In this document: one piece after another, positions 1 to 64,000 of the stretch
Position numbering within the stretch: the stretch's first letter is position 1
Layout of the letters: each line of letters starts with the position of its first letter
NCBI GenBank assembly: GCA_021234155.1
Contig: JAJEKV010000003.1
Location: 26,702,233-26,766,232, forward strand
DNA length: 64,000 nt
Source: Isoetes taiwanensis
Taxonomy: Eukaryota > Streptophyta > Lycopodiopsida > Isoetales > Isoetaceae
Reading direction: 5' to 3'
Program-made: the position numbers and the translations under genes
Notes under the pieces: generated by a model
Told to the model about the DNA's origin: nothing
The model's input: the letters and a program-made list of their open reading frames with translations, nothing else
Databases searched by the model: none

Positions 1-940
1 TTGAAGCCTGGATTGGTCATAAAGCCAATATTGTTAATTTGCATATTTTTTGCTGTACTGCTTATGTTCACATTCCTAGCTTTTGGATTACTGGTTCCAA
101 ATATTCCAAATTTTCTCCAAAACAAAGTCCTTGCACAGATGAAGAAAGACTGCAAATGAAAAAATGTCCCTATGCTAGTTTGGTTGGTGCATTAATGTAT
201 TTGGCCAATGCAACTCGCCCTGATATTAGTTATGCTGCTAATACTCTTGGTCAATTCATGACTAATCCTGGACAGGTTCATTGGACTGCTGCTAAAAGGG
301 TTTTGAGATACTTGAAAAGCACTTCCACATTTGGCCTGTTATACACAAAGCAGAATGATGTTGATGTATTGACTTTGATAGGTTATTACAGATGCTGATT
401 AGGGTGGTTGTCCTGACACTTTTCGTTCTACTAGTGGGAGTTGTTTTTTTGTTAGGAAATCCTTAGTTTCTTGGATGAGCAAAAAGCAATAATATGTTTC
501 AGTTTGCACTACAGAAGCAAAGCATGTTGCTGCATCTGCTGCCAGCAGAGAATTGGTCTAATTGCGGCGGTTGATGGATTATTTACATCGAATTCAGGTG
601 GGGCCTATTTTACTTATGTATCATAATCAAAGTACAATTGCATTAACGAAGGATGAGGTTTTCTATTTCAAATTTAAACATATTGAGCTACACTATCATT
701 ACATCAAGTTGGAAGTACGAAAGAAGACTATTGCTTTTAAATATCCAATGTCAGCAATGGTTGCTGATATCTTCACCAAAGTATTAGGACTTCAGAAACA
801 AGAGATATGCAAAGCCATTCTTGGGATTGTTCAATCTTTTGTTGTTACTTGAGTTGTTTTGAAAGTGCTTGGGTTTTTTTCCTTTAACCTATAAAAGTTT
901 TTTTTGATCCAAGCACTAGATTAAAGATGCAAGGAGGGAT
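1..940 (+). mobile_element. Decayed Ty1/copia retrotransposon, 3' part of pol
   Basis: The first ~80 bases read as the C-terminal tail of a copia integrase (AWIGHK, then CTAYVHIP). They run directly into the last part of reverse transcriptase ([21 protein letters not shown] at about 178-240, [15 protein letters not shown] at about 280-325). RNase H follows at about 392-850 (DADWGGCPDTFRSTSG, STIALTKDE, KHIELHYHYIK, DIFTK). Everything between integrase and the RT thumb is missing, so a large internal deletion has fused the two. In-frame stops interrupt RNase H near 490 and 560. A purine-rich tract at about 926-945 fits the plus-strand primer site that precedes a 3' LTR. The copy cannot move by itself. 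Confidence 0.85.
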
Positions 941-1216
941 GTTTGGAGGCATCTTTAATTATGAGATACAATTATTTTGTTGAAAAGGCTAAAGTTGCAG
1001 GGAGGGTGTTCAGAATCTCCTCTTTATATAGAGACGTGGTGCACCGTTGCCTTTTCCCATTTGCCTAATATGGCATTCTTGCCTAACAAGCAGACACTCA
1101 TGTATAAATATTGATCTCATTTGAATGAAGTTTTACCTTGTTTTGTGGGCAAAGTATCGCACTCACAAACTCCTCTTTGCTGTTTTCTTTACATTCTTAA
1201 CACAACTCTCGCAATC
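939..1216 (+). repeat. Candidate 3' LTR of the copia remnant
   Basis: The stretch starts TG just after the purine tract and contains a TATA-like element (tataaata, about 1102). It could end with CA near 1214. No 5' LTR lies in the window for comparison, so both borders are inferred. Confidence 0.3.
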
Positions 1217-1497
1217 AATCATGTGCTTCTGTCTTGAGGAACTAAAATGCGATGAACTTTATAAAATCTGATTTGTTATGAAGATGCCGAATACACTTGT
1301 TGAAATAACATCTCGTTGGCCCTAAGGAACCCTTTTCTTAAAAAGACAAAAACTCAGTTGATATATTTTGTCCGAAATTTTTAACAGCCTATATCCTTAC
1401 CATATTATGTATTCTGAGAGTGGTAAACTTGGTCAAAATGCCAACAAAAATTCCAAGTGGCATGACCAGAAAAGTCATGTGTACTCTGGAGTTGACC

Positions 1498-1830
1498 GTA
1501 AAATGTAATATAAGACTAAGCATGCATCTCCGTATATTCATATCTAGTGCATGCGGTGGCAAAACTCGTCATGATAAAATTTAATATAAGATTAAACATG
1601 GATGTCCATATATTCATATCCAATCAAATATATCTCTGCCCACCGAGTGGTTTATAATGCTCACATGTAGAAGCCAATCGTAGCTTAGAACGAACAAAAA
1701 CTCTATTTTGCATCCAAGCAAGGTCACTTCTACTGTATGGTTTTTAATCTGCTCACATCTAAAAGGCAGTCCTCGCTTACAGCTAACCGAAACCCTATTT
1801 TGCATATCCAAGCAAGGTCGATTCTAAAGT
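1498..1830. repeat. Two adjacent diverged tandem duplications
   Basis: The block around 1498-1550 recurs at about 1573-1625 (taatataaga, atattcatatc). Immediately after, a unit of about 95 bases at 1653-1733 recurs at 1747-1830, sharing ctattttgcat and ccaagcaaggtc. No coding content is recognised from 1217 to 2247. Confidence 0.6.
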
Positions 1831-2247
1831 CTCTAAGATTTTATGATCAGAAAAACAAAATATATCGAAAGGGAAAAAATTTCAAGCACTGGAATATTGT
1901 GCAACTGAAACCTCATAATTCATATTATCAAAAGCATAAATACTTTATCATAGCCAATGCCAAGCTCTTGTGCATCATTATTAGCATGTTTTTGTGTCTG
2001 TTTGCAATCTAAAAGAATTAATTGAAGAGAGAAGTGTGAAAGAAAGAAAAAGGGACGCAAGTTTGCAACATCACATATAGAAAAACTTGTAAGACATAAA
2101 CATTCATTGCCAGCTTTAGCCACTGCTATAACTCAGCAAAATCAAAATTGTTTGTATGGGTATTCGAAGGACAAAGAATAGAAGATCTAATAGTAGAATA
2201 ATAGCTCACCAATTCTAGCATGTCCAAAATACTTTGCCGTGCTGTAT

Positions 2248-2596
2248 AACACATTTAAATTAAAATCCCCCTTAGACCCCCTTTGGTTTGGGTGCATATT
2301 CACACGGGGGGTGACGTAGGGCAGCGAGAGCCCCTATAATTATATTTTACACGTACAAAATCAACACCATATAGTATTTTGGTTCAAATCTTATAGTATT
2401 TTGCAAATCTTGTTATACAGTATAGCAAATTTTGTACTTGCATACCCCACAAACGAGGAAATTTACGTACGGTGTAGATTAAGGAATAAGGGGTGAATAT
2501 GCCTATCCAACAGCTCTCGTTGCCCGGAGTCACCCCCCGTGTGAATATGCACCCAAACCAAAGGGGGTCTAAGGGGGATTTTAATTTAAATGTGTT
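2248..2596. repeat. Long perfect inverted repeat (MITE-like hairpin)
   Basis: Bases 2248-2315 are the exact reverse complement of 2529-2596, giving 68-base arms around a ~213-base interior. Pairing continues imperfectly inward (agggcagcgagagc at 2318-2331 against gctctcgttgccc). The outer sequence aacacatttaaat and the inner run gaccccctttggtttggg are present on both arms. No clear target duplication flanks the arms. A foldback or MITE-type element is likely; no transposase is encoded. Confidence 0.75.
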
Positions 2597-2599
2597 GGA

Positions 2600-3480
2600 C
2601 CCAATGGTTGTGTTAATTAATGTTAATGGTAGTTATGTGTTGGTTGTTATACTAAAAAAAATTTTGGGCCCTTCGGGCCCTAAAAAAAGCAAACATACGT
2701 AAAAACATGTAAAACATGCAAAACTCCTATGATTTTCTTTCTAAAAGCATGAAATAATCTGTGCCTTTCCACATACAAATCCTTATGATATAAAATATCA
2801 ATTTCATTGTGTTGATTATTTCTATTTGCTTCCTATAAATATCCAAGTTGGAGCACCTGCAGTTGTTTAGTGGGTAAATGCTGTAATAATACATCAGATA
2901 CAATATGAAACAACATATATATATGAAATGGTAATAAAATAACCATGATATGGTAGTATAATAATCAGTGTCGAGATGCTATAGTTTTCAAATACTTGAA
3001 GTATTAGATCTTTTTTCCAGCAATCACAATATGAAACAAATTACTTGTGGAGCACTGTAGACAGAAAGGGGAAAAAGAACCTGAAAAATGAATGAGCTCA
3101 GGATCATAGAGCAAGGGTAAGGGCGTACTTGGAGCGGAGGCATGGAGGAGCAGGGGGTTCGGAGCCGGAGCTCTGGCTCCTTCGCAAGAAAAAAACAAGA
3201 ACAAAAAAGCAAAAGCTGAACCTGCCAGAATGTGCCTGCCATATTGGAGCCGAGCTCTGCATCTTCGCCGGACTTGTTTCTGCTCCAATATGACAATCCA
3301 TGCACACTCGAAGATTTTTCGTGGCTCATATAAGAGTACACGGAGGCGTCATCGACAAGCCCATAAGCTACTGACTAACTTTCTCGCAGTTGTCCACACA
3401 AAGCATCTTCTTTTTCTTCATCGTCATTTGTTGCAATACCATGTTAAGCTTTGGTGTATAACCAAACCTCTTTTATTTTA
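2600..3480. other. No gene recognised
   Basis: AT-rich intergenic sequence with a GC-richer patch at 3110-3260. Short open frames here on both strands resemble nothing I recognise. Confidence 0.5.
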
Positions 3481-3965
3481 TTACTTAACATTTTCAAAGA
3501 TGTTAGATATTTTATCACTCTCGTGGTGACTTTTATCACCAACAATAAACTCATGCACCTTATTATTAACCTCTATCCATGCCTTGGCAGATTTCTTCCA
3601 ATCATGTGCATGAAACCTTAGTTCTTCAATTTTTCGGCATCTTTTACCATACCAAAGATCGAGTAAATGCGACATAAGAACATAGCCACTTGCATCGTGT
3701 AAATCCGGTTCAATAACTTGATCAAAGCACTCTTGACCTAGCTTCACATTTCCATATGTTCTACAGTCGTGTAAGCAAAGATCTCCGATAAATAATCTAC
3801 GGTTTCATACATCGGAGTAAATTCGGCCGCTTCAAGCAAATATATCGATCGATTGAGAATGTCAATCACACAAGCGTAGTGACGAGTATCCGGTATGATG
3901 CCATGGTTCTCCCTCATAGATATGAAGTGTCTTCGTCCTTCATCCACTAAGTTCTGTATATCGCA
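3481..3965 (-). pseudogene. PPR protein C-terminus (E/E+ motifs), broken
   Basis: The minus strand encodes the end of a plant PLS-class pentatricopeptide repeat protein, a family of organelle RNA editing and processing factors. From about 3960 to 3745 it reads LVDEGRRHF...HYACVIDIL..., the last PPR. From 3747 to 3481 it reads SGYVLMSHL and then AWIEVNNKVHEFIVGDKSH, the E/E+ signature. The two parts lie in different frames, overlapping at 3744-3747, so a frameshift separates them. No upstream PPR repeats or DYW domain are found nearby. This is a fragment of a dead copy. The family assignment is firm; the parent gene is unknown. Confidence 0.85.
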
Positions 3966-4117
3966 TGCGACAAGGGACGGTAAGGAATGTCACTTCACTT
4001 GGTTTGACATATCTTGCATATCTCCAAGACATTACCTGACCATCAAAACGTTTCCAGATTGAGCATACCCTGATATCATTGCACCGATTCCTGAGCTAGT
4101 AATAATGCGAGATATAC

Positions 4118-4310
4118 TCAACCTGCTGTTACGCCAGAGCCCATCCCCTGTGACACAGTTTTCCCATGTGACAGAAGTACGAGATTGTCAAACAACTCAA
4201 AAACTTGACTGCTGGGCTGATGAATAGAAGCAACAACAGTTCGCCCATCTCTGGCTAAGCTTCTCAACGTTTGGGTAACGAAAAAAGCAGAGGCACTGCG
4301 GCACAATACG
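4118..4310 (-). pseudogene. ABCG (half-size ABC transporter) exon fragment
   Basis: The minus strand reads [48 protein letters not shown], which matches the ABCG/WBC nucleotide-binding domain just after Walker B: the D-loop side, the H-loop histidine in SIHQPSS, and the following FDNLVLLS strand. Walker A, the signature motif and the membrane domain are absent on both sides. The frame closes soon after GKTVSQG. It is an orphan fragment about 60 residues long. Intact family members export lipids and hormones across the plasma membrane. Confidence 0.85.
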
Positions 4311-6569
4311 AATCAAATACTGAGATCATTCATATGCCAAAGCATCTGCGGGCCGAATAATTCATATGAATTGCTAACAGAAGTGGTTTTGCGTTACCTA
4401 TTGGTTCTCTAAATCCCCTAGAAGCTTGGCCGGGGAATTCAGAAGCTTGTCCTGTAATTTCGCTGTAAATCAAACCTGGTCATGGCAAAGCAAGCTGGCC
4501 GTAGTTTAATCGACTGTTCAAGAACTCGATATGTTCATAGCAAGCAACTCCTATTCACGATTTCTCGATGATTTGGCAAAGCGGACAAGACATTGGCGGG
4601 TGGAATCCCGGCCGAGGATTTTGGATGCCGGACAAGAAAATTTTGATCCTGGGCTCCATTAGCGTGATACGACATTCATGCCATCGCCAAATAGCCATTA
4701 GAGAACTGTGGCCATAGCGAGAACAAAACTGCCAGAAATGGTCCTCTAAATCCCTTCTCCACGAACCCTAAACTCCAACCCTAAAGTTGAATGCCTCGTT
4801 GCTTGCATGGCCTCCATAAAATTAAATTAATTAAGTTTTTAAGGAACAAAAACATGCAAGGCAAAACCATTGCAAAACCATAGATAAAATGCCATTTAAA
4901 TATGAGAATCCAGTGTGCACTCTAGATATACTGATTAGTATGCCTCTTGCAATACGCCCATGAAATCATATAAAAACCATGCCAAAAAGCGTATAAAATC
5001 ACAAAAAAAACCCCCTGTTATAATGCTACATATTCTTTCCTCTAATGAATTAAATTCAAACTTCTACAACATTTTCATCTAAATTGGTGATGGAAATGGG
5101 CAACGAGCATTGTCTCAACTAAAAGTTCTATCAAAGTTGATTTGCCTCTAACATTTGTAGACGGTACATGTGTTGTTTTTGTTGAACCAGAGATCAGGAA
5201 CCAACTAAGAGCAGATGTAGAGTAGAATGTAGGAAAGTATTCATAACTATCTTGTAACCTACAGCTTGTTGCTAATATCACATCCTAGAAAATACATGAA
5301 ACAAGAAAAAAAAATAGTTTCTTATCTCAGCTGCTGATGTCTCTAGAATTCTTTGCGAAGGAAATTGCTTAGACATGGAAAATAGTCCTAGGGACATGTC
5401 GACTTTGTAACAGGCATGCGAGAGTACTTGCTTTTTTCGTGTGCTTTCGGATACTTGCTTTTGATGAAGAATGACAATAACAATGTGGTTTAGTATGCAA
5501 ATTTAGGATGCATTTTTAGCAATGAGCATTTAGTGCTTAACTCGTGTCTAGTTGTTGCTACATTAGAAATGTTTCGTTTGGTTGGAAGTCATTTGTCGTG
5601 ATTGGCGATACAATTGACAATTGTTTCCTGTCCTTTATTCGTGATAGCATTACACACAATAGACCTGGCATGAATGCCCTTTTCACGACTCTCTTGAAGA
5701 TGGTCTTGGGCCCTTGATGTCTGTCTTCTACCAGTGTTCATTTGATATGCATTCGAGAGAGTTGCCATAGACCATGATATCTTTTGTGTCTCTTGTTTGA
5801 TCGTTGGTCTTTATATATGTGACACTTCCTGTTGTTCCATTGAATATTTCTTCTAGTATATCTATATGAAAATATGGGCGGTCCTGATGCCATCGAATTC
5901 TCTAGATTTTGTAGCTTGAAATCTCCTTTGCCGGATATGTATGCCGAGAAGGATGAGAAAATCTAACGGTCAAATTCATGCTAATCGACGGGAGCAAGAC
6001 CCAATCCAATTAAGTTTACCCAATCCTTTTTGTATTGGAAGAGGGGCTCTCTCGCATTGTTTGGACTATGATTTCGGTCATGTATAGTATGCGAAACCGT
6101 ATGTTTTGCAGGGTTAGAACAGCTTATTTGCATTTAATGGTCATGTTTCCTTTTTAGGTTTTTAGAATGTGTTTTTTTTTGCAATGGTAAGGGGCCATTA
6201 AGAATGCACGCCCCTTTCTATTTTTAGAGCTCCGTGGAGCTGTGCTTCTCGGCCTATTCTATTGTAGGTGTTCAACCGATTTTGTTGCAGAGTGAGTGAG
6301 GCCGTTGCTACTTGAGGCTTTGAGCAATGGTTTGAGGCTTTTGCAATACGCTGACTAGGTTAGCCAAATCTAAAAAAAAATCCCTCCAAAACGATCTCGG
6401 CCGTCTAAAACAAAAACCCACCTATGGCCATCAATCAAAGGTTTGCCGTTCGGGCAACAAAAAGAAGAGGAAAAGCGTTCTCGAGAAATATCTCCAAAAA
6501 GAAGGGGAAAAGCGTCCTCGAGCAATAAGAATAAGCAAAGCGTGCTTCAGTTTTCTTTCTTTGTCGGAG
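4311..6569. other. Intergenic region upstream of RUVBL1, no gene recognised
   Basis: No recognisable coding sequence on either strand. The last ~150 bases before 6570 are probably the promoter and 5' leader of the RUVBL1 gene, but I do not see a convincing TATA box or define a start site. Confidence 0.4.
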
Positions 6570-9247
<2,678 letters not shown>

Positions 9248-11639
9248 CACATGGGGGATTGTGAAAGTTGGCGTCAAGGTGATCTTGGAGGGAAAGAAAC
9301 AATTGTTAAGTACTTATCTACCCAGTGTGGGCTTATAGCATGCCATTGAATTCGGGTGCTGAGTAGGCAGTTTTGTATGCGGAGTATAGTTATATACTAG
9401 ATGTCTGTTAGACAACAAAGAGGAATTAACTGCATGTGAATCATGGAGTTTTCACTATAAGAACTGCCATCCAAGGTAACACTGTGCTCTGATGCTTTAA
9501 TAACGTAGGTTATGTGCTGTTGATGGGAATGGAAAGCATTATCAACTACACATGTTGTGCAATGCCATATCAGCATCAACATGTACAGAGGAATTCATCA
9601 TGAACAAAATGGCCTGCGGGAATGCCAGCATTTACGATGCATTTAGGTAGTCTGATTGCTCAAGGTATCTATGACTTCTCTCAGCATGGTGATTGCTTCT
9701 GGCTTGACTAGCTGATAAGCAATATCAGTCACTAACATGTGGAAAGTCTTCTAGATCGTTCACCTGGAAATTCTTGCGAGACCATAATGCTAAATCCCAA
9801 AGGATTCTTGGGAAGTTGTTGTCTATCCTCTCACATACTTCCAATAATATGAGGTAACTCGTTTTCTATCCCAATAGGCAGAAATCGGCATAAGTTGGCT
9901 CAATTTTGTCATATCTTTAGTCAACTGCTTGAAGGCTTCGAGGTCAAAGGTGATCATCCTCTGGGTCCCTACTAGTGTTTGCTGCTTGAAATTTACCTTT
10001 CCCTTTGTTTGGGTCTACTTCTAAAGTTTGGCCATGACGATGGCTAAAGCATGGCCTATTCTGTTAAGGGTATATGTTCTAGAGGGTTGCAATCTATGGA
10101 ACTTGGAGTGAGGCTTCTTAAGATCTCTATGGCGTGTCTGCCTACCAGGCCCTTGAGGACTCTGATATGCACATAGAGTTTTGCACTGCCCTTTGGTGTC
10201 AAAAAAGATATAAGGTGTGTCGCTATAAAGCATGCCTAGTGCTAATAATATGGGTTTGCTTGAACGGTCTCAATGATATTGTGGTCTACAGCATACGCAA
10301 CATCTAATTCCTCAAAGATCGTTGCTGGGTAGCGGGACTTGCCTTGCGGGTCGGAGCGTCCATGAAGCTAAGGTATGGTGGCTGAGAGATGGTGAGGGAT
10401 GGAGGAGGAGGTTAAGATGTAATTCAAAAGTTGGAAGGTGAGAATGGGAGAGGTATTTTAAATAGACTATGCTGACCTCATGGTGATGTCAGCATTTAAC
10501 TAGCAACTTTATTAACTCCAACTATTCACACAGTCGGGGAAAAAAAACACGAGAATTTATACTAGGCTAGAATTTGCTACCTCGGAGCTGCACGTTCGCT
10601 AAGTGCACGTCCTTTGGCATGATGGCAACATTTTTTGTGTGAATAGCACAAAGATTGGTATTCTCAACGCCGCTTGCAATGCTGGCAAGCCTACACCTAG
10701 AAACCACCGGGAATTGGTCTTGTAGTCGTGTGCCACCTCACAGCCTAGCTTTTGAAGGCTCATCTTTTAGATCAATATTTTGTGCTTTTTTGGTTCTTAA
10801 TCTCTGGTACTCCTCTTGTACCCCGTTTTAAACCTTGGTTTCTTTCTTGGTGCTCATTGGTGATGGTTCTTGAGATCCTCTCCAATATGCTTATGAGGGA
10901 TTCACCTTTATAATTTTATAATGGTGGCAAGTTGGACAACACCCCCTCTCCCTTGCCCCAATAAGAATTCCTACCAAGAAAATGCTCCCTTATATAATTT
11001 TATATTTTCTTGAACTTTATACCTCTACATCAGATTTGCTACAACTCTTTCTTTATTATGGTAGCTTATAGCACTTATGTTTTAAAACTTATATTCTCGT
11101 ATACCCTTTTCCTTAAATGTACAAGAAATTTATCGCGGCGGCCTTGCGGCCGCCGCGAACATTTCTCTTCTCCAACCCGCTGCAAAAGAAGTTTTGTGCT
11201 AAGTTGAATAGATTTCAATTCTGGACATCCTTGAGATGTGAAAGAACATGCAGGAGTTGAATCTGCATGTTCCTCAAACTATATTAGTTTTGAGAATCTA
11301 CTGCTCATCCTCTTGTGGCATTCCCTTGATAAAAATTTGGCTGCTTATTCATGTTAAAAGTTTTAGTTTTATGAGCTTGGTGCCCGCCATACCCATCATT
11401 GTAGTTTTTATCTTATGAGAGTTTATACTATACCCTTGCTGTCCATGTCTCCTTCAGCTCAAAGAGCACTAAAGAATTTCTTGCTCAAACAACACTAAAG
11501 AATTTCTTACGAAGCACCAATTCATTCAGAGACTACCCAATAGAGTTAATACTTGAAGAGAGAATCTGAGCCATAGCGCATTATTGAGTGAAGAACTTAC
11601 CCGCCAAAATGCAATTAACTTATGACTACTTCAATTTTG

Positions 11640-11673
<34 letters not shown>

Positions 11674-13700
11674 CGAGGAAGTTTGACCTAGCCTCAAATC
11701 TTGCCCATTATTGGGTTCTCATTTCCAGGCCTAGAATTTAGCAAAGCCTTAATTACTAGGTGCTACCCAAGTGGTCCTAGATATGGCATCTAAACATCGA
11801 ACTTCTTTTAAGGGAGGGGAGGTTTTTGGATTGCCCCTCTTAAGGGGGTGGTTTTGAGCATCTTAAGGAATGTTTTTGGGTTGCCTCTGTTAAAGTGCAA
11901 TTCGTTAGGTAGAGGGTGCCTTGAGCATCTTGAGGCATATTTTAGCATATCTAATGGTGCAATGGCTAAAATTTTGGTGCCAATTTAATTCGGCGGGGCT
12001 ATATGCTTTGTCTCAAGGGAGGCCATTTTGTGGATATCAATTGACTCTATTGTTAATTTCACCCAATGGTCTGATAATCATAGGGTGACCTGAAAAAACA
12101 TCTTGTTTTTGAAGGGAAAGTCATACCTGCTATGACTTATGCCTACCACAAAGAGTTGCTGTAAAACAAGAGGGGGTATTCCTTAGGAATGAAGCATCTA
12201 AGTCCACTGCTCAACCCATGAATAGGAGTGACTTTTTTTGCACCACCCAAAGTTTCTTCAAGGTAAAAAAACCTGATAACCAGATGCAGATGATGGCTTG
12301 TTGTTGGCAAGTTTTTCATACCCCAAGGAATGCTTATGCCAATGCCTATGAACGACTTGTGTGCAATCATAATGCCTTGCACAAGTTTTAATATGACATT
12401 GAGATACATATTGACAATTTCAACGTCTGAGATATTTCAATGCCATTATGGAAATCTACAGGCCATTCCGATGTAAAAACTCGAGTAAATTCCTATAGAA
12501 CCTAACAATCATTTACATTAGATCCTTATAAATGTGTATTGCCACCAAAAAGTTGATGTCTAGTAAGGGATGAGATTAACATTTGTATTGTTTTTTGACA
12601 GTAGCATACCGCTTGGGTATATAAGATGGTATAATAAACTCCAATCTGCAAGCATCAAAAGTTGAATGCACACACGTTTTTTGCCTTCATTCTTGAACAT
12701 TTACTGCATGTCTTCTTGTGTCATCTTGCATCTTCATTCCATGCTTCTCTAAAACAATATCTATCTATCTATCTTACCTGCTTTGCAAGGCACTAATTCC
12801 AAAAAGACTGAAAGAAATTAGAAATGTCAGAAAACTTCACAAGCAAGACTTTAAACAAAAGAACTAGGCAATAGCTACAGCTCGTGTGGACACCTGAAAC
12901 TGTCATTGAAGGGCAGAGGCCTGCCATTAGACAACATCTGTATACTGTATACGGAAAATTCACCAAGGGATAACTAAGATCCACGATTCCAAAGGATAAT
13001 AGAAGTCTTCATGCATGCCACTGTTTTTCAAGCTTGAGCTACAGACCGCCTTCCGGTATATAATTTGAAGTCCTCCAAAATCCAAAGCAATTTTTTTTCT
13101 CAAATTGCTTCACTAGAAGTGAAATGTCTCTTTGAAACAGATAAACATGGAAAATTTCAAGACCTAGATGTAACAGAGAATGTTTTGAAAAGATGCAACA
13201 CAGAATGTTGTTCTTGGTGCAGCGAAAGACGCAATATCATGCCAGAACCTGCAATGATCCCTTTGCCATTTAACAAAGCTGATTATATAATATCAGATGA
13301 TCCGCATTACCAAGACATAAGCATAAACCCTGCATTCAACACCCTTATATTTCGACAATTTTGCTTGGTTTGAGAAAAATTCCAGGAGTAAAAAATTTCC
13401 GGAAAAATGACAGGTGATATGCATGCTCATCATATAATAGATCATATAATAGGGAACATGCTTAGTGGGAAAAAAACCTCACTGGATTGGTAAAGATCGT
13501 CCAACGCCAGTGCCAAATGTTCAATGGTAAACACTAAATGTGTCTGCATTTTTGCACAGTAACCACACAAAATTAGCAAAAAAGGGAAGAGCATATTCAG
13601 AAAGAAGAATTGCATGTAAAGCAAAAGAGGAAGCAAAAGAAGAGGGTATCTCTTACCTCTACAAAAAGGAACTGAAGAGGTAATTTCGAATCTAACCTGG
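9248..13700. other. Long intergenic stretch, no gene recognised
   Basis: The first ~200 bases are likely the RUVBL1 3' untranslated region. The minus strand from about 10020 to 9600 has a broken frame (AIVMAKL, then TFDLEAFKQLTKDMTKLSQLMPISAYW) that could be part of an old element, but I cannot place it. A 33-T run lies at 11641-11673. A diverged ~50-base duplication at 11811-11945 (gagcatcttaaggaa and gagcatcttgaggca) and an ATCT run near 12758 are also present. Confidence 0.4.
11133..11158. repeat. GC-only perfect hairpin
   Basis: The 11-base arms TCGCGGCGGCC (11133-11143) and GGCCGCCGCGA (11148-11158) surround a 4-base loop in otherwise AT-rich DNA. It could be an old element end, an extruding cruciform or chance. 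No U-run or adjacent gene supports a terminator role. Confidence 0.6.
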
Positions 13701-13729
13701 ATTTTCCTACGGACTCCCAGAAAAGTGTC

Positions 13730-14150
13730 TCATCTTCGAAATCTCAAGAGCATATTTCTCACCACAGATGGCTCATGTACACCATATAAAGATTCACAAA
13801 TTTCAATTCCTAATTTGCTCTTGCAAAATGTACAAACTGGGAATTGCGAATAGCCGAAGGAATGGGCCCTGAAGAAGTCACTGTTGGTGCAATGGGCTGC
13901 ATCATCGGGTTCATGTACATACCCACACCTGGAGAACTCATAGGTGGATGGGTGACTCTGTTGCCTGGCATCCCCAATGTTGTTAACACTAGTTATGTCA
14001 TGGATGCTAGTCCGTCTCTTATCCTTGTTGATGGAGTTTAGCCGAATAAAATATTTCTGTGCATGCCTGGCTACTTGTGTTGGTGTTCGAGAAACCACAA
14101 AATTCCTGGAAATACTCCGCCAATCGCCCTTGCCAAATTTCTCCAAGCCC
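13730..14150 (-). pseudogene. DIVARICATA-type MYB fragment (SHAQKYF-class repeat), frameshifted
   Basis: The minus strand reads [21 protein letters not shown], then [34 protein letters not shown]: the second MYB repeat of R-R type plant transcription factors, with SHAQKYF changed to RHAQKYF. A stop lies just before FLLGL, and the first MYB repeat and the WTEEEH entry are missing, so the fragment is truncated at its 5' side. After DITSVNN the natural tail ([20 protein letters not shown], ending QFVHFARAN and a stop near 13799) continues in a different frame, which shows a 1-base indel near 13950-14000. The motif tttggcaagggc occurs three times at 14118-14200, suggesting a small local duplication at the break. 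Confidence 0.85.
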
Positions 14151-14689
14151 AGTAAAAATTACAGGCCCTTGCCAAATCAGTATGCCCTTGCCAAATGGAA
14201 GCTCAGTATAACTTACTCATCGATGGAAGCATCTGGGCAGTATTTCCACGCAGCCCAACAAACCCCACAGCGGCCAAGTTTCAGCCGAACTTTTCCCACA
14301 GATCTGCCATGCCGCTTTGACGAAGGGCCATCCCATTTTGATGAAGGAAGATGCGCCCAGACGATTCCTGTTGCTGTTGCAGGCGATGGCTATGACGATG
14401 GCGGCGATCCCAGTCCAGGTTTTTTTTTCTTCGATTTCATTTTCTCTGGCCTTTTTTTTTGTTTCCCTATTTTTTCCCCCCGGAAATACGTGGCGGGAAT
14501 CAACCGAATATGCCAAATGCATCTTCCCCCTAAGAATTATATATGTTAAGACAACTCTAAAATTAGAAAACTTATATGGTGCCTTACATATGCGTACAAC
14601 AACATATAGTAAGAAAATCCCATTCCTGACCACTTACATAAAGTTCAATAATGCGAACCCCCTTGAATATGCTCTTAGTTTGTTGCATG

Positions 14690-15590
14690 GTGAGCTATCA
14701 TGTTAGCACATTCGTTTGCCAGCTTTTGTGTTGCTGCTACAACTTCTAGATTGACCTTGTGCATAGACTTCCTTCTTTTGGTGGTGTTGACTAGAGTTGA
14801 TACTGTCCGAGGGGATGGCAGTGGTTGTAGGTTTTGTGCGCTTCCGTGCAGTCTGCTTAGGTATCTTGAAGCTAGTCTCCATCCCATGTGGAGTCTTGAA
14901 GTGGACCCCATCTTCATTCTTGCCTTTGTTGCTGAGTATCTCATCTCCATCACCCTCTTTCTAATTAAGTGCCTGCTTCTTCCTCAGCTTAACGAAGTAT
15001 TCGATGGGTTTGGCCTCCATATCCTCTCCGATGGCTAGCAAGGTCATGACCAGTAATGTGGGTCCAGATGATATGATGAAGCGCTTTGCTTCAGTATCAT
15101 AATGATACTGTCTTTCAATGGCAGAAAAAACCTTCGCCCTAAGCATCTGCAAGTGGGAACAAACACATTCATAGGGTGGCCAGAAACACCCTTGGTATAA
15201 TGACTTTTGAAAGCTAATTTAACCTCCTAAAGTATATAATTTCACCAAAATAGTGATTAAAGAACCCCCAATGGTAAGTTATACTTGACTGTCTTTTTTA
15301 CTACGTCAGGCAGAGTATAATTGATGCATCCATGTAGGCAGGATATTGCCAAGTCGCACACTTTGGAGGGTGTTTGCCCAATGCTTTTGCGACCTCGGAG
15401 AGCAAGAGGTACTCTTCGTCGTCTTCTCAGATTGGCGGATTGATCTCCAAGAGTAGCTTGCTTGGTATGCTACATATTCTAAACATAGTGCACCCTGGAC
15501 TGCCACAGTCGTCGGATCTATCGATCCTCCTAAGGCCCAGACCGTATGTTGGAGCCTCTGGGCACCTCTCGTTTTGCTTATGGTGATATG
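14690..15590 (-). pseudogene. Unrecognised two-exon gene remnant
   Basis: I do not recognise the product. The minus strand is open from about 15590 to 15424 (RIDRSDDCGSPGCTMFRIC). After one in-frame stop it continues EDDEEYLLLSEVAKALGKHP and CATWQYPAYMDASIILCLT to about 15305. A good acceptor (cacttgcag) precedes a second segment at 15150-14961 (MLRAKVFSAIERQYHYDTEAKRF..., EYFVKLRKKQALN), and a lysine/serine-rich tail follows in another frame down to about 14700. The intron-like gap and coherent amino-acid composition suggest a real ancestral gene or element protein, now broken by stops and a frameshift. Confidence 0.4.
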
Positions 15591-15599
15591 TAATTGGGG

Positions 15600-16411
15600 C
15601 GTCTATGGATTTGAAATATGAAATACGAGTTTGTTTAAGGTTTTAATGGAATATCGAGCCTCTATATGACCGCCTAATATTTTAGAATATGAAATAGGGG
15701 GGCTGGAACCTCTACCAAAATAACTCAATGTCCTAATAAGACTATTTTAACCAATTTAATTAGTGAGCTAACGTGATTACTTTTTATCTTAAATCTATGT
15801 TTTTTTTTTTTTTTTTTAACAGCTCATTCAATTATTTTTGAGATATGGTTTATGGTTTTAGGAATTATATCCATATCAAATCCACCTGAAACCCTATGTT
15901 ATTATGCTATATATTGATCTCATGTAACCTAATCTGCAATCATCATTTCATCTTAAGCTTCATCTTATGTTTTGCACAGATTTCTGGGCATTTCTTTGAA
16001 TTCTTACATTTTCTGTTGAATCCTTAAGCTTGAAACTGTGATCTTTGATAGTGCTTTTAGGCAAAAAAAATCGGAAAAACATTCTTCGCAAATACATTCT
16101 ACCCCTTTGAAGGTAAGGAGTTTATAGAGGGCAATGAATGAGCATTCCAAAGCAACTGTGTTCCTCTCAGCTTTATTGCTTCTAAGATTTATATCTTGAG
16201 AAACGTCTTAGATCCTCTTAGACAAGTGACAACATTTCTAGAGAAGGGAGGAAAATGTCCTCTATGAAACAACCAGCCGAGTGGTTCTTTGATGTATGGC
16301 TATTTACATATTGAACCTAGATAATTAGACTTGTGATAAGATGCAAAGTTGTTTAGGTCATGGTTTAATGGTAAATCGATCAAATTTGGATTTGTTCCAC
16401 AATATGATTAT
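15600..16411. other. Downstream region of the NPF gene, no other gene seen
   Basis: AT-rich sequence with a T-run at about 15801-15817. Part of it probably encodes the 3' untranslated region of the minus-strand NPF gene. No recognisable second gene. Confidence 0.4.
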
Positions 16412-19400
16412 CTAGGCTTGAATTATATTGTCAGTTCTTTCACTGCTTTGTATATTATCTATTGTTATACATTTATACCAATTTGCGCACTGTAGATAGA
16501 AAAGGAAATTGATAATACTTAGCACTGCTAAAAGCCAATAGAAGTAGTCCATGTGCCCACTGTCCAGGTTGTTGGAGATCCATCCAGTACCATTGGTCAT
16601 GCTCGTAATGCGCATTACAACCGATAATAATATAGTGGTGAAGTAATTTCCTAAGGCAAATGATGATAATGATAATGCAACCCCCATACCTTTGATAGCA
16701 TTTGGAGATTGATTGTAAAAAAAGTTCAATTGTCCAATAAAAGTGAAAATGTCAGTTATTCCCACCAAAATGTATTGCGGAAGTTGCCAAAATATGCCCA
16801 TAGGCTCTAGCAAACCATTATCATTTGCAATTCGAAGACGAAAATTTTCAACAAGAGCAGCACATACCATTGCAATAACTATGATAACCATCCCAATTCC
16901 CATTCTTTGCAAATCTGTAAACCCTTGTTGCTTTTTAGTTATAATGCGCCCCATTGGAATAACCCACCATTTATACATGGGTGTGCAGATGAGAACAGTG
17001 GCCATGGTTATTGTAGTTAGAGTAGCTGGAGGAATTTTGAAACGTCCAACATTAGTTTTCATAGTCGCCCCTTGCTCAACAAACAATGTAGTCATTTGTG
17101 AATACACAGTTGAGAAAAATATATTTGTAGCCCAAATTGGTAACATGCGTATAATGCATTTCACCTCTTCCACTTGCGTCACTGTACACAATCGCCATGG
17201 ATTTGCTTTTATATCCTCCATGGCATCAACCTTTGTTGCTGCTTTATCGAAAAGCCTGACATGTAAATGGATTTCAATCACACTTTCTGTGCATCCTTAA
17301 CAAACAACCAAAAGACAAATTATTTATTTTAGTGGCATTATTGGTTTTGTATTATGTACCTGAATTCATTCGTATGTTGCAATTTGCAACTCCATTGGTA
17401 CACATTGTCATTATCATCTAGCTCATAAAGAAGATTTTCTTCATATGGGACTTTGATGTTAAGCTTAAAGATAACAGCTACGAAGACTTGTGCCACTCGT
17501 GTAAATGGGTTCTCTCCTACAACTTCATGACGATAGAAAGGAGTACCTGCAAAGAATATTACAACAGCTATCGCCACTGCCATAGTACAAATTCCATATC
17601 CAACCCTAAAGCTCACATTATCCTGAACATATGTAACAAGTGTACCAGCAATGATGGCTCCTAAGGAGAATGACATATAAAGCCAACTTAGAAAAGAGGT
17701 AGCTTGTGCTTGTTCAATAGCATCATCTCTGTCAAATTGATCTGCTCCAAAAGATGTCAAACATGGCCGATATGCACCACTACCAAAGGCCATGATATAT
17801 AAAGAAATATACAGAAAACAATTTTCTGTCCTTGTTGCTTTGGGGTAAGAATATGATATTGGATTATATTTCATTGACCGTAATGATGCAGTTAGTGTTA
17901 GAAGAGTTGTCCCCTATTAAATGCACATCAGTGGTTAGAAACGTGAGATGCATATCGAGTATTACAAGTGAAGTGCAATAGGTTAGTGAACTCACCACCA
18001 AAAAAATGGTCAAGGATATGCCAGTTGTCCAATATCTTCCCCAGTAAGCATCACCAAGAAACGCACCAAGGAAAGATATCATGTATGATGTTCCTACCCA
18101 GTTGCTCGCATTATTAGCAGCTACAGCGTTTTCCTCATTGAAGATCTTTGACAAATAAAGTACAAGATTCGAGGAGACACCGAAGTAACTCATAGTTGCA
18201 AATAGTTGCGTGCCTAAATATTTAAAATCAATATAATGCTTATTTCTTTCAAAATCTTACCTTATTATTCAACCTAGCTAGAATCTCTATATAGCATAAG
18301 CACAATATTATAATGCTTATTTCTCATAGAAGTTAACCTTACTATTCAACTTAGCTAGAATCTCTATATAGTATAAGCATGCAAGGAATTCACTAAAGAA
18401 CCATGTCTAGAACAGTTAAAATGTCCCCATTATGGCAATAGATTGAGCTCTTAACCTTTAAGTTTGTTGTGCATCTACGCCAAAGCAAAATGGGAAAAAA
18501 GAAAAACTTTCCATGTTATACAATTGCAATAATAGACTAGAGACTATTTCAACAAATTAAATGCCTAGATTATCGCATATAACATTTATATTCTACTCGC
18601 TTTAAATTTTCCATCCTCCTCAATGGACGATGAAATTCATTCATTATTTTTTTAAATTCTTCAATCTACCTAAAATAGCTTTCTGATAATGTGTGCCAAA
18701 TTGCTAAGAATCCTTACAAACAACTGCTAGAATTTAAAATTTCCCATTTTCTAAAATTTTAGCAGGAAGTGGTTTCGTTTAAGAAAAGATAACTAAAGCG
18801 ATATTATTGGCAACCATTAAATCATCAATAAGCATCACGAAAATAATATTTTAAGGGTTCTATTATATTATATTTAGGTTAGGTTAGGGTTTTTGACAAA
18901 AAAAAAGAAATTTACTTTTAATTTCGGCCTTGGCCTTCTCTATGTTTCATCAATTTTTGCTCCATTGGGTTAGTAATTAAGAGATCTTGTGTTCAAGTCT
19001 TTGGGGGGTCCGTCGTATGTCTTATGGATGCTGCTAACGTGGCATGCCATAAAAAATACTATCTATCTATCCACAATAATTCCATCACTTATTCTAAAAT
19101 CCTCCTCTCTTGGCCACTCTTCAAATTTCGTGGAAGAGGAAGAAGAGGAAGGAGGAAAGGCTCTTGGTTCTTTAGCAGAGGTTGTGGTACATGTCCTCCA
19201 TGCCACTTTCTTGTGTTCAATTTCATTGTCTTGACTTTTATCTCTATGCACCTAGTATATGCATATGCTATTGATACACAAATTATTATATTTTTGGAGT
19301 AGTACCAGAGAGGCAAAAGTGCATTCCACATTCCTTCATCTTTTAATAAAATTTTGAAACAAATGCTTGTTTTTTTAACTCTAGCATCTTTTAAGAAATA

Positions 19401-20213
19401 TGATAAGCCTCGTTGCTTCATCTTGCTTTTCTTTTATTTTCTTTAAATTTATACTCTTTGGTTTTGAAATTTGAACCGTGCTTCTATTATATATTTTTAA
19501 AGCAAATGTACTTCCAGGTGATTGTTTAAAAAAAAGGGGAAAATTTAAGGGTTCGAAAAATATTTAAGGTATAACCAGATTATTTGCCTGTGTATATTAG
19601 TGTATACTGGATTTTCTATATGCTAAAGTTCAAATATACCGGTTCTTTTGCTACTATTTTTTTCCCGGCGTGCAAAAGCGTCAACCGGAAAATAAGAACT
19701 CCAACCGGTAATTCTCGAGCCTAACCCCCCACTTTTTCGATCCACTATATCTTTTGCTGATAGCAGAAATTTTCCGTGCAAGTATTTTGGGTCACCTTAA
19801 AAATCATTAGAAAATTATCCTCATGGAATAACAAGTACTAGTGTTTAGATTCTAAACCCGGTGGAGAAATGTCCGAATAAAAAATCGGTTTTTTCATGAT
19901 TCCAATTAGAAATATGATCCGTAAAAATCTACTGAACTGAACTACTGAGCTACGTGAGAAAACCGGAATTCAATCCTCAAGCGAAGAAACCCTAGCTTGG
20001 AACCTGGTGACTATTTTTTGCGTGCAATACCAGGTTGGAAACATACCGAGAATGAAGGCGGAAGATCGTCTACCGCCAGCCTTTGGTTTAGCGAGGTGGA
20101 GACTTTGGGGCTGGGTAATGTGGTCAGGGGCCTGAACTGCATCCTGCAAAAAAAATTCAGCCAAGGGAAAGCAACAGAATTGAATCGAACAGAATTGAAG
20201 GGCAACTCACCAT
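16412..20213 (-). CDS. NPF (NRT1/PTR) family transporter, complete, 5 exons
   Basis: A major-facilitator transporter of nitrate, peptides or plant hormones, expected in the plasma or vacuolar membrane with 12 transmembrane helices. Exons on the minus strand: 20213-20211 (the ATG alone), 20143-20047, 18213-17996, 17913-17360, 17255-16412. Phases join exactly into 571 residues, normal for the family. Visible family blocks: FILG/TQLFATMSYFGVSSNLVLYL (TM1), GAFLGDAYWGRYWT, GSGAYRPCLTSFGADQFD, AGTPFYRH, NPWRLCTVTQVEEVK, FSTVYSQM, GIFWQLPQYILVGITDIFTFIGQ and FYNQSP. The TM1 ExxE(R/K) motif of proton-coupled members is absent, as in NPF7-like proteins, but the subfamily is uncertain. Intron 2 is 1.8 kb. 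I placed the start at the ATG directly before a gtgagt donor because it gives the only in-frame start; an upstream start is possible. Confidence 0.88.
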
Positions 20214-20221
20214 AGACTTCG

Positions 20222-20330
20222 CACAGGGCTTCTTCGAGGAATCCTTAAAAAGGAAGGAAGGAAGGAAGTATATTTTAACGTCCACTGAGAGAGAATGCGC
20301 TTCTTAGAGGAATCCTTACAAGAGAATGCG
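20222..20330 (-). mobile_element. LINE 3'-end stub inserted in the NPF 5' leader
   Basis: On the minus strand, cagtggacgttaaaata followed by (ttcc)n matches the 3' end of a LINE family seen elsewhere in the window (gtggacgataaaaa plus a short repeat tail). The sequence aaggattcctc followed by one variable base and aagaag lies on both sides, as expected for a target-site duplication. The insertion sits about 20-100 bases upstream of the proposed NPF ATG and may alter its leader. Confidence 0.55.
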
Positions 20331-20430
20331 CTTATTAGAGCTTTTTACAGAACATGGACGCCAATGAGGCATTAACTAGAAGACAGGCTTGTGCCTGCCT
20401 TTTCCTTAAAATATACACTTGCTTGGTCGA

Positions 20431-20986
20431 TCACGTAACTGCCTCCCTGTAAATATTGGCATTTCCGTTTGAATGTTCGAGTGCAGCATCAACGCCTGGA
20501 ATATTCTCCCGTTTTTTAGCATAATAAAAGATGCCACATTCACAAAAGGCCAAGCAGTTGGAAACCAAATCGATGGCTTTTCCAAGAGTTAAAAAAGCAC
20601 CTATCATTGGAGATCTCATTCTGGCCCTCCAACACATCCCAACCATCCACCACGATTGTACTACTTGGATATATACGACCCAAACTTGACATATGCAATG
20701 CATTACAACCCTCCACAAGCAACATACTAGGCTTTCCCTTTGGGCAACGAAAAAATAAGTACAAAATTAAAGTTGGGTCGTCCTTTTGCTCTGCGGTGTC
20801 TCGACGTGGCACTTCCCTATAATGTGAAATAGGAATTGGCACATCCATTTCGCTAAGCAGGTAAAGTACCGAATGAACCAGCAAAAAAAATAGGGTTCTA
20901 CCTAAGAGATACGGAAAAGAGTTAAAAAGATACAAAAGAAATTTCTTTTTGCGGAATTGGGACTGAAGATGCAAACACCCTACCAC
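20431..20986 (-). other. Open minus-strand stretch of unknown nature
   Basis: Two overlapping frames are open. One reads FLTLGKAIDLVSNCLAFCEC then YYAKKRENIPG down to 20431; the other reads CPKGKPSMLLVEGCNALHMS. The codon pattern looks more coherent than the surroundings, and the stretch directly follows the NPF upstream region. No family is recognised and no start is convincing. Confidence 0.25.
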
Positions 20987-21035
20987 ACTCTATAATATTT
21001 GTAAAAGCTAGCCTTAGTCTTCATGGACATTAAAA

Positions 21036-21140
21036 AATCTATTCTATTCTATTCTATTGCTCGAAGCATATCCCTAACGTGAACATAATAGGCCAATTAG
21101 TCTCTCTGGATGATAAAAACCATTATATTCTATGGAGCAA
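21036..21140 (+). repeat. Two LINE tails, (ATTCT)n plus a second 3' end
   Basis: A short TTCTA array (21036-21058) is followed at about 21093-21135 by aggccaattagtctctctggatgataaaaacc, which matches the last 40 bases of the LINE ending at 22705. Both look like severely 5'-truncated insertions. Confidence 0.55.
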
Positions 21141-21959
21141 AATAAGTTAAAGGATGGCATGTAAATATACATCAATGGCTTGATATATGCAACATGAACT
21201 TAGATGATATGCCCTAAAATTAGAACATGCCGAAGGAATGGGCAAAATGTAATGCGCACTATAAATTGTGGCGATGTCCTAAGGCAAAATGTGACAAGCC
21301 TGCCGAGTTGACCCTCCTAACAACTCGGGATCTTGTCCAAACTTACAACATGTTAGATCTAGGTTGATATGAAGAAATTTGCAAAATTAATAGTACAAGT
21401 TGGTGAAGAATTGAACCTTCTTCTTGCACCAAAGCCCAAGCGCCAACCATACACGGCAACTATTCTGGCATCACCATGCATCACTAATTCGGATCCATAA
21501 ACAACTTCTTTAATTTTTGTTCGGTTTTTGTTTTCTTGTCTAACAATGCAAGAAAAACAGTCGAAATGTCTTGGTAAAGGGATACACCATCACGTAAAAA
21601 AACTCTTATTTCTAATAAATAAGTCCGCAAACACTTTGGACGTTTTTTTTGTTGGAAATAAGAGGGCTCCAAAAAAAGAGTGAAAATCGTATGAGACCAC
21701 CTTTTTTCAAATGCGTCTTTGGGGTTCTATTTCTTTGTTGGCCAGGTCCCATTTCTCCGTTGATGACCTAATTGTATTGATGTTGTTTGGCACTCGCTTG
21801 ATCAGGGATAGATAACACCCAATGCTAATGGTCTGCATTCCTTGAACAAGAACTGAGCAGATGTGAGTGTCCTCTAGGCTGTGCATAACTTGTAGGGCAT
21901 CACCATCTAGTTGTTACTGGCTATCATCATCTATAGGAGAACTTTGGACCTCCACATGG

Positions 21960-22060
21960 CTCGAATGCACATGACTATCCACATGGCTGCCATGACCATC
22001 CAATATGAAGAAGTTGAATCCACATAGTCTGCACATGGCAGCCATGTGGATAACCATCAT
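21960..22060 (-). mobile_element. Fragment of DDE transposase motif with an inverted copy
   Basis: The minus strand at 22020-21975 encodes GFNFFILDGHGSHVDSHV, the same catalytic-aspartate block as the pogo-like remnant at 23.6 kb. A short inverted copy (catggcagccatgtggat) follows at 22037-22054 and pairs with 21977-21994. This looks like rearranged debris of that transposon family. Confidence 0.55.
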
Positions 22061-22159
22061 GTGGGTAACCTCTCAAATGCAAGCTTGTATTGGGTTGAGT
22101 CCTTGTCTCATTCTCAGCATGTTCCTGGTCCTTATCCTCAAAACAGCACATTACAAGCA

Positions 22160-22705
22160 GCACATAAATCCCACATTAGAACGAGGCCCACAGCGCTACC
22201 TACGTTCACATCTGCCCATGAAAAAGCGCAGGCATATCGCCTCCATTTGCACAGGTGCCCACCATCTCTGGATTGAGACAGGTCGATGGATTGGGGAGCC
22301 ACGTCAGGATAGGGTTTGTCAGTGCTGCCAGACGGGAGCTGTTGAGGATGAGTGTCACACTTTCCAGAGCTGCCCGACATATGATCAGATTCAGACACGC
22401 AATGCTCAGTTGATTAGACCTGATGAGCCGCTACACATGATACTGGGCACGACTTCGGTGCGCTCCCTCAGATCATACATTCAGAAAGTACTGGACTTAA
22501 GGGCTCAGATATGCCCCCAGCCAACCATTTAATCGTTGTCAGCAGTCTTATTGCTGCCATGGTTTTTCCCTCGAAAACCCTTCGGGGAGGGGGTTTTTTA
22601 ATCCGGGCAGTAATGTGACTGCTGCGCTTTTTGTATTGGGTCCCATAGGCCGATTGGTCTCTGTGGACGATAAAAACAATTCTATTCTATTCTATTCTAT
22701 TCTTA
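22160..22705 (+). mobile_element. 5'-truncated LINE: C-terminal zinc knuckle and 3' UTR
   Basis: The plus strand encodes YLRSHLPMKKRRHIASICTG...CQCCQTGAVEDECHTFQSCPTYDQI to the stop at about 22532. It resembles the cysteine/histidine knuckle at the C-terminus of many non-LTR retrotransposon polymerases (CxxC...H...C). The 3' UTR contains a hairpin with a TTCG loop (aaaacccttcggggagggggtttt, about 22575-22598) and ends in (TTCTA)n at 22674-22705. Several other 3' ends in the window match this UTR, so it defines a local LINE family. The copy has lost its reverse transcriptase. Confidence 0.8.
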
Positions 22706-23300
22706 TTTTTTACTTCTTCACTCAAGAGTTTTTAGTAACTAATAATAGATGCCAATCTAGACTGTCCTTTAGGGTACATGAAGACCCTTAGCCTAGCAGT
22801 TCTTGCCTGAAGTGCGACCTCAAACCTCTTCCTATTCTCTCCCGCCTTTCTATTTAGTTGTGCTCTTCTTAAAGCATGATTTGATTTGGCTATAGTTGCA
22901 TGAAATTTTCCTAATGCCTAACTATACTTTGGCTAAAGTCTCTAAACAAAATAAACAATAAATTAGCCAAATCTATAAAGAATTTTGGAATTTTAACAAA
23001 TATTTACAAAAATTGAACTAAAGCCATTAAAATCTGGTTAAAATAAGAATATTACCTTGAAAAATCGTAGATACTTTAGCAAATCATTCAAAATACTTGG
23101 AAATATTTAGCTAGACTTTTCAGTTTATTGAAATTTTTCTCCTATTAAAAATCGTCAAAACCCTAACGATCCAAATTTTAGCTAAATGGCAAAGAATAGC
23201 TATTAATTTATACCCTATCGCACATGGTTGCCTTCTTCCACATGGTCTCTTGTTGTTGCAGGTTTCTCTTGAGCAACCCTAAAAAACTTTGCACCTTCTA
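22706..23300. other. AT-rich spacer, no gene recognised
   Basis: Lies between the LINE tail and the transposase remnant. I see no coherent frame. Confidence 0.4.
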
Positions 23301-23830
23301 GGCCAGACTTAACTTTTTAAGCATTGAAGGGCCAAATGTCTTTTGCAATGAAGCCTGACTTGGTGTTGTTTAGGGTCAAACCAGATTCAATTGCTTGTCA
23401 TATTAGTTTTGCAATGTCTTCTCTCCTAGACTCTATCTTCCCCTTACTGATCATGTAGACAACCCTTGGTCACTTGAAGGATGCCTTGAATGGAGCACAA
23501 TATGACACGTTCAAAGGTTGCAGCTTAATGGGATGTGTGTGTAGGTAGCAAGGCAAAGTAAATATCCTTCTCCTTTGTTGCCAATATAACATCCAACTCC
23601 ACATGGCTGCCATGACCATCCAGTATGAAAAAATTTACATCCAATCCCACATGGCTGCCATGGCCATCCAACATAAAGAAGTTGAATCCTATCTTGAGAG
23701 ACACCACCTGGGACTCTTGCTTGAAAGTGTGATAGCCGGGATTTAAAAAGTTCAATTGTCATCCATGCTGAAGGTTGAATAGTCTGTATTGTTTCCTCAT
23801 CATACCTTTCAATGTTGTCTTGCCTCAAGA
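23300..23830 (-). mobile_element. Pogo-like DDE transposase fragment
   Basis: The minus strand reads RYDEETIQTIQPSAW, then NPGYHTFKQESQVVSLKIGF, then FNFFMLDGHGSHV and, after ELDVILATKEKDIYFALLPTHTS, a shifted frame with LQPLNVSYCAPFKASFK. This is the catalytic core of pogo/Tc1-mariner-type DDE transposases (second aspartate in LDGHGSH, followed by the LPPHTSH...LQPLDV block). The DGHGSHV block is present twice in tandem (about 23660 and 23615), an internal duplication that would destroy the fold. At least two frameshifts and a stop make it inactive. Confidence 0.8.
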
Positions 23831-24149
23831 TGTAGAAAATGATCCTGCATAGATATGTCCGAGTTAATTATATTGGGTCATTGCATGGGCGAGTAGCAAC
23901 CTCAAGAGTTTTAGCACTTTTAAGGATCACCTCTGGATGCCTTTGCTTAAAAAGCTTCTACCATTTGCGACCTGGCAGGCCCAAGATATTATAATTCCTT
24001 CCTTCTCTAGCCTTTTCTGCTGCTGCTCTCTCCTTAACAGCTGTCAGGATCACCCCCATTTCCTGTTCCGCCCTACCAAATGCCAAGCTCTATCTCTTGC
24101 AGGGTTGCCAAAATATGTGGATGTCTCAATTGTTATGAGTGGCTTACTA

Positions 24150-24172
24150 TTCTATTCTATTCTATTCTATAT
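24150..24172 (+). repeat. (TTCTA)n microsatellite
   Basis: Four to five copies of tattc; probably another LINE tail, although the sequence upstream does not clearly match the 3' UTR of the family. Confidence 0.5.
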
Positions 24173-25024
24173 AGGCAATCTTTGATGGTTGATCCGGGAA
24201 TCCTAGATCTTCTTGATTCCTCTCTAATAGATATGTCAAACTCCACTAAACTCTTCAAGTATGTCTAGCATTTGTGTCCTTGATCCATTACCATCACTTA
24301 GTAGACTTTCTCGGGACTAGAATGGTTGCTGAATGGACCTGAGGTGCCTTCTTTTCCTGCCCGGATGTGCACACCCGATTGATAGTTGTTAGAACACTAA
24401 TGCTTGCGCCACCTATATATTCTACCCTTGCCCTTGTGTAAACTATAGACATCGTGTTAATGACTGGGTACTGTCAATCTCCATTTTGTATTTAACTTGC
24501 TCCAAGCCATAGCAGGAAAGGGTGAATTGAATCATGCTCCAGCAATTGAGCGAGGAATTGGACGTCAATTCAAACCACCATTGGCTCTCAAATGGGGCTG
24601 CCTCGGGAGCTTTCACAGGCACAAATAGGAGCTATCAACGTCATGGTTAGGATTTCCTAGTCATGGTTAGGGGGCTTCCTCAGTCGTGGTTACCCATCAT
24701 GGGGGAGAGGGGAGGGGCCACATGGGCCCTCTATGGACTGTTTAAGAGCGCATGGGGAGTGGCGAGTATGCATGCGATGTGATTATAATCAAGGATAGCT
24801 ATCAACAGATTGAAAAGGCAAAGAAAATAACAAGGCATTGATTTAGGATATCTATAGTGCACGAGCGGGGCACGAGTAGGAGGGGTCCCTTTAGGCTTAG
24901 AATGTGGTTCTTATAACTGCTCAAGCATTGTGTGAACTTTGCATCTACGTTTGGACATGCCTGGAAAAAAAAACATATTTAATATAAGATATGTGCTCTC
25001 CAATATAAGATATGTGTCAATAGA

Positions 25025-25595
25025 ATTGATATGAGCCATTGGATCAATATTCTAAGGATGGCGAGCATGCACATGAATTCATGCATCACATGCATGGGCA
25101 TACATTTTCTAGGCCATTGGTTCCATGGGCATTTGGCACAACTCCTCATTTGGCATTCCATCATCTCTCAACAATCCATTTCATTATTCTCTAAACTATG
25201 CATATAGATTTTCAAATGTTCGAGTTCTCTAGCTTGTCTTTGACCTTTGCCTTTGATTGTCTAGTTCTGGCGAAATTTATACGACCTTTGTCTTCGATTC
25301 AGTTTATGGAAATTTTAATTCTCTTAGTTTTCGAGTTTTGTTGTATCATGCTAGTCCATCACGAGAATGGCATTGATCCCAGGCATCGGAAGTTTTACTG
25401 CGTCATGTGAGTTTAAAATGAGAATGGCATCGATTTGAGCCATCAGATCGATATTCTCAGGATGACGAACATGCACATGTTGCATGCATCAATCAGACAG
25501 CATCAATGCATGCCATTACATCTTCCTACTAGATCTGGTGTTCGACATGACTCCTCATTCCATGTTCTTTCATCTCTTAGCAGGTTTTTCATTAT
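25025..25595. repeat. Diverged ~400-base direct duplication
   Basis: Bases 25025-25200 (gagccattggatcaatattctaaggatgg..., ctcctcattt..., catcatctctcaac) recur at about 25430-25600 (gagccatcagatcgatattctcaggatga..., ctcctcattcc..., tcatctcttagc). The region 24200-26300 shows no recognisable gene. Confidence 0.5.
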
Positions 25596-26324
25596 TCCAT
25601 GAACCCAAATCCCCCTCCCCCAATTATTTTACTATAAATTATTGTACATAATTGATGTTTATGTTTTATTGCATTGCCCTTGTGACCAGCTGTGTGGCAC
25701 GTACTATAAGCTCCTCCGTTTGGAGTTATTTTATTTGTGAGTGCTAGTTCTATATGTGCAGTTTTATTAGTTTTCACTGGTATCTTCCTTGATATGCGTC
25801 CTTCTCCGGTAGTTCTAGGGACTGGTGGTACACAAGTCGACCCAAGCCTGTGCAGAAGCAGAGTTTGAAATAGGAAATTAGGCTAGCCAATAAGTTTTTT
25901 CTGTAAAAGTTAGCCTCAAACGAATTTTACAAGAAATCCTATATAAACTTGTCGTATTTTATATTACCAGAATTTTTGTCTGCATCTATACATTTAAATT
26001 AAAATTTTTCAATTTTAACAGGAAACTTGAAAGAGTCCTCCCCCTCCCTCCCAAATTTCGAACCATGTGCAAAATCCCTTTTACGAAGGCTTATCACTAG
26101 GTTTCTTCCCTAAAAACATGAAAGGATATTTTTACCTAATGTGTAATATGCAGGTGTGTACAGCTATCCACTCTAAATACTATCTATCTATCTATCTAAA
26201 TCTACATTGCACCTAGAAACTACTGGGATGAATGAAAAGACTATCTATCGGGTCATGTATATCCATCACGAGAATATAAGGTCTTGAATATCTTTTTTAT
26301 AAAACATAGTAAAGAAACACTTGC

Positions 26325-26466
26325 CTGAGATACCAATAGCAATGCCTTCAACTGAATGAAAACAAAGTGCCAAAATGAGGAGAAGGCTATCTCCAAAGGA
26401 TGTCTTTCTTAGTAATATACTTGTGTTAATGAAGCCCTTATCATCTGCATTTGGTATTTCTATACA
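26325..26466 (-). pseudogene. Orphan exon of a ZIP metal transporter
   Basis: The minus strand encodes IPNADDKGF...TSFGDSLLLILALCFHSVEGIAIGIS, which matches the TM4 metal-site helix of plant ZIP zinc/iron transporters (ALCFHSVFEGIAIG). One codon, the usual phenylalanine after HSV, is missing. The exon is bounded by a tgcag acceptor at 26468-26467 and a strong GC-type donor (cag|gcaagt) after 26325. No neighbouring ZIP exons are seen, so this is probably a relic carried by an element or left after deletion. Confidence 0.7.
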
Positions 26467-28869
26467 CTGCAATATAGACATAGCCACACACAAATTCCAG
26501 ATTTAATATATAAAAGTTGAGTGCGTTAAAAAATAATTAATTTCATTTATACGTCTAAGATGATATTGATATTTAAGTGCATCTTATAATCAAGTGGCTT
26601 GTAATGATGAAAGAAGTTTGATTTTCCTTTTGTTCTTTGCGACCCCCTACCTTACAGCTCGTCCATTCCTCAACTCCACATTCCTTTCTATACTCACATA
26701 CAAAGACACTTATTTTTCAGTCCTTCATGATCGAGCTAGTTATATGACCTAACCAATGAATATTTTGAATGCAGATAAGTTTACGTTCTCAACACACATA
26801 GAAAAAAACATTTCTCCCTATAATAAAACTTGAACTGTTGCCTTATTTATACTGAAAAGCACCTCAGCAAGTTCTTCTTTTGAGCAATTTTATAGAAAGG
26901 GATAATAAGGATCTATATCTATATATAATAATAAAGGAGTTTTGTGATAGTCTGTGCGCAATCTTGCGCGTTGAATTTTTTTAAATTATTTTTATCCCTT
27001 CGATCTATCTGTGGAAGGACGCAAGGACGCAACGGTTTTTCTCCATCTTCGATACTGCTTTGGTCTCCTACTCCCTGCTGTAGACCATCCTTCTGGTTTT
27101 CTGCCATTTTTAGGTTTTTTAGCCTTGCTGGTTCGTTTGGGTCGCCCCAAATTATCCTGCGTCACTTCCGGCCTTGTTTGCCACGGTTCTTTGTGTTTTT
27201 CCATAGGCATTCAAGTGTTACCTTGGGTTTTCTTTGTTTTGGCTATTTTTTGTCAAGGATCATTTGTTTATAATCCCCGAGGTGTGCTTTTCGGCGGTCA
27301 TCTAGTCTGGATTTGTCCCTGTTGTTGTTTGGTCCTTCTTCTTTGCTTTTGCCTGAGAAGGTTTCGGTGTTTCCTATTAATCGACAAAGATATCTTAATT
27401 AGGGATATAACTCAAAGTTACGCTATATATCTTGAAGTTTTATATTCTCCGAGTTATTCTTGCAATTATATCTTCGCGATTCTTTTTTTTCGACGGATGT
27501 TTTGCAGCTTTTGCATCTTGAAATCGGCTCCGTTGCAACCATCAGGCTTCAAGTCGGTGCAAGTTTCGTAGTTTTCCTTCTACCTTCTTCATTCGGTGTT
27601 GTCGTTTTCTTCCTCTACACTGCTCTCTGCTTTGCTTGAGGCATTATTCTGAGGGTTTTCTTTTGCAAGTCTCTTTCCGCTCCGCTAATTTGGTATTTGC
27701 TCTTCAACTCTGGTTTTGCTCTCTCATAATCGGTGGTCGGGAAGCTAGACATGAGGGAGGCCCTTTGTTTGTCCTTTGGGTTTCTTGTGGCGGTGAAGGA
27801 TTTTTTACTTATTGGTCCGAGTTTTGATGGAAGTGAAGGGGCTTCTTACATAGAAGCCCAACATCCTTTCCTTTCCCCTGTTTGCATTTTGTGGAAGCCG
27901 AAAGCTTGAGCAGCTCTATTCATCCCGGGATCGCAATTCCGGTTATCTTTGTCAAAGATATATTGAAGCTTATTGTCCAATGGGAAAGGGAGACCGAGAG
28001 GAGCTAAAAGATGAATCCGACATTGGCGTGGTGCAGATGATTGTGTGACCTAGATGACTTACAAACTCAATGATCTTCGGTTTGGCAAGAACGTGAAGAA
28101 CTTATCTTTTATATGCCGGTGAAGATCTTATCTTTTTAATTGCTGGTATATTGCTCATATTCTTCTTCTGGCCAGTTCTAATGCGAGGAGGTATGGTTTA
28201 TTTATCCTGCAATAAAGATGATTAATAGTTTAGGACTTTCAAGTTCTTATTCATGCATGCAAAATCGTGGATCGCTTTTGAGCCATTGAACCGGTCGCGG
28301 TTATGTTTATATCCTTGCACTTTGAGATGTCATCCATTATAGAAGGTTGGGTTGTCCATTGCATTTTCACAGGAAACAAATCAGTGCCATATCTCTCTTC
28401 TATCTTTTGTTATCTTCTTGCATCTCTACTTGCCAAAACCCATGCTTTGAATGTTGGCCACTCAATACAGATTGAAATATGTGTTGAAACTACAAGATGG
28501 AGCAGAGTATTTTTGCCTGCAATCACCATGCATGTCTGAAGCCTCAGCGAGTATGGCATAACAAGACGGCATTTAGAACATGGAGAGTATGCCGTTTTTT
28601 CAGACTTTTAGAGCTTCGTTTGTCAATTAAAATATAAGCTTTGTTTGTAGTCAGGATATCCAATCTGAAACAAACAAAATTATTGCTTTACTGAATTTTT
28701 GTCCTTCCTCAAAGCATCCTGTCTTTTTCCATTCAAGGGTCTGGGACCTTTTTTTTTTCTTTTCACATCTTTCCACTCATATTAGCTATCTCTATTCTGT
28801 ATGTTACACTTCATTGGGTCTATCGCGGCACTATCAAGGGCATGCTATTCGAGGGCTCAAGGAAACCAT

Positions 28870-29110
28870 CTTGATCTGCCAACATTGTGTAATGTGGGAA
28901 TGAGGTTTTGCTTATCATTCTTGACATCAGTAATATTTTGAGCTCTTCAAATTGGTTCATTCACCTTCTTTGAGATCAGTAGCCCAAATCTGTGCACCAT
29001 ACAAAGTGGCTGGTTTAACCAAAGTATTGAACAAAGGGAGTTGAGTATTTACATCATAACATTTGGAAGCATTGTCTCTCCTCTCAATGCCACGAATCGA
29101 TTTGTTCGCC
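28870..29110 (-). mobile_element. Small LINE reverse transcriptase fragment
   Basis: The minus strand reads LPLFNTLVKPATLYGAQIWATDLKEGE, the conserved block shortly after the reverse transcriptase domain of many LINEs (the YGAEIWG region). Stops surround it. It lies inside the Helitron. Confidence 0.6.
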
Positions 29111-29796
29111 TTTAGGTCCCCACATTCCTTTGTTGTTCCTTTGTTCGGTTTCTTAATGGCCCTTTGGATGAAGCGATTATAAAGAAAGATGAGGAATCTC
29201 GCCTTTCACCAACTATTTTTCCTCCACCATTCTTTTGCTTGGAGACATCCAAAGGAGAGGTGGTCATAAGACTTCTAAACACGGAGAAGGAACTATAGTA
29301 CTCCCTACGTTTTGTCAAACAATTTTTTTAAATCAACAGTCATCAAGGAAGATAAACCTGCATCGCATCAAATTTTGGCATTTTTTCATCCAATTTCAAC
29401 CACCTCCACTCAAGGGTCTGTCTTTCTCCAAATTTGGAAGGTCAGCGAACAGGAGAAAGAGAGAAAGAGACTTGACAGAAACCAAAGAAAGCTCACTAGA
29501 TCTGGAAAAGACAATGGGTATCTGATTTATGGCTACATATTATGTACTTTTTTTCCCTCTCTCTCTCTCTCTCTCTCTCGAGTGGTAACTTAAGGTTTCT
29601 AAGTGAAGATGATGCCTTTATGTCTTTAAAAAGGATATTTTGAACAATCTGCATCTTTAACAAGTACAGGACCTGCATAAGATTTCAGTTTAAAAAAAAG
29701 AGCGACATAATTTCCACTTGGTAGGACATTTCATTTAAGCTTATGAACTGAGGATGGCATGTATGCGAGTTTTTGTGGTCTGACATCTTATTACAG

Positions 29797-30863
29797 GTTT
29801 CCAATTCCTTAAAGAGGGAGGTTTGCTTTGTAATGTTCGTGGATCAATCTTCTCTCGATGTTATGAACCATGAAAGGCAAGGTCCTGATGAAAATGGGTT
29901 TGCTGGGATATGGAGAATTGTTCTTGTAAAAACTTTGCCTTTACAATTACTTTAGGGCGCCGGGCAAAGTTTCAAGTTCTTAGCTCATCGTTTATTTCCT
30001 TACGCTGGAATGTGACAAACTCCTTTGTATAGGAAGTATCTATCAAATGAATGCAGGCCAGGTTTATGCACTTTGCACTATCTTTGTATGTTTAGAGTAA
30101 AACTTAGCCATATGGCACATGTGCATGACTTGAAAACCCTACGTTAAAATGCTTGAAAGACATAATATGGTTTTCAGTTTTTGTGTTTACTTTGGATTTA
30201 TGCACTCTTCAAATAAAATTTTTGAGATCCGGCTAACCCGCTTTTCGATTTATAATGTGTATTCAATTTGGCTAGACAGTAAGCTCCGTTTGCAGAGTGA
30301 CCCAATTTCTATTCGTGAATATTTTTTATGGCATGGAGGTTATGAATATGCTATTTCAAATAACTATGACCGGCACTGTGTGTGGGATGAAGTTCAGCAA
30401 AACAAAAGGTTAAACAAATATAATCACTTTCTAATTGACCATCAGTTCCTATACTACCAGAGGGATGGCCTGGTGAAGTTCAACCAATCTGATCCACATC
30501 GTCTTCTTCCAAGTTGTAAGCATGCAGTGCACATGGCAATTTAATTTATGCGTTGTTTGATCTTTGTTGTGAAAAGTATGAATACTTTCTCTAACTTTTT
30601 GGTTTGTACGATGTCTCTGAGATGTGCGGAAGGGTCTTTCATTGTGAGGGCACATACACCCATGTCAAACCTTTTCTCATGCCTATGGTTTAACGAAGTT
30701 GATCAGTTCATGCCTCGTGATCAGCTTGACGCAAATAACCTATTTGATATTAGTGTTTGGCCATCCGCTAATTATTGCAATTTACTTTACACCATAGGAT
30801 TGCGAACGCAAAACTATCACCAAGCTATTTCGTCACAGGCAAGAAGCTCTGGCCAAGAAATAG
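29797..30863 (+). pseudogene. DUF616 (TOD1/MUCI70-like) gene fragment
   Basis: Segments match plant DUF616 proteins, Golgi-type putative glycosyltransferases that include TOD1 and MUCI70. After an acag acceptor at 29796: REVCFVMFVDQSSLDVM and GFAGIWRIVLVKTLP. At about 29970: KFLAHRLFPYA. At 30256-30515: YSIWLDSKLRLQSDPISI, REYFLWHGGYEYAISNNYDR and FLYYQRDGLVKFNQSDPH. At 30630-30730: EGSFIVRAHTPMSNLFSCLW and FNEVDQFMPRDQL. At 30802-30863: DCERKTITKLFRHRQEALAK, then a stop. The order is that of the real gene, but frames change several times and intron borders are damaged. The N-terminal half is absent. It probably was captured by the surrounding Helitron. Confidence 0.85.
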
Positions 30864-32114
30864 ATCAAGATGTATGTCTGATTGTATCCATTGTACAGGA
30901 AATCCAAACGCTGACATGTGCTGTAATTTAATTTATATGCAAATGTTTATGTATTATATAATGTGTGCCTTGGCACACATTCTTAGGAATATTCTTAGAT
31001 ACATGCTGAAATTATAGAAACACAAGAAATCATAGAAACAAATATGAAACACAATAACTTAGCCACTACAAATATCTTGGGAATGCTCTTAGAAACATGC
31101 TGAAAAATATAGAAACGCACCTTCCACGTTATGTTGAAAGGATTTTAAGTTAAGTCCTTTGGAAGGTCAGGTCCCACTGAATGACATGGTGCGTGCTCAT
31201 TTCATTCATCACTCTTCACTTCCAAACACCAAATCCGGCACATGCATGCCAGGACGAAACATAGAAATAGAGAACTAAACATAGAAACTTAACCCAATCC
31301 ATCCATCAACATGGTGCTGCTACAATCTTTGACCACAACATAATCAATTCCTTGGTTACATAAAGAATTCAAGGTGGAAGATTGTAAGCTTCATTCTTGA
31401 TCCTCACCAAACTGACCATTGTGGTGATTCCACTGTGTTGTCCCTTTCAAGGACAATATGGCAAAGTTGTCCCTAGAAACAAAGGTTCACCAAACCATGA
31501 ACGTTCAAGGGCTTGCAATTGGCGAAAACCGATTCCAATTGTCTTGCATAACTAAGGCAATACTCACGCCCCACCAATGTTAGAAATGTTACGAACTAAT
31601 GAAATTATCATCGGAGGCAAGAAATTTACATACATTTATCAAAATTATTTTACTTATAGGCTAATGCCATGTGTCACATCATCATCGTCTATCCATTTTT
31701 GTTAAGCTGTGCCCATGGGTTCAAACTGTACTCATGGGTTCAAACGTGTTTGTCCTTGTATAAGACTTCACATTTGTAGAGTTGTTAATGCAAGATATAA
31801 GCATTGCAGATTTCCAATGCAAGTTAGCACGTAACGAAATTACCACCTTCGTATGTAATATCAATAAATGGCCCTTGGTAATGTTTTTGTAAGTAATCTC
31901 TAAGATAAGTTTATGCCCTATTGAGAAAGGAAATAGAGCAAATAAGCATAGTTTAATTAAGAATAGTTTCAACACTTTTGCACCATGTAGTTTTATTTCC
32001 TACCTTTCGCATCTATACACTCCATCAATATTCTTTGCCCTTGCAACCATACCTTTAAGAACTCTAGAACTTAATCCCAAGGAAAAGCCCAGCAACGCTG
32101 GGCACTTTTTCTAG

Positions 32115-33040
32115 TATAATGTATAATTGCAAATCTCGCCACAAATACCAAAAAACCATAACAGATCATCCTTTGAAAGATGAGCCATTGAAGGTGCGTC
32201 CATTATAGCGGTCAACCTTCATTTGCTAAATGTGTAGGGCATGCTGAAGATGAGAAAGCTAACTTCTAAGAAAATTATCCTTGTATATGTTCCTCCTCCT
32301 TTGCTTGGGTACACACGGTCTTCTAGAGTCTAATGGAAACCAATACGATTTCTAAAAGGCTCATATGTCTTTAACATTGCCTACTTTAGCCTAATTAAAT
32401 GAAACCTAAGAGAAAGAGCTAAAATCACAATATTTCTGTTAGATTGATGATAAAGATTTGCGTAGTCATTTATTTTTGTTCTCTATACAGACAAGTACAT
32501 GTTTGGAAGTGTTTCTTAATGTGTGTTTAGGTGGACACTACAAAAAATTTGTAAGTAATAGATGAGGATGGATTACGTACCTCGCATTGAGCCTCATCTG
32601 CAGCCTCTGTCTCAATGGATTTAGTTGGTTCACCTATTTGCAATACTTTGTTAGCGTGATGCATCAAAAAAGTGTTGAAAATAGAAGAAGAAAATGTCTT
32701 GCATAATGCATGTTTATTGTATTTCAACTTGCTAAAACCTCAATGTAATTGAAGCCACAATATCTCCATAAGCAGTCTAAACTTTGACCACCATTTTACT
32801 CTAGATATGAGATGGTTGAAACGTAAAGAGACAAGTAGAAAATATGTTTCTATCTCTAGCAACTCACTCCAGTCATTGGCATTTTTTATTTCCTATAGTA
32901 CTTACTAACCTAGGTGGATCCATTTGCATGGGATAGAGCTTGATTATATATGAGTTTTAGGCTTCTCTCTAAGGGTTGTAGTTTAAGTAATCTATGCAGT
33001 AGATTTCCTATACTATTAAGGTTCTTTCAAGGAATTTGAT
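32115..33040. other. Intergenic, no gene recognised
   Basis: Sequence between the Helitron end and the tandem repeats; no coherent frames or motifs. Confidence 0.4.
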
Positions 33041-33044
33041 AAAA

Positions 33045-33185
33045 ATAAATGTAATACTCTATTGTAGGCCATTTAATAATATAAATGTACTACTCTATTG
33101 TAGGCCATGTAGTATTCTATTGTAGGCCATTTAATAACAAATGTACTATTTGTAAGCCATGTAGTATTCTATTCTAGTATAGGCC
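33045..33185. repeat. Tandem repeat, about 4 copies of a 30-45-base unit
   Basis: The core actctattgtaggccat(tta/gta) recurs at about 33055, 33090, 33113 and, diverged, 33148-33183. It ends in a LINE-like 3' segment (gatctccatggatgatagaattc, 33190-33213). Confidence 0.6.
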
Positions 33186-33627
33186 ATTGTGATCTCCATG
33201 GATGATAGAATTCAAGTTCGCATTGGGGAATGGAAGATGGGATCACATTCTGGCGCGGAGGGAGGGGCCCCGCAACCGGCACCAGCTGGGAGGGGGTCTC
33301 CCGCAGTGCCATGGGAGACCATCTTTTTTTTCCCTACAAAACATAATTTGGGATTCGTTTTTGTCTCTTGCTGAAGAAATCTGAAGCAGAAGATATCGGA
33401 TTCGAAGCATCTAAAGCTTAAGGTTGGTGGCTATGGCAGCCCACTGCAACCCTTGCTCTGTTATATGCTCCTATTCTGACCATGTTCAGGTGTTTTTTAT
33501 TTGTGATTTACAGAGGGATAAATGCAGCATCTGCCGAAAGCTTCACCATAGCTAGAAACCATTGCGATAGCAAAAAAATATGATTAACGAAAGCAGAACA
33601 CTGGTCACCAGAAGCGTTGTTCATCGA

Positions 33628-34146
33628 TTAAGTGGAATCCTCGAGCCGACTTTCATTCCGTATTGGAGGGAGAGGACACGTGGCGAGAAGTGTTGTTCAC
33701 CGGCTAAGGCCCAGATTCCCCAGATTCCACTTCAGGAAGTTGCAGTTACCTCTGTGGCATCAAATGCCTTGAAGATATATCTAGCGTAACTGGATGTATG
33801 ATTCCACTATGGCAAAGATAATTCTTCCACAACAAGATCTACTCCGTTGTTCTGATTCGTGTCAAGATCCAGAGAGTGGCAATTATTGCTGCTGCAAAAA
33901 GACAGGAGGAATGCCCTTACAGTTAAGCGGCTATTTATAGCATCCATATCCTTATCCGAAGCAAAATCCGATGCTCAAATACCTCTGTTAGTGGAATAAG
34001 AGAAGAAGATACATTTTGGATGCTCGAACCAGACTGGCCCATATTCAACTTCCAGGCATCAATTGACGCCAGTGGAATCTGGGCCTAAGTGGAATCCTAG
34101 TCGAGCAGACTTCCATTCCATGTTGGAAGGAGAGAACACGTGGCGA
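33628..34146. repeat. Direct repeats about 455 bases apart
   Basis: Bases 33628-33686 (taagtggaatcct...gacttt/ccattcc...tggaaggagag...cacgtggcgag) recur at 34087-34146 with few changes. The interval does not look coding. They may be ends of an older element adjacent to the large element that follows. Confidence 0.55.
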
Positions 34147-36060
34147 GACCAAAATAAAAACGCAGACAACACGATTGCAAATTAAACGGGAGTGTTGCAT
34201 CACTCCCGTTTCAAAGATTCCCTTTTAAAAAACACCATGTTTCTAAAATAAGCATTTTTTGAAAGTTGTTGAGAATTTCTAGAGATTCGCATTTTTTTTC
34301 GTGTCATTTTGGGCCATTATTAGGCGATACCTTTGTACTTATGAAACAGAAATCATACAAATAGCGAAATTTAGGCATAGACTTGAAGAGACTGAAAGCA
34401 TGAAAAAAAAAAGCACCAGAATAGAGAGGAAAAAAAAGTAATATGTTTTTAATAAATTCTCGTACATCATTATGGAAGATTCATTGTAATAAATAATGAT
34501 AATTTTAATATGCAGTAGTCAAAGATCTACATCATAGTCCTCATCATTTTTTTTTTTTGCTCTCTGCTAGATCTCGTCCTTCGTCTTGCCGTCTGCTCCT
34601 TTGCTGGAGACTTAATTTTTGTATCCTCCTTGTCCTCTGGAATGGTAGCTAAAGCTACTTCTTTAAGCTCTGCAAAGGTTGCCTCATCGTCTAGTGAGCT
34701 GGAGAATGGAGGCTGGATCTCAGAGGACGTTAGTTTAGCATAATCAGATGAAGACTTGGCCTCTAGCTCTTGATGTTCATCTGGTAAAGTAGGTAAAGGC
34801 GCCGGTCTCATCTTCACAAAATTAACAAACATCCTTATCAATATCCACGGCTACACGATTGCGGCCCTTCTTAAGTGCACATGCGATAGTAGTACGAGAA
34901 CCGGAGAAAGCATCAAGCACCCAATCTCACGGGCCGAGAACATGTCCAGGAGATGGTTGATGAGCTTTTGTGGTTTCTGATAGTGCTTCACAATCCTGCC
35001 TTGTGCACTTGGGTCCTGCAATTTCTGTAAGACTGCTGGAAACTCAAGGACGTTTGAAAAGTTTTGACAGGCGGCAGTGTTGAAGTGTTCCATGGTCCTC
35101 TTCCCATCAAAACTCCAATAAGCTACATGAAGGTACTCTACCTTGCTAAGCAACCTTGGTCCTCCACCATGGTAGTTGATGTTCGTTTTGTACCTAGTGA
35201 AACATTTAAAGTGATGTTAGCAAAAACAAGAAAACACTTCGAAAACCAGAAACAGATACTATTCCGGAATACGCTACGTAATCAAAGAGAAAAGTAATCA
35301 GATTACGGAATAAGAGACTACTGAACAAGGTTTTCATATCCTGCTTGAACTGGAGAACCAAAGTGGTTTTTGAAAGCTGATTCTACCAAGCCAGACTGCA
35401 TGCTCGAATGGAAAATAACTAATCGCCAATGTTTAGCCGTTGTGATCTGCTTGATTCCATCAATAAAAGCATTAAACTCTGAAAATTTGAAGGGTTGGTC
35501 GTCGTATCTGCTGTCTTTAAGCTTAAACCCGTAGGGAAGATCAGCAATAACCAAAGTGAAGTCATGTGGCTTAACCGTTTCGACAAGGTTCGTGCAATCA
35601 CCATGAATGATTGAGTAGAAATTATTTTGATCAAACATGCAAAATCTCTCGTAGTCGGATGGTTCTTGCTCAACAGTTCTTCTTTCAGCTAACGACCTCT
35701 CTTCCCGTGCTGTTCTAACCAAATGCATGAAGCCCTCGGGAAGGTCTTTGTTTTTCTTTTTGCTCTGAGGAAAAATATAACAACAACTGTAAGGAGATCG
35801 TGTGTGCAAAGACGAGGAATGTTGAGAGTACTTACCCCCAGCCCTCAAAATTTGGTGCATATTGCACAATGCGCTCGTCAGAAGTGGCTATTGGGTAGAG
35901 TTCCTTGCATCTTTCCCATGTCTCTACGTTTAGCTGCTCCATCAAACATGTTTGACATGTTATGACGTTCTTTTGGCTGCAAGACGTTAAGGAAACAATG
36001 GGTTAAAAAGTAAGAAACAAGGCAAAGTAGAAGGAAAACAAATAAAAGTCAAGCTATTTG

Positions 36061-36343
36061 TATTCTGGAATACAAACTGGTTAACTGGTGATGCTACCTC
36101 GAAACAATGTGCAGAAAATAGTTCTGTTAAAGGACACACACATTGCTTGTCTCTAGAAAAGCATTGTGTATTCCGGAATACACATTGCTTCTCTGAAGGA
36201 AGCAATGTGTATTCTGGAATACACAATTCTATGTGTATTCCAAGATACACATGCCTTCCTTCACATGGGCAATGTGTATTCCGGAATACACATTGCTTGT
36301 CTCTAGAAAAGCATTGTGTATTCCGGAATACACATTGCCCACG
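36061..36343. repeat. Palindrome array A (intron of the methyltransferase gene)
   Basis: Perfect cores TATTCCGGAATA lie at 36169-36180, 36277-36288 and 36319-36330, with variants at 36061 (TATTCTGGAATA), 36210 and 36236. Here the cores are flanked by GCAATG.../...CATTGC, so the palindrome extends to 28 bases at 36269-36296. A ~50-base unit (36139-36189) is repeated exactly at 36289-36338. The array lies within the 36376-35977 intron. Single copies lie in the neighbouring introns (35260-35271 and 36643-36654). Confidence 0.9.
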
Positions 36344-37757
36344 TCTAAAGAGTAAAGTTTGTGGCAGAGATCTTACTTGTGCAATTCCTTTGACATTTCT
36401 TCTAGGCTAAACTCCTTATCAACAACTTTTTGGAGAAGCCGCTCCAGAAGCTCTGTGTCGGAGAAGCCCCATTTTTCTCCCAGACGGTAATGGTCATTTC
36501 TTTTTTAGGCACGTCAGATGATTTTTTCTTGGCTATCTCCTTGCCCTTGCTCTTTAACTCCTCTCGTTCGAACATTGTAAATATCTCGTCGTGGAGTTCC
36601 CAAATTTGTTCAAAAAGATTTCACGTGAGATAGTTGATTTGTTATTCTGGAATACGTTTTGTGCTTACCTTGCCATCTCTAAAAGCTAATTGGAACCAGT
36701 TATCGTGGCCAATGAGAGACTGCCTTTTATTGGCCTCGTCATATTTCAGGCAGCATTCAATGGCACACGCCTCCTTAAGCTCCAAGGAAAATGCTGGCTT
36801 CTTCAGGTCCTCACCGTACTTTTCCTTGAAAATTACGTACTCCCTGTGCATGAACCGGATCTTTTTGACGAAACTCATTTTTAGTTTGTACTCGTTGTCA
36901 GCATTGTGGGTGCTGGCAACGATTTTCGCTTCTTCATCGGTAAGACCACAGTAGACAGCGCAGAGGACGGAGAGGTACCTCGGGCTCTTCTTCTCTTTAT
37001 AAAGTTGCCTTCTTGCCTTGAAGCTGTGATTGCCTCCCAAGACGTAGTGAGTGTAGGTGTCTGCGTTTTCTCTGTCATAGTCCTGGGGGGTTTTGCACTG
37101 CTCCCTGTCAACAATAACAACTATTGGGGCCACATGAGCATTTGGATTGCTCCTTATTCTGTCTTTCAGGTTCCTCAAGTGATCGGCGTAAATTTTGCGA
37201 ACCTGAAGTGGCCTTTCACCAGCTTCATTTTTTGGTGGAAGCTTCATACAAGTGACTGGCAAATAAATGACACCTTGCACAAACTTGTGCAGGTTAATCT
37301 CTTCCATTTTCTCAGATGTTTTATCAACTTTTTTTTCTTTGATAGCAACACCAGGTGCTTTGCCCTTCCCCTTCTTCTTCTTAGGTTCCTCAGGAGCATC
37401 TTCTGCTGTAATCAAAGCCGTTTGCTTTTTTTTAGGCTCTTTAGCAGCAACGGTTTGCCTTGGCCGCTTCTTTGGTGGTGGTGACGGTGGTCTTTCTTCG
37501 GACTGTGATGGACTCCCAGATGGTGATGATGCACCGCTCGGGCTCTCTGGGTTATCCTCTTCCCCTTGTTCTGACTCGCTGTAGGGGAAGTCCTCGCTCG
37601 TTGTGCTTCGAACGTAGTTAATGATGGAAGAGAGCGACTTCTTGTTCAGGTAGTGAGAAACATACTTATAAAGAGGATGTGGATTTACTTTCACCACTCT
37701 AAGGTAGGATTCATCAACATGAATGAAGCCTTGGGATGTCTGAAAAGACAGTCTCCC

Positions 37758-38807
37758 CCCGAGGGGTGCCTATCCTATGGGGGATATGCCACCTGCGTAC
37801 GTAGGGTTGTAAAAAAACCCCTATATACGACACTTTTTTAATAAAAAACCCCTACCATACGATTTTCAAATTTTGCATGCATATACCCCCTCCCAATTTT
37901 ATACGTCATTTATCAATTAAAAAACCCCTCGTATACGACCTTCTGTGAACATTTCATATACCCCCAATATGTATACGTAACTTTCTTTAAGTATATATAG
38001 TTACTAGAAGATTGATGTTGAAACTGAATTGAAGTATCATGTTTGATAATGTTTGCTCATATGAGTCTCGCATTCTCCTTCACATCTCAAAACATTAAGC
38101 TTCAATAATCATATGCAAATATCAAGTGATTCACTCAAAACCATAGTTTTTACAACCCAAGAAGATCATGACATCCAACTAAAGTGGCATTGAGGTAGCA
38201 TGAAGCAATAGATAACATGCACACAACATGGCATAATCCAAGGCTGTTTATACTTGGCCAAAGACTAAGCAACCTTGTTCTTCCCTTTGTCACCTGCAAA
38301 AATAAAAACACACATCAAGTTAATCAATATATTGAAAATTAAAGAAACTATTAAAATAAATATAAAAACAAACCTTTTATTTGATTGGCCACAAAGCTAT
38401 CAAAAAGCACTTTATCTTCTCTTTCTAAACTATATCTATTTGTTTCAGCATTCGTGACCCATCCTCCAAACAAGATGAAAAAAATCTCAAGAGGAAGCCA
38501 AATCGTTTTCAAATTTGTAATCCCATCCAAGGAAAAAAACGAGTAGAACAAAATAAAAACATTACCGGTAATCTTAATGTTGCAATCTGATTGATGCCCC
38601 CTATGAATAGGTTGTTGAATCACTTAGCCCTCTCCGTATCATACCATGTTCGGTTCCCCGCCACGGAGCACCCCTCTCCGTTAGTGTACGAAAAATTAAA
38701 AAAAAAAGGTACATTGTACCGTAGGTATACATACTAAGAACCCACAAAAGTAACCCCTTCATGTTTACGCACGTGGTTTGGGGGGTTCTTCTAAGTGACT
38801 CCCCCTT
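37758..38807. mobile_element. 1.05-kb insertion in the ParB-methyltransferase gene (MULE-like)
   Basis: Flanked by CAGTCTCCC (37749-37757) and GAGTCTCCC (38808-38816), a near-perfect 9-base target duplication typical of Mutator-like elements. Removing the insertion with one repeat restores an open frame across the junction with matching codon phase. The ends are weakly similar (right end inward aagggggagtcact). It contains a minus-strand segment with exon-like structure (WVTNAETNRYSLEREDKVLF at ~38460-38400, then GDKGKNKVA after a ttgcag acceptor at ~38300). This may be a captured host gene end; I do not recognise it. Pale copies of gggttttttt and cgtatacg motifs link it to the MITE at 43.6 kb. 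Confidence 0.7.
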
Positions 38808-39090
38808 GAGTCTCCCTACCTGACCGGACTCCCCAGCTACTTCACTCACGGCCTGGATGGTGCCCATGCAGACAAATTCCCTGTCATCGTACCTTTTGGT
38901 TCCAGGGCTCCGACAGACATGTAGGAAAGTAAGGGTGCTGTACTTTCCAGAAGTACCCCTTGTAAAGAACCATTGAGTTTGGAAGTTTTCGTAGATAGTA
39001 GGCGCAGCTGACTCCTCAAGCCTTCTCTGTGGGTGCGGTTTCTGTGGGATTTTAAGGGGCCTCTTCTGTTGTTTCTTGCTGTTGTCTTGT

Positions 39091-39950
39091 CTGTGCAAAT
39101 TGTTTGTAAACACGACCTTGTTAGAGAAAACAGTGGCCAAAAACTATTCCAGAATACAAAATGTCTTGCAAAAAAGGAAAAAAGAGGGCAAAAAGAGGAC
39201 AAAAATGCCAAAAAAAACACTGCAATCTTGACAAAGAAACAGGTCTAAACAAGCTTTAAAGGCAGGAAAAAAGCCTAAAATAACTAAAAAACGCATGGAA
39301 AAGTAACCTCTTAAAACCTAAAAACACGAAAGTGTATTCCAGAATACACTTTCGCTTTCACTCGAAGGCGAAAGTGTATTCCGGAATACACTTTGGCCTT
39401 CACTCGAAGGCGAAAGTGTATTCCGGAATACACTTTTCGCCTTCACCGGTTAAAGTGTATTCGGAATACTTCTTCACTCGGCGAAAGTGTACTCCGGAAT
39501 ACACTTTCGCAGTGTACTCCGGAATACACTTTCGCCTTCGAGTGAAGGCGATAGTGTATTCGGGAATAAGAAACAGACATGCAAATGATTGTACGTTGTA
39601 CTTTCTTACTGACCTGTCCATGTTCTCTCTATGTGAATCGAATACGGTCTGCGAATATTATAATCGTCCCGGCCGGCCGGGCGACTCGACTCGAGGATGG
39701 AATACGCAACTGAAGGCACCGAAATTTCCTTTTAAAGGTATCATTTTCGTCTTTCTCTTTTTCTATGTGAAGCGGAATACGTTTAGCTTTACTATCCTAC
39801 TCTTGTGTATTCCAGAATAGCTTTTATTTTGACTTTCACTTGATTAGTACTGGAACTTCTACTTGTACTACGTGGGCGTGTATTTGGGAATAAGAAAAGC
39901 TCTGCATTACAGAAAGTTTCTCAAATCTCTTTACTATTTTGCAGTTGTTA
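39091..39950. promoter_or_regulatory. Divergent control region between the two element genes
   Basis: The interval separates the first recognised minus-strand exon of the methyltransferase gene from the plus-strand ATG of the DUF7869 gene. It contains palindrome array B plus outlying copies at 39145, 39808 and a weak one at about 39880. A GC palindrome (ccggccggccgg) lies at 39669-39680. A role as a shared promoter or binding region is inferred from position. It may also contain an unrecognised 5' exon of the minus-strand gene. Confidence 0.5.
39331..39571. repeat. Palindrome array B (intergenic)
   Basis: Cores at 39335 (TATTCCAGAATA), 39377 and 39419 (TATTCCGGAATA), 39458 (TATTCGGAATA), 39489 and 39515 (TACTCCGGAATA) and 39557 (TATTCGGGAATA). 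The flanks here are GGCGAAAGTG.../...CACTTTCGCC, different from array A but still palindromic. Spacers repeat as cttcactcgaaggc. Confidence 0.9.
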
Positions 39951-42900
39951 AGATGACGAACCGCTTCATGAACAAGCTTCCACCACCTTTTGTTGTCTCA
40001 AGCTTGGGAACAACGTCATTTCTAGTGAAGACCGGCATTCTCTGACTCCTACCTCTGCTTCATCGTTGTTGCTTCTCGAAGACACACCGAGTCCAGCACG
40101 TAACAGACTTCCACCACCCTTCCAACCGTCACCAAGTCCTGTAGACAGCACCCTGGCATCTCCTTCCAAAGAATCACCACCAGTTCGGAGCATGTTGCCA
40201 CCACCCTTTGTTCCATCCCCGGGACCACCTACAGAAGCTCCACAACAACGGGTGTTCAAGAACAAGCTACCCCCATTTGTTGCTTCGCCCCCTTCATCCA
40301 AACATACAAGGAACACAGAAAGTAAAGAAGACTGTGAGATTCACTACAATTTCTCTCACCAGGACTTCATTACAAATGAGGACGACGCTCCAACATGCAC
40401 TCCTCTTCACACAACAACGGTTGTGACACATGGATTTGCAGAATTCCAGTCCGCTCTAAAGGAGATGTTTGCAAGAACTCCTTTTCAAGATGGTACAAGA
40501 ACAGCTGATGCCACAACCTCTTATGGGCCATAACCATCCTTTAACACTGTACCCCCGCCTATTCCGGGAACAACTTCACGTGGTCTGTTTTCCTCTACAA
40601 GCACACCACTCAGGACAGAGGAAGTCACCCCCAGAATAGAAGTTTTATCAGAAGATGAAGACACCAACGGGGAACAAAGAGATTACATGTTCTCCAGCCA
40701 AACTTCAAAGAAATTCAAGGTGGATTTTGGTTTGAGGGCGTGCTTCTCTGCAAGAAGAAGAAATCTTATGGATGAACACAAAATGAGGAGACTTTTGAGA
40801 ACTAAATGCTGCTCATTGGGTTGCATCAACAGATTTAACATGGCTAAATTACGAGCAGTTAGAGACAACTACAGTTCCATGACATTGGCAGACCAGAATG
40901 CCTACTTAGCTTATCATGTAAGACCAGACCGCAACACCTTCTTGCACTACATTAACCGTCAAGAAGTTTGCCAGAAATGCTTTATGGTTGTCCACCGTTT
41001 AGGGTCCACCAGAATGTCTAGAATACACAAAAGACTGGACAAAAATCCAGCAATCGATGATCATTATGGACCAAGAAGAGTTGTAACCATGCATGCCCTT
41101 GCTGCTGTGTCATGGATGGAGAAATATTTTAGAGAAACATGTGAGAAGCTACCTAACAGCAACATGTATCATTTAACTGATAACATCACCAAAAAAGATG
41201 TTTTTAATGAGTACAAAGAGACTTGCACTCAGCTTCAGCACCCCCTTAATGTTGAGCTTCATTGGCAAGAAGGTAATCTAGAAAGGGTTATCAAAACAAT
41301 TGAAGAGATGGAAGCAAAGGGTGCATCTATCAGATGCAAAATTAAATATATTTCCAATATGGATCATGGAAATTCCAAGTTCTTTTACAGAGTTGCCAAA
41401 TCCAGACTTTTAAAGAGTCAGCTGACCATTGTCAAAGATGAAAATGGTAATATCTACTCAGATCAAAAAGAAATTTCCAATTTCTTTTGCTCCAACTATG
41501 AGAAAATTTTCTCCTAGCCAGTAGACAGCTCTGTGCAAATTGTTGAAGCCAAATCTTTCACTGATCTCATTGAAAATAATGGTCTACATAGTAATCTGAT
41601 CATGACCCCTTCCACAGATGCTATCCCCACTGCAGAAGAGACTTTCTCTATCCTCAAGAGTCTTGCCAAAGGCAAAAGCCCTGGCCCTGATGGTCTTCCA
41701 CCCGAATTCTACATTAGATTCTGGGATAATATTAAAAATGACTTTATGCACATGATTAAGGGTTTTTGGAATTCCAACCATCTGCATCCTGCTCTTTCTT
41801 CAGGCCTTATCACTCTAATCCCTAAAGTTGACAATCCTCAATCCTTCTCAGATTGGAGACCTATCTCTTTAACAAACTCCACTTATAAGGTCTGTGCTAA
41901 GATTATAGCCAACAGGGTAAAAGCTCATTTTCAAGAGATCATCAGCCAGAATCAATCTGCTTTTCTCCCAAGCAGATACATCCTAGATAACTACATTGCA
42001 GCCATGGAAGGAATGCATTGGAACAATCTAACTAAACAAAACTGTATTTTATTGAAGTTAGATTTTTCAAAAGCCTTTGACACTTTAAGGTGGAATTTTT
42101 TAGAATTCTCACTGCAAAAACTGGGCTTCAGTGAGAAAATTATCAAGCTTATCTTGGGATTAAATTCTAGATCCCAATCAACTGTTCTTGTGAATGGCTC
42201 CCCTGGATATTTCTTCCCTCTGGCTCGAGGTGTCAGACAAGGTTGCCCCCTAGCCCGTTATCTCTTTCTGGCTGTAGCAGAGATGCTCACTAGAGTGATT
42301 ATACATCATCAATCTGTGGGAAACATAGTTGGTCTGAATCTTCCTGACAATACTTCCAACCTTTCCATTCTGCAATATGCAGATGACTCCTTTAGCTTCC
42401 TCAAGAATGAGTCAGGCAATATTGCCAACTTCCTGAACACAATTCACATTTTTGGAGCAGCCTCTGGAATACATCTCAACAGAAACAAATGTACTATTAT
42501 TGGAGATTTAGATGTTGATAGTATTGCTGGCATCAAGTGCATCAAATCAACTGAGACAACCAACCTTTTGGGTATGCCATTGTCCCTCAATCCAAGTCTC
42601 AAAGGATTATGGACACCTATTGTTTCCAAAATCAGGAAAAAGCTAGGCAATTATGGCAATTGTCTTTCCCTTGCAGGCAGAATCATAATTGCTAATTCTG
42701 TTCTTGCTGCCTCTCACATTTATTACTCTTCTGCCCTTCTAGCTCCAAAATGTATCTATCAACAAATTGAGAGAATTGTTAGAAACTTCATCTGGAAGAA
42801 CCATCATATGGTTAACTGGAATACTATTACCAGAAGCAAGAAGCAGGGTGGCATAGGATGTAAGAACTTGGCTCTTTAGGGCTATGCTTTGGCTGGAAAA

Positions 42901-43642
42901 TATATTTGGAAATCCCTGTTCCTGCATAATAATCCAGCCACAATTTTTATCAAATACTGGCTTTCATGCAGTCATCCTAAAGGACATCCTTCTATCAGTC
43001 ATGATCTGCCTTCTTCAGCTTTCACAACTCTGAAACCTGCACCAAACATATCTCCTCTTATGAGAGGCATTATCCTGGCCTGGAACAAAGTTCACATTAA
43101 CTTTGAACATTCAAGCATTCAAAATAGCCACCCGAGCACAAGCATTTTTTTGAATCCTAATCTTTCCAGTGACAATAGTACTCCTTTGGCTATTAAGCAT
43201 CCTAAGTTATACAAAAAGTGGACAGACTTTGGTATTTCCAAACTTGGTGATTTATGGATTCAAACAAGATGGATTTCCTGGACAAATCTGAAAAATAAGA
43301 TTAGAGGCAGCTCATCTGATAAGCTTTTGTTTAGATTCATCAGGCAAAAACTTAGCAACATCAATCTCCTTAACAATCCTGTTATTAATGACTGGTTCAT
43401 TATGGGTAAGCCAAATTATAGTGTTTCCAAAGTCCACCTGTTTAAATACTCCCCACCAGCCCTCCAAATCCAAACTTTATTGGGGTCTCTCTGATGATTG
43501 TGAAAAAAGGCTTTTTAGGAATATCTGGAACTCATACTTGCCACCAAAGATTTCCTACTTCATCTGGTTAATTGCCAACAAGAGCCTATCAAATATGGAA
43601 ACTTTAGCAAGGCACTCGTCTTTAACAAATCCTGTGCATCCC

Positions 43643-43862
43643 AAGGGGGATTCACTGTAAGTGCCATTGACTTGTAGGGGAGTTTTTTCGACCCATTTCC
43701 ATACGTATACGTAAGAGGTAGGGGGTTTTTTGCCACTACTTGGGGTAAACTTTGTACGGAAGGGGTCGAATTTGCCTTTCAAGAAATCGTATACGGGGGT
43801 GTTTTTGATCACCCTATGCACGCACATGGCATACCCCCCTTACTATAAGTGAACCCCCCGGG
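43643..43862. mobile_element. 220-base MITE nested in the LINE, 9-base TSD
   Basis: Perfect target duplication GTGCATCCC at 43634-43642 and 43863-43871. The 13-base inverted ends AAGGGGGATTCAC and CCGGGGGGTTCAC differ at three positions. The 9-base duplication suggests mobilisation by a Mutator-type transposase. Excising it reconnects the LINE C-terminal reading frame at NPVHP. Confidence 0.85.
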
Positions 43863-44256
43863 GTGCATCCCAGCTGCCCTCTTGGTTGCAATAATGTTGA
43901 ATCTCTAGAACATATCTTTGGTTGTGCTATTCTAAATCCTTTCTGGAGATGGTTTGAAGTTACTTTTAATATCAACTGTCCTGCTACTTTGCTTGAGTTC
44001 CTGATGAATGATGATGCATTAATGAATTCCTTGTGTTACATTGCTTTGTGGAATGTATGGAAGCATAGAAATAGGTGTCATTATGGTGGAAAGACAATTT
44101 CTATATTTTGGATTAAATCTCAAGTTATCTATGACATAGAAATGGTTGCAACAAGTCAGATACACCAACACAATGATTCCTTAGATTCTTTGGATAATAA
44201 ATGGTTAACTATAGGCAATTTCTCTAGTGCATATAAAATATTTAAACTTCATTGTC

Positions 44257-44748
44257 ATGAATCTCTTACTGACACTTAATCTGTTACTGGTAGATTACAT
44301 GAGGAGCCTAAGTAGGGACATTTCGTTTGAGCCTGCAGAGTACAGACTGTTCCCAGGACAGAGGCTAGTTCATGATATACAGTATACATATGACATGTGG
44401 ACAGGTCCAGTCAGGGGCATCACTGACATTGACATACCATACATCCCGGATGATGAACTGGATTGGGCTATGGAATTTTGCAGAAGCACATATCTCATGG
44501 TGCAGCTATGGTGGTTTATGAAATGTAACAGCAGAATAATGACTAATCAACAGTTTGAGAATTACAGAGAATGTTATTACCACTACAGGTGCTTGGCAGA
44601 TGCATATGGAACATTAATCATTCTAATGTCCACCACAAATGCAGATAGGCTGATTATTGAGTTGAATTGGGGAAATGGTCGCACTCTTATTCTTCAACCT
44701 CAGTTCCAAGCTCACTTTGATTACCTTAGCTCCTACCACTTCCATTAA
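44257..44748 (+). CDS. Extra open frame downstream of the LINE polymerase
   Basis: An intact frame of about 163 residues (MNLLLTLNLLLVDYMRSLSR...YTYDMWTGPVRGITDIDIPY...LSSYHFH) overlaps the end of the polymerase frame at 44227-44279 and ends 370 bases before the poly(A). It is rich in Tyr, Trp and Asp. I do not recognise a domain. It may be a real third protein of this LINE, or sequence carried by 3' transduction. An unbroken frame in an otherwise damaged element is notable. Confidence 0.35.
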   Translation: MNLLLTLNLLLVDYMRSLSRDISFEPAEYRLFPGQRLVHDIQYTYDMWTGPVRGITDIDIPYIPDDELDWAMEFCRSTYLMVQLWWFMKCNSRIMTNQQFENYRECYYHYRCLADAYGTLIILMSTTNADRLIIELNWGNGRTLILQPQFQAHFDYLSSYHFH

Positions 44749-45121
44749 CATCCCTGTTCTCTTCTTATCCGTTATACTGCACCTCTCCTTTGGGACCACA
44801 TACTTATCTTCATATAACTGCAGTATTGTAGTATTTCATTAGCACTTAATCTATTTTGCAGGAATTCATTTTGGACTGGTCTTTGACTGGTTAAGGCAGA
44901 TGTTGCTGAACTTTATCAACAATGTTCTTCTCAGTTGCAACACAACAAATTTACCAGCTACTAATAAGGCTGAGTAATATTTTGGACACTACTAAGTGCT
45001 TATCACAGCACTTATCCTATTTGTATTTATCTACTTGCTTTTCTATGAGTGGCTTACTTATAAAGGCTCACTCAGTATGTTGTACCTTTTTCTATAATTA
45101 ATGAAAAAAACCCCATTCACT

Positions 45122-45155
<34 letters not shown>

Positions 45156-47395
45156 GAATTCGGTCTTGTGAAAATTCCTAGAAAACATAGAATGTCTGTT
45201 TGCTCGAGGTGTGCAGAATTAAAGAGTCAACGAGAAACTGCAAAGACAGAGGTCGAAAGAAGGAAGCTCATGTTCTCCAATCTCTCACTTGTTTCAGAGA
45301 AAATGCTTTGACCTGATTTCTTCTACAGATATTATGCAACAGAACCTTGCCAGACATCGTGAACAACAAGCAGCAGAGAGAAGAAAGCTTGCCAAGCATA
45401 GAAAAAAAGCTCTTGAACGTCCACTGCAATACATGTCTGTTGTGATTGATGGAATGGACAAAAAAAAACAACTCTACCACATTTCTTGAACATTCCTAAA
45501 GATGTGCCAGAGGAATATTTTGTTAAGGTCCGAGCTATGGTCTTCAAAGGAAGTCTAAAGTGCAAAGTATTTTTGACGTATCCAAACTTGCATGGTGACC
45601 CGAACCTCACAATTACAATTCTTAACAAGGTTACAGGCGAGCAAGAGCAATTACCACCAGTGCTTTATCTGCAACTTGACAATACTACAAGGGAGAACAA
45701 GAATCAAACACTCTTTGCGTACTGTGCCATGTTAGTGGAGCTAGGGATCTTTAGAAAAGTGAAGCTCGGTTTCTTACTTGTAGGCCACACTCATGATCAG
45801 ATTGACCAAATGTTGCCAGATTTTTACGTGCGCCTTAGAAGGAAGAAGGCTTTTGTCTTCCTTCTTTAGTTAGAATTATTGAAGATTCTTACACTCCTAC
45901 TCCGATTGGTCGATCTTCTTAAAGAGGCGCTGATTTCGGAGAGTTTGTTTTCTCTCAACGTTCAAACAGAGAACAAGGCGTGAACAAGTTGAATGATCTC
46001 ACCTTCAAAGATCATATCAAGTTCTACTTGAAGGATGGCCAAAGCTTCTTACAGGGGAAGAAGTATACCACAACTAAGGACTGGAGTCCACCAGAGGGAT
46101 TACGCTTCCTTAAATATATTCCAGACACTTCCTTCATAGAACGTGCTGAGCAACTTCCTCTCAAAAATCCTAAGGAGTCCAAGCAGAAGAAAAGTACCCC
46201 AGAAGTCATCCTTAAAAGCCATTGAAAATGGAATTTCCTCAGAGCTTTAAGTACTTCTTAGAAGAAGATCGGATGTGGTGGAGTAATTTCTTTCTCGAAT
46301 AGAAAATTGTTGTACAAAATATAGCTCTAAGACAGCTTGCAAAACCATTTCAATGGCCTAACACCTTCCATCAACCCCAAAGACCAAGCGGGTCCAAGCA
46401 AAGTGCTACATTTGCACTGCAATAGAAGACGAGGGAGGACCGAAGTCATGTACCTCGGACCAAGACGCAGGAATGAGCCTCAAGGTTATATCACGTAAAT
46501 TACCAAAGGTATGCTAATTGCTCTTCCGATCGAGGAGGATGACAAAGGTCTAACCGCTCGATAACAAAAGTGCTTGATCTGATCAAGGAGGAAGGCTTAG
46601 TCACTAAACTCAAGATTCATTGGCTTGCAACATTTCGAGAAAATGCTTTTGAAGGTAGATATGAGTTAGAAATGAGAAGCCAAGGAAAAGGGAGAAAGTC
46701 CAAGAAGGTGGGTTGTAGGGACGAGCTGAACCTTAATGACGTGACTATTTTGTGCTATGATTTTAAATTGAAATCTGACAATCGCTCACGCCAGAAGACT
46801 ATCAATTTGCTTAAAAAGCTTGTAATTCTGAAGAAGATGATGAAGAAGGTGGTGACAATGCTTCACCGGATGCGTTGATAGTGATGAGGAAGATAACTCA
46901 AGCACTTCCTCGGATGACAGTGAAAGAAGTGAAGGTGATGCGATGGCATAAATGAATATGAAGACGTCCTGGATCCCTCTCTCATCACTCCTCACACTTT
47001 TGCACATAACTGAGTCTTAGAAAAAGACTGTAAATTTTGCATGTGAATATGAAAATTCTATCTTCAAATTTTGAGAATACTACAGTTTCAGTTACAGACT
47101 TACTTCAATTTTTTGTTAAATATTTTATCCTCTGAAATTAGAGTTTCTCTCTTAAAACATACTTTAAGAACATTCTATTTGCTAAGAAAAGTGACACTTT
47201 AAAAAAGTCAATTCTTTCGTTGCAAAAAACAATTAGTCATTTGGGGGGGTCAAAATAGTTTTTTTAACCTCGTTTTACCCCCTTTGTAAAAAAAAAAGGA
47301 ATCTTTGAGGAATATTTCTTTTGCTCTCGTTTCAATGATTTGCTCCCATTTAATACGCAATCTTGTTAGACCCAACTTCTGTTTTGTACATTGGG

Positions 47396-47573
47396 AGAGA
47401 GGGTTCAGGATATACGATATCTCTAAATAATATAGGATGATAAAATTCAAATTCGTCCATTGGAAAGAGAGGGTTCAAATATCTCTAAATAATATAGGAT
47501 GATAGAATTCAAATTCGTCCATTGGAAGGGGGGGTTCAGGATATAGAATAGAATAGAATAGAATAGAATAGAA
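47396..47573. repeat. Tandem ~70-85-base repeat ending in (AATAG)n
   Basis: The block gagagggttca...atatctctaaataatataggatgataaaattcaaattcgtccattgg is present twice (about 47398-47463 and 47466-47527), followed by a partial third copy and then (aatag)n at 47547-47573. Confidence 0.7.
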
Positions 47574-47940
47574 TATACATTAATGTCCCTTGTGCCGCGA
47601 GGCCCCTGGACTTGTGTAGCATGGGCGAGCTCCCTAAAAGGGCGCTACTAGCACATCACGCTGTTATGATGTAGCCTTTTCTGAAGGCTGACTTTTTTCT
47701 ATTATTACCGGCATCCCGCTTTACTTCGGCTTTATGGCCGTGCAGTGATGCGTCGTTATCAATCAGCTTTTAACTGAACAATTTGTGTGGGGTTTATGAG
47801 CCACTTTTGTGCGGTTCATATTACAAACCCTCTTTCCCTGTCTATGACATGGGCTACATTAGTGTCGCCGATTACTATCAGGATTAAAAAACCCCACCCC
47901 AAAGGGTTTTCGAGGAAAAACCTTAATAGTAATGGGCTCA
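47547..47940 (-). mobile_element. LINE 3' end, reverse orientation
   Basis: Read on the minus strand, this stretch contains cctcgaaaaccctttggggtggggttttttaatcc at 47925-47888 and ends in a TTCTA array, matching the 3' UTR of the LINE at 22.2-22.7 kb with an extra diverged segment between. No polymerase reading frame was found upstream on this strand. Confidence 0.6.
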
Positions 47941-48119
47941 TCGACGCCTTTATATGATAATCCGTTTTGGGCGCAGGTTTTAGGCGCCTCCATTTTCGCA
48001 CAAGGCCCTTTTCAGTACTTGAGCCCTCGATGGGAGGGAAACGGAAAAGGCACCGGACCCCCGGGCAAGGGGGAACCTCCACAGGATGATATCGAGCTAC
48101 TCCATGAACAAATGAAGCC

Positions 48120-51100
48120 CCGATGCGTGAAATAGCCGAGGTAAAAAGCTTGGTGTCGAGTCTAGTAGAACGGAAGAATGACCTGGCAGGAGACCAACCA
48201 TGACTACAAGCAAAAATCAAGCTCGAAATAGCAAGAGCACAAGATGCCTCGAGAGATCATTAGGCTCAAGAGTGATTTAGACAGAATTCGTTGCTAAGCA
48301 ACCTCGGGATTTTGTTACCCAAATTGAAGCTAAAGTCTCCGGATCTTTTTCGACAAGGCTAGGAGGCCAGTATTAGAGCCGGAGGATAGACAACATAGAG
48401 CTAACAATATCAAAATATCCGGCATTGAAGAAACAGCAGATGAAAATTTATCCGAGACTATCAATGACGTATTTAAGAACAAGCTCTTCCTCCATGAACC
48501 TGGAATCCAATCGCATCGTGGTTGGTAGGAAAGTTGAAGGACGCCATAGACTGTCATTGTCAAATTCCCCGAGTGCAGAATTACGCAACCCGAGCAATGC
48601 AACACAAAGGAAATCTAAAGGGATACAAAATATGGTTAAATGAAGATCTAACTCAACAACAAAGAGAAAAGATAGAAAAGTGTTGCTAGATGAAGTAAAG
48701 AGACATTGCGGGCTGATGGAAAGATCGCATATATCCTTGGAAACAAGGTTATTGTCGAGAAAGCAGAGCATAGGAAGCCCGGACCCTCGGACTCTTAGTA
48801 TGGAACATCCACGGTGCTAAGCTAATCCAAATTTCTAACTTGCACAAACCTGCTCCAAAGAACATGACATTCTCGATTTTCTTGGAAACATGGGAATATG
48901 ACATGAGACCGCTTAGTTGATATCTTTGACTTCACCAAGCTTGCCACGCTACACAATAAAAAGGATCATGCGGAGGAATTTTGGGGAGGATTGGCGTGCT
49001 ACGTTAGCTCTTCTGTTTGGCCAGTGGAAATTGTCTGGACCTGCCCCTTTAAGCAATACTTGTGGATACGGATTAATGGACAAAAGCCCCCTCTATATTG
49101 CTTGTGTCTACTTTTTTATAGATCCCCGACATTGCAAAAGTATACCAACACCAGATTTAGATCCTCATGATCCATTCGCTGCATCTTGCCAAGGATATTA
49201 TAAAATACGGACAAAAGGATCGAATCTATGTGGCGGGGGGATTTCAATGCAAGATTGGGTACCAGACATGGGCCCCTTGTTTCAAAGCGAGAAAAATGAG
49301 CTTTGGCTACATGAATACGCTGATTTCAAGCATCCTTGGAAGCGGATATCTAGTGACCACACTAGCAATGCTATGGGAAATCATGTCTTTGCAGCCTATG
49401 TGGAGCATTACAATGGATTGTCTTCAATGGCATCCAAATCTTTCCGGACTCTCGAAATTACACATGCTTTCAATAGCGGCAAAGCTTCTGTTGTTGATCT
49501 CCTGCTGGGTAATCCCACTTGTACAATGCTCCATGACTTAGTGTTCTTAAGAAGCAACTTATTTCAGACCATGCACCCTCAAAGATAGCTTTCAAAGTGA
49601 ATAAACCACATGCTCCCACGCTGATTTTTGAAGCCCTCAAGATCAAAATCAATTACAAATATCTTGCAGGTGCATATGCGGATGCCTTAACAAGTAGACT
49701 TGAGCATGTATGGCCCGTGGATGCATTTGATTATAACCGGGTTTTGGTTAAAAACATCTCGGCAAAGACAAGCGAAAGTCTTTGGGACTACTAAGCCCGT
49801 AAGAAAGCGTCAAAATCAAAAGTGGTTTGACAAAGAATGCATGCTTGCTAAGCGGGCCCTAGGTATGGCAGCTGATAATCAGCAAGCAGCAAATGTTATA
49901 AAAAGCTTTCGAGGCGTAAAAGAATGAATGGCGGCGCAAAGCATGAACAAGACTTTAACCAACGGGGGGTGATAGATGAGTAAGGGCCTTTGGAACATCA
50001 CCAAAAAGCCCTTCTCCATGTCCTAATTTTTGCGAGAAGAGATGATTTCTTTGCTAAATGGCCTCTACACATTTCCAGCTCAAAGAGCCATGACATGAGA
50101 ACTACCACATGGCGGAAGTCTATTTTACTCCATCGGATGTGCAAGAAGCCTTGTCTGCAGATGAAAATGGTAAGTCCCCAGATAATCTAGGGATGGTGGC
50201 TGAATTATGCAAATGGGGAGGTGAGTTGCTCCTAGAAAAACTCACTCACATCTTTAACCCGGTGCTCAAGCATGGCGGAGACTTCGGATACAGTATGTTA
50301 GTAGAGCTGTCGGTGTATAAATGTGGCGATAAAGCAGGACATACATAACTACTGGGACAATTCTAGTTGGTAATATTATGGCTAAAACTTTTGCCTCTTT
50401 GATTGAGCAAAAGCTAGTGGATTGGGCCAAAGATGCGAGATGTTATTGCTTGAGCCAAGCTGGTTTCAGATCTGGTTACTCTACTATTGATCACTTAGTG
50501 ACACTCCGGTGCTCACGAGAAAATGCTAAGGGGCGGGGGAACAAACTATACCTCGCATTCATGGACCTTGCAAAAAGGCATTCGATCGCGTGTTGATCGA
50601 GGCAAGCTTCAAGGCAGGGATGGATGCAATTGGGGTCCCTCATGCTCTCAAAAAGCGATTGCTTGCCTATATCATAAGGTATTGGTGGAACTCTCGTTCC
50701 CTTTACGCCCGATACACGATTTCCAAAGCACCATAGGGTTAAACAAGGCTGCCCACCACCAAGACACTCTTTGGGCTGTTCATTGATGAAGTAGAATCTT
50801 GGCTCAATGACCGTAGTGGAATTGGTGCTGATTTATATGACCATGTAGTGAAGTTGCTGTTTGTTCGATGATATTGTACTCATCTCCAAAACACAATTGG
50901 GTCTGCGATCACATCTAGATGTCTTTGGCGCTTTTTGCAAGCATAAAGGTATGTCTATCAACCATTCCAAATCTAAAATCATGGTCTTTGGTTCGCTCCC
51001 ATGCTGATTTTCGGTTGGAGGTGTTGCTTTGGAAGCTGTCACTCATTATAAATATTTAGGGATTGAAATGTCTTCCAACTATAAATGGTCACCGCAAACA

Positions 51101-52138
51101 TCAAGGAGAGCATTAGGTGGGCTGAAAGCATTATTTGGCATGCTCCAAGTATGTGAACAAAATAACCTAGAAGGTTGGCATTTAAAAGCTGCTTTTTGGT
51201 GTTCTAGTTAAACCAAGTAATGCTCTATGGCTGCCCATCGGCACTGGATTGGCAAGATCGAGGTTGGGCCAAAATTTGGAAAGAATACAATAAAAAATTC
51301 CTCTGGAGGAATTGGGAGTAAAGGCCCAAACACCATATAATATGCTCTTGGCGAAAAGCGGGGACTAGTCCCAATCGAGATTGATGCGCTCGTCAAGCGC
51401 TACATTACTTGGACGGGATCTCTAATCTTGACTCGGCAGCCTCCTCCACCCCTAGCACTTATGCACTCTCAAAAAATGAGCGGATGGTATAATCACGATA
51501 ATCAAATGGGCGGAAGCGGGATATAATGCGGCACCGGCCTCACAAATGGGATGAATTGCAAGCATTTGTATCGCATAAAAGCGGTTTGCAAAGCTTCGGA
51601 TGGATTGTGATACTAGTGTCAAAAGCAGACTTCTGAGAAAGGAAATTAACAATCTTGACACCTATGGTGAGCAGCCATACAGGAATGGATCGGCATCTAA
51701 TTTAAGAAAAACCATCTCGAGCGACTCTCATCCCATCACCTTGCCATGGCGGATGGCAAGGATTGGGCGAAAAAGACCCGGCTATGTCCTGGCTGCTTGT
51801 GGAACCACAAATTGAGGACGGGGCCCCATGCTTTGCTCTTTTGTCCATCTTATGAGCATATCAGGTGAAGCTTTTGCCATCACTTAGATAATCTTCAAGA
51901 CTTATTCGGTTGCAACCCGGCCAAGGTGGGATCATATCGAAGACTATCTTTAAGGAAAGATCGAGACATCATACTCTTATATGATCACATGACACCGCTT
52001 GAAAATTCTGGATTATTTATATTTTGATGATTTATGTGCCATATTGGCGCCTAAAATGTAAATGTAAATGTCTTTGTTTGCCATATGGACCTGAGGGTCC
52101 CAAAAAATGGCATGATCAATATATATTGATTGATTGAT
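48120..52138 (+). mobile_element. Degenerate full-length-like LINE with (TGAT)n tail
   Basis: ORF1-like RNA-binding blocks at 48400-48700 (ISGIEETADENLSETINDVF, RAMQHKGNLKGYKIWLNEDL in shifting frames). Endonuclease pieces follow at 49050-49290 (PPLYIACVYFFID, then GDFNARLGTRHGP in another frame near 49235). The reverse transcriptase is at 50350-51210: TILVGNIMAKTFASLIEQK, LSQAGFRSGYSTIDHLVTLR, YLAFMDLAK, VKQGCPP, DDIVLISKT (catalytic Asp pair at ~50866-50880), NHSKSKIMVFG, HYKYLGIEMS. A zinc-knuckle-like C-terminus lies at about 51790-51870 (CPGCLW...HALLFCPSYEH). The 3' end is followed by gattgattgatt at 52122-52138. There are dozens of stops and frameshifts: an old insertion of a different LINE family from that at 41 kb. 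Confidence 0.8.
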
Positions 52139-52890
52139 ATTATCAGATCCGTTTTCCGTCATTCTGGATTTTGGATTTTTCCCACGCCATTATTGTTAGG
52201 CTGCAAAAACCCTAAACTAAACTGATTAGTACTGATTAGAGCTCCAATCCGGAGCTATGAATATGTAGTAATTACTGTCAACATAACATCACGTGTCCAA
52301 GGGTCCGTGTTTATAAACCATCTTGAAATATTCTAACTACACTATGTTAACACAATCCCTAGCTTATGTAGTCACTACCTAATAGTTCAGATTTATATTA
52401 GTGTAAAGCGTCTAAAGAAACTTCCTAATTTCATACATAGCATGCATATACTATGTTGATAGAACTGATGCATTGTGCAAAGAAACCGTCCAATTTCATA
52501 GCTTACAACAGCCAATCTATATTTATACCTAATGATGATAAAAGAATAAAAAGATCAATCATCCAGATTATGCAGATAATAGTATCACCCTTCCCTTGTT
52601 TTGTGTGTTACTAGATATTCAATTCAAATGCAAAAACCTGATTAGATGAACGTCCTCATCTTCGAGTTTTTTGAAGGCCTGCTGCAGCATAATTGATTGT
52701 GCTATTCCATGTTCCACTTTGGACATTCTGCAGTTGGCAAAACTTCTTGTAGAATCCCAAACATGGTTTTTGATTATTCTATGGATGTCTTCACGTAATC
52801 TGCAACACATCCTCAAGCACTTGATGTAAGAGCACTTGTAAGCTATTATTTATTAAAGCCTTTAGGCTATCCTTCAGTCATTTTGGTGAT
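52139..52890. other. Intergenic, no gene recognised
   Basis: AT-rich; nothing coherent on either strand. Confidence 0.4.
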
Positions 52891-52897
52891 CCAGGAA

Positions 52898-53136
52898 CCA
52901 GTTGGAGGGTCGTGCCCTCGCTATCCTGGCCTACGGCGGGGGTTAGACCCCTCAGTCCGTAGCGTATCCCAGTCTCCTTTTTTACTACAAATACCACACT
53001 TATATACATATGCATTGTGTCTTTTCATGCTGCCTGTTATTCTATGGCGGGAGTTTATAGTGGTCCGGATTACCAGTTGGTGGGTCCAGCCCTCGCTATC
53101 CTGGTGTACGGCGGAGGCTGAGCCTCTCTGTCCCGT
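52898..53136. repeat. Two ~68-base repeats, 171 bases apart
   Basis: Bases 52898-52965 (accagttggagggtc...ccctcgctatcctgg...tacggcgg) recur at 53069-53136 with about 80 percent identity. They are GC-richer than the surroundings; possibly SINE halves or LTR-like ends of a tiny element. Confidence 0.6.
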
Positions 53137-53792
53137 AACTTATTCCATCCATTTTTACTCAAATGCATTTGCCTTGCCTATGCAGCCCCTAGCCTCTGTT
53201 GTATTCCCTAATTTGTTGCTGAATATAAACTAGAAATATTTGATCTCTTTTATAAACTTAAGAGCTGAAGAAATCTCAATGCCTGAGAAAAGTAGAGAGC
53301 AAATTAGAGTGACTAACATGTCAGAAAATGTCTTTACTAAATGCAATGTCTTGAAATCAAAATATATGCTACCCTAAGCTAACAGAATTGGTCATTGCCT
53401 TGATTCAAAATGATATAGAAAACTTATCTGGAAACCGTTCGTTCGTGTGCAAAGTTTCAGAGCTGAACCGTCTTTCCCAGCAGGCCAATCTCTGAAAAGT
53501 TTAAGCACCACTGGATGGAGTGCTCAAAGAGCTTTCCAACAAGCCCAAACACACCCAAAACTGCCACCAGATACAGAAGATATATGATATCTCTAAATGA
53601 TATAGACACTAAGACACGCACATAACTAAAATATCAGCTGGACTATATGACTCAAATATCAGCTCGGCTTATGACTCCTCCCGAAATTCTCTATTTGCCA
53701 GAACCGTTCAAATGCATGCCAGGGATGGATATGGGGAGAAGATAACCCCGAAGCTCCATTCTACATCTTAAAATAATTGAGTTTGGCATTAA

Positions 53793-53998
53793 GGCTACGT
53801 TCCCATGAAACAAACCGGACTTCCAAACTTCTTGTCAAGGTGAAGTCGAGCCAGTTCCCATGTTCATCTTTAACTTCAAAATTTGAGGTCAACTTCCAAA
53901 GCTGGCTTGGATTTCTCAGAAATGGAGGGGGGTTTCTGAACTCTCCGGTTACTTGCCTTGAACCTTGAGTCCGCTCAGAGGCGCATGGGAACGCAACC
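53793..53998. mobile_element. Tourist-like MITE (PIF/Harbinger type)
   Basis: Flanked by TAA on both sides (53790-53792 and 53999-54001). The inverted ends GGCTACGTTCCCATG and GGTTGCGTTCCCATG differ at two of 15 positions. Size is 206 bases with no coding capacity. TIR and 3-base TAA duplication fit PIF/Harbinger-mobilised MITEs. Confidence 0.75.
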
Positions 53999-54001
53999 TA
54001 A

Positions 54002-54690
54002 GAATGCTAAAATAGAGTACAAGCCCATTTACCCCTGCGTAAAAGAAATCCGGTTGAAGAGAAATCGGTGGTGCTGAATATTCATCAAACAACCGACTTC
54101 CTCTGTTTATTCTGGAATGAAGAATGGGACAAGAAAGACCTTGCCAGAACCGCTAAACAGACCCATGCAATAAAATCTAGGAAAAAAAGGAAACATGTCA
54201 AGAGCAATTGAACACCAGAAAGCTTCAAAAGCTTTTGGAATCAAGCCAACCAGAGCCTGGAGATTGAATCCATAGAATCCACAGCCGGATTCAACAGCCA
54301 AGTCTCCAGAAAACGTAATAGCAAGGGATGTGTGCATAGTGGCGCGGCTCAGCAAAACAGGGAGGGTTTTGATGCCTTATAAAACTCACGAAAATTTATA
54401 GTAATAATGTTGTTCTATAGAATAGAACAGATTTGAATTGAAAAGAGTTATCTTTGCCAAGAGCAGGCGCAGAAGCGTCTGGGGCATGACGATTGTAGAC
54501 TGAGGCAAAGTAAGTCAACAAATATCCAAAAGCACAGAGCATTCTTGGTAGTAAGCTATTAGGAAACTGCTATTAGAATCGCCAAGAAAATGCAAAAGAG
54601 CGGTGCACAGGAAAACACCACCAGCAAAGTTGGTGCCGAGGATGAAGAAAGCCTTTCTCCACGATGGTTTTTGTACGATTTGGGTTGGAC
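54002..54690. other. No gene recognised
   Basis: Between the MITE and the MULE-like element. A minus-strand frame at 54107-54355 resembles nothing I know. Confidence 0.4.
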
Positions 54691-55228
54691 TTCAATGGAA
54701 ACCTCCCCAATTTTCCATGGAAACCTCCCCCACTTTCCCTCATTTTCGTCCAGAAACCTCCCCACCTTTCCCTGGAAACCTCCCCAACTTTCCTGTAAAA
54801 CCAGGGGAGGTTTCCATATACGAAAACAGGGGAGGAATTTTTTTTTAGGTTTTTTCAAATCATGTTTTTGGGGTTTTTATGGAATATTCTATAATATTCC
54901 TTGCATGCATTGGATAAACTGAATTGGTAATTGGGATTCAAAAACGAACCAACTTCAAAAATATACTTTGTATGCATAAAAGACAAACATCAAAACAGAT
55001 ATACATATAAGGACTTGAAGTAGATATGACAAGAAAATATGACTTGAAGTAGATATAAGGACTTGAAGTAGAAAGATTGTTATACTTTAATGTCAACAAA
55101 ATTACTCGAGAAAACATAATGTAGGTCATGTATTCTCAAGTGCCTCATCGTCTACGTAAAGACATCGCCGTCTTCTTTTTTGTTGCTTTTCAATACTTGG
55201 TAGTAAAGACATAAAAGATGCATTTTGC

Positions 55229-55603
55229 TCAGCATATACCTAGATCATCTTCATTCGAATCTGACTTCTTTCCCTTCTTCTTATTAACACTATTTGGGGT
55301 TGCCTCTCCTTTTTCATCATCACTAATTTCTGCCTTCTCTTCATGAACATTTTCTGAACTGCCACCCAATTCCATTTCACTACTTGCTATTCTTTCCGAC
55401 ACATCACCTTCATTGTTAGTCAACTCTGCTACAGTAACTACTTCCCCACTAACATCAGTTGTCATTGCCAATTTCCGCCCTCTAGGTTTTCTTTTTGGAG
55501 TTACCAATCTAGTAGGCTGCAAATCGGGATGACTGCTTCTCGTTTCTACCACCATACCATAAGTGTAACTGCGAAGACACAATAGCAAACATATCAGGGA
55601 CAC
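55229..55603 (-). CDS. Charged ORF of unknown function inside the MULE
   Basis: A 124-residue frame with a basic patch (RLVTPKRKPRGRKLA) followed by an acidic, serine-rich stretch (SDDEKGEATPNS) and a lysine cluster (KKKGKKSD). It looks like an intrinsically disordered nuclear protein or the N-terminus of an accessory element protein. A gt donor-like site (aggtatatgc) follows, so it may be one exon. No family recognised. Confidence 0.4.
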   Translation of the reverse strand: MSLICLLLCLRSYTYGMVVETRSSHPDLQPTRLVTPKRKPRGRKLAMTTDVSGEVVTVAELTNNEGDVSERIASSEMELGGSSENVHEEKAEISDDEKGEATPNSVNKKKGKKSDSNEDDLGIC

Positions 55604-55679
55604 TATAAAATTATGAAAAACTTTAACACTATAAGCATCAGTTGATTATATGCTAAAAATTTTGACATAAAGTAAAATT

Positions 55680-56740
55680 TACCTTGGGGAAGGGAAGTGC
55701 CGCCCTTCAAACATCAACAGTCGACCAAAAAATCAAAAGCGAGCCGACCAAAACAGTGGCATTGCAAAAAAATGACATATAATTCTAAGCCTTGCAAAGC
55801 CGATAAGATGTGGTAGTGTTCATCAAAAATTTTGATCAAAGCGAGAGCCAAACAAGAAATGCTATAGACAGAAATTTTACCCCCTTCCAAAGCAGATTAT
55901 GGAGCTTCTACAAAGCAAGAACTAGAAGTGTTGATCAACTAGAAGTATTGTTCAGAGCAAAGCTTCTTATTTGCCATTGTAGAACAATGGCAAAAGATCA
56001 TAAGCTATCAAAGATGCATAAAATGGAATACAAAGTTATGCTTGAACAAAAACTTGAAGGGAACTTGAACAAGGTGAAACTCTGCTTTGTTCAATCACAT
56101 ATTGAAGGGGACGGCTCCGCCCCCTTAGCAGCATCAACAGTGATGGATTATCATAATTTACAGAAGAGGTTCAACAGGCATACTTCTAGGGAATTGAACA
56201 AATATATAAAGATGTGGCAGTGTTTAACATAAGATGTGGCAGTGTTTAACATAATTTTTGCAGCATGAATGGGGGCGGCGCCGCCCCCTTCCCAGCATCA
56301 AACAGAGCCAGCAAGACATTTTATAGACAGGAATTTTATAGCATTCCGAAGCTGAATTTGGAGCTTCTACAAAGCAAGAACTAGAAGTACTGATCAACAA
56401 AGCATCTACTACAAGTATTGTTCAGAGCAAAGGTTCTTATTTGCCATTGTAGAACAATGGCAAAAGCTCATAAGCTATCAAAAGATAGCAAACCCGAATA
56501 CATGGTGTAATGCTTCAACAAAGACTTGAAGGGAACTTGAACAAAGTGAAGAGGAGCTTTTGTTCAATCACATACTTGAAGGGGGACGGCGCGCCCTTTA
56601 GCGCATCAACAATGATGGATTATCGAAATTTCTGAGGAAGAGGATCAACATCGGACTTGGACATTTTAAACCTATACTTTGCAAAACAACAAGCCATTTC
56701 AAAGTAGCGGCTTCAAGGGGCGGCGCCCCCCCATTGTAGC
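55680..56740. repeat. Tandem ~460-base units with GC palindromes
   Basis: Bases 55877-56170 recur at 56327-56660 at roughly 80-85 percent identity (ggagcttctacaaagcaagaact, ttcttatttgccattgtagaac, caatggcaaaag). Each unit ends near a GC-rich patch before a catcaaca motif: ggacggctccgccccc (56110), gggggcggcgccgccccc (56269-56286, a perfect 18-base palindrome), ggacggcgcgccc (56583), ggggcggcgcccccc (56716). A partial unit begins near 55690. Confidence 0.75.
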
Positions 56741-56819
56741 ATCGTAAAGCTTGCTTGGGGAACTAAGAATGAACAAGCAAATACTTACATCTTCTGCCCG
56801 ACCGAAGCATAAACCATCT

Positions 56820-59345
56820 ATTGAGCTATGTGGTTCCAATGGGTCATAATTGCATATTTTGCGGGGAACGGCCGAGAATGTGTTAGTCAATCGCATGCAA
56901 AATATACTATTGCTTCCCGGACAATACAAGTTTTACGGGTTGGCATTTCACATAGGCAATCACAACCATCCCGTTAGAGTTGCAGAGTCAAGAGAAAGTG
57001 TTTACGTGGCTAAGGCACTACTAAATACATCATCAACCACCGAAGGGAACCAGAAGCCCAACCACGATCTTTGCAGGAGACTTTGTGAATGGGAATATAA
57101 TTTCTGAGGAGGAGATCTCCACTTTCGGACATTGGATTTACGGGTGTGGATAAATTCCTTCAAAAATTGGAGCCTTTGAATAACCGGTAGCGGTATTGGG
57201 CTTTTCTTCTACTAGAATAGCTTTGTGCGTAAATGAAGGGATGTTATCTTTGACATTTTACTAATTCAGGGTTTGCGAAGGTGGATTCATAAAGCTAAAG
57301 CCCAAAAATAAAATAGGGGAGATGAGTTTTCTCAAATTTTGTATTTGAAACAACACAGTAGATATCGGTACTTCCATGGGTCAGTTTTTCCCTATCGGTT
57401 ACGATGGCGAGAATGAAGGATGTTATATATTCAAGATGTCCCTGCCGGACCTGGTTCAGAGTGGATTTGGTGAAACGAGAGGATCGTCCGAGGAGGGATC
57501 TGGAACATAGTTGGGTACATTTCGATCATGTCAAGCGTATTCCCACTTGGACAACATTGGGTTGTCCGTCTATGATCCTAGGTAAGTTGTTTTCCCAAAG
57601 GTCATTTTTGCGGTGTCTTTCTTTTTAGACATGAAGTGACAAAATCATTTTTTGTAGAATACGATCCACGCAAACCATTGCCTTGTGCGACATGAAAAGC
57701 AGAGGATTACATTACGAGAGATTGTTTTGGGAAAAACTAAATAAGGTCATGATAAGCAAAGGATTTCCGAAGCTGAATTCAGAAAATTCATGGCGATGAA
57801 GCCCAAGCTAATTGGACGGTAGTCGCGAGATGTGTACAATAATGGTCAGGAGATAGTAGGTGGAGAGCGTTCCTGTCAATTTCATTTCGAACAGTGCTTA
57901 CAGCGTCATACGAATAAATACATATATGAGGCCTTTCGCTATGAACATTTGGACCTGTGTAGAAAATGGAGGAATGCAGAGACCATTGAAATTGCAGAGG
58001 ATATCTATCACAGAATTATAGATTGGTGGCACGAAAAGCAGGCGATGTGGACATCAAATCCTTAGCCCGTGGTTGAGCTGGTGGCATCGAGAGGGTGAGC
58101 AGGTGGGAAATTACATGCTAGCGAGGAATGGATATAGCCGGCGCCATACCGTCCCACACACTAACTTTGTCGAATCTAGGCATGGAAGCTGGCTTGCAGC
58201 TAGAGGATACCGAAAGACAATGAGTTTATATGATGCGTGCGTGTTTGACATGACAGAAGCACTCTTGCAAAGCTCTAGATACAAGGCATGGTTGGAGGGA
58301 AGACATTTGGGAACAGGACCTAATGTTTCAAACCTGCTGGGAAGATTGGAAAGAAGTGTTGGCTCCAAAATAAGCCCTATGCAAGGAGTCAGTGCTGTTA
58401 ATGAACAAGTTTCCAGGAGTGGAATGCCAGAATACAATCCAGGAAGCGGTGGTAATAACCGAACCGTTTTGAGGAAGACACCCACGATTGGTAACTCTGA
58501 AGCAGGAAGTCATCGACCAGACAAGGTATCCTGCACTATGTCACGTTCGCGAATGGCTGACTCCGCGAGAAGGACAATAGACTTTGATCATCCACAACTT
58601 AGAGTGATAGAAGTAGATATCCATCAGGCTAGTTGGGCATTACGGAGGACAATTGCAGGCAGTGACGTGAAATGTATGGGTAGAGTATCCAAGACTGGTC
58701 GCAAATGCCAAACACGCATTAACGTGGGGAACAAATCCACTGTTGCTCCATCATTCTATGGAATCAGAAAACATCGAAATGGGGAGCAAGAACAAATGAT
58801 GTGGTTTTGTTCAACCAATGTTCAGCACACATGGTATCCAGATTACAGTATTGTTTGTGTTCCTAATTGAGACCCAATGATTGGCCGATCGCCATTGGAG
58901 TCAACATAAAGGATGATGAATTACAAGTGTTAATGAGTAGTGGCTTTGAAGTGAGAGGGTTGTCTTCCACATGTGGGCAGTATTCCACTGAAACTTCTTC
59001 AAATGTACCTTCAGACAGTAGCACTATCAGAGTTAGAAATGGAAGACGTGTCAATAAAAGGGCTAGATTAAGCAATGATAAAGATGTGAACTGGCGTAGT
59101 TTTGACATGGAAGCGAGAGGTAATTAGTAAACATACTATCGGTCGGGGAAAGCATGTGATTTATGACCTTAGAAGGGATCTGAACACATACAAGATTGAG
59201 GTGAGCACAAACCGAAATGCAATTGTCACGAATTTACGAAACATGAGACGAAGGGTAGATTCTCGCTATGCAAGCACATGTGTTATGTCATTATTCTATA
59301 CAACAAGGTGTTGGGTCATAATCCGAAACACAACAAGGAGGTGAT
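56820..59345 (+). pseudogene. Decayed MULE-type transposase
   Basis: At 56850-57030 the frame gives a Cys/His block ending FHIGNHNHPVRV, like the WRKY-GCM1 or FLYWCH zinc finger at the N-terminus of Mutator-like transposases. After a broken middle, 57832-58065 reads GGERSCQFHFEQCLQRHTNK and KWRNAETIEIAEDIYHRIID, matching the C-W/H helical part after the DDE core. 58073-58870 reads HTNFVESRHGSWLAARGYRK and then a disordered tail with a late CMGRVSKTGRKCQT and CSTNVQHTWYPDYS (possible zinc site). 58881-59345 may be a further C-terminal piece. Frameshifts and the loss of a clear first and second catalytic Asp make it inactive. The MULE assignment is by pattern only. Confidence 0.6.
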
Positions 59346-59764
59346 TCAAGCAGTGTTAACAGATGCTACATTGGCAATGCTTTTGGGAGATGATTGAAAA
59401 TTACAGATAATGTTGCATTCAGTATTAGTAAATGACAATGAGAAGTATTGTAAAATTCTTTCTAAGTGATAGTTGTATTGAATAGATTGGTATTAAAGGT
59501 TACATTGGGTTGTTATAAGAAATACAAAAGGTTGCACCAATCCGAAGTTGTTTTTCAACAATATAACCAAAACTATCACTTCCACTGAAAAGCATATTCG
59601 AATATTACTCACAAAAAAACATGAAAACATCTTTTGAAAAAACATAAAAAAAATTACACTCGAAAACAGGGGAGATTTCCATGGAAAATTGGGGAGGTTT
59701 CCCATAAAAATTAGTAAAAATCAATCCACGCCTTTAATATCCACCAAGGGTGGTTGTGTAAACA

Positions 59765-61110
59765 TCTTATATTATAATGTTATACCGTAAGTCTTGATTG
59801 ATCAGGCCCTAATGTTGTGGCGAGATCATCTAGATGCATCCAAATATCCGCGACAACTTCCTACCACCATGATTGGTCATGTTTTGATATCTTATGGGGA
59901 AAGTAAAAGGAAAAGGGGGAAAAAGGAAAAGGGAGGAGGAAAGGGAAAAATGAAAAGGGCAAAAAGGAAAATGAAGGAAAAGGGTGGGGGATAAGAGAAA
60001 AGAAAATGTATGGGAAAAAGGGAAAGGGAAAGGGAAAGGGAAAAGGGAAAAAAAAATCAAAAGGGACGGGAAGAAGGCAGGAGAAAAGGGCATGAGGACA
60101 AGGGAAAATGTAAAGGAAGGAAGAATGAAGGAAAAGGAGACCAATCGGCCTATGGGAAATACAAAGGAAAAGATTACTAGGGAAAGGGAAGGAAATGGGA
60201 GGAAAAGGGGAAAAGAATAGGAGAAGGAGGAAAAGAATGGGAAAAGAGGAAGAAAAAAAGCCATGGGAAAGGAAAAAGAGGAAAAAAAGGGAAAGTGAGA
60301 AAAAGGAGGAAACTGTGAAAACAGAAAAAAGGAAGAGAAAAGACATAGAAAGAAAGGGAAAGGTTGGGAAAATGAGGAAAAGGAACAAGAAAAGGATAGA
60401 GAAAAAGAAGGAAAGAAAGGGAAAAGAAACGGGAAAAAGTGGAAAAAGGGTGGTGAAAGAAAAATGGAAAGGGTGGGGAAAAGGAAGAGAAAGAGAAAAA
60501 AGACATAGAAAACATTAAACGGGGAAGGGAAAGGATGGGGAAAAATATGCATAAAAAAAGGAAAGAGAAAAATGGGAGAGGGAAATGGGAAAAGAGAAGC
60601 GGAAAAGGGAAAGGATAAAGAGGAAGAGGATGGGGAAAGGAAGAAAAGGGGCACACGAAAATGTGGGGAAAAGAGAACGAAAAAAGGGCGTGGGAAAGGG
60701 GAAGTGAAAAAGAAAAGGAAAAGGAAGGGAAAAAAAAGGGAAAAATGGGATGGGCGGGCAAAGGATAAAGAGGAAAAAGTCTGTCATAAAAAAAAAAGTG
60801 AAAAGGGAAATGGAAGGGAAGAGAAGGGAGAAGGGTGTAAAAATAAGGAAAAAAGAGAGAAGGAAAAAGTAAGACATGTAGGAAAATGAGAAAAAAAGAG
60901 GAAAAGGAAAAAGGAAAGTATGTAAGGAAAAAGGATAGGGAAAAAGGCAAAGGGAAGAGGAAGGGTGTCGAATGCACAAAAACCTCTTAAAGCTCGGCAA
61001 TGCTGGGCTTAGTTTCTATTATATTAGATTTATGAAAAAAAATCTGAGCTGAACAGGTTTTCATCCACACAGGTTCCCAACTTATGTCCAGCAACGCTGG
61101 GCACCATTAT
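59765..61110 (+). mobile_element. Helitron-like copy containing a purine tract
   Basis: The sequence tcttatattataatgttata at 59765 recurs at 61118. About 150 bases follow each in common (gtaagtct, gagatcatct, gtgcatcc, accaccat, gattggtcat). The first copy ends with the hairpin ccagcaacgctgggcac at 61081-61097 and ttag|t at about 61107-61111, the same hairpin as at the Helitron end at 32.1 kb. This suggests head-to-tail copies, the second starting at 61118 and interrupted by a LINE 3' end. A second, imperfect hairpin (gctcggcaatgctgggc) lies at 60991-61007. Confidence 0.5.
59889..60965 (+). repeat. 1.07-kb polypurine tract
   Basis: The plus strand is almost only G and A in degenerate (GGAAA)n units, with rare T and C. 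At 60138-60185 it contains a degraded LINE 3' end (gaccaatcggcctatggga). Apparent Phe/Pro/Ser-rich frames on the minus strand and Lys/Arg/Glu/Gly-rich frames on the plus strand are by-products of composition, not genes. Confidence 0.9.
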
Positions 61111-61257
61111 TAGTTATCTTATATTATAATGTTATACTGTAAGTCTGGATCAAGCCCTAATTTGAATGACCGAGATCATCTATGTGCATCCCGAGGCCGG
61201 GATTTATTGCACGACTTACCACCATTGTGATTGGTCATGCTTTGATCTCTTAAGGAC

Positions 61258-61385
61258 GGAAGGAAGGTATTTTTATCGTCCACGGAGACCAATCGGTCTA
61301 TGGGACCCAATACAAAAGCGCAGCAAGCGGATTACTACCCGGATTAAAAAACCCCCGCCCCGAAGGGTTTTCGAGGGAAAAGGGT
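61258..61385 (-). mobile_element. LINE 3' end, reverse orientation
   Basis: Read on the minus strand: ccctcgaaaacccttcggggcgggggttttttaatccgggtag, then cccatagaccgattggtctccgtggacgataaaaa and a ccttcc tail. About 120 bases closely match the LINE 3' UTR at 22.57-22.67 kb. A second, shorter match lies at 62250-62285 (gtttttaacgtctatggagactaaattgg). Confidence 0.75.
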
Positions 61386-62140
61386 AAAGGAAAAAAGGGG
61401 AAAAGAAAAAAGAAAGTGGAAAGAGAAATGTAAGGGCATAAAAGCCATGGGGAAAAAAGAAAAAGGAAAAGGAAAAGGAGTGGAGATAAGAAAAGAGAAA
61501 AAGGTATGGAAGAAGAACAAGGTGCTGCGCACGGGGGGTTGCCCTCTGGTGGCCCGAAAGTATGTTTTCATGTTTCGTTTTTTTGTGTTGGATCTTGTTT
61601 ATTTTGTGTGGAGTTGTGTAAATGATATGAACACAGGTTGTCATTTTCTTAGCTCAAGAATATGCTCATTGACTATTTGGACTCGACACTTTTGTTCGTA
61701 ATATGAACCCTATGGTCATTACATCATGTAATTGCGTTGAATCGGGCATTTTGCCAGTAAAGGCACCGGTAATGCTGCCACACTGGTGGCACACTCGTGG
61801 CTCCAGACTTGGCAGTGCATGTGCATGCTTGCCTGGACTCTTTACTGGGCAAAATGACCCTTCTCAGGGCAATTACCATGTGGCTGTTAGTCATATGTTG
61901 TTACTCCAAAAACATATGTTTTCATTGTATTATAAATCAGAACTGTCTCCATTTCATGCTTTTCCATATTGGCCATGAATTTGATATATGAATCTGGTTT
62001 CTTATTAGTATTCTTGGAAGATCTGCTTGTAAAGCATCAGCATTAAAGCTGCATGCACAATGTTTGACAGTCATTGTGTACAAAGTGTGCAAATCAAACT
62101 TCTCACGTATAATAGTCAAACAATTGCATTTCTTTCAATT
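61386..62140. other. Second purine stretch, then no recognised gene
   Basis: 61386-61505 is again purine-rich ((GGAAAA)n-like), matching the tract at 59.9-60.9 kb. After that no coherent gene is visible. Confidence 0.4.
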
Positions 62141-62142
62141 AG

Positions 62143-62178
62143 CCTTCCAGAGAGGCTAAACCTTCCAGAGAGGCTGAA
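62143..62178 (+). repeat. 18-base tandem duplication
   Basis: ccttccagagaggctaaa is followed directly by ccttccagagaggctgaa. One substitution separates the copies. Confidence 0.8.
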
Positions 62179-62289
62179 TAGCATGAATATGAGTACATAT
62201 ACAAACTATATTAGTTGTGTCCATCAATGCTGCAATAAGTTAGACACATAGGGTTTTTAACGTCTATGGAGACTAAATTGGTCCAAATT

Positions 62290-64000
62290 GGCATGCGTAT
62301 AAAATAGGAGTGGATCCAGAGTCCACAACATGTAGTAAAGGCATTACAAGTGCAACAAAAGATTGTATGATTTCATTTTTTGGTTCAGGGTAAGAAACAA
62401 TAGTAACATAAAGAGTTGTGCTGCAGTTGCTCTTTCATCATGTAAATGCCAAACATTGAATGTGAAACATCAACTTGCTAATCATTTTGTTGAGAAGACA
62501 GTCTAAATTGATCAAGATCAAGAATGTTCTGATTTAACAAAAGTAAACACAACATTGTTCAATATGAGTACAACCAATGAGCATGTACTTGAAACTGTTA
62601 ATAGCCAAATAAAATCCCTAATGATAAGACAGACATATTAGCGCCGTCTTATATTAGGGTGAAGAAAATACATCCAAGCATATGCATCCAAACTTAAGAG
62701 TGAGGATTGTTACCTGTAGTCTAATCACATACTCCTCTTCTTTTTCCATGAAGAAATCATTGAACTTCTCGAGCTCCACATCTAACAGCTGAGTAACATT
62801 AGACTTATCGATTCCATATATTGTTTATGGATTTATAGAGAGACCCTAGCATTCACTTCGTTAATATTGATGACGGTGAGTTCGTAATAACAAACTGACC
62901 TCCCACAATAATTTAAAAAAAAAAAAAGGGTAGCAAGACACGAAATTGACTCCTTTTATTAATATCCAGATTTTATTCAACTCTCCTCAAATATTTAAAT
63001 GTAAGCATAAAATAAATGGGTGCCCTAAGCATCGAACTTGGCAATTATGCAATAACAAGAAGGGCAACTTGATATATATTTTCTATTTATACAACATCCT
63101 GAATCCAAATGTGTATTGACATTAGAATTTTGGGCAGCCTTTTCAGCATGTTTATAACATTGTGCCAAAAAAAGGCGTTTGGCATTATGCCAAGCACCTT
63201 ATTCATGCATGTATTGTAGTGAATGCTAAAAGATGCTAAGCTGAAACAGTTACATGATTGATTGCGTTAGACACTGTTGATTATTATTTACTTTCTGAGG
63301 TAGAAATTTACTGACATGAGACAATTTTTCAGCCAGAAAACTGCAGAATAAATATGAGTCTTGGAAGCTACTAACAAAAATCATGATAATACAAAACATA
63401 TCATAGTGAATGGAGCATTGTATTTACAAAATATTTCAGCAAGTACTGAAGACTCTAAATTGCTACAAATTTAGGCTTTGCAACATTTACAATTGGTCAG
63501 ATTGGATAGGAAACCTGGAAGTTATAAATTAACAAAAAGAAATCACATGACATAAGACTAAACATGACATCTCAATTAACAAAGTATTCTAAGATACAAC
63601 TCAGCTATGAATCTGATTCAAAACTTCAAAAGGAACGATAGAATATTCCTGAAAAGCTCAATTGTATCCTAATGCATTAGTCTAAGATCGAAAAAGAAAA
63701 ATATCTGAAATGAAGACATTAAATAATATCTTTGAATTGGCAAAAATGAAATAACATATAATACCTTTGAATTGGCAAAAATGAAGCGGCCTTCATATAC
63801 CTGATATGGCCTTCAGCCCTAAAGTGATGCAAAAATAATGAAATAGATGTGGCTTCCTTGAATAAAGAGCAGCGGAACTCTAACCTGTTTATGCCTTGCT
63901 TGGATGAACCTTAAATCTGGACATCGCTTCGAATACACATTTTACCATTAATACAATTAATAACATTATTAACACAAACTATTGCATTTGACACATTTAA
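62290..64000. other. No gene recognised
   Basis: AT-rich sequence with only short frames. A near-duplicate ctttgaattggcaaaaatgaa occurs at about 63731 and 63768 (unit 37-38 bases). Confidence 0.4.

Follow-up and report, generated by a model that had tools for sequence, protein, structure and literature searches.

The region analysed here probably holds a decayed two-gene transposon with terminal inverted repeats (TIRs), whose passenger, a fusion of a ParB-like domain and an amino-methyltransferase, would bind and methylate the element's own TATTCCGGAATA sites in a VANC-like manner; we give this reading a probability of roughly 0.55. The window is a stretch of 64,000 nucleotides from Isoetes taiwanensis (assembly GCA_021234155.1, contig JAJEKV010000003.1, positions 26,702,233-26,766,232, forward strand). 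Seven exons, separated by six introns, on the minus strand at 34519-39621 encode the fusion, with the ParB-like domain placed before a beta-class amino-methyltransferase, and this gene stands head-to-head with a gene containing a DUF7869 domain (Pfam, 2.8e-35). The set of TATTCCGGAATA palindromes in its non-coding DNA is a feature new to the present analysis.

Structure of the Methyltransferase Gene

The first-pass annotation described a ParB-type box, a methyltransferase motif IV and a motif I on one gene, spread over at least five exons with GT-AG introns. The minus strand indeed has the three motifs in the order claimed, GGNHSFKARRQ in exon 3, DLPYG in exon 6 and DAFSGSRTT in exon 7, and all six introns of the seven-exon model are of the GT-AG type. 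Exon 1 (39614..39621) is tentative; its eight bases contain the ATG and are supported by a GT donor only. Exon 2 (38820..39090) encodes an N-terminal region without a Pfam match, and exon 3 (36669..37739) a linker rich in Ser, Pro and Lys with basic, NLS-like runs, followed by the ParB-like domain (37307-36669). Exon 4 (36377..36584) comes after this domain, exon 5 (35836..35976) encodes a linker with the residues CQTC, exon 6 (35322..35762) motif IV, and exon 7 (34519..35193) the sequence YQKPQK, which we read as motif X-like, then motif I and a charged tail. Intron 2 (37740..38819) is mostly a MITE-like insert, related to another insert at approximately 43640-43860 (a local alignment of about 105 bp scores 63).

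The read-through product matches the Pfam family N6_N4_Mtase (PF01555) with 47.8 bits (E 2.2e-12; gathering threshold 26.7), the reported stretch corresponding to positions 134-216 of the 221 in the profile. PHROG 67 (DNA methyltransferase) is matched at 2.7e-13 over residues 16-233 of the 235-residue domain. The motif order is permuted, with DLPYG at residue 642 and DAFSGSRTT at residue 809 of the read-through product. The beta-class identity proposed earlier is thus upheld. An intact SAM motif FxGSG and an open frame, as looked for in a beta-class enzyme, are not found in this copy. It has at least three frame breaks, near 36500 in exon 4 and near 34930 and 34825 in exon 7, and an alignment with five phage enzymes displays a Gly-to-Arg change in motif I, which reads GSRTT in place of the FxGSG-type motif. 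The suggestion that the gene deposits 6mA or 4mC on its own DNA is therefore not borne out for the present copy. The frame breaks may be errors of the assembly only. The first-pass annotation mentioned neither these breaks, nor the change in motif I, nor the palindromes.

The ParB-Like Domain

Pfam profiles recovered one of the two domains that had been expected in the spliced product, N6_N4_Mtase; ParBc was unreported for the read-through product, and PADLOC gave no ParB match. The ParB side of the fusion is seen in other searches. The NCBIfam model TIGR03764 (ICE_PFGI_1_parB) matches at 9.3e-4 with 18.9 bits, which is under its cut-off of 143.75. When plasmids were searched by tblastn with the ParB domain, all eight weak matches (E 0.6-9) were annotated "ParB family protein", and the same search of phage sequences (E up to 10) gave no match. 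An HMM made from three of these eight plasmid proteins scores 29.9 bits (3.1e-8), the best of 2000 shuffles reaching 3.3 bits, a control that is partly circular as the three proteins were chosen for matching the query. A PDB search with the domain returned chance-level, non-ParB matches only, and structure prediction did poorly both for the ParB exon, from its single sequence (pLDDT 41.1), and for the DUF7869 piece (pLDDT 36.1). Chance motif matches were considered as an explanation and are rejected on the scores of N6_N4_Mtase, PHROG 67, TIGR03764 and the ParB HMM. The claim of a ParB-methyltransferase fusion stands.

In Box II (the P motif), GGNTR of three ICE ParB proteins aligns with GGNHS in the plant protein. 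The conserved arginine that ParB-CTPases need for NTP binding is thus replaced by a serine, and this substitution suggests that nucleotide switching may have been lost.

Palindromic Sites in the Non-Coding DNA

The word TATTCCGGAATA is found 15 times in the window with at most one mismatch, while 0.09 occurrences are expected. All 15 sites are located within 35260-39819, in introns of the methyltransferase gene or in its upstream region, and none in the 2815 coding bp of the model. One lies in intron 6 (35260..35271), five in intron 4 (36061..36330, starting at 36061, 36169, 36210, 36277, and 36319, in part repeating with a unit of about 42 bp), one in intron 3 (36643..36654), seven in intron 1 (39145..39568), and one in the upstream region shared by the two genes (39808..39819). 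Five of the seven non-coding segments are thereby occupied, the two empty ones being the insert-filled intron 2 and intron 5, which is 73 bp long. When the 2617 non-coding bases were simulated 2000 times with a Markov model, a single site appeared in 10 of the runs, and more than one in none. In the whole-window search, the right half of the element and the surroundings of the TIRs had no site with at most one mismatch. Within the present window the motif arrays occur nowhere but in non-coding DNA of the element itself.

The sites are not all independent, because 11 of the 15 lie in or beside two arrays. Arrays of this kind can also grow as minisatellites. The four lone sites (35260, 36643, 39145, and 39808) each show pairing at three of their 12 outer positions, against a background mean of 3.06; they lack the symmetry of the arrays, and the core word therefore recurs without the array unit. 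Comparison of the array units at 39377 and 36277 revealed two mirrored pairs that had changed with pairing kept, one that had changed on both sides without pairing, and three positions changed on one side only. This one pair of units thus gives no more than a hint of selection for symmetry. At the central CpG, C>T/G>A changes make up six of the nine substitutions in the sites, a decay that is expected in any silenced transposable element.

It could be argued that the transposon is as described, but that its palindromes have nothing to do with the methyltransferase. They would then be sites in the introns and the shared promoter to which the transposase or a regulator of the host binds, or a minisatellite spread by slippage and conversion, and the methyltransferase would be passenger DNA or non-specific. 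That most sites fall in two arrays, partly of units of the usual minisatellite form, speaks for this explanation, while the lone sites occur in separate segments without the arrays' flanking symmetry. The absence of sites with at most one mismatch beside the TIRs, where those of a transposase are expected, and from the DUF7869 gene also argues against it, and we regard it as rather unlikely.

According to the favored reading, the element is a TIR DNA transposon whose two genes diverge, one transposase-like with DUF7869 and one encoding a presumably nuclear passenger protein of prokaryotic ancestry. In intact copies this protein is predicted to recognize the TATTCCGGAATA palindromes in its own introns and upstream region as its target and to methylate adenine (or cytosine) there on both strands. 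By analogy with VANC in VANDAL, such methylation might control the expression of the element itself and oppose CpG methylation by the host, giving the protein a putative anti-silencing role. The more specific proposal, that the transposon carries its own site-specific amino-methylation and that a 6mA or 4mC self-label at the palindromes blocks or erases host silencing at the central CpG, is tentative and to be held as possible rather than probable.

Candidate Transposon Ends and Probable Later Insertions

The DUF7869 domain is encoded at 45450..45866 on the plus strand. Open frames at 39952..41260 on the same strand, divided by an in-frame stop at 40531-40533 and without a Pfam family, are taken as the probable 5' part of this gene. 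Between them lies a non-LTR retroelement (41240..45155, plus strand, 5' edge approximate) recognized by RVT_1 (9.9e-32) and a poly-A stretch at 45123-45153. Both genes are enclosed by imperfect 25-bp inverted repeats; the left one (34168..34192, plus strand) is identical at 21 of 25 positions to the reverse complement of the right one (47343..47367, minus strand). They are flanked by AGAC at 34164..34167, as read directly, and at 47368..47371, a candidate 4-bp target-site duplication (TSD). The score of the TIRs aligned together with the subterminal sequence was reached by one of 19801 random window pairs, a figure that overstates the significance because a scan of the flanks came before the choice of the ends, and that of the short and imperfect 25-bp TIRs alone by five of 1982. 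We read the region as a single TIR DNA transposon of two genes, into which the retroelement and a MITE-like insert subsequently came, and the two genes have probably moved together. The candidate ends, the DUF7869 partner and the flanking 4-bp repeat agree with the mobile-element association suggested in the first-pass annotation. A literature search on DUF7869 found no paper, and Rfam gave no matches at the gathering threshold. The TSD length fits the Sola superfamily, where Sola2 has an AT-rich 4-bp TSD (PMC3627910); AGAC is, however, not AT-rich, and the DUF7869 assignment does not decide for or against Sola.

Alternatively, the host could have obtained the methyltransferase gene horizontally, as with the bdelloid N4CMT or the Marchantia 4mC enzymes, and the gene could since have become a pseudogene that lies beside a DUF7869 element by chance. 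Horizontal gain of amino-methyltransferases is known in eukaryotes (PMC8885841; PMC12344493), and the ends of the element are short. Yet the gene is arranged head-to-head with a transposase-like gene, inverted ends with matching 4-bp flanks enclose both, and the TATTCCGGAATA sites are confined to this two-gene unit; we consider this alternative improbable.

Comparison with Known Systems

That a protein encoded by a transposable element acts on motif arrays in the non-coding DNA of the element has a precedent in VANDAL of Arabidopsis (PMC10398659), which belongs to MuDR (PMC12730594). The two systems share tandem arrays of a short motif in the non-coding DNA of the element itself, binding to them being predicted in the Isoetes case, and host methylation that contests these regions (PMC10398659). 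In the available text VANC figures as an anti-silencing protein through which methylation is lost, and is not there called a methyltransferase (PMC10398659). The neighboring gene also differs, being DUF7869 here. The domains found in the Isoetes protein are ParB and N6_N4 methyltransferase.

The same two domains are joined in one polypeptide in phages and prophages (PMC12704722). Unlike the fusions described there, the plant gene is spliced and lies in a transposon, and its product has a lysine-rich linker, an N-terminal extension and the Box II serine (PMC12704722). Methyltransferases on eukaryotic mobile elements are represented by the adenine methyltransferases of DIRS and the DNMTs of dinoflagellate and charophyte retrotransposons, but these are Dam-like or C5 enzymes in retroelements, while here a beta-class N6_N4 enzyme with ParB is found in a TIR DNA transposon (PMC5890265). 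The fungal TET/JBP dioxygenase transposons are also DNA transposons with a base-modifying passenger gene; they differ in 5mC oxidation rather than amino-methylation, in their fungal hosts and in transposase superfamilies (PMC12730594). Mariner elements of large DNA viruses carry a methyltransferase gene as well, but both this and the transposase belong to other families, and the methyltransferase is paired with an endonuclease (PMC3627910). Bacterial-type amino-methyltransferases in eukaryotes include the bdelloid N4CMT (PMC8885841) and the Marchantia 4mC enzymes (PMC12344493). N4CMT also has introns, at five conserved positions, but belongs to the host and combines an SPPY motif with a chromodomain, as opposed to DLPYG and ParB in a candidate transposon (PMC8885841).

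Mobile elements with DNA-modifying passengers (PMC5890265; PMC12730594) and phage ParB-methyltransferase fusions (PMC12704722) are thus already known. If the favored reading is true, the Isoetes element would be a self-marking plant TIR DNA transposon that combines such a fusion with palindromes throughout its own non-coding DNA. Site-specific 6mA or 4mC in a plant would then have a concrete source open to testing, and reports of plant 6mA have been questioned (PMC12695648). It would also represent a second, chemically different anti-silencing route beside VANC. Since a target word is predicted, long-read data can be used to check the hypothesis directly.

Origin and Genomic Context

That the gene was gained by transfer, as first proposed, is supported only at the level of the family, the relatives found in the phage and plasmid collections searched being phage or plasmid sequences; a donor was not found. 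Among the matches listed from the phage and plasmid collections the identity is 19-28% and involves the methyltransferase part only, and no record in these collections has 80% query coverage or spans both halves. IMG/VR gave no relative for three protein queries and one site pattern, single-protein scans reaching close relatives only. The genome_contigs collection gave no prokaryotic relative of the fused protein and no match to the TATTCCGGAATA pattern, close relatives only being detectable.

That the element is not a TIR transposon but what remains of an integrated DNA virus or of some larger mobile element is brought to mind by the enrichment of ParB-N6_N4 fusions in phages (PMC12704722) and by the methyltransferase-bearing Mariner elements of large DNA viruses (PMC3627910). 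However, no capsid, polymerase or packaging family was found among the Pfam-scanned ORFs (part of those in the window), the IMG/VR queries gave no relative within their reach, and the gene has six introns; this origin is very improbable.

Literature searches combining ParB and N6_N4_Mtase with transposon and plant found no paper, and in broader searches no title or abstract opening among the matches listed dealt with a ParB-methyltransferase in a eukaryotic transposon. The Marchantia 4mC enzymes are reportedly the subject of Walker et al. from 2025. The view that plant DNA methyltransferases are mainly C5 or MT-A70 enzymes is incomplete, since the 4mC enzymes of Marchantia were acquired from bacteria (PMC12344493). 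The available part of a fern genome paper contains nothing on an enzyme of the ParB-methyltransferase type (PMC9477723).

The plant context given in the first-pass annotation is confirmed by two PTR2/NPF pieces (3.1e-50 and 2.6e-36) and a MYB domain (1.1e-5) in the same window. These domains, together with the spliced introns, make a bacterial contaminant contig unlikely. In the PDB one of the NPF pieces matches the nitrate transporter NRT1.1 at 1.4e-31 and SLC15A4 at 1.8e-13, which we take to be a plant and an animal protein, respectively. A frame break suspected in the NPF gene was dropped, as the join can be read as an intron acceptor.

The methyltransferase gene and its product

The gene encoding the fusion of a ParB-like domain with a beta-class amino-methyltransferase lies on the minus strand at 34519-39621. 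Translation of this strand over 34400-39800 recovered the three motifs named in the first-pass annotation in the order claimed, and its proposal of at least five exons with GT-AG introns is borne out by a seven-exon model with GT-AG borders at all six introns. The exons, all on the minus strand, are found at 39621-39614 (exon 1, tentative), 39090-38820 (exon 2), 37739-36669 (exon 3), 36584-36377 (exon 4), 35976-35836 (exon 5), 35762-35322 (exon 6), and 35193-34519 (exon 7). Because the reading frame is broken near 36500, 34930, and 34825, the searches used a read-through of the gene pieces, with an X placed at two of the three breaks. This 938-residue product carries GGNHS at position 328, DLPYG at 642, and DAFSGSRTT at 809. 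From the N-terminus it consists of a region matching no Pfam family, a Ser/Pro/Lys-rich linker, the ParB-like domain, a segment that by inspection is possibly a helix-turn-helix, a CxxC, and the methyltransferase. The basic runs in the linker also appear NLS-like by eye.

Of the two Pfam families expected, ParBc was not reported for the spliced product, while N6_N4_Mtase was found at 2.2e-12 (47.8 bits; gathering score 26.7), over the C-terminal part of the profile only. The PHROG 67 DNA methyltransferase profile was matched at 2.7e-13, spanning 16-233 of 235, and PADLOC type II methyltransferase models match the protein down to 5.6e-18. The four best PDB matches are MboIIA, CcrM, a putative modification methylase, and RsrI (E 1.6e-4 to 2.6e-3), their best stretches falling within 173-232, around motif I. 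Using tblastn, 88 phage records (best E 4e-6; identity 19-26% among the 40 matches listed) and 62 plasmid records (best E 8e-6; 23-28% among the 20 matches listed) were obtained, and among the matches listed the alignments start at query position 347 at the earliest, on the methyltransferase side. Alignment of the plant domain with five of six fetched phage loci shows the catalytic D.PY and KP to be conserved. DLPYG is common to the plant domain and two of the five loci, while motif I reads GSRTT in the plant copy versus GSGTT in three of them and GSGST or GSGTS in the rest. The motif IV of adenine enzymes is described as DPPY, versus SPPY (PMC8885841), and the D in first place here weakly favors an adenine enzyme.

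When it comes to the ParB-like domain, coded in exon 3, NCBIfam ICE_PFGI_1_parB was matched at 9.3e-4 across 137 residues, which is under the curated cut-off; no ParB match to the plant protein was found in PDB or PADLOC. At E up to 10, tblastn with this domain gave no match in phage sequences and eight plasmid records (E 0.6-9), all eight annotated as ParB family proteins and six of the plasmids typed as conjugative. An HMM of three plasmid ParBs gave the plant domain 29.9 bits (3.1e-8; best of 2000 shuffles 3.3 bits), a control that is partly circular since the three were picked as matches to the query, a circularity that does not affect the NCBIfam match. In the HMM alignment GGNTR...ELW.ET..ER(F/Y) of the plasmid proteins stands against GGNHS...QLYKEKKSPRY, and a serine thus replaces the Box II arginine in the plant domain. 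For the proteins tested in PMC12704722, nucleotide binding was reported to be lost when the Box II arginine was changed to alanine. In one Pseudomonas plasmid (positions 51-2961 of the fetched sequence) an annotated ParB gene is separated by one small gene from a distinct DNA adenine methylase gene, an unfused neighbourhood with the same two functions as the plant fusion.

Palindromic sites in the non-coding DNA

The palindrome TATTCCGGAATA occurs 15 times in the window at up to one mismatch, where 0.09 occurrences are expected, and 15 were reached in none of 100 shuffles. All 15 lie within 35260-39819, while the gene model's 2815 coding bases contain none. Five of the seven non-coding segments contain sites: one is found upstream, seven in intron 1, one in intron 3, five in intron 4, and one in intron 6, with none at this threshold in intron 2 (1080 bp, largely occupied by a later insert) or intron 5 (73 bp). 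When the 2617 non-coding bases were simulated 2000 times with a first-order Markov model, 10 runs contained one site and no run contained more. Of the 59 half-sites GTATTC/GAATAC, 29 fall in 34519-39900 and none in exons. Five additional places in the window have exactly two mismatches: 35301 and 39881 in the non-coding DNA of the gene, and 30310, 54108, and 63644 beyond the element. Three mismatches add 27 places scattered through the window.

Eleven sites belong to or adjoin the arrays of introns 1 and 4, and these have between 4 and 11 of their 12 outer positions paired, compared to a background mean of 3.06; at the four lone sites (35260, 36643, 39145, and 39808) the figure is 3 of 12. Between one unit of each array (39377 and 36277), two mirrored pairs differ in a way that preserves pairing and a third differs at both positions without preserving it; at three further positions only one of the two sides has changed. 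Such mixed changes give no more than a hint of selection for symmetry. The 15 cores carry nine substitutions. Two are T>C and one is C>G; the remaining six affect the central CpG as C>T or G>A, the change expected when 5mC deaminates. Decay of this type suggests host methylation of precisely these sites and would be consistent with their being contested; the same decay is expected in any silenced transposable element.

Proposed function and known systems

In the simplest reading, the protein probably enters the nucleus, where the palindrome would be recognised by the ParB/helix-turn-helix half or by the methyltransferase's own target-recognition region, and putatively be methylated on both strands. 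With sites both upstream and within four of the six introns, the protein would be placed to act on element transcription as well as on host silencing. VANC, the anti-silencing protein encoded by Arabidopsis VANDAL transposons, is described as bound to tandem motifs in non-coding transposon DNA and as inducing loss of silent marks (PMC10398659). It is the closest functional parallel, with binding, base, and effect all putative here.

DNA methyltransferases and other enzymes that modify bases are already known as cargo of mobile elements, as reported for adenine methyltransferases of DIRS elements and C5 enzymes of dinoflagellates and charophytes (PMC5890265), TET/JBP in fungal transposons (PMC12730594), and a Mariner with a methyltransferase in large DNA viruses (PMC3627910). 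Bacterial amino-methyltransferases have been gained by bdelloids (PMC8885841) and by Marchantia (as cited in PMC12344493), and Rodriguez et al. present the bdelloid N6_N4 enzyme as one without eukaryotic homologs (PMC8885841). Among the papers listed from the open full-text literature, none is on a ParB-methyltransferase in a eukaryotic transposon.

The element and its surroundings

The methyltransferase gene and a divergent plus-strand gene carrying DUF7869 (Pfam 2.8e-35) are flanked by imperfect 25-bp inverted repeats (21/25; 34168-34192 and 47343-47367) with AGAC on the outer side of both. Out of 19801 random window pairs, one scored as high as the repeats plus a common subterminal stretch, and the 25-bp repeats alone were equalled in 5 of 1982 random comparisons, both figures being flattering since the ends were selected after the flanks had been scanned. 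The unit measures 13.2 kb, about 5 kb of which are later inserts, and plant-type genes are present in the same 64-kb window. DUF7869 is inferred from motifs and position to be a transposase domain. Its gene is interrupted by a non-LTR retroelement (reverse transcriptase 9.9e-32; poly-A end 45123-45153), and by inspection its translation contains an in-frame stop (40531-40533) and shifts frame at other places.

Two MITE-like inserts, related over about 105 aligned bp, are found in intron 2 of the methyltransferase gene (37740-38819) and within the retroelement (about 43640-43860). Upstream of the later part of the DUF7869 gene, an LPPPF-type motif is present four times at 39952-40330 (NKLPPPFV, NRLPPPFQ, SMLPPPFV, and NKLPPFV), the first copy being out of frame with the rest; it is possibly a docking motif. 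Beside an ATAGA microsatellite, 47550-51000 looks by eye like the heavily decayed remains of a second non-LTR-type element, and an ORF within it (48917-49585) has no Pfam match. Further away, a TIP49/RuvB-like fragment on the plus strand at 7059-7559 (Pfam 2.9e-28) is perhaps a piece of a RuvBL gene or pseudogene, and 60001-62000 is strongly purine-skewed (GC skew 0.45, AT skew 0.39).
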